Origin: a virus
Strand: one strand, 5' to 3'
IMG/VR virus record: IMGVR_UViG_3300037628_000166
Span: 1-43,690 of that record
DNA length: 43,690 nucleotides
Below the pieces are notes generated by a model. It ran no database searches. It was not told the origin of the DNA and was given only the letters and a program-made list of their open reading frames with translations. Below are positions 1 through 43,690 of this stretch, piece by piece (positions within the stretch are counted from its first letter, which is position 1; every line of letters begins with the position of its first letter). The translations under genes and the position numbers were made by a program.

Positions 1-1
1 C

Positions 2-3000
2 CTGGAGAACTTCGACGAGCATAAGATCATGCTGGGCTACCGGGATACCCTGGAAGCTGAGGCAGCCTACCGTCGCAATTACACGGACGGTGGCGCACAG
101 ATGGGCTCAGTGGTCGCGATGACGACCCAGGAGCTGCGTGAGTGGCTGGAGACTGCCAACACGAAGACGCCTGCCGTTATATCGGAGGTGGTGTTCGTAC
201 CTGGTAGAGGCGACGTGGACTTCCGTCCTTTCCAACCGGCCATTGACGCAGCTCTCGCTTACACGGCAGCAAACGACATCGAGTACGAGCCAGCGAAGGA
301 GCGAGCCCAGCTCGATACTGTCAGGGCTGCGAAGATCGCGAGAGAGTTCGATGTCATGGAGCATGCCCCGGAAGATCCAGAGGTCCAGGCGGCTTACCAG
401 GCGATGATCGACGAGACCCTGGCTCAGTATGAATACATCCTGGAGAGCGGCCTGGAGGTCGAGTTCATTGTCGGCAAGGATCCATACACCAGCCCCAGGG
501 ATGCGATCCTGGACATCCAAGAGAACAATCACCTGTGGGTCTATCCCACACGAGAAGGCTTTGGATCCAGGGCTGAGTTCGAGGCTATCAATAATCCGCT
601 GCTGAATGAGACTAAATACAAGATTTCCGGCAAGGTGGCCCTGGCGAACGACATATTCCGTGCGGTCCATGATTACTTCGGGCACCTGGCGAATGGCTTT
701 GGCTTCCGTGCCAGGGGCGAGGAGAATGCCTGGCAGCACCATGCGGCCATGTATTCCCCGCTGGCCAGGCGAGCCATGACCGTGGAGACCAGGGGCCAGA
801 ATAGCTGGGTCAATTACGGACCTCATGGTGAGACCAACCGCACAGCGTCGGCGGCTGACACCGTGTATGCTGATCAGAAGATCGGGCTCATGCCAGTCTG
901 GGTATCCGAGGAGGGTAGATTAAGTGCCAAACGCCAAATTATTGAGAGCCGCCCAACAGAGGATGGAGAGCTTGTTGCCCCACCAGTCTCGACAGAAGGG
1001 CGCATCACGCTCACGCACTTCAGCAGCCGACCCAACATCGAGCGGATCGATCCCAGCTTCTACGGGCAAGGCATCCGGGGAGCGGAAGGGCAAAGGGCGC
1101 AAGCCAGGCCGGAAACCTGGATCGACCGCACCTACTACGGGGTCGCACCGGGCATTCCAGGTGGGTATCGGAAGGAATCGGGACTAGGTTCTGAGACCTA
1201 TACGACGAGCGTCGATGCTCGTCTCATGTATGACCTCCAGGCTGATCCAGAAAGCCTGGCAGAAACTCCAGATCTTAATGAAACCGAACGGGCAATCCGT
1301 GATGCCGGTTACTCTGGCTATTGGCTGAAGCATCCAAGCCTGGGCCTGGTTGCGGCTTCTTTCGATCCACTCGAAGTCGAAGCAAAGAAGGGGCCATCAG
1401 CCAGGGCCAGGTTGAAGACCAATGGCAGGACCAGGCGCTTCACGGTTGAAGAAGTCCAGGGATTCCTGAGACCAGTCTATTCGATATTCCGCACAGTCCG
1501 ACCAGTCCATGTCGTCGAGGCCATCGAAGATCTGCCACCGCACCTCCAGGCAGCCATGGAGGATGAACACTCGAAGCGCAACACCACTGGCATGTATGAC
1601 CAGGGCGCTTTCAACGATGACATCTACATCATAGCCAACAACATCACCTCCATGGAGGAGGCGATCGAGACGTTGCTGCATGAAGTGGTTGGTCACTTCG
1701 GGCTCAGGCAGGTCATTCCGCCATGGCGATTCGACGAGTTCATGGACATGATCGCGAAGTCGTTCCCCAAGCAAGTCAGGGAGATAGCCAGGGAATACAG
1801 TCTGGATTGGAATGACACCGCTGAGCGCCGGATTGCTGCGGAGGAGTTCATCGCTCATACCGCGCAACGCATCCTGGCTGGTCAAACAGTCTCGCAGAAA
1901 GCAAAGGAGATCCTGACCAAGATACTCGATGTTCTTGCCAATGTGGTTCGCTGGGCGACTGGTAAGGATCAGATGTTCACCAGCGGGCAGCTCATGTCGA
2001 TCATCGCTCAGTCGAGCGACTTCGTGCAGAAACCAGGTGGATACCAGAGATCGAAGCAACGAGGCCGACTGCGACACGTCAGCGCACCGTACTTCTTCTC
2101 AGCGGTATGGAAGGTATTCAACGAGACCGAAACCAAGTCCACTTCAGCAGAAGGCTGGAAGCAATTCATCACGTCCCAGATCAAGAAGGGCAAGATGAAA
2201 CAGTCTGAGCTGGACTGGATGGGCCTGGAAACTTTCCTGGAGGATGCAACCTGGGGAGGTCTGTACGCACTCACAGGAGGCAAGTGGGCAACAGGGAAAA
2301 GAGATTTCGAGGATGTAGAAGCCATATTCCCCAAACCAATGTTCGAGATCTACAAAGAGCAGCGCGAGCTTGGTGCGGAAATCCAGTCGATCAAAGAAAA
2401 AGCTGACCGACTTCGGAAGGAGGCTTTTTACCTGGAGTTCCCGGAGACCGCAGAATTGGTGGCGAAGTGGAACAATGAAGCCATAGCGTTCAGGGACAAA
2501 TGGAATGAAGAACATCCGGCAGAGCAGTCCCTTCCTGTCAATGAGCAGCGTGATCTTGCTTTGGATGAGGAGCGTCATGATGACCTAACCAAGGAGCTGG
2601 AAGTCTTCGCTAAAACCAAGCCGAAGAAAATTCCAGTGCAAACAATTCAATCGTTCATCGAGCGCAACGGTGTAGACATCGATGTGAGGGAGCCTGGTGG
2701 AGACAGGGATGCAGTGGAATTCGACAGTGAAGAAAATCCGGATGAGGAGTCTGAGCCGGATGAAGATGATTGGTATGAACACTGGCAAGAAATCGAGCAG
2801 AACCAATGGGACAGCTACTATCCAGGTGCCTTGTCAGAGGTCCATGCAGAGCATGACTGGGATCCTGATCTCGAACCAGATCCAGATATTCCTGAAGAAT
2901 CAGATATGGACATCACGGAGCTGAACACTGTTCTCGGTGTCTGGGATGGCACTGACGAAGAAAACATGGATGATGAAGCCAGCGATAAAGCCAGGGAGGC

Positions 3001-6000
3001 TATTGAAACTGATTACTACGAGGAGGCTCGTGACGAGTGGGTTCAGAAGAATACGGACAAGATGTGGTACTCAGGCGAGTATCAAATTCGCACAGACAAT
3101 GAAGGCGATTTCATTGTCAGTCACGAGGGATACGAGCTTGGTGGGTATCACAGTAATTTTGATGACGCAGTGGCTCAAGCCGAAGAACATGGCCTAGAAA
3201 CCACTTCTGGCTGGGCAGATTATATGCTCAAGCCTACGGGCGACGGATACGAGGTATTGTTGTTCCGTTGGGAAAATCCAGACACGGAGCTTTTCACTGA
3301 GACTTCTCACTGGGAGCATGACGATAACTTCGTCGTGCATGTCCGCTTCGACATTCGCAAAGACCCAGACGGTAACGATGCGTTCTACATCGACGAGATG
3401 CAATCTGATTGGCATCAGTCGATAGGCAAGGCAATTAAGGCTCGGTTAGACGAAATTCATAAGGAACACGGCTTTAATCCTGACCACTGGAATGGTGATG
3501 GGACGTTCGGTGGTGGAGAGGAATACGATGGCACTGCACCAGCGGTAATGTATGAGCAGGCCAGGCTGGAAGCCCTGAAGAATCCAAAGCAGATGGTAGA
3601 GTTGGCCAGGGTTGCTAAGGAAAAATTCCAGTTTCTGAAAGAGAATAAGCAGACTCTCATTGATGACCTGAAAGCAATGCCGATGGATCGCCACCTCGCT
3701 TCGTTTCTCAGGGACTCGAACACTGGCGATGACTCGACTTCTGGTAACAGGCTGCTGGCGAAGTATTTGTCGATGATAAAAGCCAGAGAAGCTGACGCGA
3801 TTACGCTTGAGATCGATCTGGATCAATCCCTTCGGCCAGAAATGTTCGAGAAGCATGGTTACGTCGAGTACATGAGCGAAGACCTGAACAAGCTCTTTGC
3901 AGCTTATCGAGAGATCAGGCCGCAATTCGCCACTGGTACAGAGGACGATCCGAATTTAGAGCGCATGTCTGCTTTCCCTGGTTTCCAAGACGAAGTTAAT
4001 AAGCGAGCGAAACAAAAATTTGGTCTTCAACAAGTATTACGTTTGAAGCTCGGCCAGGATCCGATACGTTTTATTGAAGACATCTGGATGACTGGAGTGC
4101 TTCCGGAAGGCTGGCAAGTCGGAGAGTTGAAGGATGCAGTAACCAGGCCGCATGAGCTACCTCCATACGATAAAACTCCTCTCAAGAAGCTGGAGGATGA
4201 AACTGGTGCTTTTGCCAAAGAAGAATTGGGCAGGAGAGTCAAGGACGCTGAGTCAAGAGAAGCCGGACTTGATCCCACCAGCAGCATAGGGAAGTGGGCA
4301 TCTATTCAGAAAGGTGAACACGAGCAAGATATGTGGCAAAGGATTTCCGGTCAGTGGGATCGTACTCAGTTGGATTGGGAGTTGACTGATCTTCCGGATC
4401 TTTTTAGGACTTGGGGCAACATATCGCAGCAGATGGAGCAAACCGCCAGCATTACCAGAGGCATCGAGGCAAATGAAACTGAGCCGCTGCCATTCGGTGT
4501 GATTGATTATTCCTTCAGTAGGAAAAAACGCGACACCATGAGAAGACGTGTTCTGAGCTTCAATGAAGCTAAGGGCGCTCACGAGAGAGTCGCCAATGGC
4601 CATACCTTTGCGCCATTCGAGAAGGACTATCAGCTCCTGGTAATCAAGCACATGATCGCTGAGGCGCAACGACGAGGCCACAAAAGGCTCTACTTCAGCA
4701 AAGGCGAAGTTCATGGTGTGCGTTGGAGTGGTGCCCAGTCAGTTGAAGCTGTCAAGTTTGTGAAACATGCGTTGCCACCTGCAAAAGACGATCCCAATTT
4801 AGAGTTGTTCAGCGGAGAGCTGGCACCAGTTGGTAATGAGTATCCGATCACAATCGTTGCCATGCCTGGTTCCACACGCATTATAGAAACTCGTGACAGG
4901 CACGTAAGAAAGATTGTTGGCGATCGTGTCGCTAAAAAAATTATTGATTCACCGGAGGCTGAAGGCTACATCTCCGCAGAGGACGTGGGGCTTGAAGGCA
5001 TCTTGTTGCCAACGGAAAGCAGTGGCAGGTATTTGACCGGATCCAGAGTGATCTATAACCAGGTCGCCGTTAATCAAATCAACAAGTTCCTGAAGAAATT
5101 CAAAGGCAAGGTAAAGGATACCTGGGTGCCTGGTACTAGCAGCCAGCCAGATCGGGAAAAGGTTGAGCAGCAGGGGCTTGCCACTTTCGGTGAGCGTTCA
5201 GATAGGGGGAAAAGGTTAGATGCTGCCAGGCTGCGTCGTCTGAGAACGTCAGAGGTAGTGGAGCATGTTGCAGGTGGGCTAAACAGCCAGCTATGGCTGC
5301 GATCACAAGAATACGATGACAAGGCGAACGCTGGTATCTGGGGCATCGACATGCCCGATAAAGATGGCCTTATGAATTTCGACACCAGTCTTGGTTTCTT
5401 CGACAGCCTGGAACGAGCGAGGGTAAAGCTGGAGGAACTGATCAAGGCCGAACACGGACGCAACTGGGGATACGAAGCGTTCGAGATTGAGATTACACCG
5501 AAGCTCCAGGAAGCAGCGAAGAATGGATTCCCGCTATTCCACAAGCGAGGCAAGCCGAAGACCGGCGACAAGGGCCTGGACGATGCACTGGACTGGGCGA
5601 ATGAAAACATCGGGTCATCAAAACGACGATCGCTCAAACTTCTCTGGGAGAAAATCAATCAGATCCTGCGGATAGAAAACAAACAGGAGAAGATGGAACA
5701 GGCCATGATTGATCAGTTCGCTGGTCTCAAGTGGGCCCTTCGTCAGACACATGGTTACGATCTTCCTGCTCAGATTTCAGCGTATAAGCAGGCGCATTTC
5801 ACGACCAGTGTTGATTCGCAGATGTACGTGTTCCTGACGCATGGCATTCCTGAATGGCAAACCGTAGCGACCGCTGAGGGCACTGGAACGATCACAGGCA
5901 TCAAGGAAGGAAGCAAAGGACTGCTGGAAGTCTGGGAGCCGATAGCAGACAAGATGGAACTCTGGGGCTACTGGATGGCTGCCAGGCGAGCGGATCGGCT

Positions 6001-8473
6001 GTTGAAGGAGGGCAGGGAGGCTTTGTTCAGCCAGGAGCGCATAGATGAGCTGCTGAAGCTGGGCGATCTGTTCCCGCTATTCCATGATGTAGCGGCTGAA
6101 TATGCGGACTGGAATAGCCAGTTCCTGGATTGGGCCTCGGAGGCTGGTGTCATCAACGAAGATACCAGGAAGCTCTGGGAGCATGCGGACTATGTGCCGT
6201 TCTTCCGCATCAAGTCCGACGAGATGGGCGGATCCTTTGCCAAGAAAGCTGGCATGGGAGGCCCAGGAATTGCCAATGTAACGCAGCCAATCAAGCGCCT
6301 CCTGGGATCGAAGCATCCGCTGGGCGACATCATGGAAAACATCCTGGTCAACTTCCAGCACATCGCAGCTACGACGATGAAGAACAAGGCTGCCCAGCTC
6401 GCAGTAGAAAATCTCAAAGACTCTGGCCTGCTAACGCCAGCCAAAGGTATGGACTTCTTGAAGGAGGAGTTCATTCCTATGGATGAGCTGAAGCGCAAGC
6501 TGAAGCAGGCAGGTGTGGACTGGGAGGCCATGCCTGACGAAGCGTTACAGGGCATGCAGAAGATGTGGACCTTGCAGCAGCCGCCTGGCGACGACTTCAT
6601 TTCGGTGCTTTACAACGGCAAGAAGAAATGGTTCCAGGTCCACGAGGAAACATTGCTGAGATCTCTCACAGCAATCAACGAAAGGAAATTCGCAAGCGTG
6701 ATTGGTCGCATGTTTATGTGGCCACTCAGAAAGTTCAAGCGCCTCGGCACCACCATGATCACACTCGCTCCAGATTTCATGGCGGCGAACTGGTTCCGAG
6801 ACATCTTTATGGCATTCGTGAACTCACGACACACTAAATTTCCTGCGGTTTGGTCGGCAGCGACTGGAGCCTGGAAAGCGTTTACGAAATCGCCTGAGAT
6901 GGTGAGCATGATGGCTGCCGGTGGCGCTTTTTATTCTGGGTATATCAATGCCAACGATCCTGTCTCGACGACCAAGGCGATGAAGCGAGCCCTGCGTCAG
7001 ACAGGATTCAAGAACCGTATCCTGGATGCACCATGGAAGCTGTTCCACTTGTACAACGACATCGGTGCAGCATCCGAGAATGCCAACAGAATTGGTGCCG
7101 GATACATTCCGGCAATCAGAGCTGGTGCTGGTAAGGCGGAGGCAATCTGGGAAAGTAAGGATCTGATGAACTTTGCCAAGCATGGTGATCATGCCCTGGT
7201 GCAGTTCTTTGCTCAGTCAGTGATGTTCCTTAATGCCAGGGTACAGGGCATGGTTCGATACGGTCAGCGATGGTCAGAAGCTCCAGGGCTGACGTTCACC
7301 AAGTCGATGATGTATGCCATGGTTGTGCTGGCGATCTGGTTGAAGAACAAGGATGACGATCGATACAAGGCATTGCCTAACGACGACAAGGATATGTACG
7401 TCCACTTCTGGACTGGCGGGAAGCACTGGAGGCTGCCGAAGTCATTCGAGGTAGGCATGATTTTCGGTGTCGGAGTCGAACGCACGTTCGAGTATTACTA
7501 CTCCAATGAGGATGATGCCGGTAAGGTCGCGATCGATCGCATGTGGTGGGTGATGGGCGAGGTATTCAACTTCTTCAATCGAGAGACGCTTTTTCCGTTG
7601 CCGCAAGCTGTTGCTCCATTGTTTGAGGCGACGAACAACTGGAACGCTTTCTTCCAGTCACCGATCGTGCCGGAGTACATGCAAGACATAGCTGAAGTGA
7701 AACCGGAGATCGTCTTTCGTCCGACCACCAGTCCGACAGCTCGTGAGCTGGCTAAGGGTATGCCGAAATGGGCTCCAGCTACGCTCAGAAATCCAATGCT
7801 GCTTGAGCATCTGACTCGTGGTTATTTCGCGACCCTGGGCGCTTACGTGATGATGTTGTCCGATGACCTGGTGCGGAAGTCATTCGATTACCCAGCCAGG
7901 CCAGATCTCAGGTGGGACAAGATCCCGGTTGTCAGGCGCTTTTACACTGGCGAGGATCCACCATCGAGAACCAGCTACGAGGAGATCGTCTACCAGGTAC
8001 GGGGAAATGCCCGGCAGATCGAGCGAGCTGTCAACAAGATGGAAGACCTGGAAATGGACGATGAGATTGATGCGTTCATGGAGGAGCCCTCGAAATACGA
8101 TCCGACTTTCACCAATGAAGAAGTCGTCGAAGCAGCCAAAGCAATGAGGTTCAGCTACGAGGAGATGAAGGCAATCCGCAAAGAGATAGCGGAGCTGTGG
8201 GAAGACGAAAATATGAGCGGCGAGGAGAAGGGGCGAGAGCTGAACAATCTCCTACGCGACAAGCTGGATGCTGCCAAGGAGGGTTACATGGAGCGACCGG
8301 GCGCGTCTATCCAGTTCGAGGCATTGCAAGAAACGCTGATCGATATGATTCCAGGTGATCAAGTGGATTACCTGGCAGAGCAGGGCCTTGGCCAAACTTT
8401 GGATCTGCTGGCCTCATTACCTGTGAAGCCCAGCACACGACTGCAACGAATTTTGACGGAGAACACAGCCTGA
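2..8473 (+). CDS. Giant polyvalent phage protein (LPD38-type C-terminus), 5' end outside window
   Basis: The frame is open from base 2. The first in-window ATG is at 29 (2814 residues from there), so the true start lies upstream. Numbering from ATG 29, residues 1-45 look like the end of the inorganic-pyrophosphatase-like domain of polyvalent proteins. About 150-300 is a conserved phage module with HDYFGH (214-219) and ETRGQN (about 253). About 326-455 resembles the polyvalent ADP-ribosyltransferase domain (HFSSRP start). A zincin-like HEVVGH lies at 551-556, spaced HExxxH rather than HExxH. A very acidic linker is at about 900-1000. EMQSDWHQ (1123-1130) belongs to another recurrent large-polyvalent-protein module. 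The C-terminal third resembles LPD38 (LPKSFEVG near 2467). Such proteins are thought to be carried in virions and injected to protect or help the incoming genome; that role is inferred. It precedes the lysis genes and its stop overlaps the next ATG. Confidence 0.85.
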   Translation: MENFDEHKIMLGYRDTLEAEAAYRRNYTDGGAQMGSVVAMTTQELREWLETANTKTPAVISEVVFVPGRGDVDFRPFQPAIDAALAYTAANDIEYEPAKERAQLDTVRAAKIAREFDVMEHAPEDPEVQAAYQAMIDETLAQYEYILESGLEVEFIVGKDPYTSPRDAILDIQENNHLWVYPTREGFGSRAEFEAINNPLLNETKYKISGKVALANDIFRAVHDYFGHLANGFGFRARGEENAWQHHAAMYSPLARRAMTVETRGQNSWVNYGPHGETNRTASAADTVYADQKIGLMPVWVSEEGRLSAKRQIIESRPTEDGELVAPPVSTEGRITLTHFSSRPNIERIDPSFYGQGIRGAEGQRAQARPETWIDRTYYGVAPGIPGGYRKESGLGSETYTTSVDARLMYDLQADPESLAETPDLNETERAIRDAGYSGYWLKHPSLGLVAASFDPLEVEAKKGPSARARLKTNGRTRRFTVEEVQGFLRPVYSIFRTVRPVHVVEAIEDLPPHLQAAMEDEHSKRNTTGMYDQGAFNDDIYIIANNITSMEEAIETLLHEVVGHFGLRQVIPPWRFDEFMDMIAKSFPKQVREIAREYSLDWNDTAERRIAAEEFIAHTAQRILAGQTVSQKAKEILTKILDVLANVVRWATGKDQMFTSGQLMSIIAQSSDFVQKPGGYQRSKQRGRLRHVSAPYFFSAVWKVFNETETKSTSAEGWKQFITSQIKKGKMKQSELDWMGLETFLEDATWGGLYALTGGKWATGKRDFEDVEAIFPKPMFEIYKEQRELGAEIQSIKEKADRLRKEAFYLEFPETAELVAKWNNEAIAFRDKWNEEHPAEQSLPVNEQRDLALDEERHDDLTKELEVFAKTKPKKIPVQTIQSFIERNGVDIDVREPGGDRDAVEFDSEENPDEESEPDEDDWYEHWQEIEQNQWDSYYPGALSEVHAEHDWDPDLEPDPDIPEESDMDITELNTVLGVWDGTDEENMDDEASDKAREAIETDYYEEARDEWVQKNTDKMWYSGEYQIRTDNEGDFIVSHEGYELGGYHSNFDDAVAQAEEHGLETTSGWADYMLKPTGDGYEVLLFRWENPDTELFTETSHWEHDDNFVVHVRFDIRKDPDGNDAFYIDEMQSDWHQSIGKAIKARLDEIHKEHGFNPDHWNGDGTFGGGEEYDGTAPAVMYEQARLEALKNPKQMVELARVAKEKFQFLKENKQTLIDDLKAMPMDRHLASFLRDSNTGDDSTSGNRLLAKYLSMIKAREADAITLEIDLDQSLRPEMFEKHGYVEYMSEDLNKLFAAYREIRPQFATGTEDDPNLERMSAFPGFQDEVNKRAKQKFGLQQVLRLKLGQDPIRFIEDIWMTGVLPEGWQVGELKDAVTRPHELPPYDKTPLKKLEDETGAFAKEELGRRVKDAESREAGLDPTSSIGKWASIQKGEHEQDMWQRISGQWDRTQLDWELTDLPDLFRTWGNISQQMEQTASITRGIEANETEPLPFGVIDYSFSRKKRDTMRRRVLSFNEAKGAHERVANGHTFAPFEKDYQLLVIKHMIAEAQRRGHKRLYFSKGEVHGVRWSGAQSVEAVKFVKHALPPAKDDPNLELFSGELAPVGNEYPITIVAMPGSTRIIETRDRHVRKIVGDRVAKKIIDSPEAEGYISAEDVGLEGILLPTESSGRYLTGSRVIYNQVAVNQINKFLKKFKGKVKDTWVPGTSSQPDREKVEQQGLATFGERSDRGKRLDAARLRRLRTSEVVEHVAGGLNSQLWLRSQEYDDKANAGIWGIDMPDKDGLMNFDTSLGFFDSLERARVKLEELIKAEHGRNWGYEAFEIEITPKLQEAAKNGFPLFHKRGKPKTGDKGLDDALDWANENIGSSKRRSLKLLWEKINQILRIENKQEKMEQAMIDQFAGLKWALRQTHGYDLPAQISAYKQAHFTTSVDSQMYVFLTHGIPEWQTVATAEGTGTITGIKEGSKGLLEVWEPIADKMELWGYWMAARRADRLLKEGREALFSQERIDELLKLGDLFPLFHDVAAEYADWNSQFLDWASEAGVINEDTRKLWEHADYVPFFRIKSDEMGGSFAKKAGMGGPGIANVTQPIKRLLGSKHPLGDIMENILVNFQHIAATTMKNKAAQLAVENLKDSGLLTPAKGMDFLKEEFIPMDELKRKLKQAGVDWEAMPDEALQGMQKMWTLQQPPGDDFISVLYNGKKKWFQVHEETLLRSLTAINERKFASVIGRMFMWPLRKFKRLGTTMITLAPDFMAANWFRDIFMAFVNSRHTKFPAVWSAATGAWKAFTKSPEMVSMMAAGGAFYSGYINANDPVSTTKAMKRALRQTGFKNRILDAPWKLFHLYNDIGAASENANRIGAGYIPAIRAGAGKAEAIWESKDLMNFAKHGDHALVQFFAQSVMFLNARVQGMVRYGQRWSEAPGLTFTKSMMYAMVVLAIWLKNKDDDRYKALPNDDKDMYVHFWTGGKHWRLPKSFEVGMIFGVGVERTFEYYYSNEDDAGKVAIDRMWWVMGEVFNFFNRETLFPLPQAVAPLFEATNNWNAFFQSPIVPEYMQDIAEVKPEIVFRPTTSPTARELAKGMPKWAPATLRNPMLLEHLTRGYFATLGAYVMMLSDDLVRKSFDYPARPDLRWDKIPVVRRFYTGEDPPSRTSYEEIVYQVRGNARQIERAVNKMEDLEMDDEIDAFMEEPSKYDPTFTNEEVVEAAKAMRFSYEEMKAIRKEIAELWEDENMSGEEKGRELNNLLRDKLDAAKEGYMERPGASIQFEALQETLIDMIPGDQVDYLAEQGLGQTLDLLASLPVKPSTRLQRILTENTA

Positions 8474-8955
8474 TGGAACTACTTAATCGACGCATCTCGT
8501 CCGGAGATGAAGCAACGCTGGGTACATTGTTTGACGTGACCGAGGAGGAGAAACCGAAGTTCCTTTGTTACGTCCTGGAAGACCAGTTCAACGAGCCGAA
8601 GATCCCTGGCGAAACCCGGATTCCACCGGGTCGATACCAGGTCAAGCTCCGCACTGACGGTGGTATGAATAATCGGTACGGCAAGCGGTTCGACTGGCAC
8701 AAGGGAATGCTGTGGCTCCAGGACGTGCCTGGCTTCACCTTCATTTACATGCACGTTGGCAACAAGGATGACGACTCCGAGGGTTGCCTGTTGCTTGGTG
8801 ATGGTCAGATGCAAAATGTGACTGAGCGTGGCCAGGTGACCAGTTCGGTCTCGGCCTATCGCAGGATCTACGAGTACATCGTCGATCGCCTCGAACTCAT
8901 CGAGGAGATGGCACTGGACGAGGAAGTCTGGATCACCGTGGAGGATTACGCATGA
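8473..8955 (+). CDS. DUF5675-like protein, probable lysis-associated
   Basis: 160 residues. The order LEDQ, then PGETRIPPGRY (about 44-54), then DVPGF..IYMHVGN..DDSEGCLLLG (about 93-118) is the pattern of DUF5675 proteins, which are common beside phage lysis genes. The GN...SEGC motif resembles the active region of compact cell-wall enzymes, but catalysis by this family is not established. The ATG overlaps the stop of the giant gene (ATGG/TGA), so it is translationally coupled. Its own stop overlaps the next start by 4 nt. It sits first in a lysis cassette followed by small membrane proteins and spanins, so an endolysin or endolysin-helper role is plausible. No other endolysin is visible in the window. 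Confidence 0.75.
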   Translation: MELLNRRISSGDEATLGTLFDVTEEEKPKFLCYVLEDQFNEPKIPGETRIPPGRYQVKLRTDGGMNNRYGKRFDWHKGMLWLQDVPGFTFIYMHVGNKDDDSEGCLLLGDGQMQNVTERGQVTSSVSAYRRIYEYIVDRLELIEEMALDEEVWITVEDYA

Positions 8956-9158
8956 ACAAATATAGCGGCAGGCGATTCGCCAGTTTGCTACTCGCATTCG
9001 CATGCCTTGTTGGTGGATATTTTGGTGGCGAGCCGGAATCTTTCGGCGCGTTTTCAACGGCAGTGACAGTGCTGTATGGCGCTTATTTAACTGGCCAGTC
9101 AGCAACCGACTGGCAGAAAGCAAAGAACGGAGACGGACATGAAGCCGATCAAACTTGA
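8952..9158 (+). CDS. Small membrane protein, holin candidate
   Basis: 68 residues with two short hydrophobic stretches (about 9-23 and 33-48) joined by a short turn containing GGEPESF, and a hydrophilic C-terminal tail. It starts in an ATGA overlap with the DUF5675-like gene and overlaps the next gene by 20 nt. The position between a putative cell-wall enzyme and the spanins, together with size and topology, fits a two-segment holin. There is no sequence signature that proves it. The following gene is also a membrane protein and could be the holin or an antiholin instead. Confidence 0.6.
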   Translation: MNKYSGRRFASLLLAFACLVGGYFGGEPESFGAFSTAVTVLYGAYLTGQSATDWQKAKNGDGHEADQT

Positions 9159-9552
9159 ATCACTCAAAGAGATGAAGTTCACCGTGCCGGTGACGCTGCT
9201 CATCGGGTTGTTCGTCATTGGCTGGCAGGCCAAGGACTTCACGATTGCAGGACTGGATGAGTTCTTCATCAGTGAGGCTGAAGGCAGCGAGATGACCAAG
9301 CAGATTGAGGAGCTGAATGAAAACCTGGTCGGCTACATCTCGAAGTCCGAGATCCGCGAGATCAATAACCTGATCCAGGAGGCGACCACACAGATCACCG
9401 AGACCCAGTTGTGGATCGCAGCCAATGGTACGAATCCGATTGCGACTGCCAGGTTGGGTGACCTGGTGACTCGGCGTGACAACTTGCGGGAAACTAAAGT
9501 CTGCCTCCTGGATGACGACATGACCGATAAGGATCTTTGCTATGTTGACTAA
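9139..9552 (+). CDS. Membrane-anchored coiled-coil protein in lysis cassette
   Basis: 137 residues. A hydrophobic segment at about 14-29 is followed by a mostly helical, charged region (about 45-85) with heptad-like spacing of I, L and E residues. The C-terminus contains two cysteines (KVCLLDDD...DLCYVD). GGAG-type ribosome binding sequence precedes ATG 9139. It overlaps both neighbours (20 nt upstream, 11 nt downstream), so it is part of the lysis operon. It may be a holin or antiholin, or a spanin accessory protein. I do not recognise a named family. Confidence 0.7.
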   Translation: MKPIKLESLKEMKFTVPVTLLIGLFVIGWQAKDFTIAGLDEFFISEAEGSEMTKQIEELNENLVGYISKSEIREINNLIQEATTQITETQLWIAANGTNPIATARLGDLVTRRDNLRETKVCLLDDDMTDKDLCYVD

Positions 9553-9994
9553 AGTCCTGGGAGGAGCCATGGCAGTGTGCCTCCTGGTCATCTGGTTCCT
9601 GTGGAATCAGAACGGCAACCTCCAGGAAGACATTGGCAAGGCGAAGGCTGCGGTCACTCAGGCCGCACAGACCAATTCAAATAACCTGGTAACGATCACC
9701 GACCTGGGCGATAGGTTAGATACGTGCGTGACCGATCGCGAGGTAGACGAAGCAGCGAACGTCGCTGTGGTGTCGTCATTAAACGCGGACATCCTGCGTC
9801 TTGAAGAACAAGGTTTCGAGATCAGGATTGAGACAGAGGAGATCTTCCGTGACCCATCTTGCGAGGAACTTGGCAATATCGATGTTACTGCTGTTTGTCC
9901 TGCTCTCGCTGCAAGCATGCGAGACAGCGCCGACAGTCTTAACCGAAGTGGAGATCCGGGAAGTGCCGGTCCCGGTGAGGACTCCACTCCCTGA
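9542..9994 (+). CDS. Inner-membrane spanin (i-spanin, Rz-like)
   Basis: 150 residues. An N-terminal signal anchor (about 5-22, VLGGAMAVCLLVIWFLW) is followed by a long helical stretch (about 28-95) typical of the periplasmic coiled coil of i-spanins, then a Cys-containing region and a Pro/Gly-rich tail. Known i-spanins span the periplasm and, with a lipoprotein partner, fuse inner and outer membranes after the wall is degraded. The assignment rests on architecture and on the lipoprotein gene overlapping its 3' part in another frame, which is the classic Rz/Rz1 arrangement. Confidence 0.75.
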   Translation: MLTKVLGGAMAVCLLVIWFLWNQNGNLQEDIGKAKAAVTQAAQTNSNNLVTITDLGDRLDTCVTDREVDEAANVAVVSSLNADILRLEEQGFEIRIETEEIFRDPSCEELGNIDVTAVCPALAASMRDSADSLNRSGDPGSAGPGEDSTP

Positions 9995-10187
9995 TGATTG
10001 CTTTGCAAGGCACAGCGTAAGCCAGTCAGCAGATCTACCTACTGAGGGCTCGATTACGATCAAGGAGTATGTGGACTGGGCGAATGCCCTGGTCGTCGTT
10101 ACTCGCCGCTATCGGGCTCAGGCTCATCGTTGTGGGGTTTTGAATCAAGGGGCTTCCGATCCAGAAGCTCCGATCGAAGAACCTTAA
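9849..10187 (+). CDS. Outer-membrane lipoprotein spanin (o-spanin, Rz1-like), overlapping the i-spanin gene
   Basis: 112 residues from a GTG at 9849. This start is chosen because AGAGGAGA (9835-9842) lies at ribosome-binding distance and because it gives a compact signal peptide ending in the lipobox LSLQAC. An ATG at 9801 is open but would add a basic, unneeded extension. After the lipidated Cys comes a Pro/Val-rich stretch ([13 protein letters not shown]), as in many o-spanins. The first 146 nt lie inside the i-spanin gene in a different frame, and the rest extends 193 nt beyond it. The 3' end overlaps the convergent csrA gene by 89 bp, which is unusual because the two genes lie on opposite strands. 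Confidence 0.8.
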
Positions 10188-10305
10188 TCTGTCTCGGTGC
10201 TTCTATGCCCAGTCTCACCTGTCCGCCTCTCGTCCCTAACACTGTTATCGTGACTGCTTCCCCGATGTTTATTGATTCGCCCTGGTTCCTTGTCAGAATC
10301 AGCAT
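10099..10305 (-). CDS. csrA: CsrA/RsmA-family RNA-binding translational regulator
   Basis: 68 residues beginning [15 protein letters not shown], followed by a VTITVLG strand, a VRLGIEAPR motif and VLRSEL. This is the full CsrA core: strand 1 with the RNA-contacting L4 and R6 positions, and the conserved R44-region VRLGIEAP. The tail (after about residue 52) is acidic and not part of the core. Cellular CsrA binds ANGGA motifs, usually in hairpin loops at ribosome binding sites, and changes translation or mRNA stability. The ATG at 10305 is preceded by GGAGAAAAGGG. It is the last gene of the long leftward block and converges with the o-spanin gene. A longer in-frame extension to 10431 looks like non-protein sequence and is rejected. 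Confidence 0.9.
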
Positions 10306-10543
10306 CCCTTTTCTCCGTTTCCTGATACTCATCGATGGCGGCGATGATGGTGCGTAGTGTATCGGCTTTTGCAGATCCGTCAATGGAGGGTTTACTGGTA
10401 GCCAGCATGACCAGGAGATCTTCCAGCTCATTCCATAGAGCGTTCAGATCTTTATGCTCAGCCTCACCGATCGGCCTGGTAAGATTTTGCAGCCGATCGA
10501 TGAGGTCTTGTGCCCTGGCAACGGGGTGATCGCAGACAGTCAT
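10184..10543 (-). CDS. Hypothetical phage protein overlapping csrA start
   Basis: 119 residues. The first 75 are helical and protein-like ([36 protein letters not shown]). The last 40 are Arg/Asp/Ser-rich and overlap the 5' part of csrA in another frame by about 120 nt, so the tail may simply be imposed by csrA coding. The start ATG at 10543 lacks a strong ribosome binding site. No family recognised. Its place directly upstream of csrA suggests coupled expression. Confidence 0.55.
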
Positions 10544-10565
10544 GGTTGAGAGAGTCCTGGTTGAA

Positions 10566-11087
10566 CTACTTCTCGGTTTCCTCTGTCTTCTCCTCGGATT
10601 CAGTCTCTGGATCCTCGAATAGATCTGTCTGCTCGATGTGGATAGCCAGGTCGAACGACTTATTCATCAGCGCATTGATGCGGATGAGTTCGTTGTCGTT
10701 GTACTGGGAGTATTGAATCAGGCCAGTCAGGACGACATGGTTGGGTGTTTGCAGTTCAGCCTTCAGTGATTTCAGATTGCAGGGTTTCAGATCCAGCGGC
10801 TCACCAAAGTCTTCCTGGTCCCAGATCTTGACGACTGCACCTTCCGGCTTTCGGTTGATGTGGATGGGGTTGATCGATGGCCGGGCGACGTGACCTTCCT
10901 GGGTAAACAATACGTTGGCCAGTGCATCGTCATCGCCATCAGTATCTTGGGTAGGGGCGAGCATGGCCAAGACCGATGTGCCCAGGGTGACTGAGAATGG
11001 CAGGTCGAAGGCATTGCCTTTGTTCTTTTCTTCTCGTGGATTGAATACGCCGAACTTTGCTGTGGTGCGCTCTAACTCGAATTGCAT
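10566..11087 (-). CDS. Hypothetical phage protein, acidic tail
   Basis: 173 residues. It starts MQFELERTTAKFGVFNPREE, has predicted strand-rich sequence to about 155 and ends in a Glu-rich tail (PETESEEKTEETEK). Acidic tails on small strand-rich phage proteins in recombination regions sometimes mark ssDNA-associated proteins, but nothing specific shows that here. ATG 11087 has TAGGAG at good spacing, about 10 nt after the 3' CCA of the tRNA-like RNA, so processing of that RNA would set the 5' end of this message. Confidence 0.75.
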   Translation of the reverse strand: MQFELERTTAKFGVFNPREEKNKGNAFDLPFSVTLGTSVLAMLAPTQDTDGDDDALANVLFTQEGHVARPSINPIHINRKPEGAVVKIWDQEDFGEPLDLKPCNLKSLKAELQTPNHVVLTGLIQYSQYNDNELIRINALMNKSFDLAIHIEQTDLFEDPETESEEKTEETEK

Positions 11088-11112
11088 GACGGACTTCTCC
11101 TAGTTGTTGTTA

Positions 11113-11279
11113 TGGGGAGCGTCCCAGGAGTCGAACCTGGGCGTGGATGGGTAGTTAGCCCACTTGCCACTGGTCGCAGGGAGTATGAGGGGCTTCCTCG
11201 AACTCAAGCAATCGGTATGATCTCGATGCTTGAGCTTCTAATCTCCCTACCAGCACGGCTGCCGCTTCGTCACCGCTCC
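11113..11279 (-). ncRNA. 167-nt tRNA-like structured RNA with extended arm in place of the anticodon arm
   Basis: Read on the minus strand. The 5' end GGAGCGG (11279-11273) pairs with CGCTCC (11121-11116), which is followed directly by CCA (11115-11113). TG at positions 8-9 precedes a D-arm-like ACG/CGT stem with AGCGG in the loop. A canonical T-arm, CCCAGG-TTCGACT-CCTGGG, lies at 11141-11123. Where an anticodon arm belongs, CTGGTAGGGAG (11253-11243) pairs with CTCCCT and ACCAG (11183-11178, 11174-11170) across a GCG bulge. This encloses a long hairpin, CTCAAGCA/TGCTTGAG with inner TCG/CGA and outer GAA/TTC, and a GAGG/CCTC hairpin. A long variable region can form TGGG/CCCA. There is no anticodon loop with U33. 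It lies alone between two minus-strand genes, starting 5 nt after a stop codon. Whether it is a functional tRNA mimic, a processing signal or a tRNA carrying an insertion is unknown. Confidence 0.55.
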
Positions 11280-11284
11280 GTTGT

Positions 11285-11539
11285 TTACTTCTTGCGCCAG
11301 ATCCTGGCGAACTCAGCTTCCTTTCCATCAGGCTTCTTGAGATCGACAGGCTCCTTAACCTTGTTGACAACGAACCGCTTCTCGGTTCGCTTATTCATAT
11401 TGCTGGCTGCATTACGGAGTGAAGTCCAATACTCCGGATCGACGCGAAACGAATCACCGACTTCCATCACATCGATATGCCTTTTGAAGTTCGGTCGTTC
11501 CTTTGGGACTGGGATTCCCTTGTCGATAGTAATGTCCAT
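11285..11539 (-). CDS. Hypothetical phage protein
   Basis: 84 residues from ATG 11539, chosen over an upstream in-frame start because AGAGGA lies just ahead of it and because it begins right after the preceding gene's stop. The protein is basic, begins MDITIDKGIPVPKERP and contains a VGDSFRVDPEYWTSLRNAA segment followed by a Lys/Arg-rich C-terminus ending in IWRKK. The short strand-helix layout with many basic residues would fit a small nucleic-acid-binding protein, but no family is recognised. The tRNA-like RNA begins 5 nt beyond its stop codon. Confidence 0.75.
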   Translation of the reverse strand: MDITIDKGIPVPKERPNFKRHIDVMEVGDSFRVDPEYWTSLRNAASNMNKRTEKRFVVNKVKEPVDLKKPDGKEAEFARIWRKK

Positions 11540-11540
11540 A

Positions 11541-12023
11541 TTATTCCTCTCCGCTCCGGAAGTAGTAGTGAACCTCATGACGGTCGTCTGCTACGTCCAG
11601 GTTATGAACGATGTGAGCGTTCGTGCCTCGTGGAAACATCTCGGCTTTGAGCAAGTCGTTGCCGTTGGCAGTCACCTCAGTCCTGGAATTATACGTGGTC
11701 TGAAGGAATTCGTTTACCCTCCAGAATGATTCGTGATCAACCTCATCGAAGATCCAGATGCCGCTGACAAGGATCTCATTCTCGAAGGCGTAGATGAGCG
11801 TGACCCTTTCTTCCAGTAGCTTGCCGTGATACGAGAGGTTCGTGCAACTGGCACTGATCAGCTCATAATTCTCTCGCTCCATGTCGGAGGAGATGAACTC
11901 GATGTCGGTGCCCCAGGCATATCCGCTGAAACCACCAAAGTCTTTGGGCGGAGCTGCTGATTCCTGGGCGAACGCCAGATAGCCGACCAGCAGGAACGCA
12001 AATGATAGAAATAACTTTCTCAT
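11541..12023 (-). CDS. Secreted (periplasmic) protein of unknown function
   Basis: 160 residues with a clear Sec signal peptide: MRKLFLSF, a hydrophobic core, and a likely signal peptidase I site after AFA (about residue 19). The mature part has FSGYAWGTDIEFISSDM, then a strand-rich region. A motif of this kind (G..WGT....I..D) occurs in small bacterial exported proteins of unknown function. It is the first gene after its own leftward promoter. A secreted product in the early/middle block could act on the host envelope, for example in superinfection exclusion, but this is only inference. Confidence 0.8.
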   Translation of the reverse strand: MRKLFLSFAFLLVGYLAFAQESAAPPKDFGGFSGYAWGTDIEFISSDMERENYELISASCTNLSYHGKLLEERVTLIYAFENEILVSGIWIFDEVDHESFWRVNEFLQTTYNSRTEVTANGNDLLKAEMFPRGTNAHIVHNLDVADDRHEVHYYFRSGEE

Positions 12024-12085
12024 GACTGTACCCTTTTATGTGATTACCCAACGTCTATCTGACCACAAGATGACAGGTATTACAA
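12024..12085 (-). promoter_or_regulatory. Leftward promoter E (TTGTAA-N17-TCAGAT) with GGGTA motifs
   Basis: On the minus strand, TTGTAA (12085-12080, overlapping the stop of the exonuclease gene) is 17 nt from TCAGAT (12062-12057). Five nt later comes TTGGGTAATC (12051-12042), and further down GGGTACAGTC (12033-12024) next to the ATG of the secreted protein. The layout matches the promoters before recT and before the genes near 28902 and 29313. Confidence 0.6.
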
Positions 12086-12655
12086 GGGCTTGAGTGGATT
12101 TCTGACAAAGATTCGAGAGCTGGTATTCCCTGGATCGATGATGGGCTGGTTCATGCACATCGCCAGCAGCTTGTATTCCAGCATTATGTCTCGCAAAGCG
12201 TAGTCCACGACCGCGCCATACCGGCGTTGCTGCCACAGCTTGGGAGCCAGGGCACCGTCACCGGACTTCTGATGGCCCAGGTTGACCAGGCAGCAGTTGT
12301 CCAGGTTGTATCCCTTGGCGTATTTGTGAGCCCCGGCAGCCTCCTTAATCTCCAAGTAGAGGTCGAAGATCTTCTCGTCCGGGACCGTGTATCCATGTGC
12401 GGCCAGTAGCTTGTTGTCGAAGTGCCTGTTGTTGAAGCCAGCGATGATGTCGGTTTTCTCCATCAGCTCGAACATCTCGTCCAGGTTGTCTTCCATGAAG
12501 ATCCTGGGAAAGTCTTCCTCGAAGTCGTAGACCGAGACCACCGAGATGCCCATGCCTTTGTGATCTCCCCAGCCCTGGCAATACTCGAAGTTGGGATCAT
12601 TGGTCTCGTGTTTCTGTGGGATCAGCTTGGCAATCTCGCAGTCATAGATCAGCAT
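12080..12655 (-). CDS. DnaQ-like 3'-5' exonuclease (DEDDy type)
   Basis: 191 residues. Exo I motif D5-C-E7 in MLIYDCEIAK; Exo II motif GFNNRHFD (73-80, D80); Exo III motif Y152-A-L-R-D156, the YxxxD form of DEDDy enzymes. These residues bind the two catalytic metal ions in the RNase H-like exonuclease superfamily. It is a stand-alone exonuclease with no polymerase domain and no polymerase gene in the window. It could proofread or process DNA ends in recombination, as it lies in the same leftward block as RecT, YqaJ and SSB. CGGAGTG precedes the ATG. Confidence 0.85.
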   Translation of the reverse strand: MLIYDCEIAKLIPQKHETNDPNFEYCQGWGDHKGMGISVVSVYDFEEDFPRIFMEDNLDEMFELMEKTDIIAGFNNRHFDNKLLAAHGYTVPDEKIFDLYLEIKEAAGAHKYAKGYNLDNCCLVNLGHQKSGDGALAPKLWQQRRYGAVVDYALRDIMLEYKLLAMCMNQPIIDPGNTSSRIFVRNPLKPL

Positions 12656-12658
12656 ATT

Positions 12659-12847
12659 TCACTCCGCGTAGTAACCGTCGAACCAGTCACCGTGCTTGCG
12701 AGTACGGGCAAGACCGGCCTGGTTGGTACAGGTTGTCGATGATGTTTCTGGGTCATTGCAGTGCGCCTGTGCCTGGTCAAGGCTCAGGCTCGTATCTATC
12801 GTTCGCTTGCTGTTCTGGAAAAATCTCACGATCTTGTATGTGTCCAT
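12659..12847 (-). CDS. Small conserved phage protein (YKIVRF/EAQAHC type)
   Basis: 62 residues: MDTYKIVRFFQ, then LSLDQAQAHCNDPETSSTTC, ending GDWFDGYYAE. This pattern is very familiar from small actinophage and other phage proteins of unknown function, where the same LxxAQAHCxDPETSSxT core recurs. AAGAGGAAAA precedes the ATG. The gene is 3 nt from the exonuclease start, so the two are cotranscribed. Function unknown. Confidence 0.8.
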   Translation of the reverse strand: MDTYKIVRFFQNSKRTIDTSLSLDQAQAHCNDPETSSTTCTNQAGLARTRKHGDWFDGYYAE

Positions 12848-12848
12848 T

Positions 12849-13058
12849 CTATTTTCCTCTTAGTCCCTTCAGTGTTTCCAATACCGCTTTCATCAATCGG
12901 ATCTGCTGATCCGCAAATACTTCACTCATTCGTCCCTTGGAGATGCGCCTGGCATAGACTCGTTTCCGAAACGTGATCTCACGATCGACGCATTTAATCT
13001 GGGCCTCCAGAGGAATCTCGGACTCTGGAAACATATCGTCAGGGAAGTCATCAGCCAT
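12849..13058 (-). CDS. Small hypothetical phage protein
   Basis: 69 residues. An acidic start (MADDFPDDMFPESE) is followed by a basic helical body with EAQIKCVDREITFRKRVYARRISKGRM and FADQQIRLMKAVLETLKGL. The ATG overlaps the end of the preceding gene by 8 nt, consistent with coupled translation. Similar short charged proteins are common in phage early regions. Function unknown. Confidence 0.75.
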   Translation of the reverse strand: MADDFPDDMFPESEIPLEAQIKCVDREITFRKRVYARRISKGRMSEVFADQQIRLMKAVLETLKGLRGK

Positions 13059-13266
13059 CCTTGCGCTTTCGATCGAAGTCTTGATGTCCCTTCCACCATT
13101 CCTGCAACCCTTTCGGTAGCGTATGAATTTCCTCAGCAGGGAAGCGCATCAGAAGATCGCATAACCAGGCCGCATATTGATCAACACGTTTTTCCAATGG
13201 CTCAACAGTATGTTTGCGGATGTAACTGGGAGAGCTTCGATGGTCATAGCATGGCATTGTCTTCAC
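13051..13266 (-). CDS. Small hypothetical phage protein
   Basis: 71 residues from a GTG at 13266 that forms a GTGA overlap with the stop of the zinc-finger gene. An alternative ATG (VKTM) is three codons in, at 13257. The body is helical: VEPLEKRVDQYAAWLCDLLMRFPAEEI, then a Trp-containing segment LQEWWKGHQDF and a basic end. Nothing identifies a function. The overlaps on both sides place it firmly in the operon. Confidence 0.7.
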   Translation of the reverse strand: MKTMPCYDHRSSPSYIRKHTVEPLEKRVDQYAAWLCDLLMRFPAEEIHTLPKGLQEWWKGHQDFDRKRKDG

Positions 13267-13511
13267 CCATGTTTGTCGGTCCAGTGCTGGCCAGCAGCCT
13301 GTCGGCTACGGAACATCCGCTCGCACCCTACGTGCGGACAGGGCACATCTCGTGGTGGCTTGTAGTTCACCGGCTGGCTGTCGTCAGGCTCATCGCCGCA
13401 AGCAGCGCATCGTTGTGGATAGCCTGGAGGCTCGCCGCCAATGTCCATGAACTCACCGCAGCCCTCGCACATGGTTCCGTCCAGCATCATCTCTGCAATT
13501 TCACCCACCAC
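13263..13511 (-). CDS. Small double zinc-finger protein
   Basis: 82 residues. The N-terminal half has CEGC...GYPQRCAAC, a four-Cys zinc ribbon common in small phage proteins. The C-terminal half has CPHVGCERMFRSRQAAGQHWTDKH, a C2H2-like finger (C-x4-C...H-x4-H). Two tandem GTG codons (13511 and 13508) follow GGAGAAAA; either could be the start. The beginning overlaps the stop of the upstream gene. Likely binds nucleic acid or protein; target unknown. Confidence 0.75.
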   Translation of the reverse strand: MVGEIAEMMLDGTMCEGCGEFMDIGGEPPGYPQRCAACGDEPDDSQPVNYKPPRDVPCPHVGCERMFRSRQAAGQHWTDKHG

Positions 13512-13683
13512 TTTTCTCCATCATCTCCATCCTGGTGACAAGATCCTCGAACCGTCGAATGAATTGATCGTTGGATTCGCTGATTATGTTGGCAGCTCGT
13601 AGCATGTCTTCGGCTGACGATCGTATGCTGCTCGCTGCTCGTGTGACATCCTCGGCTCCGAGGAGGGTGATGTAGTCACTCAT
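13501..13683 (-). CDS. Small helical phage protein
   Basis: 60 residues, beginning MSDYITLLGAEDVTRAA and almost wholly helical, with a heptad-like pattern ending in RFEDLVTRMEMMEKSGG. Proteins starting MSDYITLLGAEDV are a recurrent small family in phages of Gram-negative bacteria with no known function. It overlaps both the upstream (8 nt) and the downstream (11 nt) gene. Confidence 0.8.
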   Translation of the reverse strand: MSDYITLLGAEDVTRAASSIRSSAEDMLRAANIISESNDQFIRRFEDLVTRMEMMEKSGG

Positions 13684-14632
13684 GGACTGCGTACTCCTTC
13701 TCGACTGCCCCAGTGCCAGGCTTGCCGATGATCATGTTGCGGATCCAGGTGGTTCTGCCGGAGCGTAACCGGCGAACATGGCCGCGCCGTTTGTGCATCC
13801 TGGGGCTGGCATGGGTGCCTCCCTGGTGAGGCTTGGATGCGGGAGACGCCTGGAGGATGTCGGCCACGATGTCGAGAACCTTGTACTCGTACATCGGCAC
13901 TCGACCCTTCTGCGCTCGCTTCTTGTTGAGCTTCGTGGGTGCTGGCAATGTCTCGTAGCGACCATGGTCGATCGCCAGAGCGGTCAGCAGATGGAGGCAG
14001 GAGAATGCCTCATCAGCTACGTCTCGCATGACCCTCATGGGCCGCTCTTTTTCTGGATAGATTTCGTAAGCGGAGATTCCTAATGGCAATATCACAGTCA
14101 GGCCATGTTCCTTCAGGGCATTGAGCGATTCGTTACCTCCACGAGGAAAGAACATCGCGCATGGTGGTGGTATCCAGAGCTTCAGGTCATCTGAGTACGA
14201 GACCGGATAGACGTAGAAGCCCTGCAAATGCCCGCTATGTTCCTCGTGCATGTGTTTGAGCAGGCTTGCATGTTCCTCCAGAGCTTCGGTCTCGACGCAT
14301 AGAGCGATGCGCTTCGAGGATTGCTTTTCGTGCTTTAACATCGGCTCGCACCGAGGGTCGTCATAGGGACACGGATACTCGATCGCCACGATGGGGTATG
14401 GAAGTCGTGTCGGGATTTGAACGTCAACACACAACTCCATCTCGTGCTTTTCAAATATCGTGCCCCATGACGGTAGTATGAATTTTTCCGATTTCTCCAT
14501 CAGGACCATGCACTCCATGGCTGAAGCCAGGATTGCCCTGGATACAGTCGGAGTCTGCTTGCCGATGATCACGTCATCGAGAGCCCTCATGTTCTCGCAG
14601 GCGTGGGTGCAGTAGTTGAGGGGCTGGGTCAT
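13676..14632 (-). CDS. Conserved phage protein of unknown function
   Basis: 318 residues from ATG 14632, chosen because it forms an ATGA overlap with the upstream stop; an in-frame start at 14692 adds only 20 residues. The body is mixed alpha/beta with several Cys and His but no enzyme motif I recognise. The C-terminus, TPHASPRM-like (THASPRMHKRRGHVRRLRSG) followed by WIRNMIIGKPG, is a basic motif seen at the end of many phage proteins of this size and suggests nucleic-acid contact. It is one of the largest genes of the leftward block. Confidence 0.75.
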   Translation of the reverse strand: MTQPLNYCTHACENMRALDDVIIGKQTPTVSRAILASAMECMVLMEKSEKFILPSWGTIFEKHEMELCVDVQIPTRLPYPIVAIEYPCPYDDPRCEPMLKHEKQSSKRIALCVETEALEEHASLLKHMHEEHSGHLQGFYVYPVSYSDDLKLWIPPPCAMFFPRGGNESLNALKEHGLTVILPLGISAYEIYPEKERPMRVMRDVADEAFSCLHLLTALAIDHGRYETLPAPTKLNKKRAQKGRVPMYEYKVLDIVADILQASPASKPHQGGTHASPRMHKRRGHVRRLRSGRTTWIRNMIIGKPGTGAVEKEYAVHE

Positions 14633-15000
14633 ATCGCTATCCACAATACTTTGGGGCTCATGTTCGAGCTTTTTGCTCGTCGCGCTCCGCATGATCGGAT
14701 GAATCCATTCCGTTTTGCGAGCTGCGTTGCTGCTCCCCAGGCGCGACCATCTGGTGGGTCAGGCAGATTGAGGTTACGAGCATAAGGCAGAACATCCTCG
14801 ATCAGGAATGCCTTTCCATACTCCCTTCCGAAGTCACGAATCATCCCGGCTGCATAGACCCTCCACATGCCAACATTTTTAAGGTCTGCATGTGCGCCGG
14901 ATCGCTCGATGCCGATGTCACGGCGCTTCTCAGCTTTGGACTGCTCATCCTTACCAAGTGGTTTTGCGGCAAATAGATCGCCTGTGCGCTGGTCAGTCAC
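14629..15000 (-). CDS. Hypothetical phage protein, possible winged-helix domain
   Basis: 123 residues from GTG 15000, which follows GGAAGATCTCA and overlaps the upstream stop. Contains a K...RRDIGIERS start, a helical core and NLPDPPDGRAWGAATQLAKRNGFIR followed by SSNMSPKVLW. The pattern PPD.RAWG......GFI with a C-terminal SP.LW is recurrent in phage replication-region proteins and resembles a small winged-helix fold. Role unproven. Confidence 0.75.
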   Translation of the reverse strand: MTDQRTGDLFAAKPLGKDEQSKAEKRRDIGIERSGAHADLKNVGMWRVYAAGMIRDFGREYGKAFLIEDVLPYARNLNLPDPPDGRAWGAATQLAKRNGFIRSCGARRAKSSNMSPKVLWIAI

Positions 15001-15208
15001 TGAGATCTTCCATCAGCACCCATCCGTCTCCGCTCTTGCGGTACACTTTGCCCAGGTTCGGTGAGCCCCAGATCCCTCCTTCAGACATCAGGCTGGTCAG
15101 GCTGGTCAGCCAGTCCAGGTTGATCTTACGTTGCCAGTCCGGTAGCCCCTCGCTGAAGCTGTCTGCTACCTCCTGAATCGACAGCACTTCTTCCGTTTTT
15201 GTGTTCAT
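14993..15208 (-). CDS. Small hypothetical phage protein
   Basis: 71 residues. SIQEVADSF, then LPDWQRKINLDWLTSLTSLMSEGGIWGSPN, then a YRKSGDGWVLMED end. The GG.W..P......GDGW pattern recurs in small phage proteins. ATG 15208 forms an ATGA overlap with the upstream gene's stop. Function unknown. Confidence 0.75.
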   Translation of the reverse strand: MNTKTEEVLSIQEVADSFSEGLPDWQRKINLDWLTSLTSLMSEGGIWGSPNLGKVYRKSGDGWVLMEDLSD

Positions 15209-15585
15209 CCGTTTGCCTCAAAAAATGCTTCTTCGCTCTCGAATATCGTCTCCAATGCTTTTTTGTCGGCGCGATTCCACCATCGATCCTCAAGGTCTGG
15301 GTCGTCGTCGATCGCCCCTTCCCACGGCACACTGCTGCCACCGTTTTTGAGATACATGGCAATCACTCCCCAGCAATGCTGCGAGCTGCCATCATTGCGG
15401 AAGACGAATCCGCCTGCCTCGTACTCAGTCTCCTCGACGTGTTCGGAATGTTTATGACATACGAAACCCTGGCGATAGGCTAAGTTTTCAATCTCCTCCG
15501 CTCGCTCACGGCAGGCGAACGTGATCCTGTGTACCGTATTGGCGAACGGGCAGTTCTTACATGGTCGCTTGAGATCGAATTGCAT
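15205..15585 (-). CDS. Cys-rich conserved phage protein
   Basis: 126 residues from ATG 15585 (a TTG at 15603 is open but would overlap the previous gene). It begins MQFDLKRPCKNCPFAN, followed by RITFACRERAEEI, GFVCHKHSEH and SSQHCWGVIAMYL. The CKNCPF start plus later Cys and His residues looks like a metal-binding cluster. The same layout is common in phages near SSB and recombination genes. Function unknown. Confidence 0.8.
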   Translation of the reverse strand: MQFDLKRPCKNCPFANTVHRITFACRERAEEIENLAYRQGFVCHKHSEHVEETEYEAGGFVFRNDGSSQHCWGVIAMYLKNGGSSVPWEGAIDDDPDLEDRWWNRADKKALETIFESEEAFFEANG

Positions 15586-15586
15586 G

Positions 15587-15769
15587 TCATTGCCTGCACT
15601 CAAAACAACGGGCTTTATAGATCGGGCATTGAGACCACTTGCGATACATCGTATGGCCGCAGCTCAGCTCAAGCTCCGCACTGCCGGATCCTTGCGGCGA
15701 ATACTTCGATTGACAGAATCGAGCCCTTACGATCCTGCGGAGTGGGCCCTGCCTAAAAAGGAATGTCAT
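15587..15769 (-). CDS. Small Cys-rich protein, starts inside ssb tail
   Basis: 60 residues if started at ATG 15769, which lies in the codons for the acidic SSB tail and overlaps ssb by 17 nt in another frame. The C-terminal half, LELSCGHTMYRKWSQCPIYKARCFECRQ region, has four Cys and a His in zinc-ribbon spacing. The first 20 residues are less convincing, so the true start may be a later non-ATG codon. Confidence 0.6.
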   Translation of the reverse strand: MTFLFRQGPLRRIVRARFCQSKYSPQGSGSAELELSCGHTMYRKWSQCPIYKARCFECRQ

Positions 15770-16214
15770 CGTCGAAGTCATCAGGTGGTGGCTTGGCGTC
15801 ATCAGCATCCGTGCGTGATTGAGGTGGCAGGCCATCCTTGTCTGTCGGTGGCGCTTCTCCTCGGTCAGCAGGATGCGGTGGTCGGTCTCCTTCGCGCTTC
15901 TCAACGAACTCGAATCTATCGATCACGATGTCTGCGGTGTACCTGGTGACACCATCCTTCTCATAGGATCCATATTTCAGTCGTCCCTCGATCAGGATCT
16001 TGCGTCCCTTGGTGAAGTGTTCAGCGATGATCTCGGCTGTCTTACCGTAGGCTACGCATCGATGCCAGGAGGTCTCGTCTTTCTGCTCGCCTGAGTCTTT
16101 ATCCTTCCAGCTACGGTTGGTGGCCACACTGATCTGCGTCACCGCAGAGCCGGATGGCATGTAGCGGGTGTCCGGATCCTGGCCCAGATTTCCCATGATG
16201 ATTACTTTGTTCAT
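15753..16214 (-). CDS. ssb: Single-stranded DNA-binding protein
   Basis: 153 residues. MNKVIIMGNLGQDPDTRYMPSG, ATNRSWKD, DETSWHRCVAYGKTAEI, KGRKILIEGRLKYGSYEKDG and the Y-T-A-D strand form the bacterial-type SSB OB fold (1-110). A Pro/Asp linker and the C-terminal DFDDDIPF tip follow; in bacterial SSBs this tip recruits replication and repair partners. AAAGGATAG precedes the ATG. It coats ssDNA during replication and acts with RecT and the YqaJ nuclease in the same operon. Confidence 0.97.
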   Translation of the reverse strand: MNKVIIMGNLGQDPDTRYMPSGSAVTQISVATNRSWKDKDSGEQKDETSWHRCVAYGKTAEIIAEHFTKGRKILIEGRLKYGSYEKDGVTRYTADIVIDRFEFVEKREGDRPPHPADRGEAPPTDKDGLPPQSRTDADDAKPPPDDFDDDIPF

Positions 16215-16227
16215 CTGCTATCCTTTA

Positions 16228-16284
16228 TCATAATGGTGGTGGTGGTGGCAGTCGCAGGTGCCATGCCCATTCTGAATAATTCAT
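16228..16284 (-). CDS. Polyproline micro-ORF coupled to upstream gene
   Basis: 18 codons starting in an ATGA overlap with the stop of the 242-residue gene and ending 14 nt before the ssb start. The peptide is MNYSEWAWHLRLPPPPPL, a Trp-containing segment with five prolines at the end. Such proline runs stall ribosomes unless EF-P acts. It could be a leader peptide influencing ssb translation, or an accidental frame; only the overlap and unusual composition support it. Confidence 0.35.
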   Translation of the reverse strand: MNYSEWAWHLRLPPPPPL

Positions 16285-17009
16285 CTCACTGACAGCCCGA
16301 CATCTCGCTTCACGGTCATGCCGTGATGCTTGCCTTCGTCCTGGTCTTCCGGCCAGTCAGCGCCGATCTGTTTAGCGATGCCGTTCATCACGGTCTTGTT
16401 CCATTCCTTGATGATGTTGGTCGGTAACTTCCCATCGAGGATGCCCTGACAGACATCCAAGATGTCGTCGTACTTGACTTCGCCTTTCCAGTTGGTCCTG
16501 GTGCTTCCGGTAGCGCCTGTCAGCGTACCTCTGCCGACAGGAGCCCTTGCCACTGGAGCTGGCGTTTCTGCGGCGACCTCCAGGATGGCATCAGCTCGCT
16601 CATCGTCACCGGCTTCTGCTGCGGCCTCAGCGTCTTTGATGGCTTGCTCATCTGCCAGGCGCTGCTCCTCTGCTGCTTTCTCGCGTACACGCTTATCCTC
16701 GGCTCGCTGCCAGGTGGCAGCCTTCGCTGACACTTTGTCTTTGGCAGATTTCAGAGCAGTGGTAATCGGTCGGAACTGATCATTGATCCAGCCTACGTGA
16801 TCGTTCAGTGGCTGGACGATCGCCTTCCTGGCGTCTTCCGCCATGTTGAATTGTCCCTGGCAGATTCGCACGAAGTCAGTTGCTATGGCGAACTCCTCAG
16901 TGGTCGAGACCACCGCTTTTTCAGCCTGGTCAGTCAGGTTGTTGGCGTTGTCGATGAGCGGCTGTGACTGCGTGAGCAGCGTAGCTGGAGTCTGGATCTG
17001 TGGTCTCAT
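16281..17009 (-). CDS. Recombination-module coiled-coil protein of unknown function
   Basis: 242 residues. The first 140 are helical, with a Glu/Ala/Lys-rich coiled coil at about 85-145 (RAEDKRVREKAAEEQRLADE). After a Pro/Ala linker the C-terminal domain has STRTNWKGEVKYDDI, then a helix and AKQIGADWPEDQ. This two-part layout, a coiled coil then a TxW.gEV domain, recurs in phage proteins encoded between SSB and RecT or exonuclease genes. It may handle DNA ends or partner with the nuclease. GGAG precedes ATG 17009. Confidence 0.75.
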   Translation of the reverse strand: MRPQIQTPATLLTQSQPLIDNANNLTDQAEKAVVSTTEEFAIATDFVRICQGQFNMAEDARKAIVQPLNDHVGWINDQFRPITTALKSAKDKVSAKAATWQRAEDKRVREKAAEEQRLADEQAIKDAEAAAEAGDDERADAILEVAAETPAPVARAPVGRGTLTGATGSTRTNWKGEVKYDDILDVCQGILDGKLPTNIIKEWNKTVMNGIAKQIGADWPEDQDEGKHHGMTVKRDVGLSVR

Positions 17010-17362
17010 GTTTGTTGCTCCTGGTATGCGGAGGCGGCAGTACGAATCATCTCGATCGCTTCAATGCAGCGGTCGTCAGGGATCGAGTCGTCGCCTTTGT
17101 TATGGCTGATGTGGTTAAAAATTTTCTCGGCATCGCTGGTGCTTGGCAGGTTGCTGTTCCAGTCTTCTTCCTGTTGGAAGCCGATACCGACCTGCATGAA
17201 TTTTGGAAAGCCGACGATCGCCTGGTTGTCGGAGACCATGACCTTGAACAGCCAGTAGTCTTCGTCGCCAACTGGTGGCGTGATCATTACGTTTGTTTCC
17301 CCGACCTGGAACAGTCCAGGATCTTGGATGTCGTCACTGTTTACCTGTAGTTGTAGATCCAT
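17006..17362 (-). CDS. Hypothetical phage protein
   Basis: 118 residues: a strand-rich N-terminal part (VNSDDIQDPGLFQVGETNV, PVGDEDYWLFKVMVSDNQAIVGFPKF, GIGFQQEEDWNSNLP) and a C-terminal helical segment with DAEKIFNHISHNKGD and DRCIEAIEMIRTA. ATAGGAG precedes ATG 17362. It overlaps the downstream gene by 4 nt and lies inside the recombination operon. No family recognised. Confidence 0.75.
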   Translation of the reverse strand: MDLQLQVNSDDIQDPGLFQVGETNVMITPPVGDEDYWLFKVMVSDNQAIVGFPKFMQVGIGFQQEEDWNSNLPSTSDAEKIFNHISHNKGDDSIPDDRCIEAIEMIRTAASAYQEQQT

Positions 17363-17498
17363 CTGATAATGCTCCTATCAATTCTTGGTGCGTTGTCCAG
17401 AGTTTTCGCCATGTTTTGAGATTGCATTCATTCCTGAAACCGTGATCAATTTTGTATTTCGCCATAGCCTGTTCTTGCTCGACTGTCATCGGCTTCAT
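17334..17498 (-). CDS. Small hypothetical protein
   Basis: 54 residues from ATG 17498, with a second in-frame ATG at 17489. AMAKYKIDHGFRN and LKTWRKLWTTHQELIGAL look like real protein. It begins 2 nt after the YqaJ-like gene's stop and its 3' end overlaps the next gene by 29 nt. The ribosome binding site is weak, so expression probably depends on coupling. Confidence 0.5.
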   Translation of the reverse strand: MKPMTVEQEQAMAKYKIDHGFRNECNLKTWRKLWTTHQELIGALSDGSTTTGKQ

Positions 17499-17499
17499 C

Positions 17500-18195
17500 T
17501 TAGAACATAGAGGGGATTCCATCCGTGGCCTTGGCAACGGCATGCTCGTAAAAAGTCCCATGTCTGAAGTGGTCATCGAATATCTCCATCTTCTCGCGGA
17601 ACAACTTCTGCCAGGCAAGATCACGTTCGATTACCTGGACGTAGATCTGCTGCTCTGCAATAGGGTGTCGCGGATCGTAGCTCACGAACTTGCCAAGGTC
17701 CAAGTCGTGTACTTCCATGTGCCCCTGAGTCTGGTTGTGATGCCAGCCCTGCATTCCGAATCGCAGGGACTTCTTGTGGTTCTCTGGCTTGTACGGGCAC
17801 TTCACCTCGCAGGCGAACTTCGGGACACCCTCCAGGGTGCCATCATCCGTCTCGATGAAGTCGGTTGAATCTCCTACCAGGTCAGGCCACATTGGATGGA
17901 CCATGAACTCAGCACGGATAACCTCGATATTCCTGGTCATCTCGTAGTGACAGATCCCAGGTTCTTCCAGGCGCTTGCCGTGGGACATGGCCGGGCTCGC
18001 GTCACCGATCCTGGTCTCAGCCTCGAAGGCTTCACGGATCTGATCCGGCACGGCATCGAACTGCTCCCACTTCAGGGTCTTCAGCAGATTGTTCAGATCG
18101 TGGACGTGGTTGCCCAGGAGAGTATCGATGCGCCTGGACATGGTGATCTTGCCCCAGCGATCAGTGAACCATCCTAATGTTCGTTGCTCAGCCAT
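17500..18195 (-). CDS. YqaJ/lambda-exonuclease-family viral recombinase nuclease
   Basis: 231 residues. The motif order is that of the YqaJ viral recombinase family: an N-terminal W...R.GKITMSRR, then HGKRLEEPGICHYE (72-85), GDS.D (108-112), the catalytic E130-V-K132 in CEVKCP, and NQTQGHMEV (154-162). These form the PD-(D/E)xK core that degrades one strand of dsDNA ends. It is encoded two small genes downstream of RecT, the usual exonuclease plus annealing-protein pair (as in Red and RecET systems). Its start overlaps the stop of the preceding small gene. Confidence 0.88.
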   Translation of the reverse strand: MAEQRTLGWFTDRWGKITMSRRIDTLLGNHVHDLNNLLKTLKWEQFDAVPDQIREAFEAETRIGDASPAMSHGKRLEEPGICHYEMTRNIEVIRAEFMVHPMWPDLVGDSTDFIETDDGTLEGVPKFACEVKCPYKPENHKKSLRFGMQGWHHNQTQGHMEVHDLDLGKFVSYDPRHPIAEQQIYVQVIERDLAWQKLFREKMEIFDDHFRHGTFYEHAVAKATDGIPSMF

Positions 18196-18379
18196 CGTAT
18201 TCTATTGCCTGTATTGCGTCTAAGCGGATTTTTACAGTTTTGCCTTCTGTGTGAAGATACAAATAACCTTCATCTGTCGAGCCAGCGCAATCTTCATCGT
18301 AGAAGCCATGGATGATTGCTATATTTAGATAAACGATCACCATTGAACGGACTTCAATGTCTTTGGGGTTGATATTCAT
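18188..18379 (-). CDS. Small hypothetical protein
   Basis: 63 residues from ATG 18379, preceded by GGAGAAG. MNINPKDIEVRSMVIVYLNIAIIHGFYDEDC, then EGYLYLHTEGKTVKIRLDAIQAIEYDG. Strand-rich, like a small SH3 or Sm barrel, but unassigned. It lies between RecT-linked small genes and the YqaJ nuclease, overlapping both neighbours. Confidence 0.7.
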   Translation of the reverse strand: MNINPKDIEVRSMVIVYLNIAIIHGFYDEDCAGSTDEGYLYLHTEGKTVKIRLDAIQAIEYDG

Positions 18380-18573
18380 ACTGCTTCTCCAGCGTCTCGT
18401 CTCTTGCATTCCAGCACTATCTGGCAGACGCCGCACAGGTGCAGGTCGTCCGTGTAAATCGTTTGCGGCCCGCGCATGCTTGGATACCGGCGACCGCACA
18501 GCGTTCGTCTCGGCATCTCGTCAATCAAGTGAGCTACCTTTGGCCGGAACCTGTTGTAAATTACCAGCCTCAA
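18376..18573 (-). CDS. Small protein with Cys pairs, TTG start
   Basis: 65 residues from TTG 18573, which overlaps the stop of the upstream gene (TTGA) and follows GTGAGG. No ATG is available until residue 20. It contains RTLCGRRY and DDLHLCGVCQIVLEC, which give four Cys that could bind zinc. Its stop overlaps the next ATG. The non-ATG start makes the exact N-terminus uncertain. Confidence 0.6.
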   Translation of the reverse strand: MRLVIYNRFRPKVAHLIDEMPRRTLCGRRYPSMRGPQTIYTDDLHLCGVCQIVLECKRRDAGEAV

Positions 18574-18872
18574 GCAGCCTCACCCAACACGTAGTCCAGG
18601 TATTCGATGAGGTAGCGACCGTAGGTCACCAGGTACGTGTTGCCCTCGAAGGTGAAGTCCAGTATTCCGGCCTCATCGGCTTTCTCCCAGTCTTTCTTGA
18701 ACTCATCCCGCTTCTCAACGGTCCAGCTTACTGTCGTGCTTTTGTCATTGGCCATGCGTTGGATCTCCCTATGGACCAGGGCCAGCTTCAGCTCCTGGTA
18801 CTTCGTTCCAGCGGCCAGGAATTTCTCACCCAGCTCTCCGATTAAATCCCATTCCTCGAATTCTTTACTCAC
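18570..18872 (-). CDS. Hypothetical phage protein downstream of recT
   Basis: 100 residues from GTG 18872, which overlaps the recT stop by 8 nt; an earlier GTG at 18902 is also open. A helical first half (FEEWDLIGELGEKFLAAGTKYQELKLALVHREI) is followed by TFEGNTYLVTYGRYLIEYLDYVLGEAA. Its tight link to recT suggests an accessory role in recombination, unproven. Confidence 0.7.
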   Translation of the reverse strand: MSKEFEEWDLIGELGEKFLAAGTKYQELKLALVHREIQRMANDKSTTVSWTVEKRDEFKKDWEKADEAGILDFTFEGNTYLVTYGRYLIEYLDYVLGEAA

Positions 18873-19920
18873 TGATCGTCGCCTTTGTTTCAAATTCCGC
18901 ACCCAGGGCTTCCATATCAGAATAGGTCATGCCCCAGTCTTTCGCTGACACGGTAACCTTGGGCTCGTCTTCTGCGGACTTCAGGATGTACTTCAGTCCA
19001 GCCTGGTTGATGCGCTTACGGCACAGGTCAAGATCCTTCTTCGGCAGCTCCTCCATCTTGTCGATGTTGAATGCCTTGTAGATTCTCTCGACACGGAGAT
19101 GAGCTTTCCTGGCTGCGGTTCGCAGCTCCTTGGCTTCATCCTCGCTGATCAGCTCGATCGATTCAGCTTCGATCGGTTCATCCATACCGGCATAACCTTC
19201 AGCGATGTTCGCCATCTGCACGGCTTTCTCCAGGCGACCAGTGCCCTTCGGCCAGGTCTTCTGCGCTCGCTTGATGACGGTCTTCTTCGCCATCTCCTGG
19301 AACCAGTCAGCCCATGGGCCCTTCTTGTGTTTCTTCCACATCTCCGATTTGTCACGGACGTTCTCGATCTCCTCGATCGACATGAACGTGATGTGCGGAT
19401 GTTTGGATCCTGCAATTTCAGCGATGGCATACGCGCCGATCACTTCGCCTCGATCCTTCTCTTTCATGAATGGATCTGGTTCGTGATGAAGGTGCGGATC
19501 GCTTCCTGATCGATACCAGAAGCGTCGGTCTTCTCGATCCATCTCGCGAACAATATCAGCTCGAATGCTAATCACAGCTCCGCCATCGGTCGCGATAGCG
19601 ATCAGGCCCTGGTACATCGGATCACAGTGGCACTCGTAGAGCTTGAGCGAGTTGTTGTAACGGGGAATCAGGGCGCAATGCTTGAGCGCCGGATTGAGAG
19701 AGAGTCCGATCGATGCGATGTTGATCACGGCATCACGGATGGTGTGCGGTTCGCATTTCTGGAGCAACGTATTCCTCGCCAGTATTTGCATGGCGAACAT
19801 AGACTCTTTCTCCCAGGTAACCAGGTGGCCACCTTGCCCAGAGATCTTCTCGAACGGACGACGAGCGCCAGTGAGAGCAGTCTGCACAACTGCTGGTAGA
19901 CGAGGCTTGTCGTTTGACAT
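18865..19920 (-). CDS. recT: RecT-family single-strand annealing protein
   Basis: 351 residues from ATG 19920, chosen because TTGGAG lies 8-13 nt upstream; 30 extra in-frame codons further up include promoter DNA. Typical RecT features: AMQILARNTLLQKC, then AVINIASIGLSLNPALKHCALIPRYN, MYQGLIAIATDGG, SIRADIV, GEVIGAYAIAEI and WFQEMAKKTVIKRAQKTWP. RecT anneals complementary ssDNA made by a partner exonuclease, here most likely the YqaJ-type nuclease. It is the first gene of a roughly 10-kb leftward block and sits directly behind a strong-looking promoter. Confidence 0.93.
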   Translation of the reverse strand: MSNDKPRLPAVVQTALTGARRPFEKISGQGGHLVTWEKESMFAMQILARNTLLQKCEPHTIRDAVINIASIGLSLNPALKHCALIPRYNNSLKLYECHCDPMYQGLIAIATDGGAVISIRADIVREMDREDRRFWYRSGSDPHLHHEPDPFMKEKDRGEVIGAYAIAEIAGSKHPHITFMSIEEIENVRDKSEMWKKHKKGPWADWFQEMAKKTVIKRAQKTWPKGTGRLEKAVQMANIAEGYAGMDEPIEAESIELISEDEAKELRTAARKAHLRVERIYKAFNIDKMEELPKKDLDLCRKRINQAGLKYILKSAEDEPKVTVSAKDWGMTYSDMEALGAEFETKATISE

Positions 19921-19938
19921 ATGTGGCTCCAATTTCGA

Positions 19939-19983
19939 CCGTACCCAGGCCCACATTCTGACTGCTTGACTACCAGATTGCAA
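19939..19983 (-). promoter_or_regulatory. Leftward promoter A before recT
   Basis: Minus strand: TTGCAA (19983-19978), 17-nt spacer, CAGAAT (19960-19955), 6 nt, then CTGGGTACGG (19948-19939). The same architecture occurs near 12060, 28940 and 29350. It is back to back with the rightward promoter at 19989. Confidence 0.65.
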
Positions 19984-19988
19984 GGTAT

Positions 19989-20034
19989 TTGACCACATAA
20001 TCAAGGCCATATACCATGTGTCTCCAGGGTACAG
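19989..20034 (+). promoter_or_regulatory. Rightward replication-operon promoter with GGGTACAG motif
   Basis: TTGACC (19989-19994), 17 nt, TACCAT (20012-20017), then CAGGGTACAG (20025-20034) around or just after the expected start site. The GGGTACAG match in the opposite orientation to the leftward copies suggests that both divergent units are under the same control. Confidence 0.6.
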
Positions 20035-20055
20035 TTAAATCGGAGAAGGGGGCGC

Positions 20056-20832
20056 ATGAGCGAGAAACCATTGGCTGGAGCTGGGAAGCCCAGGATGCCA
20101 TGGTATCCGTTATTCGAGCGAGACTTCACCGCAGATACCGCATCCTGGCCTCCAGAGGCTGTCGGTGCGCTGATCAGGTTGATGAACTACCAGTGGCACA
20201 ACGGAGGCATTCCGTATGATCAGAGGCATGCCGCCAGGATAGCTGGCTTTCAGAATGCAGAGCAGTGGAAGGACATCTGGAAAACCTACCTGGATGATAA
20301 GTTCGAGCAGCTCAACTCCCACACCCTGATCAACAGAAGACTGTATCGAGAGTATGTTCGCATCGAGAAGAAGGGTGCCCAGGCGAAAAAGGCTGCGGAA
20401 AAACGCTGGAAAAACCAGACGTTAGATGCTGACGCAGATGCGGACGCATGTGCATCCGCAATGCAAACCAAGAACCAAGAACCAAGAACCAAGAACAAAC
20501 CTACTACCTCTCCTACGGAGAGGGTGCCCCACCAGGCGATCGTCGATCTCTATCACGAACACTGCCCTGCCCTACCCAGGGTCAAAGTCATCAACAACAA
20601 AAGACAGGCAGCCATGCGAGCTAGGTGGAAGACATTCAGTGTCGAGGTGCAGGGTAAGGAGAGGTATTTCAACGATCTCGAAACCTGGGAACGCTACTTC
20701 AAATTCATCACCAACAACTGCCCGTTCCTCCTCGGCCAGAACGACAGAAGCTGGGTAGCCAACTTCGATTTCTGTATCAGAGAGACTGCTATGGTCGGAG
20801 TCTTCGAGAACAAATACGTGGAGAGGAAATGA
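20056..20832 (+). CDS. DUF1376/O-like replication protein, probable origin binder or helicase loader
   Basis: 258 residues. The N-terminal domain (13-115) has FERDFTADTASWPPEAVGALIRLMNYQW and GGIPYD, the DUF1376 pattern found in phage replication proteins. A low-complexity linker (about 120-155, DADADADACASA and NQEPRT repeats) joins it to a C-terminal domain with YHEHCPALPRVKVI and RARWKTF that resembles phage O/DnaT-like proteins. The gene lies directly before dnaB and overlaps it by 4 nt. GGAGAAGG precedes the ATG. As in lambda O, the linker-coding DNA carries repeats and a palindrome that could be an origin. Confidence 0.8.
   Translation: MSEKPLAGAGKPRMPWYPLFERDFTADTASWPPEAVGALIRLMNYQWHNGGIPYDQRHAARIAGFQNAEQWKDIWKTYLDDKFEQLNSHTLINRRLYREYVRIEKKGAQAKKAAEKRWKNQTLDADADADACASAMQTKNQEPRTKNKPTTSPTERVPHQAIVDLYHEHCPALPRVKVINNKRQAAMRARWKTFSVEVQGKERYFNDLETWERYFKFITNNCPFLLGQNDRSWVANFDFCIRETAMVGVFENKYVERK
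20439..20460. repeat. 22-bp near-perfect palindrome in replication gene
   Basis: TGCGGA-C-GCA-TG-TGC-A-TCCGCA: nine of ten arm positions pair around a 2-bp centre. It lies in the linker-coding part of the O-like gene, 5 bp before the heptamer repeats, and may be part of an origin. Confidence 0.7.
20466..20493 (+). repeat. Four tandem AACCAAG heptamers
   Basis: Exact 4 x 7-bp direct repeat followed by AAC. It encodes the NQEPRT-type linker of the O-like protein. Because 7 is not a multiple of 3, the repeat is kept at the DNA level rather than as an amino-acid unit. It is an iteron candidate. Confidence 0.8.
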
Positions 20833-22223
20833 ACCAGGTAATGAAACCACCACCAATGTCGATTGATTCAGAGCAGGCTGTCCTGGGGGGCATCATCCAC
20901 TCAGGCGGCAAGGCGCTGATGGATGTGCAGGACATTATCGGGCGCAACGATTTCTATCGAGCCGATCATCGCATTATCTGGGATGCCATGGTGAAGCTCG
21001 ACGAGCTGGACGCACCGATGGACATCGTGACGGTGCAGGACCATCTCAATAAAATGGATCTCATGGCTGATGCCGGAGGTATTGGCTACCTGGCGACCTT
21101 GTACCAGGAGACACCAGGCTCTGCGAACGTCCGTGCTTACGCCAAGATCGTGAAGGAGCGATCGGTGAGGCGTGACATGATCGCTGCTTCCAACCAGGTG
21201 CGCGAGTTAGCCGACGACAGCAGGGAGATAGACGAGGTACTGTCAGAGGCTCAGGCCAAGGTCATGGATATAGGACGCGACCATTCGCAGTCAGGCCCGG
21301 TCGAGATCAAGGCGCTGATGCCTGGCTGGATGGAGAATCTGGATACGATGTTCCACATGGAACAATCGATCCCTGGATTATCGACTGGCTACCGTGACCT
21401 GGATAAGAAGATCAACGGACTCCAGCGACAGAACCTGGTGATCATTGCTGGCAGGCCATCGATGGGTAAGACAGCCCTGGCAATCAACATCGCCAACCAC
21501 GTAGGACAGACCAGCCCTGTGCTGGTGTTCTCGATGGAGATGTCGTCGATGGAGATTGTCACCAGGTCGGTGGCTCAGCACTCGAAGGTGCCGCTCGATC
21601 GATTACTCTCTGGCAACATTACCGATGAGCAGTGGGAGAGTGTGGGAAAAGGTGTGGGCCAGATCAACTACTCGAAGATGATCCTGGATGAGTCTCCGGC
21701 CATGCTGATGCAGCAGATCAGGGCCAGGGCCCGGCGCGTCAAACAGCAGCAGCCGGATCTCGCGGTGATCATCGTGGATTACCTCCAGCTCATGAGTGGC
21801 GACAACCAGATCCACCGGGCCCAGCAGATCTCGGACATTACCAGGGGCCTGAAGTCGCTGGCCAAGGAGCTGGACATCCCGGTGGTAGCACTCAGCCAGC
21901 TCAACCGAGACGTGGACAAACGAGACAACAAGCATCCCAGGCTCTCGGATCTCAGAGAGTCAGGATCAATCGAGCAGGACGCAGACGTGATCCTGTTCAT
22001 CTATCGCGATGTGGTGTACGACGAGCAGACCAAGTGGAAGAAGGTCGCTGAGATCATCGTCGGCAAGCAACGCAACGGGCCCACTGGCACCGTGCTGATG
22101 TACTACTTCGGTGAGTACACCCTGTTCGGCCAGATGGAAGGTGACGCACAACAGGAGTTCTGGCATGACCGACACTCAGGTCGCAGGTCAAGAAGTCGAG
22201 ACAGCTTCGACGATAGCTTCTAA
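20829..22223 (+). CDS. dnaB: Replicative DNA helicase, DnaB family
   Basis: 464 residues. The N-terminal domain (about 10-110) begins SIDSEQAVLGGIIHSG and contains F.R.DHR.IW.A, as in DnaB. The RecA-like C-terminal domain has Walker A GRPSMGKT (208-215), SMEMSS, Walker B VIIVDYLQL (about 314-322), the ALSQLNRDVD motif and LRESGSIEQDADVILFIYRD, ending with the arginine-finger region KQRNGPTG. It unwinds the replication fork as a hexamer. It is loaded presumably by the upstream O-like protein, whose stop overlaps its ATG. Confidence 0.97.
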   Translation: MNQVMKPPPMSIDSEQAVLGGIIHSGGKALMDVQDIIGRNDFYRADHRIIWDAMVKLDELDAPMDIVTVQDHLNKMDLMADAGGIGYLATLYQETPGSANVRAYAKIVKERSVRRDMIAASNQVRELADDSREIDEVLSEAQAKVMDIGRDHSQSGPVEIKALMPGWMENLDTMFHMEQSIPGLSTGYRDLDKKINGLQRQNLVIIAGRPSMGKTALAINIANHVGQTSPVLVFSMEMSSMEIVTRSVAQHSKVPLDRLLSGNITDEQWESVGKGVGQINYSKMILDESPAMLMQQIRARARRVKQQQPDLAVIIVDYLQLMSGDNQIHRAQQISDITRGLKSLAKELDIPVVALSQLNRDVDKRDNKHPRLSDLRESGSIEQDADVILFIYRDVVYDEQTKWKKVAEIIVGKQRNGPTGTVLMYYFGEYTLFGQMEGDAQQEFWHDRHSGRRSRSRDSFDDSF

Positions 22224-22932
22224 AACGCTACCGATCATTGCCCACAAGGGCGGCTTGGAATTGATCGACGCAGAGTGGAAGCTGAACTCAGGCAGGACGG
22301 TGAAGTTCCGCCTGGTGAATGACAACGGGCCGATCCTGATCCATCCATTCATGCAGTTCGTCAGGCGGCGAGGCAATCGTGTCGGCACCAGGTTCATGGT
22401 AGCCATTACCAGGGTCGGTGATGAGGAGGTGTTCTTCCAGGGAGAGGTGATGCTGGCAGGTGGCGGCAATCCACTGGGCCAGGGAATGTGGGTGCGGTTC
22501 TGGATGGATGATGAGGCCGACAGCCATCCGTTCTCCGGGTGTGCTGGAAGGCATGGCAACGAACCAGGCGATCTGTTCGAGGCTGCATTCGTCGAGCTGG
22601 ACGACGACGACTTTCCGATCAACCAGGAGAAGCGAGCGCGAATTGAGCGGTCAGTCACGCAGACGCATCCGCTGACAAAATGGACAGCCACCAGAGACAA
22701 CGATCGACTGTTTCATCAGTGGCTGTCGGAGACCGCAAAGTTTCCAGACAATGAATACAGAAGTCCGGAGTGGTGGCGCACTCCAGGTAGGGATTACGTG
22801 GCCAGGTGGATTCGATGGGTGTGCAACATAGGATCCAGGGCCGATTTCAAGCACGACCAGAGAGCATGCGAGGTGTGCCATGACCGAATCAGGAGACCTT
22901 ATAGCGAGTGGCGATCCACCGAAGAAGATTAG
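22165..22932 (+). CDS. Conserved phage protein of unknown function
   Basis: 255 residues from ATG 22165, preceded by AACAGGAG and overlapping the end of dnaB by 59 nt. A strand-rich core (ELIDAEWKLNSGRTVKFRLVN, HPFMQFVRRRGNRVGTRFMVAI, EVFFQGEVMLAGG) is followed by WVRFWMDDEADSHPFSGC. The C-terminal half has several Trp (SPEWWRTPGRDYVARWIRWVCNIGSRADF) and a C..CH motif (ACEVCHDRI). Proteins of this layout follow dnaB in other phages. A nuclease-like or structural DNA role is possible but not shown. Confidence 0.75.
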   Translation: MTDTQVAGQEVETASTIASKTLPIIAHKGGLELIDAEWKLNSGRTVKFRLVNDNGPILIHPFMQFVRRRGNRVGTRFMVAITRVGDEEVFFQGEVMLAGGGNPLGQGMWVRFWMDDEADSHPFSGCAGRHGNEPGDLFEAAFVELDDDDFPINQEKRARIERSVTQTHPLTKWTATRDNDRLFHQWLSETAKFPDNEYRSPEWWRTPGRDYVARWIRWVCNIGSRADFKHDQRACEVCHDRIRRPYSEWRSTEED

Positions 22933-23296
22933 CGTCAGTCGCCACGAGAAGAACCTGCGTCAGTTGCGTTGCATGGTGAGCATGTTGTATCCGGTGACGC
23001 TGCATCACTGCCATGGTGGATCCATGTTGAGTCTCGGCCCTGCGTTTCAGAATCCAGGCATGGGTGAACGCAACAATCCGTTCTTCCAGATCCCGATCAT
23101 TCTGAAGTATCACGTTGGACCTATGGGCATCGATGGATCTTCTGGAGTGGTTGAGTGGGAAAGGACATTCGGAAGCCAGGTCGGCTTCCTGCATGAAGTA
23201 AATGAACAGCTCGAATACGACATATGGGAGCAAGCAAAGCTATGGAGCAACGAGAACTGGAAGTCAGCGACACCAGTGCAAAGCCACCTGGGCTGA
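22880..23296 (+). CDS. Conserved phage protein, HNH-like appearance
   Basis: 138 residues. A basic start with SRHEKNLRQLRC, then LHHCHGGS, NPFFQIPIILKYHVG and a GVVEWERTFGSQVGFL segment ending in YDIWEQAKLW. The CHGGS...H arrangement near a ninB/rusA-type location resembles HNH-like or DUF968-like recombination proteins, but catalytic residues cannot be assigned with confidence. It overlaps the previous gene by 53 nt and rusA by 55 nt. Confidence 0.65.
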   Translation: MTESGDLIASGDPPKKISVSRHEKNLRQLRCMVSMLYPVTLHHCHGGSMLSLGPAFQNPGMGERNNPFFQIPIILKYHVGPMGIDGSSGVVEWERTFGSQVGFLHEVNEQLEYDIWEQAKLWSNENWKSATPVQSHLG

Positions 23297-23679
23297 GACT
23301 GGAGTTACCCTGGCCACCAAGCGCCAATCATTATAACGGTCACCGTGTTGCTGGTCCGTTCATCAAGGGCAAGCAATTTGTTCAGGTGTATCCGACATTC
23401 CAGGCGAAGGAGTTCCATCGCAACGTGCAGTCCATTGTGATGCGCGACCGGGCAGCCAGGAACTGGAGCTGTCCATTGAAGATGTCGTTCTGGACTTATC
23501 CGCCTGATCGGAGGAAACGGGATACCTCTAATCTATTCAAGATGCTGGAGGATGCCCTTCAAAAATCTGGAGTTTTTATGGATGACTACCAGATCGTAGA
23601 GCATCATGCCTATCGCACGAGCAATATCGTAGATGGTGGAATGGTGGTTGTTGAACTGGAACCGACTGTGCTATTGTGA
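23242..23679 (+). CDS. rusA: RusA-family Holliday junction resolvase
   Basis: 145 residues from ATG 23242, which follows GGGAG; an ATG at 23224 lacks a binding site. Signature PWPPSANHYNG near the start, then PPDRRKRDTSNLFKMLEDAL with the catalytic Asp of the DxxN motif, and GVFMDDYQIVEHHAYR with the second acidic pair. RusA dimers cut four-way junctions, resolving recombination intermediates before packaging. It is the last gene of the rightward replication operon, about 160 bp before a strong terminator. Confidence 0.92.
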   Translation: MEQRELEVSDTSAKPPGLRLELPWPPSANHYNGHRVAGPFIKGKQFVQVYPTFQAKEFHRNVQSIVMRDRAARNWSCPLKMSFWTYPPDRRKRDTSNLFKMLEDALQKSGVFMDDYQIVEHHAYRTSNIVDGGMVVVELEPTVLL

Positions 23680-23837
23680 CCTCACCGAATTGCAAGCCCC
23701 GCTGGACCACTGATGATGAAATAAAGTAGCACCGACCCCTGGCGACCCGGCGTAACCTACGCTTTCTGGCTCCGCGACTGTACCCACTTTCACGATAGCC
23801 AATTCTGGCAAAGATGCTCCGGTCGCCTTTATTCGAG
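23680..23837. other. Non-coding stretch between rusA and terminator
   Basis: About 158 bp without a credible gene. It holds a GCGTA/TACGC hairpin around 23750-23762, a CGACCC direct repeat, and an isolated minus-strand GGGTACAG at 23778-23785. The last lacks a matching -35/-10 pair and would read into the rusA operon. Confidence 0.5.
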
Positions 23838-23867
23838 AAGGGCCCTCAATCGAGGGCCCTTTTCTTT
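23838..23867 (+). terminator. Strong intrinsic terminator after rusA
   Basis: AAGGGCCCTC (23838-23847), AATC loop, GAGGGCCCTT (23852-23861), then TTTCTTT. It ends the rightward replication operon and overlaps the stop of the convergent gene; it may also work leftward more weakly. Confidence 0.85.
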
Positions 23868-24183
23868 AGTCGATCTCGGTGGCTGTGGTATCGAACCTGT
23901 ACAGCTTGGAGCCAGCCCTTCGGTAGTGTTCCAGGATCCACTGGAATCCCTGGTACTCCCAGGCATCCTCGATCTGCCCATCTGATGCTTCGTCGATCAG
24001 GACTTGGAAACTTTTCTTGTCTCGCATCGCCTGTGTCATCGAACTGCCAAGGCAGGAGTACATGGCTGCGGTCGCCATGCCTCCCAAGTAGATGGTGTTC
24101 ATCTGACCAGGACCGTCACGATAGCGGACTGCTCGCTTCATCTCAGCTCGCAGCTTGTCTACTTCTGCTCTGGATCTGCTCAT
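23866..24183 (-). CDS. Hypothetical phage protein
   Basis: 105 residues. MSRSRAEVDKLRAEMKRAVRYRDGPGQ, then IYLGGMATAAMYSCLGSSM, DKKSFQVLIDEASDG and a C-terminal WILEHYRRAGSKLYRF. Mixed helix with a basic start; no family recognised. It is the last gene of the leftward unit that starts near 26978; its TAA lies in the terminator. Confidence 0.7.
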   Translation of the reverse strand: MSRSRAEVDKLRAEMKRAVRYRDGPGQMNTIYLGGMATAAMYSCLGSSMTQAMRDKKSFQVLIDEASDGQIEDAWEYQGFQWILEHYRRAGSKLYRFDTTATEID

Positions 24184-24200
24184 GCTATTTCTCCTGTCAC

Positions 24201-24434
24201 TCAGCTATGCGTGTGACCGTCTTTCTCGATGCCCAGCCACATGCCACACCATGGAACCAGTGCGGCACCGTATCCGCCAAGCTCAGGTATCACGGTCCTG
24301 CGAAATTCGCGATAGGTCATGGGCCTGTCTCCCTGGTGCCAGATGAGAGCAGCGCCACTCCCACCACGATACAGGGGCTTGCGATCAAACACGGCTTTGA
24401 GTGCTGTGCGCTGATCTTTGGTTAAGTGCTTCAT
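24201..24434 (-). CDS. Small conserved phage protein
   Basis: 77 residues: MKHLTKDQRTALKAVFDR.P, then YREFRRTVIPELG, and an end with PWCGMWLGIEKDGHTH. The start pattern LTxDQRxALKxVFxR and the terminal W.GMWLGIE.DG recur in phage proteins of this size. ATG 24434 overlaps the upstream stop. Function unknown. Confidence 0.8.
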   Translation of the reverse strand: MKHLTKDQRTALKAVFDRKPLYRGGSGAALIWHQGDRPMTYREFRRTVIPELGGYGAALVPWCGMWLGIEKDGHTHS

Positions 24435-24763
24435 GCTGCTTCTCCGTGATACTTCGGATGGCAGTACAGATTGCTCCTGCCATCACGTTGCCAGTTAGAA
24501 AACCGGATCCTGACAATGCAGTGATCGAGCATTGCTGGACCTCCCAGGGATCGAGCGTTATGGATGAGCAGAGGAACCTTGACCGGGCCCATTGAGCGAC
24601 CGATTCTGCCGGTCACATCGTACTCATCATTCCAGTCTTGACCGACGAGCGTATTGCCGTAGTGGACACGGATGCGCCACTGCTTGGCACGAGCCTCCTC
24701 CAGGACATCGATGACATCCTGGGGAGTCTTCTCGTGGTAGTGGGTGCCGTTGATGACTGGCAT
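24431..24763 (-). CDS. Conserved phage protein
   Basis: 110 residues from ATG 24763, in a TGATG overlap with the upstream stop. Starts MPVINGTHYHEKTPQDVIDVLEEARAKQWRIRVHYGNT, then GQDWNDEYDVTGRIGRSMG and a strand-rich end. The RIRVHYGDT-like core with DW.E...V.GxIGRS is a recurrent phage module of unknown function, strand-rich and possibly an OB- or SH3-like fold. Confidence 0.8.
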   Translation of the reverse strand: MPVINGTHYHEKTPQDVIDVLEEARAKQWRIRVHYGNTLVGQDWNDEYDVTGRIGRSMGPVKVPLLIHNARSLGGPAMLDHCIVRIRFSNWQRDGRSNLYCHPKYHGEAA

Positions 24764-25104
24764 CACGACACCCGCTTGAAGGGCTGGATGTACGCTTGGA
24801 ACTGACCCTGCTGGGTGAAGGCATAGCCGACACCTGGCTCGATCTTCTCCAGGAGCTGTGGCATCGTCAGGGAGGGCTCATCGGATCCGCCGAAACCGGA
24901 GGTATCCACGAACAGAGCCTCGCCATACGGAGTCCATCCTGGCGGCTGGTAGTCGCCCAGCATCGGGAACGGGATCGGGAATCCACGACCATTCTCCCAG
25001 GCGCTGAGATCCCGGCGTCGTACCAGGTACGGGATTCGTTTCTGTTCTGCTGCCTCCTTCGCAGCCTTGCGTTGTACAAAGTCAATCGTTTCTAGTGACA
25101 TCAT
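24763..25104 (-). CDS. Hypothetical phage protein
   Basis: 113 residues; two in-frame ATGs at 25104 and 25101. A Lys/Ala-rich helical start (FVQRKAAKEAAEQKR) leads into IPFPMLGDYQPPGWTPYGEALFVDTSGFG and LTMPQLLEKIEPGVGYAF. The PPGW....LFVD.SG.G segment is common in phage proteins of this size. Function unknown. Follows the Toprim-type gene by 6 nt. Confidence 0.75.
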   Translation of the reverse strand: MMSLETIDFVQRKAAKEAAEQKRIPYLVRRRDLSAWENGRGFPIPFPMLGDYQPPGWTPYGEALFVDTSGFGGSDEPSLTMPQLLEKIEPGVGYAFTQQGQFQAYIQPFKRVS

Positions 25105-25110
25105 GTCGTC

Positions 25111-25998
25111 TTACTCCTGTGGTATATCGTCGATTATTTCCTGGAGCTGGTCCGTATGCTCAGCCCGCTCCTGGACTTTCGCTTCCCAGAGATCTGGGTC
25201 ACGGTGTTCTTCTACATGCTTGCGGATCAGGTCGGTCATGACGCTGGGCTCCAGAGCATCCAACTCCCAGCTCTTATCTCCGTACTGCTCAGCGTATTTG
25301 GCGAACCGGCTATCTCTTATCTTGGCCGGGTTGGGCGGAGGATTGAACTCCTCGATCTGATCCCAGTTCAATGCCAGGCGCTTGACCTTCACTGCTTCCC
25401 AGCCCATGAAGATATTGAGCCTGTCCTGGTTGTCCCTGGTCATGTCAATGCCGGATGGGTCATGGTCTCCGAAGTGCAGGATCACTGTGGTCTGGTTCCG
25501 ACCAAGCTCGTAGTGCCTGGCACGTTGATAGGCTCGCCACTGCTCCGACTGAGAGACGTAACCGATGCAGGCAAAGTACGGCACATCCATCTCACGGCAG
25601 ACACCATCAATGATGCCGACCAATGCGTTCTTCTCGATCCACACCTCGACACGCTGAGCCTGGTTCTCCCACATATCAATCTCGTAGGTGTCGAGTGCAT
25701 CCTGGATAGCTTGCCGTGGATTCTCGTAGTGGTAGTTCGACTTGAGGTTCCTGGTGCGATCCTCGATCGACTGCCAGTCCACCAGGCCAGCCAGCCGGGC
25801 GTCGTTGATGATCGAGCCCAGGCGCTTGTAGGACCGCTGTGTGTTCGGTAGCAAGTCCCTGGCGACGAACTGATAGTAGAGCTGGCGCAACGTCAGGATG
25901 AATCCCTGGGTGCGATACTCCTCGATGATCAGATTGGCATCGTAGATGATGTCTATCGATGCCTGCTTGAAGTTTTTCTCTACGAAAAGTTGTTTCAT
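25111..25998 (-). CDS. Toprim-domain protein resembling topoisomerase VI-A/Spo11-type folds
   Basis: 295 residues. N-terminal winged-helix-like part with TLRQLYYQFVARDLLPNT (36-53) and LGSIINDARLAGLVDWQSIEDRTR. A central Toprim-like part has WIEKNALVGII (E122) and LHFGDHDPSGIDM (D178, D180), spaced as the Glu and DxD of Toprim domains. RLALN...Q, DSR and SWELDAL follow. This arrangement parallels archaeal TopoVI subunit A and related phage proteins. Some relatives act on DNA ends; the cleavage tyrosine of Spo11 might be one of the YY at 41-42, but that is conjecture. It is the largest gene of its leftward unit. Confidence 0.75.
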   Translation of the reverse strand: MKQLFVEKNFKQASIDIIYDANLIIEEYRTQGFILTLRQLYYQFVARDLLPNTQRSYKRLGSIINDARLAGLVDWQSIEDRTRNLKSNYHYENPRQAIQDALDTYEIDMWENQAQRVEVWIEKNALVGIIDGVCREMDVPYFACIGYVSQSEQWRAYQRARHYELGRNQTTVILHFGDHDPSGIDMTRDNQDRLNIFMGWEAVKVKRLALNWDQIEEFNPPPNPAKIRDSRFAKYAEQYGDKSWELDALEPSVMTDLIRKHVEEHRDPDLWEAKVQERAEHTDQLQEIIDDIPQE

Positions 25999-26264
25999 TA
26001 CCAGCCCTCCTTGCGGGCGTCTTCGAGGGCCTTCCGGCCAGCGTCGTTGATGCGGTCATCCCTGCATCCGGGATATTCCTTACAGTCACCTGCGGCATTG
26101 ACCGCAAGCCCTCTGAGGAAAAGTGCTGCACGACTGGATGGCGCACCATAGCCGATGCCAGGATATAAACTTCCATCCTCGCGATTGGCTGCTGCGGCCA
26201 GTTGCTTCAGCATGCTCTCGGTGAGGTTGTGTTCGGTCCAGACTCCACTCATCTTCGGTCTCAT
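25998..26264 (-). CDS. Small hypothetical phage protein
   Basis: 88 residues, starting MRPKMSGVWTEHNLTESMLKQLAAAANREDGSLYP, then a region with GAPSSRAALFLRGL and an end with DAGRKALEDARKEGW. The LTDAGRxAL-type end suggests a winged-helix or MarR-like element. It shares one base with the next gene's start and overlaps the preceding one by 4 nt. Confidence 0.75.
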   Translation of the reverse strand: MRPKMSGVWTEHNLTESMLKQLAAAANREDGSLYPGIGYGAPSSRAALFLRGLAVNAAGDCKEYPGCRDDRINDAGRKALEDARKEGW

Positions 26265-26470
26265 AACACCTCCGTATCTGAATACTCATTGCCGCGCCTG
26301 GTGAATGCTGCGATGGCTTCATCTATTTGTCGCAGCTCCGGTGTCGGTGGGCTCGCGTCTCTCACGATCAGCCTTAACGTGGTCTCCAGACCAAGCCAAT
26401 CGATCTTCTGATCGGAAGCTCTCCAGGCGCGATTGATGCGCTTGGTAATTTCTTGCTTACGTTCACTCAT
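26261..26470 (-). CDS. Small hypothetical phage protein
   Basis: 69 residues: a basic helix MSERKQEITKRINRAWRASDQKI, then LETTLRLIVRDASPPTPELRQIDEAIAAF. Mostly helical. ATG 26470 overlaps the upstream stop by 4 nt (ATGA) and its own stop overlaps the next ATG. Unknown role. Confidence 0.75.
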   Translation of the reverse strand: MSERKQEITKRINRAWRASDQKIDWLGLETTLRLIVRDASPPTPELRQIDEAIAAFTRRGNEYSDTEVL

Positions 26471-26715
26471 GAGTGTTCTCCGGAAGCTGTGAAAATGGTG
26501 AAGAACTGCGGACTCGTGCCGTATTCTTTTGTGTCTGTGACCTCATCCAAGTAGCTGAAGCAGACCGGAGTCTTTGCCCACGTTTTCCTGGTCTTGATGA
26601 AGCGAACCAGTTCAACGCCGGTCTGCCCAGTGTGGATCACTTTGAAACCTACGACTTTGTAGAGCCCATCCCATCCGGTCCATTCACTGTTGATTGCTGG
26701 CTTATTCATGCTCAT
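26467..26715 (-). CDS. Small hypothetical phage protein
   Basis: 82 residues from ATG 26715, preceded by CAGGGAGG and overlapping the upstream stop. WTGWDGLYKVVGFKVIHTGQTGVELVRF is followed by a Lys/Thr-rich part and FFTIFTASGEHS. Strand-rich, perhaps a small barrel. No family recognised. Confidence 0.7.
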   Translation of the reverse strand: MSMNKPAINSEWTGWDGLYKVVGFKVIHTGQTGVELVRFIKTRKTWAKTPVCFSYLDEVTDTKEYGTSPQFFTIFTASGEHS

Positions 26716-26978
26716 GAGATTGCCTCCCTGGCTTTGGCCAGCCATGTCCTGGCAGCCTTGGTGGATCCAGTCCGCCTGGCGATGCCGCCGAACTTCGACA
26801 GCCCTTTCTTCAGGTCCATCGCAGGCTTCATGAATTGCTCCTCGATGAGCGGTCTTGTCCGCTCTACCAGGCCACGAGAAGTGATCATGATGACGTGGAG
26901 ACTGCGAGCAGTCGGAACGACCAGGCAGGTCTTCACGTCCTGATCGATGGTGTGGTAGTAGTAAATTCCCGGTTCCAT
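26712..26978 (-). CDS. Hypothetical protein, first gene of leftward unit
   Basis: 88 residues from ATG 26978, preceded by TTGGAG; in-frame sequence further upstream is promoter DNA. Begins MEPGIYYYHTIDQDVKTCLVV, then HVIMITSRGLVERTRPLIEEQF, and a basic helical C-terminus with a FGGIARRTGS turn. Unknown function. Promoter F (TATAAT) lies about 30 nt upstream. Confidence 0.75.
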   Translation of the reverse strand: MEPGIYYYHTIDQDVKTCLVVPTARSLHVIMITSRGLVERTRPLIEEQFMKPAMDLKKGLSKFGGIARRTGSTKAARTWLAKAREAIS

Positions 26979-26992
26979 AATGACTCCAATTA

Positions 26993-27037
26993 CTGTACCC
27001 GAATGATCATTATACAGGAAAGACAACCACATGACAT
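26993..27037 (-). promoter_or_regulatory. Leftward promoter F (consensus TATAAT) with GGGTACAG
   Basis: Minus strand: ATGTCA (27037-27032), 17 nt, a perfect TATAAT (27014-27009), then GATCATTC and GGGTACAG (27000-26993). The -35 is weaker than in the other copies, but the -10 and the start-site motif are strong. Confidence 0.65.
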
Positions 27038-27105
27038 CTCGACAAGATCACAAAACGGCAAAACTGGTGCTGGAGCCCTTTGGTGGCGTAGCCGGATTGG
27101 CCTGA
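27031..27105 (+). CDS. 24-codon ORF, possible remnant of a Cro-like gene
   Basis: ATG 27031 follows AGGAAAG at good spacing. The peptide MTSRQDHKTAKLVLEPFGGV then AGLA ends at TGA. F-G-G-V-A-G-L-A resembles the first helix-turn of small Cro/C1-type DNA-binding proteins, which would continue further. It may be a truncated remnant, a short peptide gene or chance. Confidence 0.25.
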   Translation: MTSRQDHKTAKLVLEPFGGVAGLA

Positions 27106-27144
27106 AACTTTTTTTTCGAGATGATTTTGGCAGCGATGCTGATT

Positions 27145-27181
27145 GACCGCAGTTGCGGTCGTTGCCACCGCAGTTGCGGTG
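27145..27181. promoter_or_regulatory. Pair of 16-bp palindromes, operator candidates
   Basis: GACCGCA-GT-TGCGGTC (27145-27160) and CACCGCA-GT-TGCGGTG (27166-27181) share the core ACCGCAGTTGCGGT. Their centres are 21 bp apart, two helical turns. They sit in a 218-bp gene-free stretch between promoter F and the terminator of the DUF932 gene. The rest of the stretch (27106-27144, 27182-27205) holds a T8 run and nothing else I can name. Confidence 0.6.
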
Positions 27182-27205
27182 AAATTTGCATTCAGATCTG
27201 CTAAT

Positions 27206-27229
27206 AAAAAAGGGGCCCGAAGGCCCCTT
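27206..27229 (-). terminator. Intrinsic terminator of the DUF932 gene
   Basis: Minus strand GGGGCC-TTCG-GGCCCC followed by six T. The same hairpin and A/T run occurs at 28981-29002. Confidence 0.85.
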
Positions 27230-27250
27230 CCGGTGCGGGTACACCTGGAG

Positions 27251-28378
27251 TCAGGCGGCAATCTTCTCCGCCTGTACGAACCTGTTCCATTGAATCTGGT
27301 TCAGGTCGATGACGTTGGCACCGACATTTTCCAGCTCGCAGGACCGCTCATACGTGGTCGCTTCTTTGTTCGCAACCTGGGTGATGGCAGATGCCAGGCC
27401 CCATTGCGAGTAGTCGCGATCTTCGATGAACGTAGTGAGGATGGATTCTTTCTCATCCTCACGCAGATCCAGCTCTTTCACTGCCAAGTCAACTGCACCG
27501 ATCGGGCTTTGGACATCGCCAGTCTCGGTCGTGGCACGAAGGCGAGTGACCATCTTCTGAGCGAACTCAGGATTGGCCAGCGCGGTCATGACATCGGATA
27601 CCTGGCTGATGATTGCCTTGTCTTCCAGCTCACGAGACTGGTCAGACAGTACCTCGAAGTCCACGCCTTCGATCAGTCGGCCACCAAGATGGGTGCGCTT
27701 GAAGCTGAACGCTTCGATCTGGCCGAAGACGCAGCCGTTCAAGCAGTAACCATCGTAGAAGAAGCCTTCGATCGCCAAGGTGCCCTGACCAGTTTCCGAA
27801 TTGGACATGCGGAATCCTGGGCGGATGATCCTGGTGGATCCATCCTTGGTGCGCGAAGTAACTTCGTGGGCCAGCTCATCGCCAGTGAACAAGACCTTCA
27901 TGTGCATCTTATTCTCACCGACATTGGTGCTGAGCAGTTGAGTTTCCAACTCGCCCTTGACGATCGCCGGAAGCGTTTGCTCCAGGACATCGTTGTTGTC
28001 CAGGCGCAGGTAGCGATCAGACAAAAAGGCGCGAAGGGTGCCATCCAGGGTGCGGAACAGGCGAGATGCCGGTTCCCGCTCGAACAGAGCGTTTACCTGG
28101 TGGACGACGAGATCCCGGTGATCAGCCAACAGCCGCAAGTAGTAGCGACTGGGGATGTTCAGGCGAGCTGCGATCTGCTTGTGTGCTTGCTCCGATACAG
28201 CGAAACGCTCAAGCTCAGCAGCACCATCCTTCAACATCACAACGGCAACTTTGTTCGGGAGATCTTCAGCTTCGACCATGCGTACATTGTCTTCGGTCGA
28301 AGTCGTGAAGTCTCTCTTGACAGAGTTTTGCCGCTGGACTTCCGAGAGTAATGCTTCAAGTGACATTCCAGCTTTCAT
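27251..28378 (-). CDS. DUF932-type phage protein
   Basis: 375 residues. Features of this family: LEALLSEVQRQNSVKRDF near the start, FAVSEQAHKQIAARLNIPSRYYLRLL, GTLRAFLSDRYLRLDNNDVL, and a later GFRMSNSETGQGTLAIEGF segment with FKRTHLGG. DUF932 proteins occur in phages and plasmids, often highly expressed early; their biochemical role is unknown. The ATG is preceded by AGGAGG inside a hairpin (see 28382-28403), and the gene ends just before a strong terminator. A large antisense frame over this gene is a shadow. Confidence 0.8.
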   Translation of the reverse strand: MKAGMSLEALLSEVQRQNSVKRDFTTSTEDNVRMVEAEDLPNKVAVVMLKDGAAELERFAVSEQAHKQIAARLNIPSRYYLRLLADHRDLVVHQVNALFEREPASRLFRTLDGTLRAFLSDRYLRLDNNDVLEQTLPAIVKGELETQLLSTNVGENKMHMKVLFTGDELAHEVTSRTKDGSTRIIRPGFRMSNSETGQGTLAIEGFFYDGYCLNGCVFGQIEAFSFKRTHLGGRLIEGVDFEVLSDQSRELEDKAIISQVSDVMTALANPEFAQKMVTRLRATTETGDVQSPIGAVDLAVKELDLREDEKESILTTFIEDRDYSQWGLASAITQVANKEATTYERSCELENVGANVIDLNQIQWNRFVQAEKIAA

Positions 28379-28381
28379 AAT

Positions 28382-28403
28382 TCAATCCTCCTATATGGAT
28401 TGA
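28382..28403 (-). promoter_or_regulatory. Hairpin sequestering the DUF932 Shine-Dalgarno, CsrA-site candidate
   Basis: On the minus-strand RNA, TCAATCC and GGATTGA pair (7 bp) around the loop ATATAGGA. The Shine-Dalgarno AGGAGG spans loop and stem, 7 nt before the ATG. A GGA in a hairpin loop over a ribosome binding site is the classic CsrA target layout. Two more hairpins precede it: AGTGC/GCACT (about 28406-28421) and GGGCAC/GTGCCC (28427-28446). Confidence 0.55.
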
Positions 28404-28458
28404 GCAGTGCGATATTGCACTCAGAGGGGCACTGGCGAGAGTGCCCTACTGGCTGCAT

Positions 28459-28902
28459 TTACCAGGATGCGACGTAGGTGAATCCACCAACGGTGGTCTG
28501 ATGCCGCCAGGCACCGACGATGCCGGAGTTCGGCATTTCGTACTCGATGCGGCACCTGGTTGGTGTGGTCTTGACGACCATGCACTCGCGCACTGCCTGG
28601 TTGATAAACTGATCGAACTCGTTGCTGCATTCGTCGGTGCGGCTGCCATCGAAGAAAGCGGCGATCGTGTTGACGACCCTCTCGCGAGGCACGTTGTAGA
28701 GCGTGTCGCCTTCGGTGGTGCGAAGATCGACCTTGCTGTCAGAGAACGAGAGATTGAAAGTGCCAGGCTTGTGCCGTGGTCCGGAATTTTGACGGATGGC
28801 GACGATGCGGCCAACCTTCGGGCCGATCGCGATCCTGGGACTGACATGAACTGGCCCACCTGGGCTGGCTGCTGCGAGTGCTTCTACGATGTTGTGGAAC
28901 AT
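28459..28902 (-). CDS. Hypothetical phage protein
   Basis: 147 residues from ATG 28902, preceded by TGGAG. MFHNIVEALAAASPGGPVHV, then a strand-rich part (IGPKVGRIVAIRQN, GTFNLSFSDSKVDLRTTEGDTLYNVPRERVVNTIAAFF) and an end with CRIEYEMPNSGIVGAWRHQTTVGGFTYVASW. No family recognised. It is the first gene after promoter B and is separated from the DUF932 gene by three potential hairpins, which may tune read-through. Confidence 0.75.
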   Translation of the reverse strand: MFHNIVEALAAASPGGPVHVSPRIAIGPKVGRIVAIRQNSGPRHKPGTFNLSFSDSKVDLRTTEGDTLYNVPRERVVNTIAAFFDGSRTDECSNEFDQFINQAVRECMVVKTTPTRCRIEYEMPNSGIVGAWRHQTTVGGFTYVASW

Positions 28903-28920
28903 ATTTGACTCCATTGATTG

Positions 28921-28965
28921 ACTGTACCCAGGATCGATTAGGCCACAGTGACCACAGGATTGCAA
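28921..28965 (-). promoter_or_regulatory. Leftward promoter B
   Basis: Minus strand: TTGCAA (28965-28960), 17 nt, CCTAAT (28942-28937), 5 nt, CTGGGTACAGT (28931-28921). The spacer starts TCCTGTGGTCA, nearly the same as in promoter C. Confidence 0.65.
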
Positions 28966-28980
28966 GGGGAATTTGACAAT

Positions 28981-29002
28981 AAAAAAGGGGCCCGAAGGCC
29001 CC
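28981..29002 (-). terminator. Intrinsic terminator (repeat of 27206-27229)
   Basis: Minus strand GGGGCC-TTCG-GGCCCC with six T. It ends the short unit of two small genes at 29022-29313 and insulates promoter B. A second hairpin GCGCTA/TAGCGC (29014-29030) overlaps the stop codon. Confidence 0.85.
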
Positions 29003-29021
29003 TGGAGAGAAATGGCGCTAT

Positions 29022-29162
29022 TTAGTAGCGCAGAAATTTGAAGGGTTTGCCGTTTTTGTAGATCGTGACGCTACGGCCCAGATCAACGCTTAACTGCTTG
29101 GCAACACCCAGGATGACCCAGAAATCTGGGTATTGGTCTCCCTCACCATCGATCGTGAACAT
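29022..29162 (-). CDS. Small hypothetical phage protein
   Basis: 46 residues: MFTIDGEGDQYPDFWVILGV, then LSVDLGRSVTIYKNGKPFKFLRY. ATG 29162 follows AGAGGAAGAAGACG and lies inside the end of the upstream gene (20-nt overlap). It is strand-rich and short. No family recognised. Confidence 0.65.
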   Translation of the reverse strand: MFTIDGEGDQYPDFWVILGVAKQLSVDLGRSVTIYKNGKPFKFLRY

Positions 29163-29313
29163 CGTCTTCTTCCTCTGTATCCCTTACGAGGCCAAGGTTC
29201 TGGCGTATGTCAGCGATGGTGGCTTTGAAGCCGCCGCGCTTTATAACAACATACGCGGAGGCGGCGAGGTCGAGCGTGACGTAAATCACAGCGATTGCAC
29301 AAAAGATTTCCAT
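29143..29313 (-). CDS. Small single-pass membrane protein
   Basis: 56 residues. Hydrophobic segment IFCAIAVIYVTLDLAASAYVVI (about 3-24; contains one Asp), then a basic RGGFKATIADIRQ and an acidic end DTEEEDDVHD. GGAG at good distance before ATG 29313. It is the first gene after promoter C. Perhaps it acts on the host membrane early in infection; unproven. Confidence 0.7.
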   Translation of the reverse strand: MEIFCAIAVIYVTLDLAASAYVVIKRGGFKATIADIRQNLGLVRDTEEEDDVHDRW

Positions 29314-29330
29314 GTCTTACTCCTTGACTG

Positions 29331-29375
29331 AATGTACCCAGGTGAGACAATAGAGCATTGACTACAGGATTGCAA
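29331..29375 (-). promoter_or_regulatory. Leftward promoter C
   Basis: Minus strand: TTGCAA (29375-29370), 17 nt, TATTGT (29352-29347), 5 nt, CTGGGTACATT (29341-29331). From TTGCAA to CTGGGTACA the spacing is the same as in promoter B. Confidence 0.7.
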
Positions 29376-29407
29376 GGACCAGGGTCATTAAAGTAATTAG
29401 AGGAATT

Positions 29408-29596
29408 GTGATTGCAGACAGGATGTCATTCAGAGTGGCAACTGAGGAGTTCAGGAAGCGTGACTTCGGAATGACCAGGCTGGACACAGCCAGGAAGCTC
29501 CTCGATGAATATCTACATCTAAAAGTGGAGGGCATGGCGACCATGCAAGTGATCCCATTGGGTGATGTGTGCGAGGTCCGATTGCGTTCGGAATGA
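29408..29596 (+). CDS. Small hypothetical protein before terS
   Basis: 62 residues from GTG 29408, which follows AGAGGA; an ATG at 29423 is the alternative start. Charged and helical: FRVATEEFRKRDFGMTRLDTARKLLDEYLHL, then MATMQVIPLGDVCEVRLRSE. First gene of the rightward late region. It overlaps the next start (ATGA). Unknown role. Confidence 0.65.
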   Translation: MIADRMSFRVATEEFRKRDFGMTRLDTARKLLDEYLHLKVEGMATMQVIPLGDVCEVRLRSE

Positions 29597-29760
29597 GACA
29601 GGTGAAAGTGTACCGACCATGCAGGTATCATAAGAGCCATCCGACACATCCTCGGTGGGCCGATTGCGGCTGCCGGGAGACAATGGAGTATGTGCGTGAG
29701 CGCCCCAGCGGAAGCAATCGAAGTAATCCCAGGCAACACCAGAGGCTGGCCACGAACTAA
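29593..29760 (+). CDS. Small Cys/His-rich protein overlapping terS
   Basis: 55 residues starting in an ATGA overlap. CRYHKSHPTHPRWADCGC contains Cys and His in a possible zinc-knuckle arrangement; the C-terminal half is Arg/Asn/Ser-rich and overlaps terS by 71 nt. The overlap limits confidence. Confidence 0.5.
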   Translation: MRQVKVYRPCRYHKSHPTHPRWADCGCRETMEYVRERPSGSNRSNPRQHQRLATN

Positions 29761-30379
29761 ACTGCAACTGGACTTTGCTCTGAACGTAGTTCAAGAGGCA
29801 ATGAATCCACATGCGGCAATGATCGCTGCTGGCTACGCCAAGAACAGCTCGAAGGTTAGATCTCACGAGCTGGCTGCCAATCTTCGACCGTTCATGGCAT
29901 TTCTCCAGGAGAAAAAGAATGAGGTGGCGGCGATCCACTACGATGCGACGACGACCAGGATCCTGCATGAGATGTCAGCGATCGGTCTTCAGAACATCAA
30001 GGATTACATCCGAGTCGTGAAGGTGGATAAAGTGCTGCATCTTATCGGTAGGCCGGTAAACGAGCTGACTGATTCCCAGGCTTTGGCTGTTGCATCCTGG
30101 GAGAGCCATCTGATCCAGACGGATGATGGCCCTGATTTCGATTTCAAATATGTGCTGCATGACAAGGCCAGTGCCCTGGTAAACCTGGGTCGGCACCTGG
30201 GCATGTTCTCAGAGAAGCTGATGCTGGATCTCAATATGCGTCAGAGCCAGGCGAGATCCCTGGACTTCAGCGCCTTGCCGCAAGACGAATTGGAGCTTGT
30301 CATCAAGACCCTGGAAGGTATTCAGCAGAAAGCCTCGAAGGCCAGAGCAATCGAAGGGGAATCGCACCGAGTCGATTGA
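29690..30379 (+). CDS. Terminase small subunit
   Basis: 229 residues. After a 20-residue lead, LQLDFALNVVQEAMNPHAAMIAAGYAKNSSKVRSHELAAN is the helix-turn-helix of phage small terminases (the AxxxAGYxxxSxxxxAxxLL pattern). Then comes a long helical core with DYIRVV, HDKASALVNLGRHLGMF and a C-terminal LDFSALPQDELELVIKTLEG. It recognises the packaging site and hands DNA to the large subunit. Unusually, the large subunit gene is about 9 kb downstream. Confidence 0.85.
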   Translation: MCVSAPAEAIEVIPGNTRGWPRTKLQLDFALNVVQEAMNPHAAMIAAGYAKNSSKVRSHELAANLRPFMAFLQEKKNEVAAIHYDATTTRILHEMSAIGLQNIKDYIRVVKVDKVLHLIGRPVNELTDSQALAVASWESHLIQTDDGPDFDFKYVLHDKASALVNLGRHLGMFSEKLMLDLNMRQSQARSLDFSALPQDELELVIKTLEGIQQKASKARAIEGESHRVD

Positions 30380-30436
30380 GATTTCTGCCTTTTTATCGTA
30401 GTCTTTCGCTGAGGGTATAGTCATCAAGGAGCAGCC

Positions 30437-30799
30437 GTGAACAGGATGTCACAATGGTTAGCGATAGCATTTTCAACCTGGTACACCTGGTTGATCTACG
30501 TGTCGAATACACCTGCCGGAACTGAGGCGCAGGCTGATCTGGTTCCCTGGATCACCTGGGGCTTGTTTGCTATCTCGCTTAATTCTATTCGCATGGACGA
30601 TGAGTTCCTGGTGCATCTTCCGGCCAAGACTCATTGGATCAAGGCTGGTGCAGACATCAATATCGTTGCCCAGGTTTTCCTGTTGGTGGTGACAGGCCAT
30701 TGGATCCTGGCTCTCGTTCGAGGATTCTCTGAAACATTGATTCGATTTCAAGTTGATAAGGCAAGTGGATGGCTGGGCGTAGGGCTTCCGCGAAGGTAA
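30437..30799 (+). CDS. Multi-pass membrane protein
   Basis: 120 residues from GTG 30437, preceded by AAGGAG. Hydrophobic segments at about 6-22, 36-50 and 78-97. No recognisable motif. Position right after terS among small genes. It may be an envelope-acting protein such as a superinfection-exclusion factor or a second holin-like protein; both are guesses. Confidence 0.7.
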   Translation: MNRMSQWLAIAFSTWYTWLIYVSNTPAGTEAQADLVPWITWGLFAISLNSIRMDDEFLVHLPAKTHWIKAGADINIVAQVFLLVVTGHWILALVRGFSETLIRFQVDKASGWLGVGLPRR

Positions 30800-31020
30800 A
30801 GTATGAGCGGTGGTTGGCCTGGCGCAAGAAGACAGTCGAGGAGAATTTTCGCGATGTTTGTACGTGCTACATTGGCAAGCCGTTCGTCTATGGCTCATGC
30901 AAAAACTGTGAAATGTGTCCTGGGTGCAAGCAGCGAATTAAAGTCACATACTGGCCAGCTCACGAGAAATCGTGCCTGGCGTTGAAAGACCTGGAGGGGA
31001 AACATGCCACTCAAAATTGA
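30769..31020 (+). CDS. Zinc-ribbon-like small protein
   Basis: 83 residues. A basic helix (KVKYERWLAWRKKTVEENF) is followed by CTC, CKNCEMCPGC and AHEKSC, giving two probable zinc-binding Cys clusters. Its start overlaps the membrane-protein gene by 31 nt and its end overlaps the next gene by 17 nt. Probably nucleic-acid or protein binding; function unknown. Confidence 0.7.
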   Translation: MAGRRASAKVKYERWLAWRKKTVEENFRDVCTCYIGKPFVYGSCKNCEMCPGCKQRIKVTYWPAHEKSCLALKDLEGKHATQN

Positions 31021-31306
31021 CTGCGGTGACGTAGAGCTTACGCTGAATCTCGTGTTCGGCGTGAGATACAAGCTGGCCGCGAAGGATGAAGACGAGCAAG
31101 CTGAGCGAGCCGCCATGATCGACAAAGCGATGGACATCAAGTCTAACCTGGAGAAGTCAGTGCTGATTCAGCTTGCTGATCACATTGGTTACGACGAGGA
31201 GACGATCGAAGCGAAGATCAATGCCAGGGACGAGAAGAATGCTGGCGAGCAAGCAGCAGAGAAGCAGGGTAGCGAAGACATGAGGCGTCGTCGGACTGGT
31301 CGATGA
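31004..31306 (+). CDS. Hypothetical phage protein
   Basis: 100 residues; CTGGAGGGGAAAC precedes the ATG. A strand pair at the start (LKIDCGDVELTLNLVFGVRYKL) is followed by a charged helix and a Glu/Lys/Arg-rich C-terminus ending MRRRRTGR. The design resembles small late proteins that act as tail-assembly chaperones or head decorations, but no match is claimed. Confidence 0.7.
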   Translation: MPLKIDCGDVELTLNLVFGVRYKLAAKDEDEQAERAAMIDKAMDIKSNLEKSVLIQLADHIGYDEETIEAKINARDEKNAGEQAAEKQGSEDMRRRRTGR

Positions 31307-31671
31307 ACGACAAGAAGGATCGAAGCAACCGAATTATTTTGCCTAACCAGGATGGCGTTGCCAGCCTGGATATTCGGCGCGTAAAAAAAGAACTCGCAGG
31401 GAAGTCAAAGCCTTCTGAGATGAGCGGTTACATGCCTGATGATGTGATTCCAGAAATTGTGAAGCAACTGAAAGAGATCATCAGCGACGTACAGAAGGGT
31501 GAAGTCTCGACCATTTCCGTACTTACCATCATGCCGCAAGTCTATGGCATGGACACTGGTAAGGCTTTGATGTCAGGGCCTAACAATGAGATGGATAAAC
31601 TCCATGAGCTGTTTCACATTACATGGAATGAACGATTAGAGGGGGTGCCACCTGATGACGAAGCTGGCTAA
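31303..31671 (+). CDS. Hypothetical phage protein
   Basis: 122 residues starting in an ATGA overlap. Basic N-terminus, then MPDDVIPEIVKQLKEIISDVQKGEVSTISVLTIMPQVYG and a C-terminal helix MDKLHELFHITWNERLEGVPPDDEAG. Amphipathic helices dominate. No family recognised. Confidence 0.65.
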   Translation: MNDKKDRSNRIILPNQDGVASLDIRRVKKELAGKSKPSEMSGYMPDDVIPEIVKQLKEIISDVQKGEVSTISVLTIMPQVYGMDTGKALMSGPNNEMDKLHELFHITWNERLEGVPPDDEAG

Positions 31672-31960
31672 GGTTTTGCTGGCAACAGATCTCCTGGAAG
31701 CGATTATGACTGCCAGGAATAATGACTTTGTGAATACCGATTGTCCGAAAGACTTGAAGGTCGTGAAGGTATTGCAAGGCTTTGATGACCAGGCCAATCA
31801 TCAAGTGGTCCTGGTTGTGCAAAGCGACGAAGCAGACTGGCCTGACATCAAGTTTAATGGGCCCGAGGTCGATATACCTTTCGTTGGGCCTTTCCAGTAC
31901 ACTGTCGTCGATCCCGATGAGGATGAGTCGCCGCCAGTGACTGAGGAGATAGCGCCATGA
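31655..31960 (+). CDS. Hypothetical phage protein
   Basis: 101 residues. It begins MTKLAKVLLATDLLEAIMTARNNDFVN, followed by strands (LKVVKVLQGFDDQANHQVVLVVQSDEADWPDIKF, FQYTVVD) and an acidic tail. It overlaps its upstream neighbour by 17 nt. Unknown. Confidence 0.65.
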   Translation: MTKLAKVLLATDLLEAIMTARNNDFVNTDCPKDLKVVKVLQGFDDQANHQVVLVVQSDEADWPDIKFNGPEVDIPFVGPFQYTVVDPDEDESPPVTEEIAP

Positions 31961-32139
31961 GTGACGACAGGGGCAAGGGCTTCCAAACGCCAGCGGTTGA
32001 GAATCCTCCCTACGAGCCATGCACAGATTTCGAGCCACCGGAGAAAGATCCGGACAGGCTGCGGAGTAAACTGCCCAGGAAAACCGGGGCACATCCGGCA
32101 CCGTCGCAAAAGGTTCGCAACTTTCCATCGCAAACGTGA
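31957..32139 (+). CDS. Small hydrophilic protein
   Basis: 60 residues, Pro-, Lys- and Asp-rich, likely unstructured (NPPYEPCTDFEPPEKDPDRL). It begins in an ATGA overlap. Composition alone gives no function. Confidence 0.55.
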   Translation: MSDDRGKGFQTPAVENPPYEPCTDFEPPEKDPDRLRSKLPRKTGAHPAPSQKVRNFPSQT

Positions 32140-32154
32140 AGCCGGGAGTTAATG

Positions 32155-32574
32155 ATGGCGAGCAGACAGAACAAAGAAGCAAGGGAGGTTTTATCGTATG
32201 GCGCACCATTGGGTCCGCCGACTCCCAGTCCAGATCGTGAAGCGCAACGCAAAAAGAAATTGGAGACCAAGCCAACCGATGTAGAGCGGACAAAGCGCAT
32301 TGCAGAACAAGAAGAAGGTGGCATCGAGGAATCAGCGAGGCGTCGTCGAGAACGACAAAATCGTCGCACTGAAGATCCAAAGCCATCTCCATATACGCGA
32401 GTCGGTGAAACGACAGGCAAGTCTCCAACTCAGATCTTAGCTGAGCGTCCAGAAGACGTAGGCAGGGCGATCGATATAGCTGAAGGTGTTGAACCGGCAG
32501 AGGAGCCAGTGGTGGTGGCAACCCCAGCAGTGAAGCGTCGTCCACTGAGAGAACGAGACCAACCAAGACAGTAA
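32155..32574 (+). CDS. Hydrophilic, mostly disordered protein
   Basis: 139 residues from the second of two ATGs (32152 and 32155), which has GGGAG at better distance. Highly charged, with RRRRERQNRR near the middle and many Pro and Glu. Reads like a scaffold- or linker-type protein. No fold or family evident. Confidence 0.6.
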   Translation: MASRQNKEAREVLSYGAPLGPPTPSPDREAQRKKKLETKPTDVERTKRIAEQEEGGIEESARRRRERQNRRTEDPKPSPYTRVGETTGKSPTQILAERPEDVGRAIDIAEGVEPAEEPVVVATPAVKRRPLRERDQPRQ

Positions 32575-32577
32575 GAT

Positions 32578-33279
32578 ATGAAGCTCACCAGGAGAGCGTT
32601 TTTTGAGGGATTGGCATGCGCCATGGCCACAGTCGCCATCGCTACGCGCCTGGCTCCCAAGTTCCTGCCAGATACCCTTCGAGGTGGCACCTGGAGGTAC
32701 GAACAGGCCACCGAAAAATACTTCTACGGCATCGATACTGCCAAGCCCTGGGATGTTCAACTGTTTGAACAAACTGATTTCCATGATCCTGAATCGTGGA
32801 AGCTGATGGATCCCAGTGAGCTGATGCAGCGAGCATTCGGTGAGCTGGTCGAGACCGAGAAACAAATTCAGGTTGGTCCGCGCATTGGTCCGCGCATTGG
32901 TCCGCGCATTGGTCCGCGCCTATCTCAGATGAAGAACACAGAGCGGTTATTCGTATGCGCCGAAGACGAGCGATGGCCCTGGAATAATACCAAGGAGGTC
33001 TCGCACCAGACCATTGTTGAAGTCGGCGTCGTTGAAGATAACGATGAAGCGATGCAGGCTTGCTCAGTTATTGCGATGAGCCAGGGTTTCGCTGCACTTC
33101 AAGTCGAAGGTGGCCCTCACATCATCAATGGCGATTATGGCTTTGGGATAAAAGATGCCAGGCTCGATGATCGTGTACGTACCTACGATCCGATCTTTGA
33201 GACTGAGGAGATGGACGTGGACGTTTTTGCTGTGCCGATGATTCACTCGACCAAGGAGGAATTGTTCCGGCATGGTTGA
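32578..33279 (+). CDS. Exported-type protein with twin-arginine leader and GPRI repeats
   Basis: 233 residues. The N-terminus MKLTRRAFFEGLACAM then ATVAIA has the Tat consensus (S/T)RRxF followed by a moderately hydrophobic stretch and a possible cleavage site near residue 22-26. A middle region holds GPRI-GPRI-GPRI-GPRL, encoded by a 12-bp tandem repeat. The C-terminal domain (about 120-233) is mixed alpha/beta: VEVGVVEDNDEAMQACSVIAMSQGFAAL and MDVDVFAVPMIHSTKEELF. If exported, it would cross the inner membrane folded. A Tat leader on a protein encoded among packaging genes is unusual. Confidence 0.7.
   Translation: MKLTRRAFFEGLACAMATVAIATRLAPKFLPDTLRGGTWRYEQATEKYFYGIDTAKPWDVQLFEQTDFHDPESWKLMDPSELMQRAFGELVETEKQIQVGPRIGPRIGPRIGPRLSQMKNTERLFVCAEDERWPWNNTKEVSHQTIVEVGVVEDNDEAMQACSVIAMSQGFAALQVEGGPHIINGDYGFGIKDARLDDRVRTYDPIFETEEMDVDVFAVPMIHSTKEELFRHG
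32875..32922 (+). repeat. Four tandem 12-bp units (GPRI)
   Basis: GGTCCGCGCATT repeated: three exact copies and a fourth diverging at its end. The near identity at the DNA level points to recent expansion. Confidence 0.85.
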
Positions 33280-33448
33280 ACAGAGGTGGGAGCGTAACGG
33301 ACGACGCATCCTCGATCTGGAAACTGGAGACGCTGAGGTTTACGACACATTCAATGGGGCCAAACGGACAAGCCGTGCCCTTCAGATGAAGAACACGAAG
33401 GCCCTTGGGCGCGGCGACATGAAATTGAAACGAAGGAGATGGATATGA
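33272..33448 (+). CDS. Small basic protein
   Basis: 58 residues. MVEQRWERNGRRILDLETGDAEVYDTF, then a Lys/Arg-rich end KLKRRRWI. AAGGAGGAA lies about 12 nt ahead of the ATG. It overlaps the Tat-leader gene by 8 nt and the next gene by 4 nt. The RILDLETGDAEVYDTF part resembles small phage proteins that bind nucleic acid, without firm assignment. Confidence 0.6.
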   Translation: MVEQRWERNGRRILDLETGDAEVYDTFNGAKRTSRALQMKNTKALGRGDMKLKRRRWI

Positions 33449-34035
33449 AACGATTTATACCACTGATTTTGCTAGTATTATCAGCCACTAGCGGGGCTGC
33501 TATCGTCAACCTGGAATGGACGAACGCAACGCAAAATGTTGATGGGACACCGATCGTGGCAGCAGGTCCAGGATCTTTAGCGACGACGAAAATTAACTGG
33601 GGCGCTTGCAATCCTGATGACACACCAGCGGAACCGTTGCTCGAAAAATTTGTGCCGACGACAGTGCCAGGTGCGAGTGAAACGACAGACATCACGATCT
33701 GGACACCTGGTCGATGGTGCTTTCTTGGTTACCATATAAACGTAGGTGATCCTGCCAACAGCATTGATCCGCAAACATCTGACGCATCGAATCCAGTATT
33801 CAAGATGATCATCATGGTGCCGCAGCCACCAGATAACCTGGTGACAGTTGCGATGGTGGCTTACCAGGTGATCGCTCAGAATAATAAATTTGTGCTACTG
33901 CCAGTCGGTGAAGTGCCAGGCGGAACAGCATGCACGGAGACCGAGATGGTCAAGGATCATTTCGTTGTGCCGAGAGAAGCGGTTAGCTGGTACGGCGATG
34001 TTGAGCCATTAGCAGTCGTAGCGAAATGTGGCTGA
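33445..34035 (+). CDS. Secreted protein with fibronectin/Ig-like appearance
   Basis: 196 residues from ATG 33445, 6 nt after AAGGAG (ATG 33439 is too close). Sec signal peptide MKRFIPLILLVLSATSGAA. The mature N-terminal part (VNLEWTNATQNVDGTPI...TKINWGACN) has the W....xDGTP...xxxW layout of fibronectin type III-like phage domains. The rest is strand-rich, with VPTTVPGASETTDI and a C-terminal VEPLAVVAKCG. Possibly surface- or virion-exposed. Confidence 0.7.
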   Translation: MKRFIPLILLVLSATSGAAIVNLEWTNATQNVDGTPIVAAGPGSLATTKINWGACNPDDTPAEPLLEKFVPTTVPGASETTDITIWTPGRWCFLGYHINVGDPANSIDPQTSDASNPVFKMIIMVPQPPDNLVTVAMVAYQVIAQNNKFVLLPVGEVPGGTACTETEMVKDHFVVPREAVSWYGDVEPLAVVAKCG

Positions 34036-34145
34036 AGTGCATCAAGAAATGGTGGAATCGCTGGAGAAAAAAGCCACCTGATACCAGGCAGAATCCGAAA
34101 CCAGCGACTGGCCTGACTGTGGAATTAACGAGGAGCGAACAATGA
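34026..34145 (+). CDS. Small basic protein ending in a PATGLTV segment
   Basis: 39 residues. MWLKCIKKWWNRWRKKPP is followed by NPKPATGLTVELTRSEQ. The end matches the end of the next gene product (PPKPATGLTVDLS), and the underlying DNA is also similar, pointing to a small duplication. It overlaps both neighbours (10 and 4 nt). Confidence 0.5.
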   Translation: MWLKCIKKWWNRWRKKPPDTRQNPKPATGLTVELTRSEQ

Positions 34146-34453
34146 CAATGAGCGCAACGCTGGGATGGATACTTCCCACAGAGCGAGAAAGCAATAATCC
34201 TTTGCCAGAGACTGCGATTAAAGAAAGTATCATATCGCTCAAGGTCACTGGCGCTCCGGATTTTACCGAGATGGATCGAGTTCCGTCACCAGGTAATTCG
34301 CATCTGCTTCCAGACCTGGCGGATGGGACTTACGCCTGGCAAGTGGAAATTGTCGATCAAGCAGGGAGGAAGTCCGGACCAGCGGAGCAGACCTTTGTAA
34401 TCGATGATAGTCCACCGAAACCAGCGACAGGGTTGACCGTCGATCTAAGTTGA
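34142..34453 (+). CDS. Fibronectin type III-like small protein
   Basis: 103 residues, one domain: ATLGWILPTERESNNPLP, ESIISLKVTG, LPDLADGTYAWQVEIVDQAGRKSGP, then QTFVID and the tail PPKPATGLTVDLS. The W-then-Y.WQV...D..G..S strand order is that of fibronectin III or Ig-like phage domains that decorate capsids or tails. GGAG is 8-11 nt before ATG 34142. Confidence 0.7.
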   Translation: MTMSATLGWILPTERESNNPLPETAIKESIISLKVTGAPDFTEMDRVPSPGNSHLLPDLADGTYAWQVEIVDQAGRKSGPAEQTFVIDDSPPKPATGLTVDLS

Positions 34454-34680
34454 TGAACAGACGGAGGTTTATCAGAGCTTTTGCTGGCGCGGTTGCGACG
34501 GTAGCGATCGGCATGCGGATGGCCAGCCCGATGCCGCGCCTGGATTTTAATGAGGAAAACGTCGAAGCTATTGCGATCAAGTACAAGGCGACCATGCGAG
34601 TCTCTGGCTGGAACAACTATGACTGGCGAGCGGTGTACGGAACGCCGAGTGGGCTGGATGGTGTCTATGAACAGGCGTGA
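34453..34680 (+). CDS. Small protein with twin-arginine leader
   Basis: 75 residues from ATG 34453 (TTG 34450 also open). MNRRRFIRAFAGAVATVAIG is a Tat-type leader: RRxF, moderately hydrophobic core with Ala and Gly. A short mature part follows with TMRVSGWNNYDWRAVYGTPSGLDGVYEQ. The A-ATVAI core is shared with the leader at 32578, suggesting common origin. The GWNNYDWRAVYGTP segment appears structural, but no family is claimed. Confidence 0.65.
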   Translation: MNRRRFIRAFAGAVATVAIGMRMASPMPRLDFNEENVEAIAIKYKATMRVSGWNNYDWRAVYGTPSGLDGVYEQA

Positions 34681-34990
34681 TTTCATAGTCAGTGCGCTGG
34701 GTGCTGCAACGATGGCAGCCCTGCCTGCGAAGAAAGAAGCAACACTGCTTCACGATGCAGCGCATCACGAACTCAGCGGTGGATTCGGTCTTGCTACAGT
34801 CAAACAGGAAGGCGCGTCCATTGCTTACGATCAGGTGGGTCAGCGGTATGCAAGGGCTCTTGCCGTGTCGATGAGGCAGACCAGGGAGATTGTCGCCAGG
34901 AATGTTTTGGGGAGAGCGTTCGATGACGAAGACGAGACAGAAGACGGATACACGTACCGTACATTCAAAGTCAGAAAGATCATCATCTGA
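34667..34990 (+). CDS. Protein with twin-arginine leader and capsid-like segment
   Basis: 107 residues from ATG 34667, inside the end of the upstream gene in another frame. MNRRDFIVSALGAATMAALPA is a Tat-type leader. The mature part has EGASIAYDQVGQRYARALAVSMRQTREIVARNVLGRAFD, a stretch that looks like part of phage major capsid proteins (YDxxGQRYxRALAxSMxQTxExVAxNVLxRAF). It may be a domain-sized relative or a fragment; I rate that likeness as low to moderate. Confidence 0.6.
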   Translation: MNRRDFIVSALGAATMAALPAKKEATLLHDAAHHELSGGFGLATVKQEGASIAYDQVGQRYARALAVSMRQTREIVARNVLGRAFDDEDETEDGYTYRTFKVRKIII

Positions 34991-35189
34991 TGAAATTGAA
35001 TCCCTTCGAGAGTGTAGTATTTGTGGAGGCCCATTCGATCTCGAAAGGGAAGGTGGGAGCGAGGGCAATATAGGAATCTTGCCGGTGGCTTTTTGCCCCA
35101 CTTGCAGGGTAGGGATCCTGGAGTACGCTGAATTTCAGCAGCCAGGATTCGACTGTCCGCACTGCGGGGAGTACATCGGAGAGGAGTAG
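34923..35189 (+). CDS. Zinc-ribbon phage protein (CSICGGPF type)
   Basis: 88 residues from ATG 34923, preceded by GGGGAGAG. A disordered basic start is followed by ECSICGGPFDLEREGG, GILPVAFCPTCRVGI and FDCPHCGEYIG: three Cys pairs, at least one four-Cys ribbon. The CSICGGPFD.E.EGG...GILPVAFCPTC pattern is a recurring phage protein of unknown function. Confidence 0.8.
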   Translation: MTKTRQKTDTRTVHSKSERSSSDEIESLRECSICGGPFDLEREGGSEGNIGILPVAFCPTCRVGILEYAEFQQPGFDCPHCGEYIGEE

Positions 35190-35194
35190 GAGGC

Positions 35195-35389
35195 ATGAAG
35201 ACCTTCGTTAAAGAAGTGGAGAAGATGGCTGAGCATGAGCTTCGCCGTGAGTTGATAGCCACCAGACGAATCATCGATGACATCTATTTGCTGACCAAAG
35301 ATAGTGAAGCCGGTAGAGCGGAGAGCGCGGAAGGGAAGCAGAACATCATTCATCAGATCGCGCACTACTGCCACAGGCATATGCCATGA
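35195..35389 (+). CDS. Small helical protein
   Basis: 64 residues, one long helix: FVKEVEKMAEHELRRELIATRRIIDDIYLLTKDSEAGRAESAEGK then IIHQIAHYCHRHMP. AGTAGGAGGC precedes the ATG. Unknown function. Confidence 0.65.
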   Translation: MKTFVKEVEKMAEHELRRELIATRRIIDDIYLLTKDSEAGRAESAEGKQNIIHQIAHYCHRHMP

Positions 35390-35395
35390 AGCACT

Positions 35396-35683
35396 ATGAG
35401 TAGGCCAGAGATCGGCAAGATCGTCGAGCTTTCCACACCGTCAGACATCGCTGAGGTGTCGATCGAAGAAGCCTGTGAGCTTGTCCAGGCTGAAGGCACC
35501 GTACCCAGGATCCTCGCGTACAACATCGATGACTACACCAGGTACGGCACTCAGATCGATCACCTGGGCTTCAAGTATGGCATCACACCAATGCTGGATT
35601 CGTCTTATCAGGATGGCGAGTGGGCTATCCACAATCTGAAGGAAGGCGATGAGCGTGTCACCTGCTGGAATCCAGCACCATGA
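35396..35683 (+). CDS. Hypothetical phage protein
   Basis: 95 residues. KIVELSTPSDIAEVSIEEACELVQAEGTVPRILAYNIDDYT, then HLGFKYGITPMLDSSYQDGEWAIHNLKEGDERVTCW. Mixed alpha/beta. Its stop overlaps the next ATG. No recognised family. A GTACCC within it resembles the promoter motif but has no promoter context. Confidence 0.7.
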   Translation: MSRPEIGKIVELSTPSDIAEVSIEEACELVQAEGTVPRILAYNIDDYTRYGTQIDHLGFKYGITPMLDSSYQDGEWAIHNLKEGDERVTCWNPAP

Positions 35684-36120
35684 AGCTGCCATACAGCAGC
35701 GCCACGAGTGGCACCAAAGCCCTGGCTGACATCCAGAGGATTCTGCGGCATTTTGGCTGCAACAAATTCGGCTCGATGGTTGACGATGGGAATGGAGAGC
35801 TGATCATTCAGTTTGAGTGGCAGGGACGCATGGTCACCATCAAGTGTTCCTTTCGTGGATATGCTGCTGCCTGGTTGGACGAAAATCCCTGGTCGTCTCG
35901 TAGGCTATCAACTGAAATCGAATGGGAGCGCAAGGCCATGGAGATAGGATCGGTCGCGATCTATTCAGTAGCCAGAGACTGGATCAAGGGCCAGGTCACA
36001 GCAATCGAGACCGGCATCCTGACATTCGATGGCGCATTCCTGGGACAGATCATGCTGCCCAGTGGGAAGACAGTTTTGGAACACATCCAGAGTGACAAAT
36101 TATTGGAGGCACCTAAATGA
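35680..36120 (+). CDS. Conserved phage protein (MKLPYSSA type)
   Basis: 146 residues. MKLPYSSATSGTKALADIQRILRHFGC, then FGSMVDD, a strand WQGRMVTIKCSFRGYAAAWL, IGSVAIYSVARDWIKGQVTAIETGILTFDGAFLGQIM and a helical end. This layout (LPYSSA.SG..A...I...L..FGC, then RDW.KGQ...VE.G) is widespread in phages and lacks a known function. It is coupled to both neighbours. Confidence 0.85.
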   Translation: MKLPYSSATSGTKALADIQRILRHFGCNKFGSMVDDGNGELIIQFEWQGRMVTIKCSFRGYAAAWLDENPWSSRRLSTEIEWERKAMEIGSVAIYSVARDWIKGQVTAIETGILTFDGAFLGQIMLPSGKTVLEHIQSDKLLEAPK

Positions 36121-36491
36121 AGAAGCATTTCGTCACGTTCTACAGCCCAGGGACGATGCTCGCTGAGCAGACCAGGAAGGAGATTAAATCCTGGAACATC
36201 GACCTTGCTCTTGAAATGATGAAGGAGATAAAGGAACGGCACGGTGCGACCCCGTTTGGCTTCCGTTTCTTCACCATGAGACGAGGCTTGCTTGCCTGGG
36301 AACCGAAGGAGATCGATGCCAGTGTCATGCACTACGTCAACTGCAAGGTGCAGACATTGGAGGAGATATGCGCGCATGGCCCAGACATCCTCTGCCAGAA
36401 TATGAAGACGAACGGCTGGGATAAAGTCGTGACTACTACGCAAGGATGGGAGTGGTCGCAGCCACTCAGAGAAGGAGATATTGTCCTGTGA
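36117..36491 (+). CDS. Conserved phage protein (KHFVTFYSPGT type)
   Basis: 124 residues: MKKHFVTFYSPGTMLAEQTRKEIKSWNIDLALEMMKEIKERHGATPFGFRFFTM, then YVNCKVQTLEEICAHG and ILCQNMKTNGWDKVV...W.W.QPL. The KHFVTFYSPGT...SW...A...A..I..RH.A.PYGFRF pattern is a well-spread phage family of unknown role, commonly next to the MKLPYSSA-type gene as here. Confidence 0.85.
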   Translation: MKKHFVTFYSPGTMLAEQTRKEIKSWNIDLALEMMKEIKERHGATPFGFRFFTMRRGLLAWEPKEIDASVMHYVNCKVQTLEEICAHGPDILCQNMKTNGWDKVVTTTQGWEWSQPLREGDIVL

Positions 36492-36796
36492 GTAGATGGA
36501 ATCACTTGATGTGCGCGTCCTGCTGGAACGAGCGTCGTGTCACAAAAGCGGTCGAGGGCAACGCCGAGTCAGAGTCGTGCTGTTGGTGCGGTAGCGATAC
36601 GACTTCTGGGATCTGGGTACGCAATGATCCTGAAAAGCTGTCGTGTCATCACTGCGAGTTCGAGCGGGATGATAAGTACGAGCGGTGTGATGATCTGGCC
36701 CCAGTAAAGATTCAGGAAGTCTGGGTCTGTACTCGACACATCCAGTGGGCCATGGATCTGGCGTTCAAGCCAGTGAAGGATGCAATGAAGATATAG
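36488..36796 (+). CDS. Zinc-binding conserved phage protein (WNHLMC type)
   Basis: 102 residues from GTG 36488 in a GTGA overlap, after AAGGAG. RWNHLMCASCWNERR, then ESCCWCGSDTTSGIWVRNDPEKLSCHHC and a helical C-terminus. Two CxxC pairs plus later Cys and His fit a zinc ribbon. The WNHLMC..CW..R....SCCFCG..T.SGIyvR.DP motif is common in phages. Function unknown. Confidence 0.85.
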   Translation: MSRWNHLMCASCWNERRVTKAVEGNAESESCCWCGSDTTSGIWVRNDPEKLSCHHCEFERDDKYERCDDLAPVKIQEVWVCTRHIQWAMDLAFKPVKDAMKI

Positions 36797-36806
36797 GAGT
36801 AAGACC

Positions 36807-37034
36807 ATGAGAAGATTGAAAAGATGTAGCCTGTGCCCCCGCACAGAGAAAACTCATAAGATCTCAAACGAGGGAGTTTGTGCGACCTGTGATGTAGCTT
36901 TGATCTACTGGAATAAGAAGACCACGACCCAGAAGATGAGGCGAGCCAGGGCCCTCGATAGCTTCCAGGCCAGAATGTCGATCAGTCTTGGTAGCATGCG
37001 AACCATCCAGGTCAAGAAGCGACGACGCGCATGA
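36807..37034 (+). CDS. Small zinc-binding phage protein
   Basis: 75 residues: RCSLCPRTEKTHKISNEGVCATCDVALIYW, then a very basic helix KKTTTQKMRRARALDSFQARMSISLGS. The two Cys pairs probably bind zinc and the basic part nucleic acid. TAGGAGTAAG precedes the ATG. Unknown role. Confidence 0.8.
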   Translation: MRRLKRCSLCPRTEKTHKISNEGVCATCDVALIYWNKKTTTQKMRRARALDSFQARMSISLGSMRTIQVKKRRRA

Positions 37035-37044
37035 GGAGATCCTG

Positions 37045-37305
37045 ATGTTTGCTAAAGAGATACCGGACTTCATTGTAGACGTGATGGAGCATATTGAGAT
37101 CGGCATTGATCGAGTGGCGGACAAGAAGCTCACCATAGTCGAGCCGCCTGCCGGTGTGGATCCACCGATGGTGAAGGTCAAATACCCTGAGCATGTGGAG
37201 CTGCTGCTGAACGTCGATGCCAAGATCGAGGATGGCACTGACGATGGTGCATGGGAGAGCCAGAGTCTCTGGGTCAAGATTCCCTGGCCAACGAGAGTGG
37301 CGTGA
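37045..37305 (+). CDS. Hypothetical phage protein
   Basis: 86 residues from ATG 37045, preceded by GAGGAGATC. MFAKEIPDFIVDVMEHIEIGIDRVADKKLTIVEPPAGVDPPMVKVKYPEHVELLLNVDA, then SQSLWVKIPWPTRV. Strand-rich. Its stop overlaps the next GTG. Unknown. Confidence 0.7.
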   Translation: MFAKEIPDFIVDVMEHIEIGIDRVADKKLTIVEPPAGVDPPMVKVKYPEHVELLLNVDAKIEDGTDDGAWESQSLWVKIPWPTRVA

Positions 37306-37511
37306 CGGTAGATCTGAAGAAGCGCCACGAGGAGCTGCACCAGGCCCTCGATGAGCTGCTGGCCTGTTATTTCGTGGAGACCAAGCGACTGATTTCAAAT
37401 ACAACGCTGATGGATTTCCTGAAGTGGTCGCACCTGATGACTGAGAAGCCAACTTGTGAAGCGCATGGAGGTGAGGATTCGGGAGTCGCGCCCCGGAGTA
37501 CCGATGGCTAG
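37302..37511 (+). CDS. Small conserved phage protein
   Basis: 69 residues from GTG 37302 in a GTGA overlap. KKRHEELHQALDELLACYFVETKRLISNTTLMDFLKWSHLMTEKP. The LH.ALDELLA.Y...T..L.S.T.LM.FMKWSH..T pattern is recurrent in phages; the helical hairpin has no known function. Confidence 0.75.
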   Translation: MTVDLKKRHEELHQALDELLACYFVETKRLISNTTLMDFLKWSHLMTEKPTCEAHGGEDSGVAPRSTDG

Positions 37512-37671
37512 TTTCCTGGAGTGGCTACGATCGATGTTCTGTTGTCCGCACGATTGGAAGACAGTATTTCGCGGGACAGTCACACGAGGAGTTCGATGCA
37601 CCATCTGTGGAGAGGCAGAGCTGCGGAACGAATGGAACGATGGATCTGAACCGCTTGGCTGGAGAGAGTGA
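37504..37671 (+). CDS. Small Cys-rich phage protein
   Basis: 55 residues from ATG 37504, preceded by CCGGAGTACCG. FLEWLRSMFCCPHDWKTVFRG, then RCTICGEAELRNEWN. CPH...C..C could bind zinc. Overlaps the previous gene by 8 nt. Confidence 0.65.
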   Translation: MASFLEWLRSMFCCPHDWKTVFRGTVTRGVRCTICGEAELRNEWNDGSEPLGWRE

Positions 37672-37682
37672 GACCAGGGCTG

Positions 37683-37805
37683 ATGGAGTGCTGTCGTTGT
37701 CATCAAAAATGGTACGACCGGCCAGGGATGTATCGAGAGCGTGATCAGTGCCCCAGGTGCCTGAGCGTGTATTGGATCTGGGTGACCTGGAAGGGAAGGA
37801 AGTGA
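37683..37805 (+). CDS. Tiny zinc-ribbon protein
   Basis: 40 residues: MECCRCHQKWYDRPGMYRER, then QCPRCLSVYWIWVTWKGRK. C-x2-C-x-n-C-x2-C spacing of a minimal zinc ribbon. Its TGA overlaps the next GTG, and the next gene's binding site GGAAGGGAAGGAA lies within it. Confidence 0.6.
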   Translation: MECCRCHQKWYDRPGMYRERDQCPRCLSVYWIWVTWKGRK

Positions 37806-38059
37806 ATCCATTACCACCGCTGATGTACCAGGGCTTGACAGTCTTTTTGACTGACGGTGGATCATTGCGTCCGACACGAGTTCACAGCAGGAATGCCAAC
37901 CAGGGCAAGCACAGCTACCACCATCGCATACAGAAGAAATGGCTCAAACGCTTTGGCCAGCACTGGGTCGAGATCCAGGCGAGAGGGCAGGTTTTCCAGC
38001 TAGGCAGGCACTCGATCATCGTGCGACGTGATGACTGGGATGCGTTTCAACGTGGGTGA
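37802..38059 (+). CDS. Hypothetical phage protein
   Basis: 85 residues from GTG 37802 (GTGA overlap, GGAAGG upstream). LTVFLTDGGSLRPTRVHSRNANQGKHSYHHRIQKKWLKRFGQHWVEIQARGQVFQLGRHSIIVRRDDWDAF. Strand-rich with a basic His/Lys segment. Similar short proteins with HRI.KKWLKRFG recur in phages; role unknown. Confidence 0.65.
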   Translation: MNPLPPLMYQGLTVFLTDGGSLRPTRVHSRNANQGKHSYHHRIQKKWLKRFGQHWVEIQARGQVFQLGRHSIIVRRDDWDAFQRG

Positions 38060-38234
38060 GCTAGAACAGGAGTGGGACTCTGGTCCATTTTGCAGACACT
38101 GGTCTGATCCTGGCATGTGCGAGGAGATGTGCGTTAATTGCGGTCATGGTTGTGCCCAGCACTCTTACGGAGATGGCGAAACAGACTGTCTCGAAGGCGA
38201 CTGTGACTGTAAGGAATGGGTCGAATCAAGTTAG
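38040..38234 (+). CDS. Small Cys-rich protein
   Basis: 64 residues from ATG 38040. Seven Cys and several His: FCRHWSDPGMCEEMCVNCGHGCAQHSYGD, then CLEGDCDCKEW. Two likely metal sites. It overlaps the previous gene by 20 nt. Confidence 0.65.
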   Translation: MRFNVGELEQEWDSGPFCRHWSDPGMCEEMCVNCGHGCAQHSYGDGETDCLEGDCDCKEWVESS

Positions 38235-38251
38235 AAGGATGTTAGAACATT

Positions 38252-38440
38252 ATGGCTGAGAAGGTTGATCGTATGCTGACAGCAAACCAGAAGACCATCC
38301 TGGCGCTGTCGGAGCTGAAGCCATCGACGACCTACAACCTTGAGTTTCGAGACAGCCTCGTAGCTCAATTCAATCGAAGGGGCGAGCTGACGCCGAAACA
38401 GTGGCACAGCGCCCGACAACTGGTGAGAGATGATGGCTGA
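38252..38440 (+). CDS. Small hypothetical protein
   Basis: 62 residues: MAEKVDRMLTANQKTILALSELKPSTTYNLEFRDSLVAQFNRRGELTPKQWHSARQLVRD. Helical; the LTPKQWxxARxLV end recurs in small phage proteins. Overlaps the next ATG. Unknown. Confidence 0.65.
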   Translation: MAEKVDRMLTANQKTILALSELKPSTTYNLEFRDSLVAQFNRRGELTPKQWHSARQLVRDDG

Positions 38441-38636
38441 GAATCCTGATCGAGAATGTGCGGTGCATGGCAAGTTCGCGCCTAGCCAGGGAGACCTGAG
38501 ATTCGTCAATCGATTGGACGACAAGCTGGGACTGCTACGCATCCTGCAACGCTGGGAGTGGTCCTACACTGAGGCGAAGTTCGAGTGGTACGATGTGCAA
38601 TGGGTGAAGGATGAAATTGAAGAAGAAGCTGGTTGA
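38430..38636 (+). CDS. Small hypothetical protein
   Basis: 68 residues; two adjacent ATGs (38430 and 38433). MAENPDRECAVHGKFAPSQGDLRFVNRLDDKLGLLRILQRWEWSYTEAKFEWYDVQWVKDEIEEEAG. CAVHG at the front, acidic helix at the end. Unknown. Confidence 0.6.
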   Translation: MMAENPDRECAVHGKFAPSQGDLRFVNRLDDKLGLLRILQRWEWSYTEAKFEWYDVQWVKDEIEEEAG

Positions 38637-38712
38637 AGCCCTGGAGATCATTTGCTTCCTGGGTGCTGTTGGCCTGCTATTCTATGTGGGATACTTCCTG
38701 ACCAGCGGATAG
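38611..38712 (+). CDS. Tiny single-pass membrane protein
   Basis: 33 residues. Basic start MKLKKKL, then hydrophobic IICFLGAVGLLFYVGYFL, short end TSG. Starts within the previous gene (26-nt overlap). The binding site is poor, so expression is uncertain. Confidence 0.45.
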   Translation: MKLKKKLVEALEIICFLGAVGLLFYVGYFLTSG

Positions 38713-38727
38713 CTGGAGGAGCGAACG

Positions 38728-38997
38728 ATGAGTACGATTTACTACTGCGATGCACCTGGCTGCGTAAAGAAAGCAGCAGGCAGGCCAACACCTGATGGAT
38801 GGACTGGTCCGGAGGATTGGATGTTTCATAATGGTCCGGAGAAAGTCCTTGATGCGTGTAGCGAGGAGCATCTGGACGAGGCTCTTACGGTCGCCTATCC
38901 TCCGGATCCGGAAGCCGAAGAAGCTGAATCCGAGGAGCAGGACATCACCGAAGATGACGTAGGCACTATCCCGGTAATCGACGACACCGAATCGTAA
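38728..38997 (+). CDS. Small acidic protein with Cys pairs
   Basis: 89 residues; CTGGAGGAGCG precedes the [44 protein letters not shown], then a strongly acidic tail ([19 protein letters not shown]). The CDxPGC...GW...CSxxH arrangement looks like a small zinc site. Unknown role. Confidence 0.7.
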
Positions 38998-39026
38998 ACT
39001 TCCTTCGCCGCCTGGAGGATGCAAGC

Positions 39027-39242
39027 ATGCCACTCAAAAAGGGTAGCAGTAACAAGGCTGTAAGCTCGAATATCAGTGAGCTGGTGCAAACGGGCAGACC
39101 GCAGAAACAGGCTGTCGCAATCGCGATGAGCAAGGCAGGCAGGTCCAAGCACAAGCCAGGCAATCCCCATGGCAAGAAGCCAGGAAACCCTCATATGTCG
39201 AAGGAGCGCCCAGCGCATCATCGCAACAAGCACAATATGTGA
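39027..39242 (+). CDS. DUF6496-like small basic protein
   Basis: 71 residues. [38 protein letters not shown] is the pattern of a small family seen in phages and bacteria (DUF6496-like). The rest is Lys/His/Pro-rich. GGAGG precedes the ATG by 8 nt. Possibly nucleic-acid binding; unknown. Confidence 0.8.
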
Positions 39243-39619
39243 TGAGCGGCGAGGCCCGAAAGATTGCCAACGATGCCAGGGTGAAGCTCATGCTTCGCCG
39301 CATCATCGCTGGAGGGAATCCGAAAGTCATACATCGGCTTATGCGTCCGCATATGCGTCCGCATACCTGGGTGTTCCTACGACAGCAAGGCATCGCTGAT
39401 GATCCAGTCACTTGCCTGGGTATCGTGTTCCACGAATGGCCCAGGAACAAATACAACATGGTGAGGTTCACCAGCCACACCCATACCGGCGAAGAACTCA
39501 AGACATCAGGGCGGCTCGCCCCGCTCGACAATGGTCAGACTGGCCTGATTCTCCAGGTGCGCTGGCCCTGGGGAGCAATGCTGAAGCAGTACAAGGGCCT
39601 CAGCGACGGAAATCTATGA
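39242..39619 (+). CDS. Hypothetical phage protein before terL
   Basis: 125 residues from ATG 39242, sharing one base with the upstream stop (GTG 39239 is also open). A basic helical start (ARKIANDARVKLMLRRIIAG) is followed by MRPHMRPHTWV, encoded by two copies of ATGCGTCCGCAT, and a strand-rich C-terminus. Its stop lies 2 nt before terL. Unknown. Confidence 0.7.
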   Translation: MSGEARKIANDARVKLMLRRIIAGGNPKVIHRLMRPHMRPHTWVFLRQQGIADDPVTCLGIVFHEWPRNKYNMVRFTSHTHTGEELKTSGRLAPLDNGQTGLILQVRWPWGAMLKQYKGLSDGNL

Positions 39620-39620
39620 G

Positions 39621-41213
39621 GTGGTCGCAGACCCTTTATCAGTCCAGGAAGCAGTAGCCGAGTACAAAACTCAAGCCCAAGCTGAGTTCTATCGGAGAGA
39701 TCTGAGAGAATTTGTAGCGGCTGCTTGGTCGATCGTTGAACCTAAACCGTTCAAGACCAACTGGCACTTAGACGCCATCTGCGACCACCTCGCCTATGTC
39801 ACGTTCGGTGACATTCGCAATCTCATGATCAACATCCCGCCCAGGCAGACCAAGAGCCTGACTGCGAGTGTGCTGTGGCCGGTATGGGAGTGGCTGCTGG
39901 ATCCTGGGGTGCAATTCTTGTTTGCTTCCTATGCTCAGGAACTTGCTATCCGAGATGCAGTAAAGTCTCGTCGGCTGATCGAGTCAGCCTGGTTCAAGCA
40001 GCGGTATTCAGGTGCCTTCTACCTGGATCCAGCGGACAACAGGAAGAATCGCTACGTCAACAACCATGGTGGTCATCGCATCTCCGGCTCGATCCTGGGT
40101 AAGGCGACAGGTGAAGGTGGCGACAAGATCTGCATCGACGACCCGCACAACATGAAAGACGTGTACTCGGACACGATCCGGTACAACACCCTTTCGACCT
40201 GGGACAATAGCCTGAGATCACGCCTTAACGACCCAACCACAGGCCAGAAGGTGCTGATCGGCCAGCGGTCGCACGACGCTGATCTGTTCGGTCACATCCT
40301 GGCCAGCGAAGACGAGCGATGGGAAGTGCTGATGCTGCCGATGGAGTTCGATCCAGCCAGGAAGTGCATCACGTTCTTCAACAAGGGCAGGGGCCATCAG
40401 ACCAAGAAGGGCCCGTTGTTCGAGGATCCCAGGGAGAAGAAAGGCGAGCTGCTGAATCCGCAACGCTTTGGTGAGGAGGAGAGGAAGGCCGAGACCAAGG
40501 CAATGTCCGTGAGGGACTACAGCGCCCAGTTCAACCAGGATCCGACATCCGGTGGTGGCCTGATCCTGAAGAAGAAGTGGTGGCAGCAGTGGTGCTTCCC
40601 AGAGGATCATCCGGAAGCTGGCAAGCCGATGCCACACCCAGAGTTTATCGAGGTCATCTCGTTCTATGACACGGCATTCGAGGAGGATGAGGAGAACGAC
40701 TGCTCTGCCAGGATCACTGCTGGGCTGTTCGAGTATTCACCGTCAGGCCGGGAGATCGATACCGAGGTTCATGCGTTGCTGCTGGAGCGGTTCAACGATC
40801 GAGTGGAGTTCCCTGATCTCAAGACCGAGGCGATAGCCCACAATGTTCAGTGGAGCCCTGACCGAACGCTGATCGAGAGGAAGGCCAGCGGTCACTCACT
40901 GATCCAGGAGCTGCGTCGAGCTGGCGTTTCTATCTGGGGAGTGAATCCAGGCACCAAGGACAAAGTATTCAGAGCGCACATGGTTGCCCAGGTGCTGAAG
41001 GAAGGTCGGCTGTGGTACATCCCCAGGAACTGGGCCTACGAGGTGATCAATCAGTGCGCGACCTTCCCGGTCGGTGAGAATGATGACTTGGTGGATTGCA
41101 TCGTGATGTTGCTTGGATACATCCGTCGCCTGGGCCTGATGGAACTCGACGACGACGAGAAGATGGACGAGATGAAACTGTTCAGCCAACCGAGGAAGTT
41201 CTATGGAGCGTAG
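39621..41213 (+). CDS. Terminase large subunit
   Basis: 530 residues from GTG 39621; no ATG occurs near the start. ATPase: Walker A-like PPRQTKS (73-79), Walker B ICIDD (170-174), and an FASYAQELA region typical of phage terminases. Nuclease: ISFYDTAF with D350, IER (418-420) and NDDLVD (487-492), spaced as the RNase H-like acidic triad. It pumps DNA into the prohead and cuts it at the end. It lies 9.2 kb after the small subunit. Confidence 0.95.
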   Translation: MVADPLSVQEAVAEYKTQAQAEFYRRDLREFVAAAWSIVEPKPFKTNWHLDAICDHLAYVTFGDIRNLMINIPPRQTKSLTASVLWPVWEWLLDPGVQFLFASYAQELAIRDAVKSRRLIESAWFKQRYSGAFYLDPADNRKNRYVNNHGGHRISGSILGKATGEGGDKICIDDPHNMKDVYSDTIRYNTLSTWDNSLRSRLNDPTTGQKVLIGQRSHDADLFGHILASEDERWEVLMLPMEFDPARKCITFFNKGRGHQTKKGPLFEDPREKKGELLNPQRFGEEERKAETKAMSVRDYSAQFNQDPTSGGGLILKKKWWQQWCFPEDHPEAGKPMPHPEFIEVISFYDTAFEEDEENDCSARITAGLFEYSPSGREIDTEVHALLLERFNDRVEFPDLKTEAIAHNVQWSPDRTLIERKASGHSLIQELRRAGVSIWGVNPGTKDKVFRAHMVAQVLKEGRLWYIPRNWAYEVINQCATFPVGENDDLVDCIVMLLGYIRRLGLMELDDDEKMDEMKLFSQPRKFYGA

Positions 41214-41475
41214 CGTCAAGAATGTCCACGAGCTGGAGGCTGGCAAGTTCGATGCAGTGCGAATACTGCGGGACTGCTTGGCAGATGCAGAGCGCGGCAA
41301 GATCAAGCATGTGATCGTGGTCTGTGCTGATGCAATGGACGAAGACGATGCCCAGAATGGTCAGTATCTGTGGGCAACCTGGTCAGACATGACGAGGCAG
41401 CAGGTTTTGTGGTTGCAACGGTGGTCGAGCAGCTTCATCAATCACCGCTACTTTGGGCAGTATCACGACGATTGA
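41203..41475 (+). CDS. Small conserved phage protein
   Basis: 90 residues: MERSVKNVHELEAGKFDAVRILRDCLADAERGKIKHVIVVCADAMDED, then YLWATWSDMTRQQVLWLQRW. AGGAAGTTCT precedes the ATG, which overlaps terL. Proteins with a VIVVx-D core after a helix, ending in W.WS..T...LLWL, are common in phages. Unknown. Confidence 0.75.
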   Translation: MERSVKNVHELEAGKFDAVRILRDCLADAERGKIKHVIVVCADAMDEDDAQNGQYLWATWSDMTRQQVLWLQRWSSSFINHRYFGQYHDD

Positions 41476-41507
41476 GGTAGACTTCGCTCGCCGCCCAAGG
41501 AGGAACC

Positions 41508-41651
41508 ATGGAGATTCTTATTTTCATTCTGGGCTTTGTCTTCGCCCTGGTGCTGGTGCATTTCTACCCAGGGTTGGCCACGGTCGGAGCAGCGGTTGTG
41601 AAATCTTGCAAGGCCGGTATTGCCTGGATCCGGAGTAAGCGCAGTGGCTAA
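41508..41651 (+). CDS. Tiny single-pass membrane protein
   Basis: 47 residues. Hydrophobic MEILIFILGFVFALVLVHFY, then a short helix and basic end IAWIRSKRSG. A near-perfect AAGGAGG precedes the ATG. Its position between TerL and virion genes does not indicate function. Confidence 0.7.
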   Translation: MEILIFILGFVFALVLVHFYPGLATVGAAVVKSCKAGIAWIRSKRSG

Positions 41652-41790
41652 GCAGGGCAGTAACAAGTCACGCAACCAGCTCAGATCTGGTGGCAGCATC
41701 AATGCCAAGTGGCTTGAGAACAATAAGAGCCAGCGTCGTCGTCGAGGCAAGGTGGCGAAGCAATCACGTCGAGCGAACAGGAAGAAGTGA
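41644..41790 (+). CDS. Tiny, very basic protein
   Basis: 48 residues from GTG 41644, with CCGGAGTAAGCGCA upstream. About 16 Arg/Lys (NKSQRRRRGKVAKQSRRANRKK) suggest nucleic-acid binding. It overlaps the upstream stop by 8 nt. Confidence 0.6.
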   Translation: MAKQGSNKSRNQLRSGGSINAKWLENNKSQRRRRGKVAKQSRRANRKK

Positions 41791-41853
41791 CAGCACGATA
41801 GGGACCGGATAGAATCCAGCAACTTCGCCGCCAACGAAGCATAGGGCACAGCT

Positions 41854-42780
41854 ATGGGATTAGGTGGCGGAGGTCTCGAAGGACTAACCAGTCAATCTGG
41901 TGGTGGTGCCGGTGGCTCCGCAGTCAGTGGTCTGGGCATCTGGCGCTTCAGAACTGAGACATCAGCACCTCCAGCGAGCGGCCAGCTCAGGTTTAACAAC
42001 TCCGATATAGAATCAGCCACCGTGCTATTCCTGCATGAGACCAATGCAGATGGCACCGACATGGCGAACTTCCTGGAGCAGTTGGGTGTCGGTTCATTCC
42101 TGTACATCCAGGATCGATCGGCCTCAGAGAACTTCATCCTGGTCCAGATCTCCTCGAACACTGACAACGGTGTCTATCGCAGTTTCGGAATCGATATTGT
42201 CGAGCAGCAGGGAGACAAGCCTTCTCAGAACAGTGAAGTTGGTATCGTCGCGACTGGTGATCCATCACCGACTCCATCAATTTCATTCCCATCGTTCCAG
42301 TTCGAGCCATTGCAGTTGGATGATCCGAATAATGCTGACTGGGCTGTTAATGCCGTGGCTCCTGCGGTTGGCGATGTCATCAATGCCGCACTCACGGTTC
42401 GACGATTCGATAGCGCCAGCGAGGAAGGTGTTGGGTTTATGCTGGAAGTTCCGGCAGGCGCGACGAACATCGTCTTTGGTTTTTTGTCGAGGGCTATTTC
42501 GCCGCAACCGACTCCAAATAACGTAGGGGTAAATATCTATAATCGTGGCATTCCGGACGGTTCGCCGGTTCAATCGTGGTCTGCCGGGGATCAGTTGACG
42601 GATATTGCATTACCGAACAACACCAACTTTGTGAAGGATTCGGAGTCAGTTACGTTAGCGAGTCTTGGTATTACAGCGGGGGAAACTACTCAATTTGAGT
42701 TGACTCGTGTTGCTCCAACAGGCGGGAATAACCAATTCGGTGACTGGGCATTGCTGCAACTTACGATTGGATTCAGCTAA
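41854..42780 (+). CDS. Tail-fibre or virion surface protein
   Basis: 308 residues. Gly-rich start, then a domain (about 28-135) with GIWRFRTETSAPPASGQLRFNN and VGSFLYIQDRSASENFILVQI, a pattern common to virion proteins of marine phages. A C-terminal domain (about 150-308) has DDPNNADWAVNAVAP, EEGVGFMLEVPAGATN, IYNRGIPD, VQSWSAGDQL and FELTRVAP, a beta-rich module recurrent in phage surface proteins. Probably trimeric and surface-exposed; host binding is a reasonable guess. Codon use shifts toward AT-richer in the C-terminal part. Confidence 0.75.
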   Translation: MGLGGGGLEGLTSQSGGGAGGSAVSGLGIWRFRTETSAPPASGQLRFNNSDIESATVLFLHETNADGTDMANFLEQLGVGSFLYIQDRSASENFILVQISSNTDNGVYRSFGIDIVEQQGDKPSQNSEVGIVATGDPSPTPSISFPSFQFEPLQLDDPNNADWAVNAVAPAVGDVINAALTVRRFDSASEEGVGFMLEVPAGATNIVFGFLSRAISPQPTPNNVGVNIYNRGIPDGSPVQSWSAGDQLTDIALPNNTNFVKDSESVTLASLGITAGETTQFELTRVAPTGGNNQFGDWALLQLTIGFS

Positions 42781-43690
42781 TGGGCCTGGCACTTCCTTTT
42801 GGACTTGGGCAAAGCGGCCTGGTTGAAGCTGGTGTCGGTCTCGGTGCCGCTGGATTAGCAGCGGGGGCTGTGGCTGCGCCAGCCGGAGACCCGGATATTG
42901 ACGCTTACAGTCTCACATCAGCCGCTGTACCTTTTACGATTGTTGCCAACAACCACTTGAGTCCGACCTTCAGTCTCTCTGGAGACAGGGTGTATTGGGC
43001 ACGAGCATCATCCTTTCAGTCATTCCAATATGAACTGCCTACGCCAGGTGATCTCTCGACGCTGACAGGGAATTTTGAAGGAGCCCAGAACTGGGCTATT
43101 AACACTCAAAACATGCGGAGCATTGCATTAAATCCGGCTCGTACTAAGGCTTACAAGATGCGGAGGGCTAGTGGTTCAGGCGACTCTTTTGTATCTGCTG
43201 ATCCGTTCTCTGCTGTGGCTCTCGGTGACCCTGCTCTAAATCCATACGCACTAACAAATACAGTGCTTGGGACCGGCCTCGTGAGTCCTCTCACTCCTCG
43301 TGATTTCGTTGCGGCAGCTAACGATCTGGACCTCTACGTGGCGTCTTACGACATTGCCGATCGGAGGATTTACCATTTTCAGATGAGCGTAGCGGGAGAT
43401 GCCAGTACAGCCGTGGCTCAAGGTGCAGTATTAGATTTGACCAGCAAGTTTGCGACCTTCATGTACGGGATCGCCTACACACCTGATGGAAGTAAACTGT
43501 TTGTTCTGGGTGATAATCTCGGCACCCTGAGCATTGCCCAGTTCGATTTGAGTGTCGCATACGATGTGACGACTGCTGTTGACAGCGGAAAATCACTGAC
43601 GGTCACTCCAGCATTTTTCTCACAGGTATCATCGAATCTCTCGGTTGCCGTATGGGAGAACCCGGTAGGCGGATTTAAGCTGTACCTCAC
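42780..43690 (+). CDS. Beta-propeller-like tail-fibre protein, 3' end outside window
   Basis: The ATG shares its A with the stop of the previous gene (TAATG). The frame is open to the right edge (about 303 codons). N-terminus Gly/Ala-rich (GLALPFGLGQSGLVEAGVGL). The body has a repeating pattern: IAYTPDGSKLFVLG, then LSIAQFDLSVAYDVTTAV, typical of blade-like repeats (G.AF.PDG.K.YV.G.....v.QYDLS.AWDV.TA) in phage tail or fibre proteins. An earlier divergent repeat is around SLSGDRVYWARA...FQYELPTPGDLSTL. Likely a host-recognition or virion surface protein. Confidence 0.75.
   Translation, partial: MGLALPFGLGQSGLVEAGVGLGAAGLAAGAVAAPAGDPDIDAYSLTSAAVPFTIVANNHLSPTFSLSGDRVYWARASSFQSFQYELPTPGDLSTLTGNFEGAQNWAINTQNMRSIALNPARTKAYKMRRASGSGDSFVSADPFSAVALGDPALNPYALTNTVLGTGLVSPLTPRDFVAAANDLDLYVASYDIADRRIYHFQMSVAGDASTAVAQGAVLDLTSKFATFMYGIAYTPDGSKLFVLGDNLGTLSIAQFDLSVAYDVTTAVDSGKSLTVTPAFFSQVSSNLSVAVWENPVGGFKLYL

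Follow-up and report, generated by a model that had tools for sequence, protein, structure and literature searches.

On the minus strand of the IMG/VR virus record analyzed here (43,690 bases, referred to in full as the window), a tRNA-like RNA lies between two genes encoding proteins of 97 and 173 aa (Table 1). Structure prediction for the 173-aa protein was uninformative (pLDDT 51). A gene of the CsrA family is found one gene downstream of it; the annotated open reading frame of this gene carries 42 extra N-terminal residues, and its true start is probably internal. The record also begins with a 2814-aa open frame (29-8473), which has partial matches only, to phage families without known function.

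Table 1. Coordinates of the tRNA-like RNA, its parts and the neighboring genes in the window
Feature	Position	Strand	Remarks
Upstream gene, 97 aa	11285..11578	-	Function not recognized (phrog_10287, weak); stop codon 5 nt before the RNA
Whole tRNA-like RNA	11113..11279	-	G1 = 11279, C73 = 11115, 11114-11113 = CA; four distinct orthologues
Acceptor stem, 5' strand GGAGCG	11274..11279	-	Partner 11116-11121 CGCTCC; invariant
D-arm	11255..11270	-	3-bp stem ACG/CGT, 10-nt loop AAGCGGCAGC with A14, G15, G18-G19; differs from RNAfold minimum
Anticodon-position stem, 5' strand CTGGT	11249..11253	-	Partner 11170-11174 ACCAG; invariant
Second helix, 5' strand GGGAG	11243..11247	-	Partner 11179-11183 CTCCC; L006 has GAGGG/CCCTT (two compensatory pairs, one G-U)
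Hypervariable hairpin 1, within the anticodon-arm replacement	11201..11236	-	Hairpin of unrelated sequence here in 4/4
Small hairpin 2 (GAGG/CCTC)	11187..11199	-	Predicted also in L007; not in L002, L006
Bulge TGC, then invariant G(A)	11175..11178	-	AGC, ATC, GAC in relatives; A opposite G at 11248; putatively kink-turn-like
Long variable arm	11143..11169	-	Basal stem retained; one compensatory pair (G-C to A-U in L002)
T-arm CCCAGG-TTCGACT-CCTGGG	11123..11141	-	Sole variant: R57 G to A in L007
Acceptor stem, 3' strand CGCTCC	11116..11121	-	C73 next
Downstream gene, 173 aa	10566..11087	-	Function not recognized; Shine-Dalgarno AGGAGAAG
CsrA-family gene	10099..10431		PF02599, E 4e-22; kept in relatives
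Other copies of the RNA			L002 = L003 = L004, 160 nt; L006, 132 nt; L007, 180 nt

The RNA is present in five other IMG/VR contigs, making six records and four distinct sequences of 132-180 nt, always between the same two genes and within a long syntenic block that includes genes for RecT, exonucleases, SSB, and others. A covariance search of relatives, as proposed in an earlier reading made from the window's sequence alone, placed it in the same gap with one copy per record. The same contigs were returned whether the query was the 173-aa protein, the 97-aa protein, or the 5' half of the RNA, and looser patterns run against IMG/VR recovered the same five contigs together with unrelated matches only. 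Two further close relatives are uninformative, L005 starting about 100 nt upstream of the 173-aa gene and L026 ending inside a 160-aa gene before the place of the RNA; at the end of the L005 contig (1-104), a different, hairpin-rich sequence occupies the same intergenic place just before the 173-aa gene. In distant relatives found via the exonuclease gene, the RNA is absent as judged by the covariance model R1.

The distance from the RNA to the start codon of the 173-aa gene is about 26 nt in the window and about 136 nt in L006 and L007. In these two contigs, a second conserved element of about 110 nt (L006 2865-2998; L007 2867-2998) separates the tRNA-like RNA from the 173-aa gene; it reads GCATG..CCTGAA..TCGCGA..CAAGTA..GTGTCATG..GAGTGAGGAGGTGGCT..CTGAACGCCTCCAGATT, is absent from the window and L002, and has no match in Rfam.

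Anatomy of the RNA

Read along the minus strand from 11279 to 11113, the RNA is GGAGCG GTG ACG-AAGCGGCAGC-CGT G CTGGT A GGGAG ... CTCCC TGC G ACCAG, followed by the variable arm and then by CCCAGG TTCGACT CCTGGG A CGCTCC C CA. The features listed by the sequence-only reading are largely borne out: the paired GGAGCG/CGCTCC ends, T8-G9, the AGCGG of the D-loop, and the 6-bp T-stem with its TTCGACT loop are all present, as are the long arm helix, in which CTGGTAGGGAG pairs with CTCCCT(GCG)ACCAG, a small hairpin, and a hairpin described as 14 bp and here counted as 13-14 bp. The variable region is also there, at 27 nt instead of the claimed length of about 29 nt. The encoded CCA did not hold up; it is specific to the window, the two letters after C73 being CA, AT, AA, or AC among the four sequences, and an encoded CCA in the register of a tRNA is found in none of the copies.

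The acceptor stem, a T-arm with TTCRA, the D-loop GG, and the elbow residues expected of a tRNA were all found, and the core matches the tRNA consensus at U8, A14, R15, G18G19, Y48, G53, T54, T55, C56, R57, A58, Y60, and C61, positions that are well established for tRNAs. The stack of acceptor and T-arm differs in its partition, with 6+6 bp and a G.A layer (G7-A66) between the two stems in place of the standard 7+5, and the acceptor is followed in all four sequences by C73, an uncommon discriminator.

At the anticodon position, the arm begins with a five-pair stem (CTGGT/ACCAG), continues with an A facing NNC-G, and leads into a second five-pair helix; an insert of about 40-80 nt, bordered by the invariant letters TAG...CGA, takes the place of the loop. 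Neither U33 nor a 7-nt anticodon loop occurs in any of the four sequences, the first loop position being an invariant A; judged from these letters, the RNA therefore cannot decode. A kink-turn would have a 3-nt bulge followed by two sheared G.A pairs; in the arm, a bulge NNC and one G.A pair are conserved, and the second pair is A-U and not A.G. On sequence features only, the bulge followed by GA is a candidate kink-turn-like motif.

Conservation, covariation, and detection

In an alignment of the four sequences, 68 of the 72 columns of the core (acceptor stem, D-arm, T-arm, and anticodon-type stem) are invariant, compared with 49-65% of the columns in the flanking genes of the same four phages (binomial P about 3e-9 at p = 0.648, with columns treated as independent). 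The few changes within the core obey tRNA rules, an example being purine 57, which is G in three sequences and A in L007 and is the only difference in the T-loop. Conservation ends sharply at the acceptor on both sides (5' flanks AAC, AGT, GAT, and TAT; 3' flanks after C73 CAT, ATT, AAC, and ACA). By contrast with the core, the insert that replaces the anticodon arm has 3 invariant columns out of 60 and the variable arm 3 out of 40, although both retain their basal stems; the hairpin after GATTAGA is of unrelated sequence in each relative, yet folding is predicted in every case. None of the reading frames stays open across the four sequences.

Across the four sequences, all 108 pair cells of the named structure are standard (100%), a proportion that drops to 39-51% when the partners are slid. 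Compensatory changes, which the sequence-only reading had suggested looking for in relatives, were found at three pairs: two double changes in the second arm helix of L006, accompanied by one G-U, and one in the variable-arm stem of L002. In these four distinct sequences there is no variation in the acceptor, D, T, and anticodon-type stems, which thus provide no covariation evidence for or against their pairing. The variable arm is near-identical in the window and L006, although their genes are only 74-77% identical, and that of L002 differs from the arm in the window, although the genes of L002 are the closest to those of the window (85-90%). Because the likeness of the arms disagrees in this way with the likeness of the genes, the arms seem to have been exchanged or replaced as modules around a fixed core.

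The RNA of the window is predicted to fold at -72.2 kcal/mol (RNAfold; z = -3.9, with none of 200 dinucleotide shuffles as stable); tested alone, only the insert of the window and two of the four variable arms were better than shuffles. RNAfold favors an alternative hairpin over the D-stem, at a penalty for the latter of 2.5-6.6 kcal/mol; the cloverleaf of a genuine E. coli tRNA-Ser was likewise missed by this program, and with the alternative hairpin the invariant ACCAG has nothing to pair with in most copies. A tRNA-elbow descriptor (a perfect T-arm, a 6-bp acceptor, TG plus GG D-loop spacing, and any middle) had a single match in the 43.7-kb window, exactly at this RNA, and none in 60 shuffles, figures that are a rough guide since the descriptor was written after the element had been seen.

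Neither ARAGORN at default settings nor the tRNA covariance model RF00005 matched the RNA. In relaxed mode, recommended as a check beforehand, with an intron allowed and a relaxed score threshold, ARAGORN reported a tRNA at these coordinates, interrupted by a 74-nt 'intron', but its output also contained unrelated candidates that overlapped. Rfam gave no match at gathering or relaxed thresholds, and BLAST searches against 50,697 phage records and against plasmids returned chance-level short matches only, some of which fell within the T-arm of ordinary tRNAs. Neither half of the RNA, 5' or 3', was found as an exact pattern in 84,980 bacterial and archaeal species genomes.

Taken together, the alignment and the syntenic context establish the element as a conserved, structured non-coding RNA with a tRNA-like core, a fixed genomic place, and one copy per record. 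The initial view of a tRNA-like RNA in which a long branched helix takes the place of the anticodon arm is supported, all four orthologues keeping the core almost unchanged in sequence.

Comparison with known tRNA-like RNAs

The resemblance to tmRNA (SsrA) pointed out from the sequence stands as an analogy only. Like tmRNA, a tRNA mimic that does not decode, the phage RNA combines a tRNA acceptor, T-arm, and elbow with a long helix replacing the anticodon arm; unlike tmRNA, it is half as long, contains no tag frame, has a long variable arm, possesses a full D-stem where tmRNA has a D-loop, and carries A-U at pair 3-70 in all four sequences in place of the G-U that is the alanine identity pair. 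We rejected an assignment to tmRNA on the grounds that G3-U70, a conserved open frame, and a match to the Rfam tmRNA models are all missing and that 132-180 nt is too short.

Bacterial Y RNA (YrlA; RF02553), which has been reported from phages too, similarly has tRNA D, T, and acceptor arms with a long stem at the anticodon position. However, the acceptor of YrlA is closed by a loop and the two ends of the molecule lie in the long stem, whereas the phage RNA has its ends in the acceptor, together with a class-II-like D-arm and a long variable arm. This candidate was also rejected, as RF02553 does not match the RNA although the model recognizes a Y-RNA-like element elsewhere in our data set (E = 2e-7). 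A gene for a TROVE/Ro60/Rsr partner was not found in 7 virus records, which may be incomplete, and the host could supply such a partner; no vWA/Ro60-like partner was recognized in the window. The Y-RNA-like element, which comprises a circularly permuted tRNA domain, lies on a distant phage contig (L032 5566-5686; YrlA, 39.3 bits, below the gathering score) downstream of a related exonuclease gene and is followed by a gene (6061-6984) whose 308-aa product contains a MIDAS-like motif, DVTGSMGS, and matches nothing in Pfam.

Among true tRNAs, the closest likeness is to class II (tRNA-Ser, tRNA-Leu, and tRNA-Sec), with which the RNA shares a GGAG.GGTG.C..AG.GGC 5' half, a long variable arm, and a canonical T-loop. 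The Ser and Leu synthetases do not read the anticodon. The phage RNA departs from class II in having no anticodon loop, in its 6+6 stack with a G.A layer, in C73, and in its two hypervariable arms; an ordinary tRNA was rejected in view of the missing U33 and 7-nt loop and the invariant TAG...CGA around the insert. The yjdF riboswitch resembles it as a tRNA-like fold in mRNA upstream of a gene, but the phage RNA has another sequence and other arms, lies far from the start codon in two relatives, matches no Rfam model, and has no yjdF-type gene downstream. The tRNA-like structures of plant viruses are also viral imitations of tRNA; they form the 3' ends of RNA genomes, whereas the phage RNA lies inside an operon of a DNA phage.

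Proposed function as a phage-encoded tRNA mimic

The explanation that we prefer, with moderate confidence, is that the element is a phage-encoded, tRNA-mimicking non-coding RNA that is excised from an operon transcript by host enzymes and acts in trans; its excision, CCA addition, partner, and trans function are what we infer. Because the stop codon of the upstream gene lies 5 nt before G1, the RNA would have to come from the operon transcript itself, or else from a promoter within the upstream gene, where none was found on its strand; the transcript would be that of a polycistronic DNA-replication and recombination operon. RNase P identifies the stack of T-arm and acceptor from its shape and also cuts substrates other than tRNA, tmRNA among them (PMC4919913); excision at G1, most likely by the host enzyme, would therefore be expected. 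Trimming behind C73 would most likely fall to the host enzymes that process tRNA 3' ends, and these may add CCA as well. The mature RNA would then retain an acceptor, a D/T elbow, an anticodon-type stem, and a long class-II-like variable arm, with no anticodon loop, and its outer arms would be structural extensions whose sequence hardly matters. Most likely, it would work in trans, keeping occupied some factor of the host or the phage that recognizes the elbow and acceptor of tRNA; candidate partners are EF-Tu, a processing enzyme, a modification enzyme, or a class-II synthetase indifferent to the anticodon (SerRS or LeuRS, for example).

The same processing could be the whole purpose of the element, which would then only mark the cuts by host RNase P and 3' tRNA-processing enzymes that separate the messages of the 97-aa and 173-aa proteins, the released RNA being a by-product. 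The intercistronic place, the 5-nt upstream spacing, and the coincidence of the limits of conservation with the ends of the acceptor fit this idea, as does the finding that RNase P requires little beyond the T-arm/acceptor stack (PMC4919913). We nevertheless consider it unlikely, given that the letters of the D-arm, the anticodon-type stem, and the acceptor are all invariant, although RNase P would not need them. A stable RNA acting in trans is favored precisely because excision alone would not require a frozen D-arm and anticodon-type stem.

Strong conservation could also serve a function in cis, and the RNA might be a leader of the 173-aa gene in which the tRNA-like fold enhances or switches translation. 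There is precedent in the yjdF riboswitch, a tRNA-like leader in whose off state the T-loop region pairs with the Shine-Dalgarno sequence, and in authentic tRNAs that raised translation when grafted into leaders (PMC9142559). In the window, CTCCT(GG) of the T-arm can pair with the AGGAG Shine-Dalgarno sequence of the 173-aa gene, and the CsrA-family gene is close downstream. However, T-arms and Shine-Dalgarno sites have CTCC and GGAG in their consensus, such that chance complementarity is expected, and the pairing is weaker in L002; moreover, the much greater distance to the start codon in L006 and L007, with another conserved element intervening, leaves a leader function doubtful. A CsrA sponge was considered in view of the nearby CsrA gene and rejected, as no conserved, loop-displayed GGA repeats were found by eye.

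A tRNA with an insertion, as also raised by the sequence-only reading, would be a class-II-type gene whose intron-like insert is spliced out to yield a normal tRNA. The class-II-like 5' half, the long variable arm, and the relaxed, intron-allowing ARAGORN call agree with such a gene, but the invariant ends (T)AG...CGA give neither U33 nor a 7-nt loop in any copy, the bulge is on one strand only and thus forms no BHB motif, no group I hallmarks were seen, and insert lengths vary freely. The CsrA, RecT, and terminase genes further point to a bacterial host, and BHB splicing is not known from bacteria; a spliced tRNA is accordingly very improbable. Least credible of all is an attachment site or a degenerate host tRNA copy: phages commonly use the 3' ends of tRNAs for attachment, but the 27-nt 3' domain occurs in 0 of 84,980 species genomes, no integrase was recognized among the window proteins scanned (a subset of the open reading frames), and the element lies inside an operon with its whole core, and not just its 3' end, conserved.

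Returning to the trans-acting tRNA mimic, we tentatively suggest that it might constitute a new class of phage RNA, a non-decoding, class-II-like mimic with kinked, freely evolving arms that would be aminoacylated (e.g., by SerRS or LeuRS) or, during infection, would capture a different factor that reads the elbow. Few natural mimics of tRNA are known besides tRNAs themselves, namely tmRNA, Y RNA, tRNA-like riboswitches, and the 3' ends of plant viruses, and a DNA-phage family with a mimic of its own, absent from Rfam, would add a new architecture to them. Clear mutational predictions follow from the extreme difference between the frozen core and the rewritten arms, and such a mimic would make it possible to ask which of the host factors that handle tRNA must be occupied by phages.
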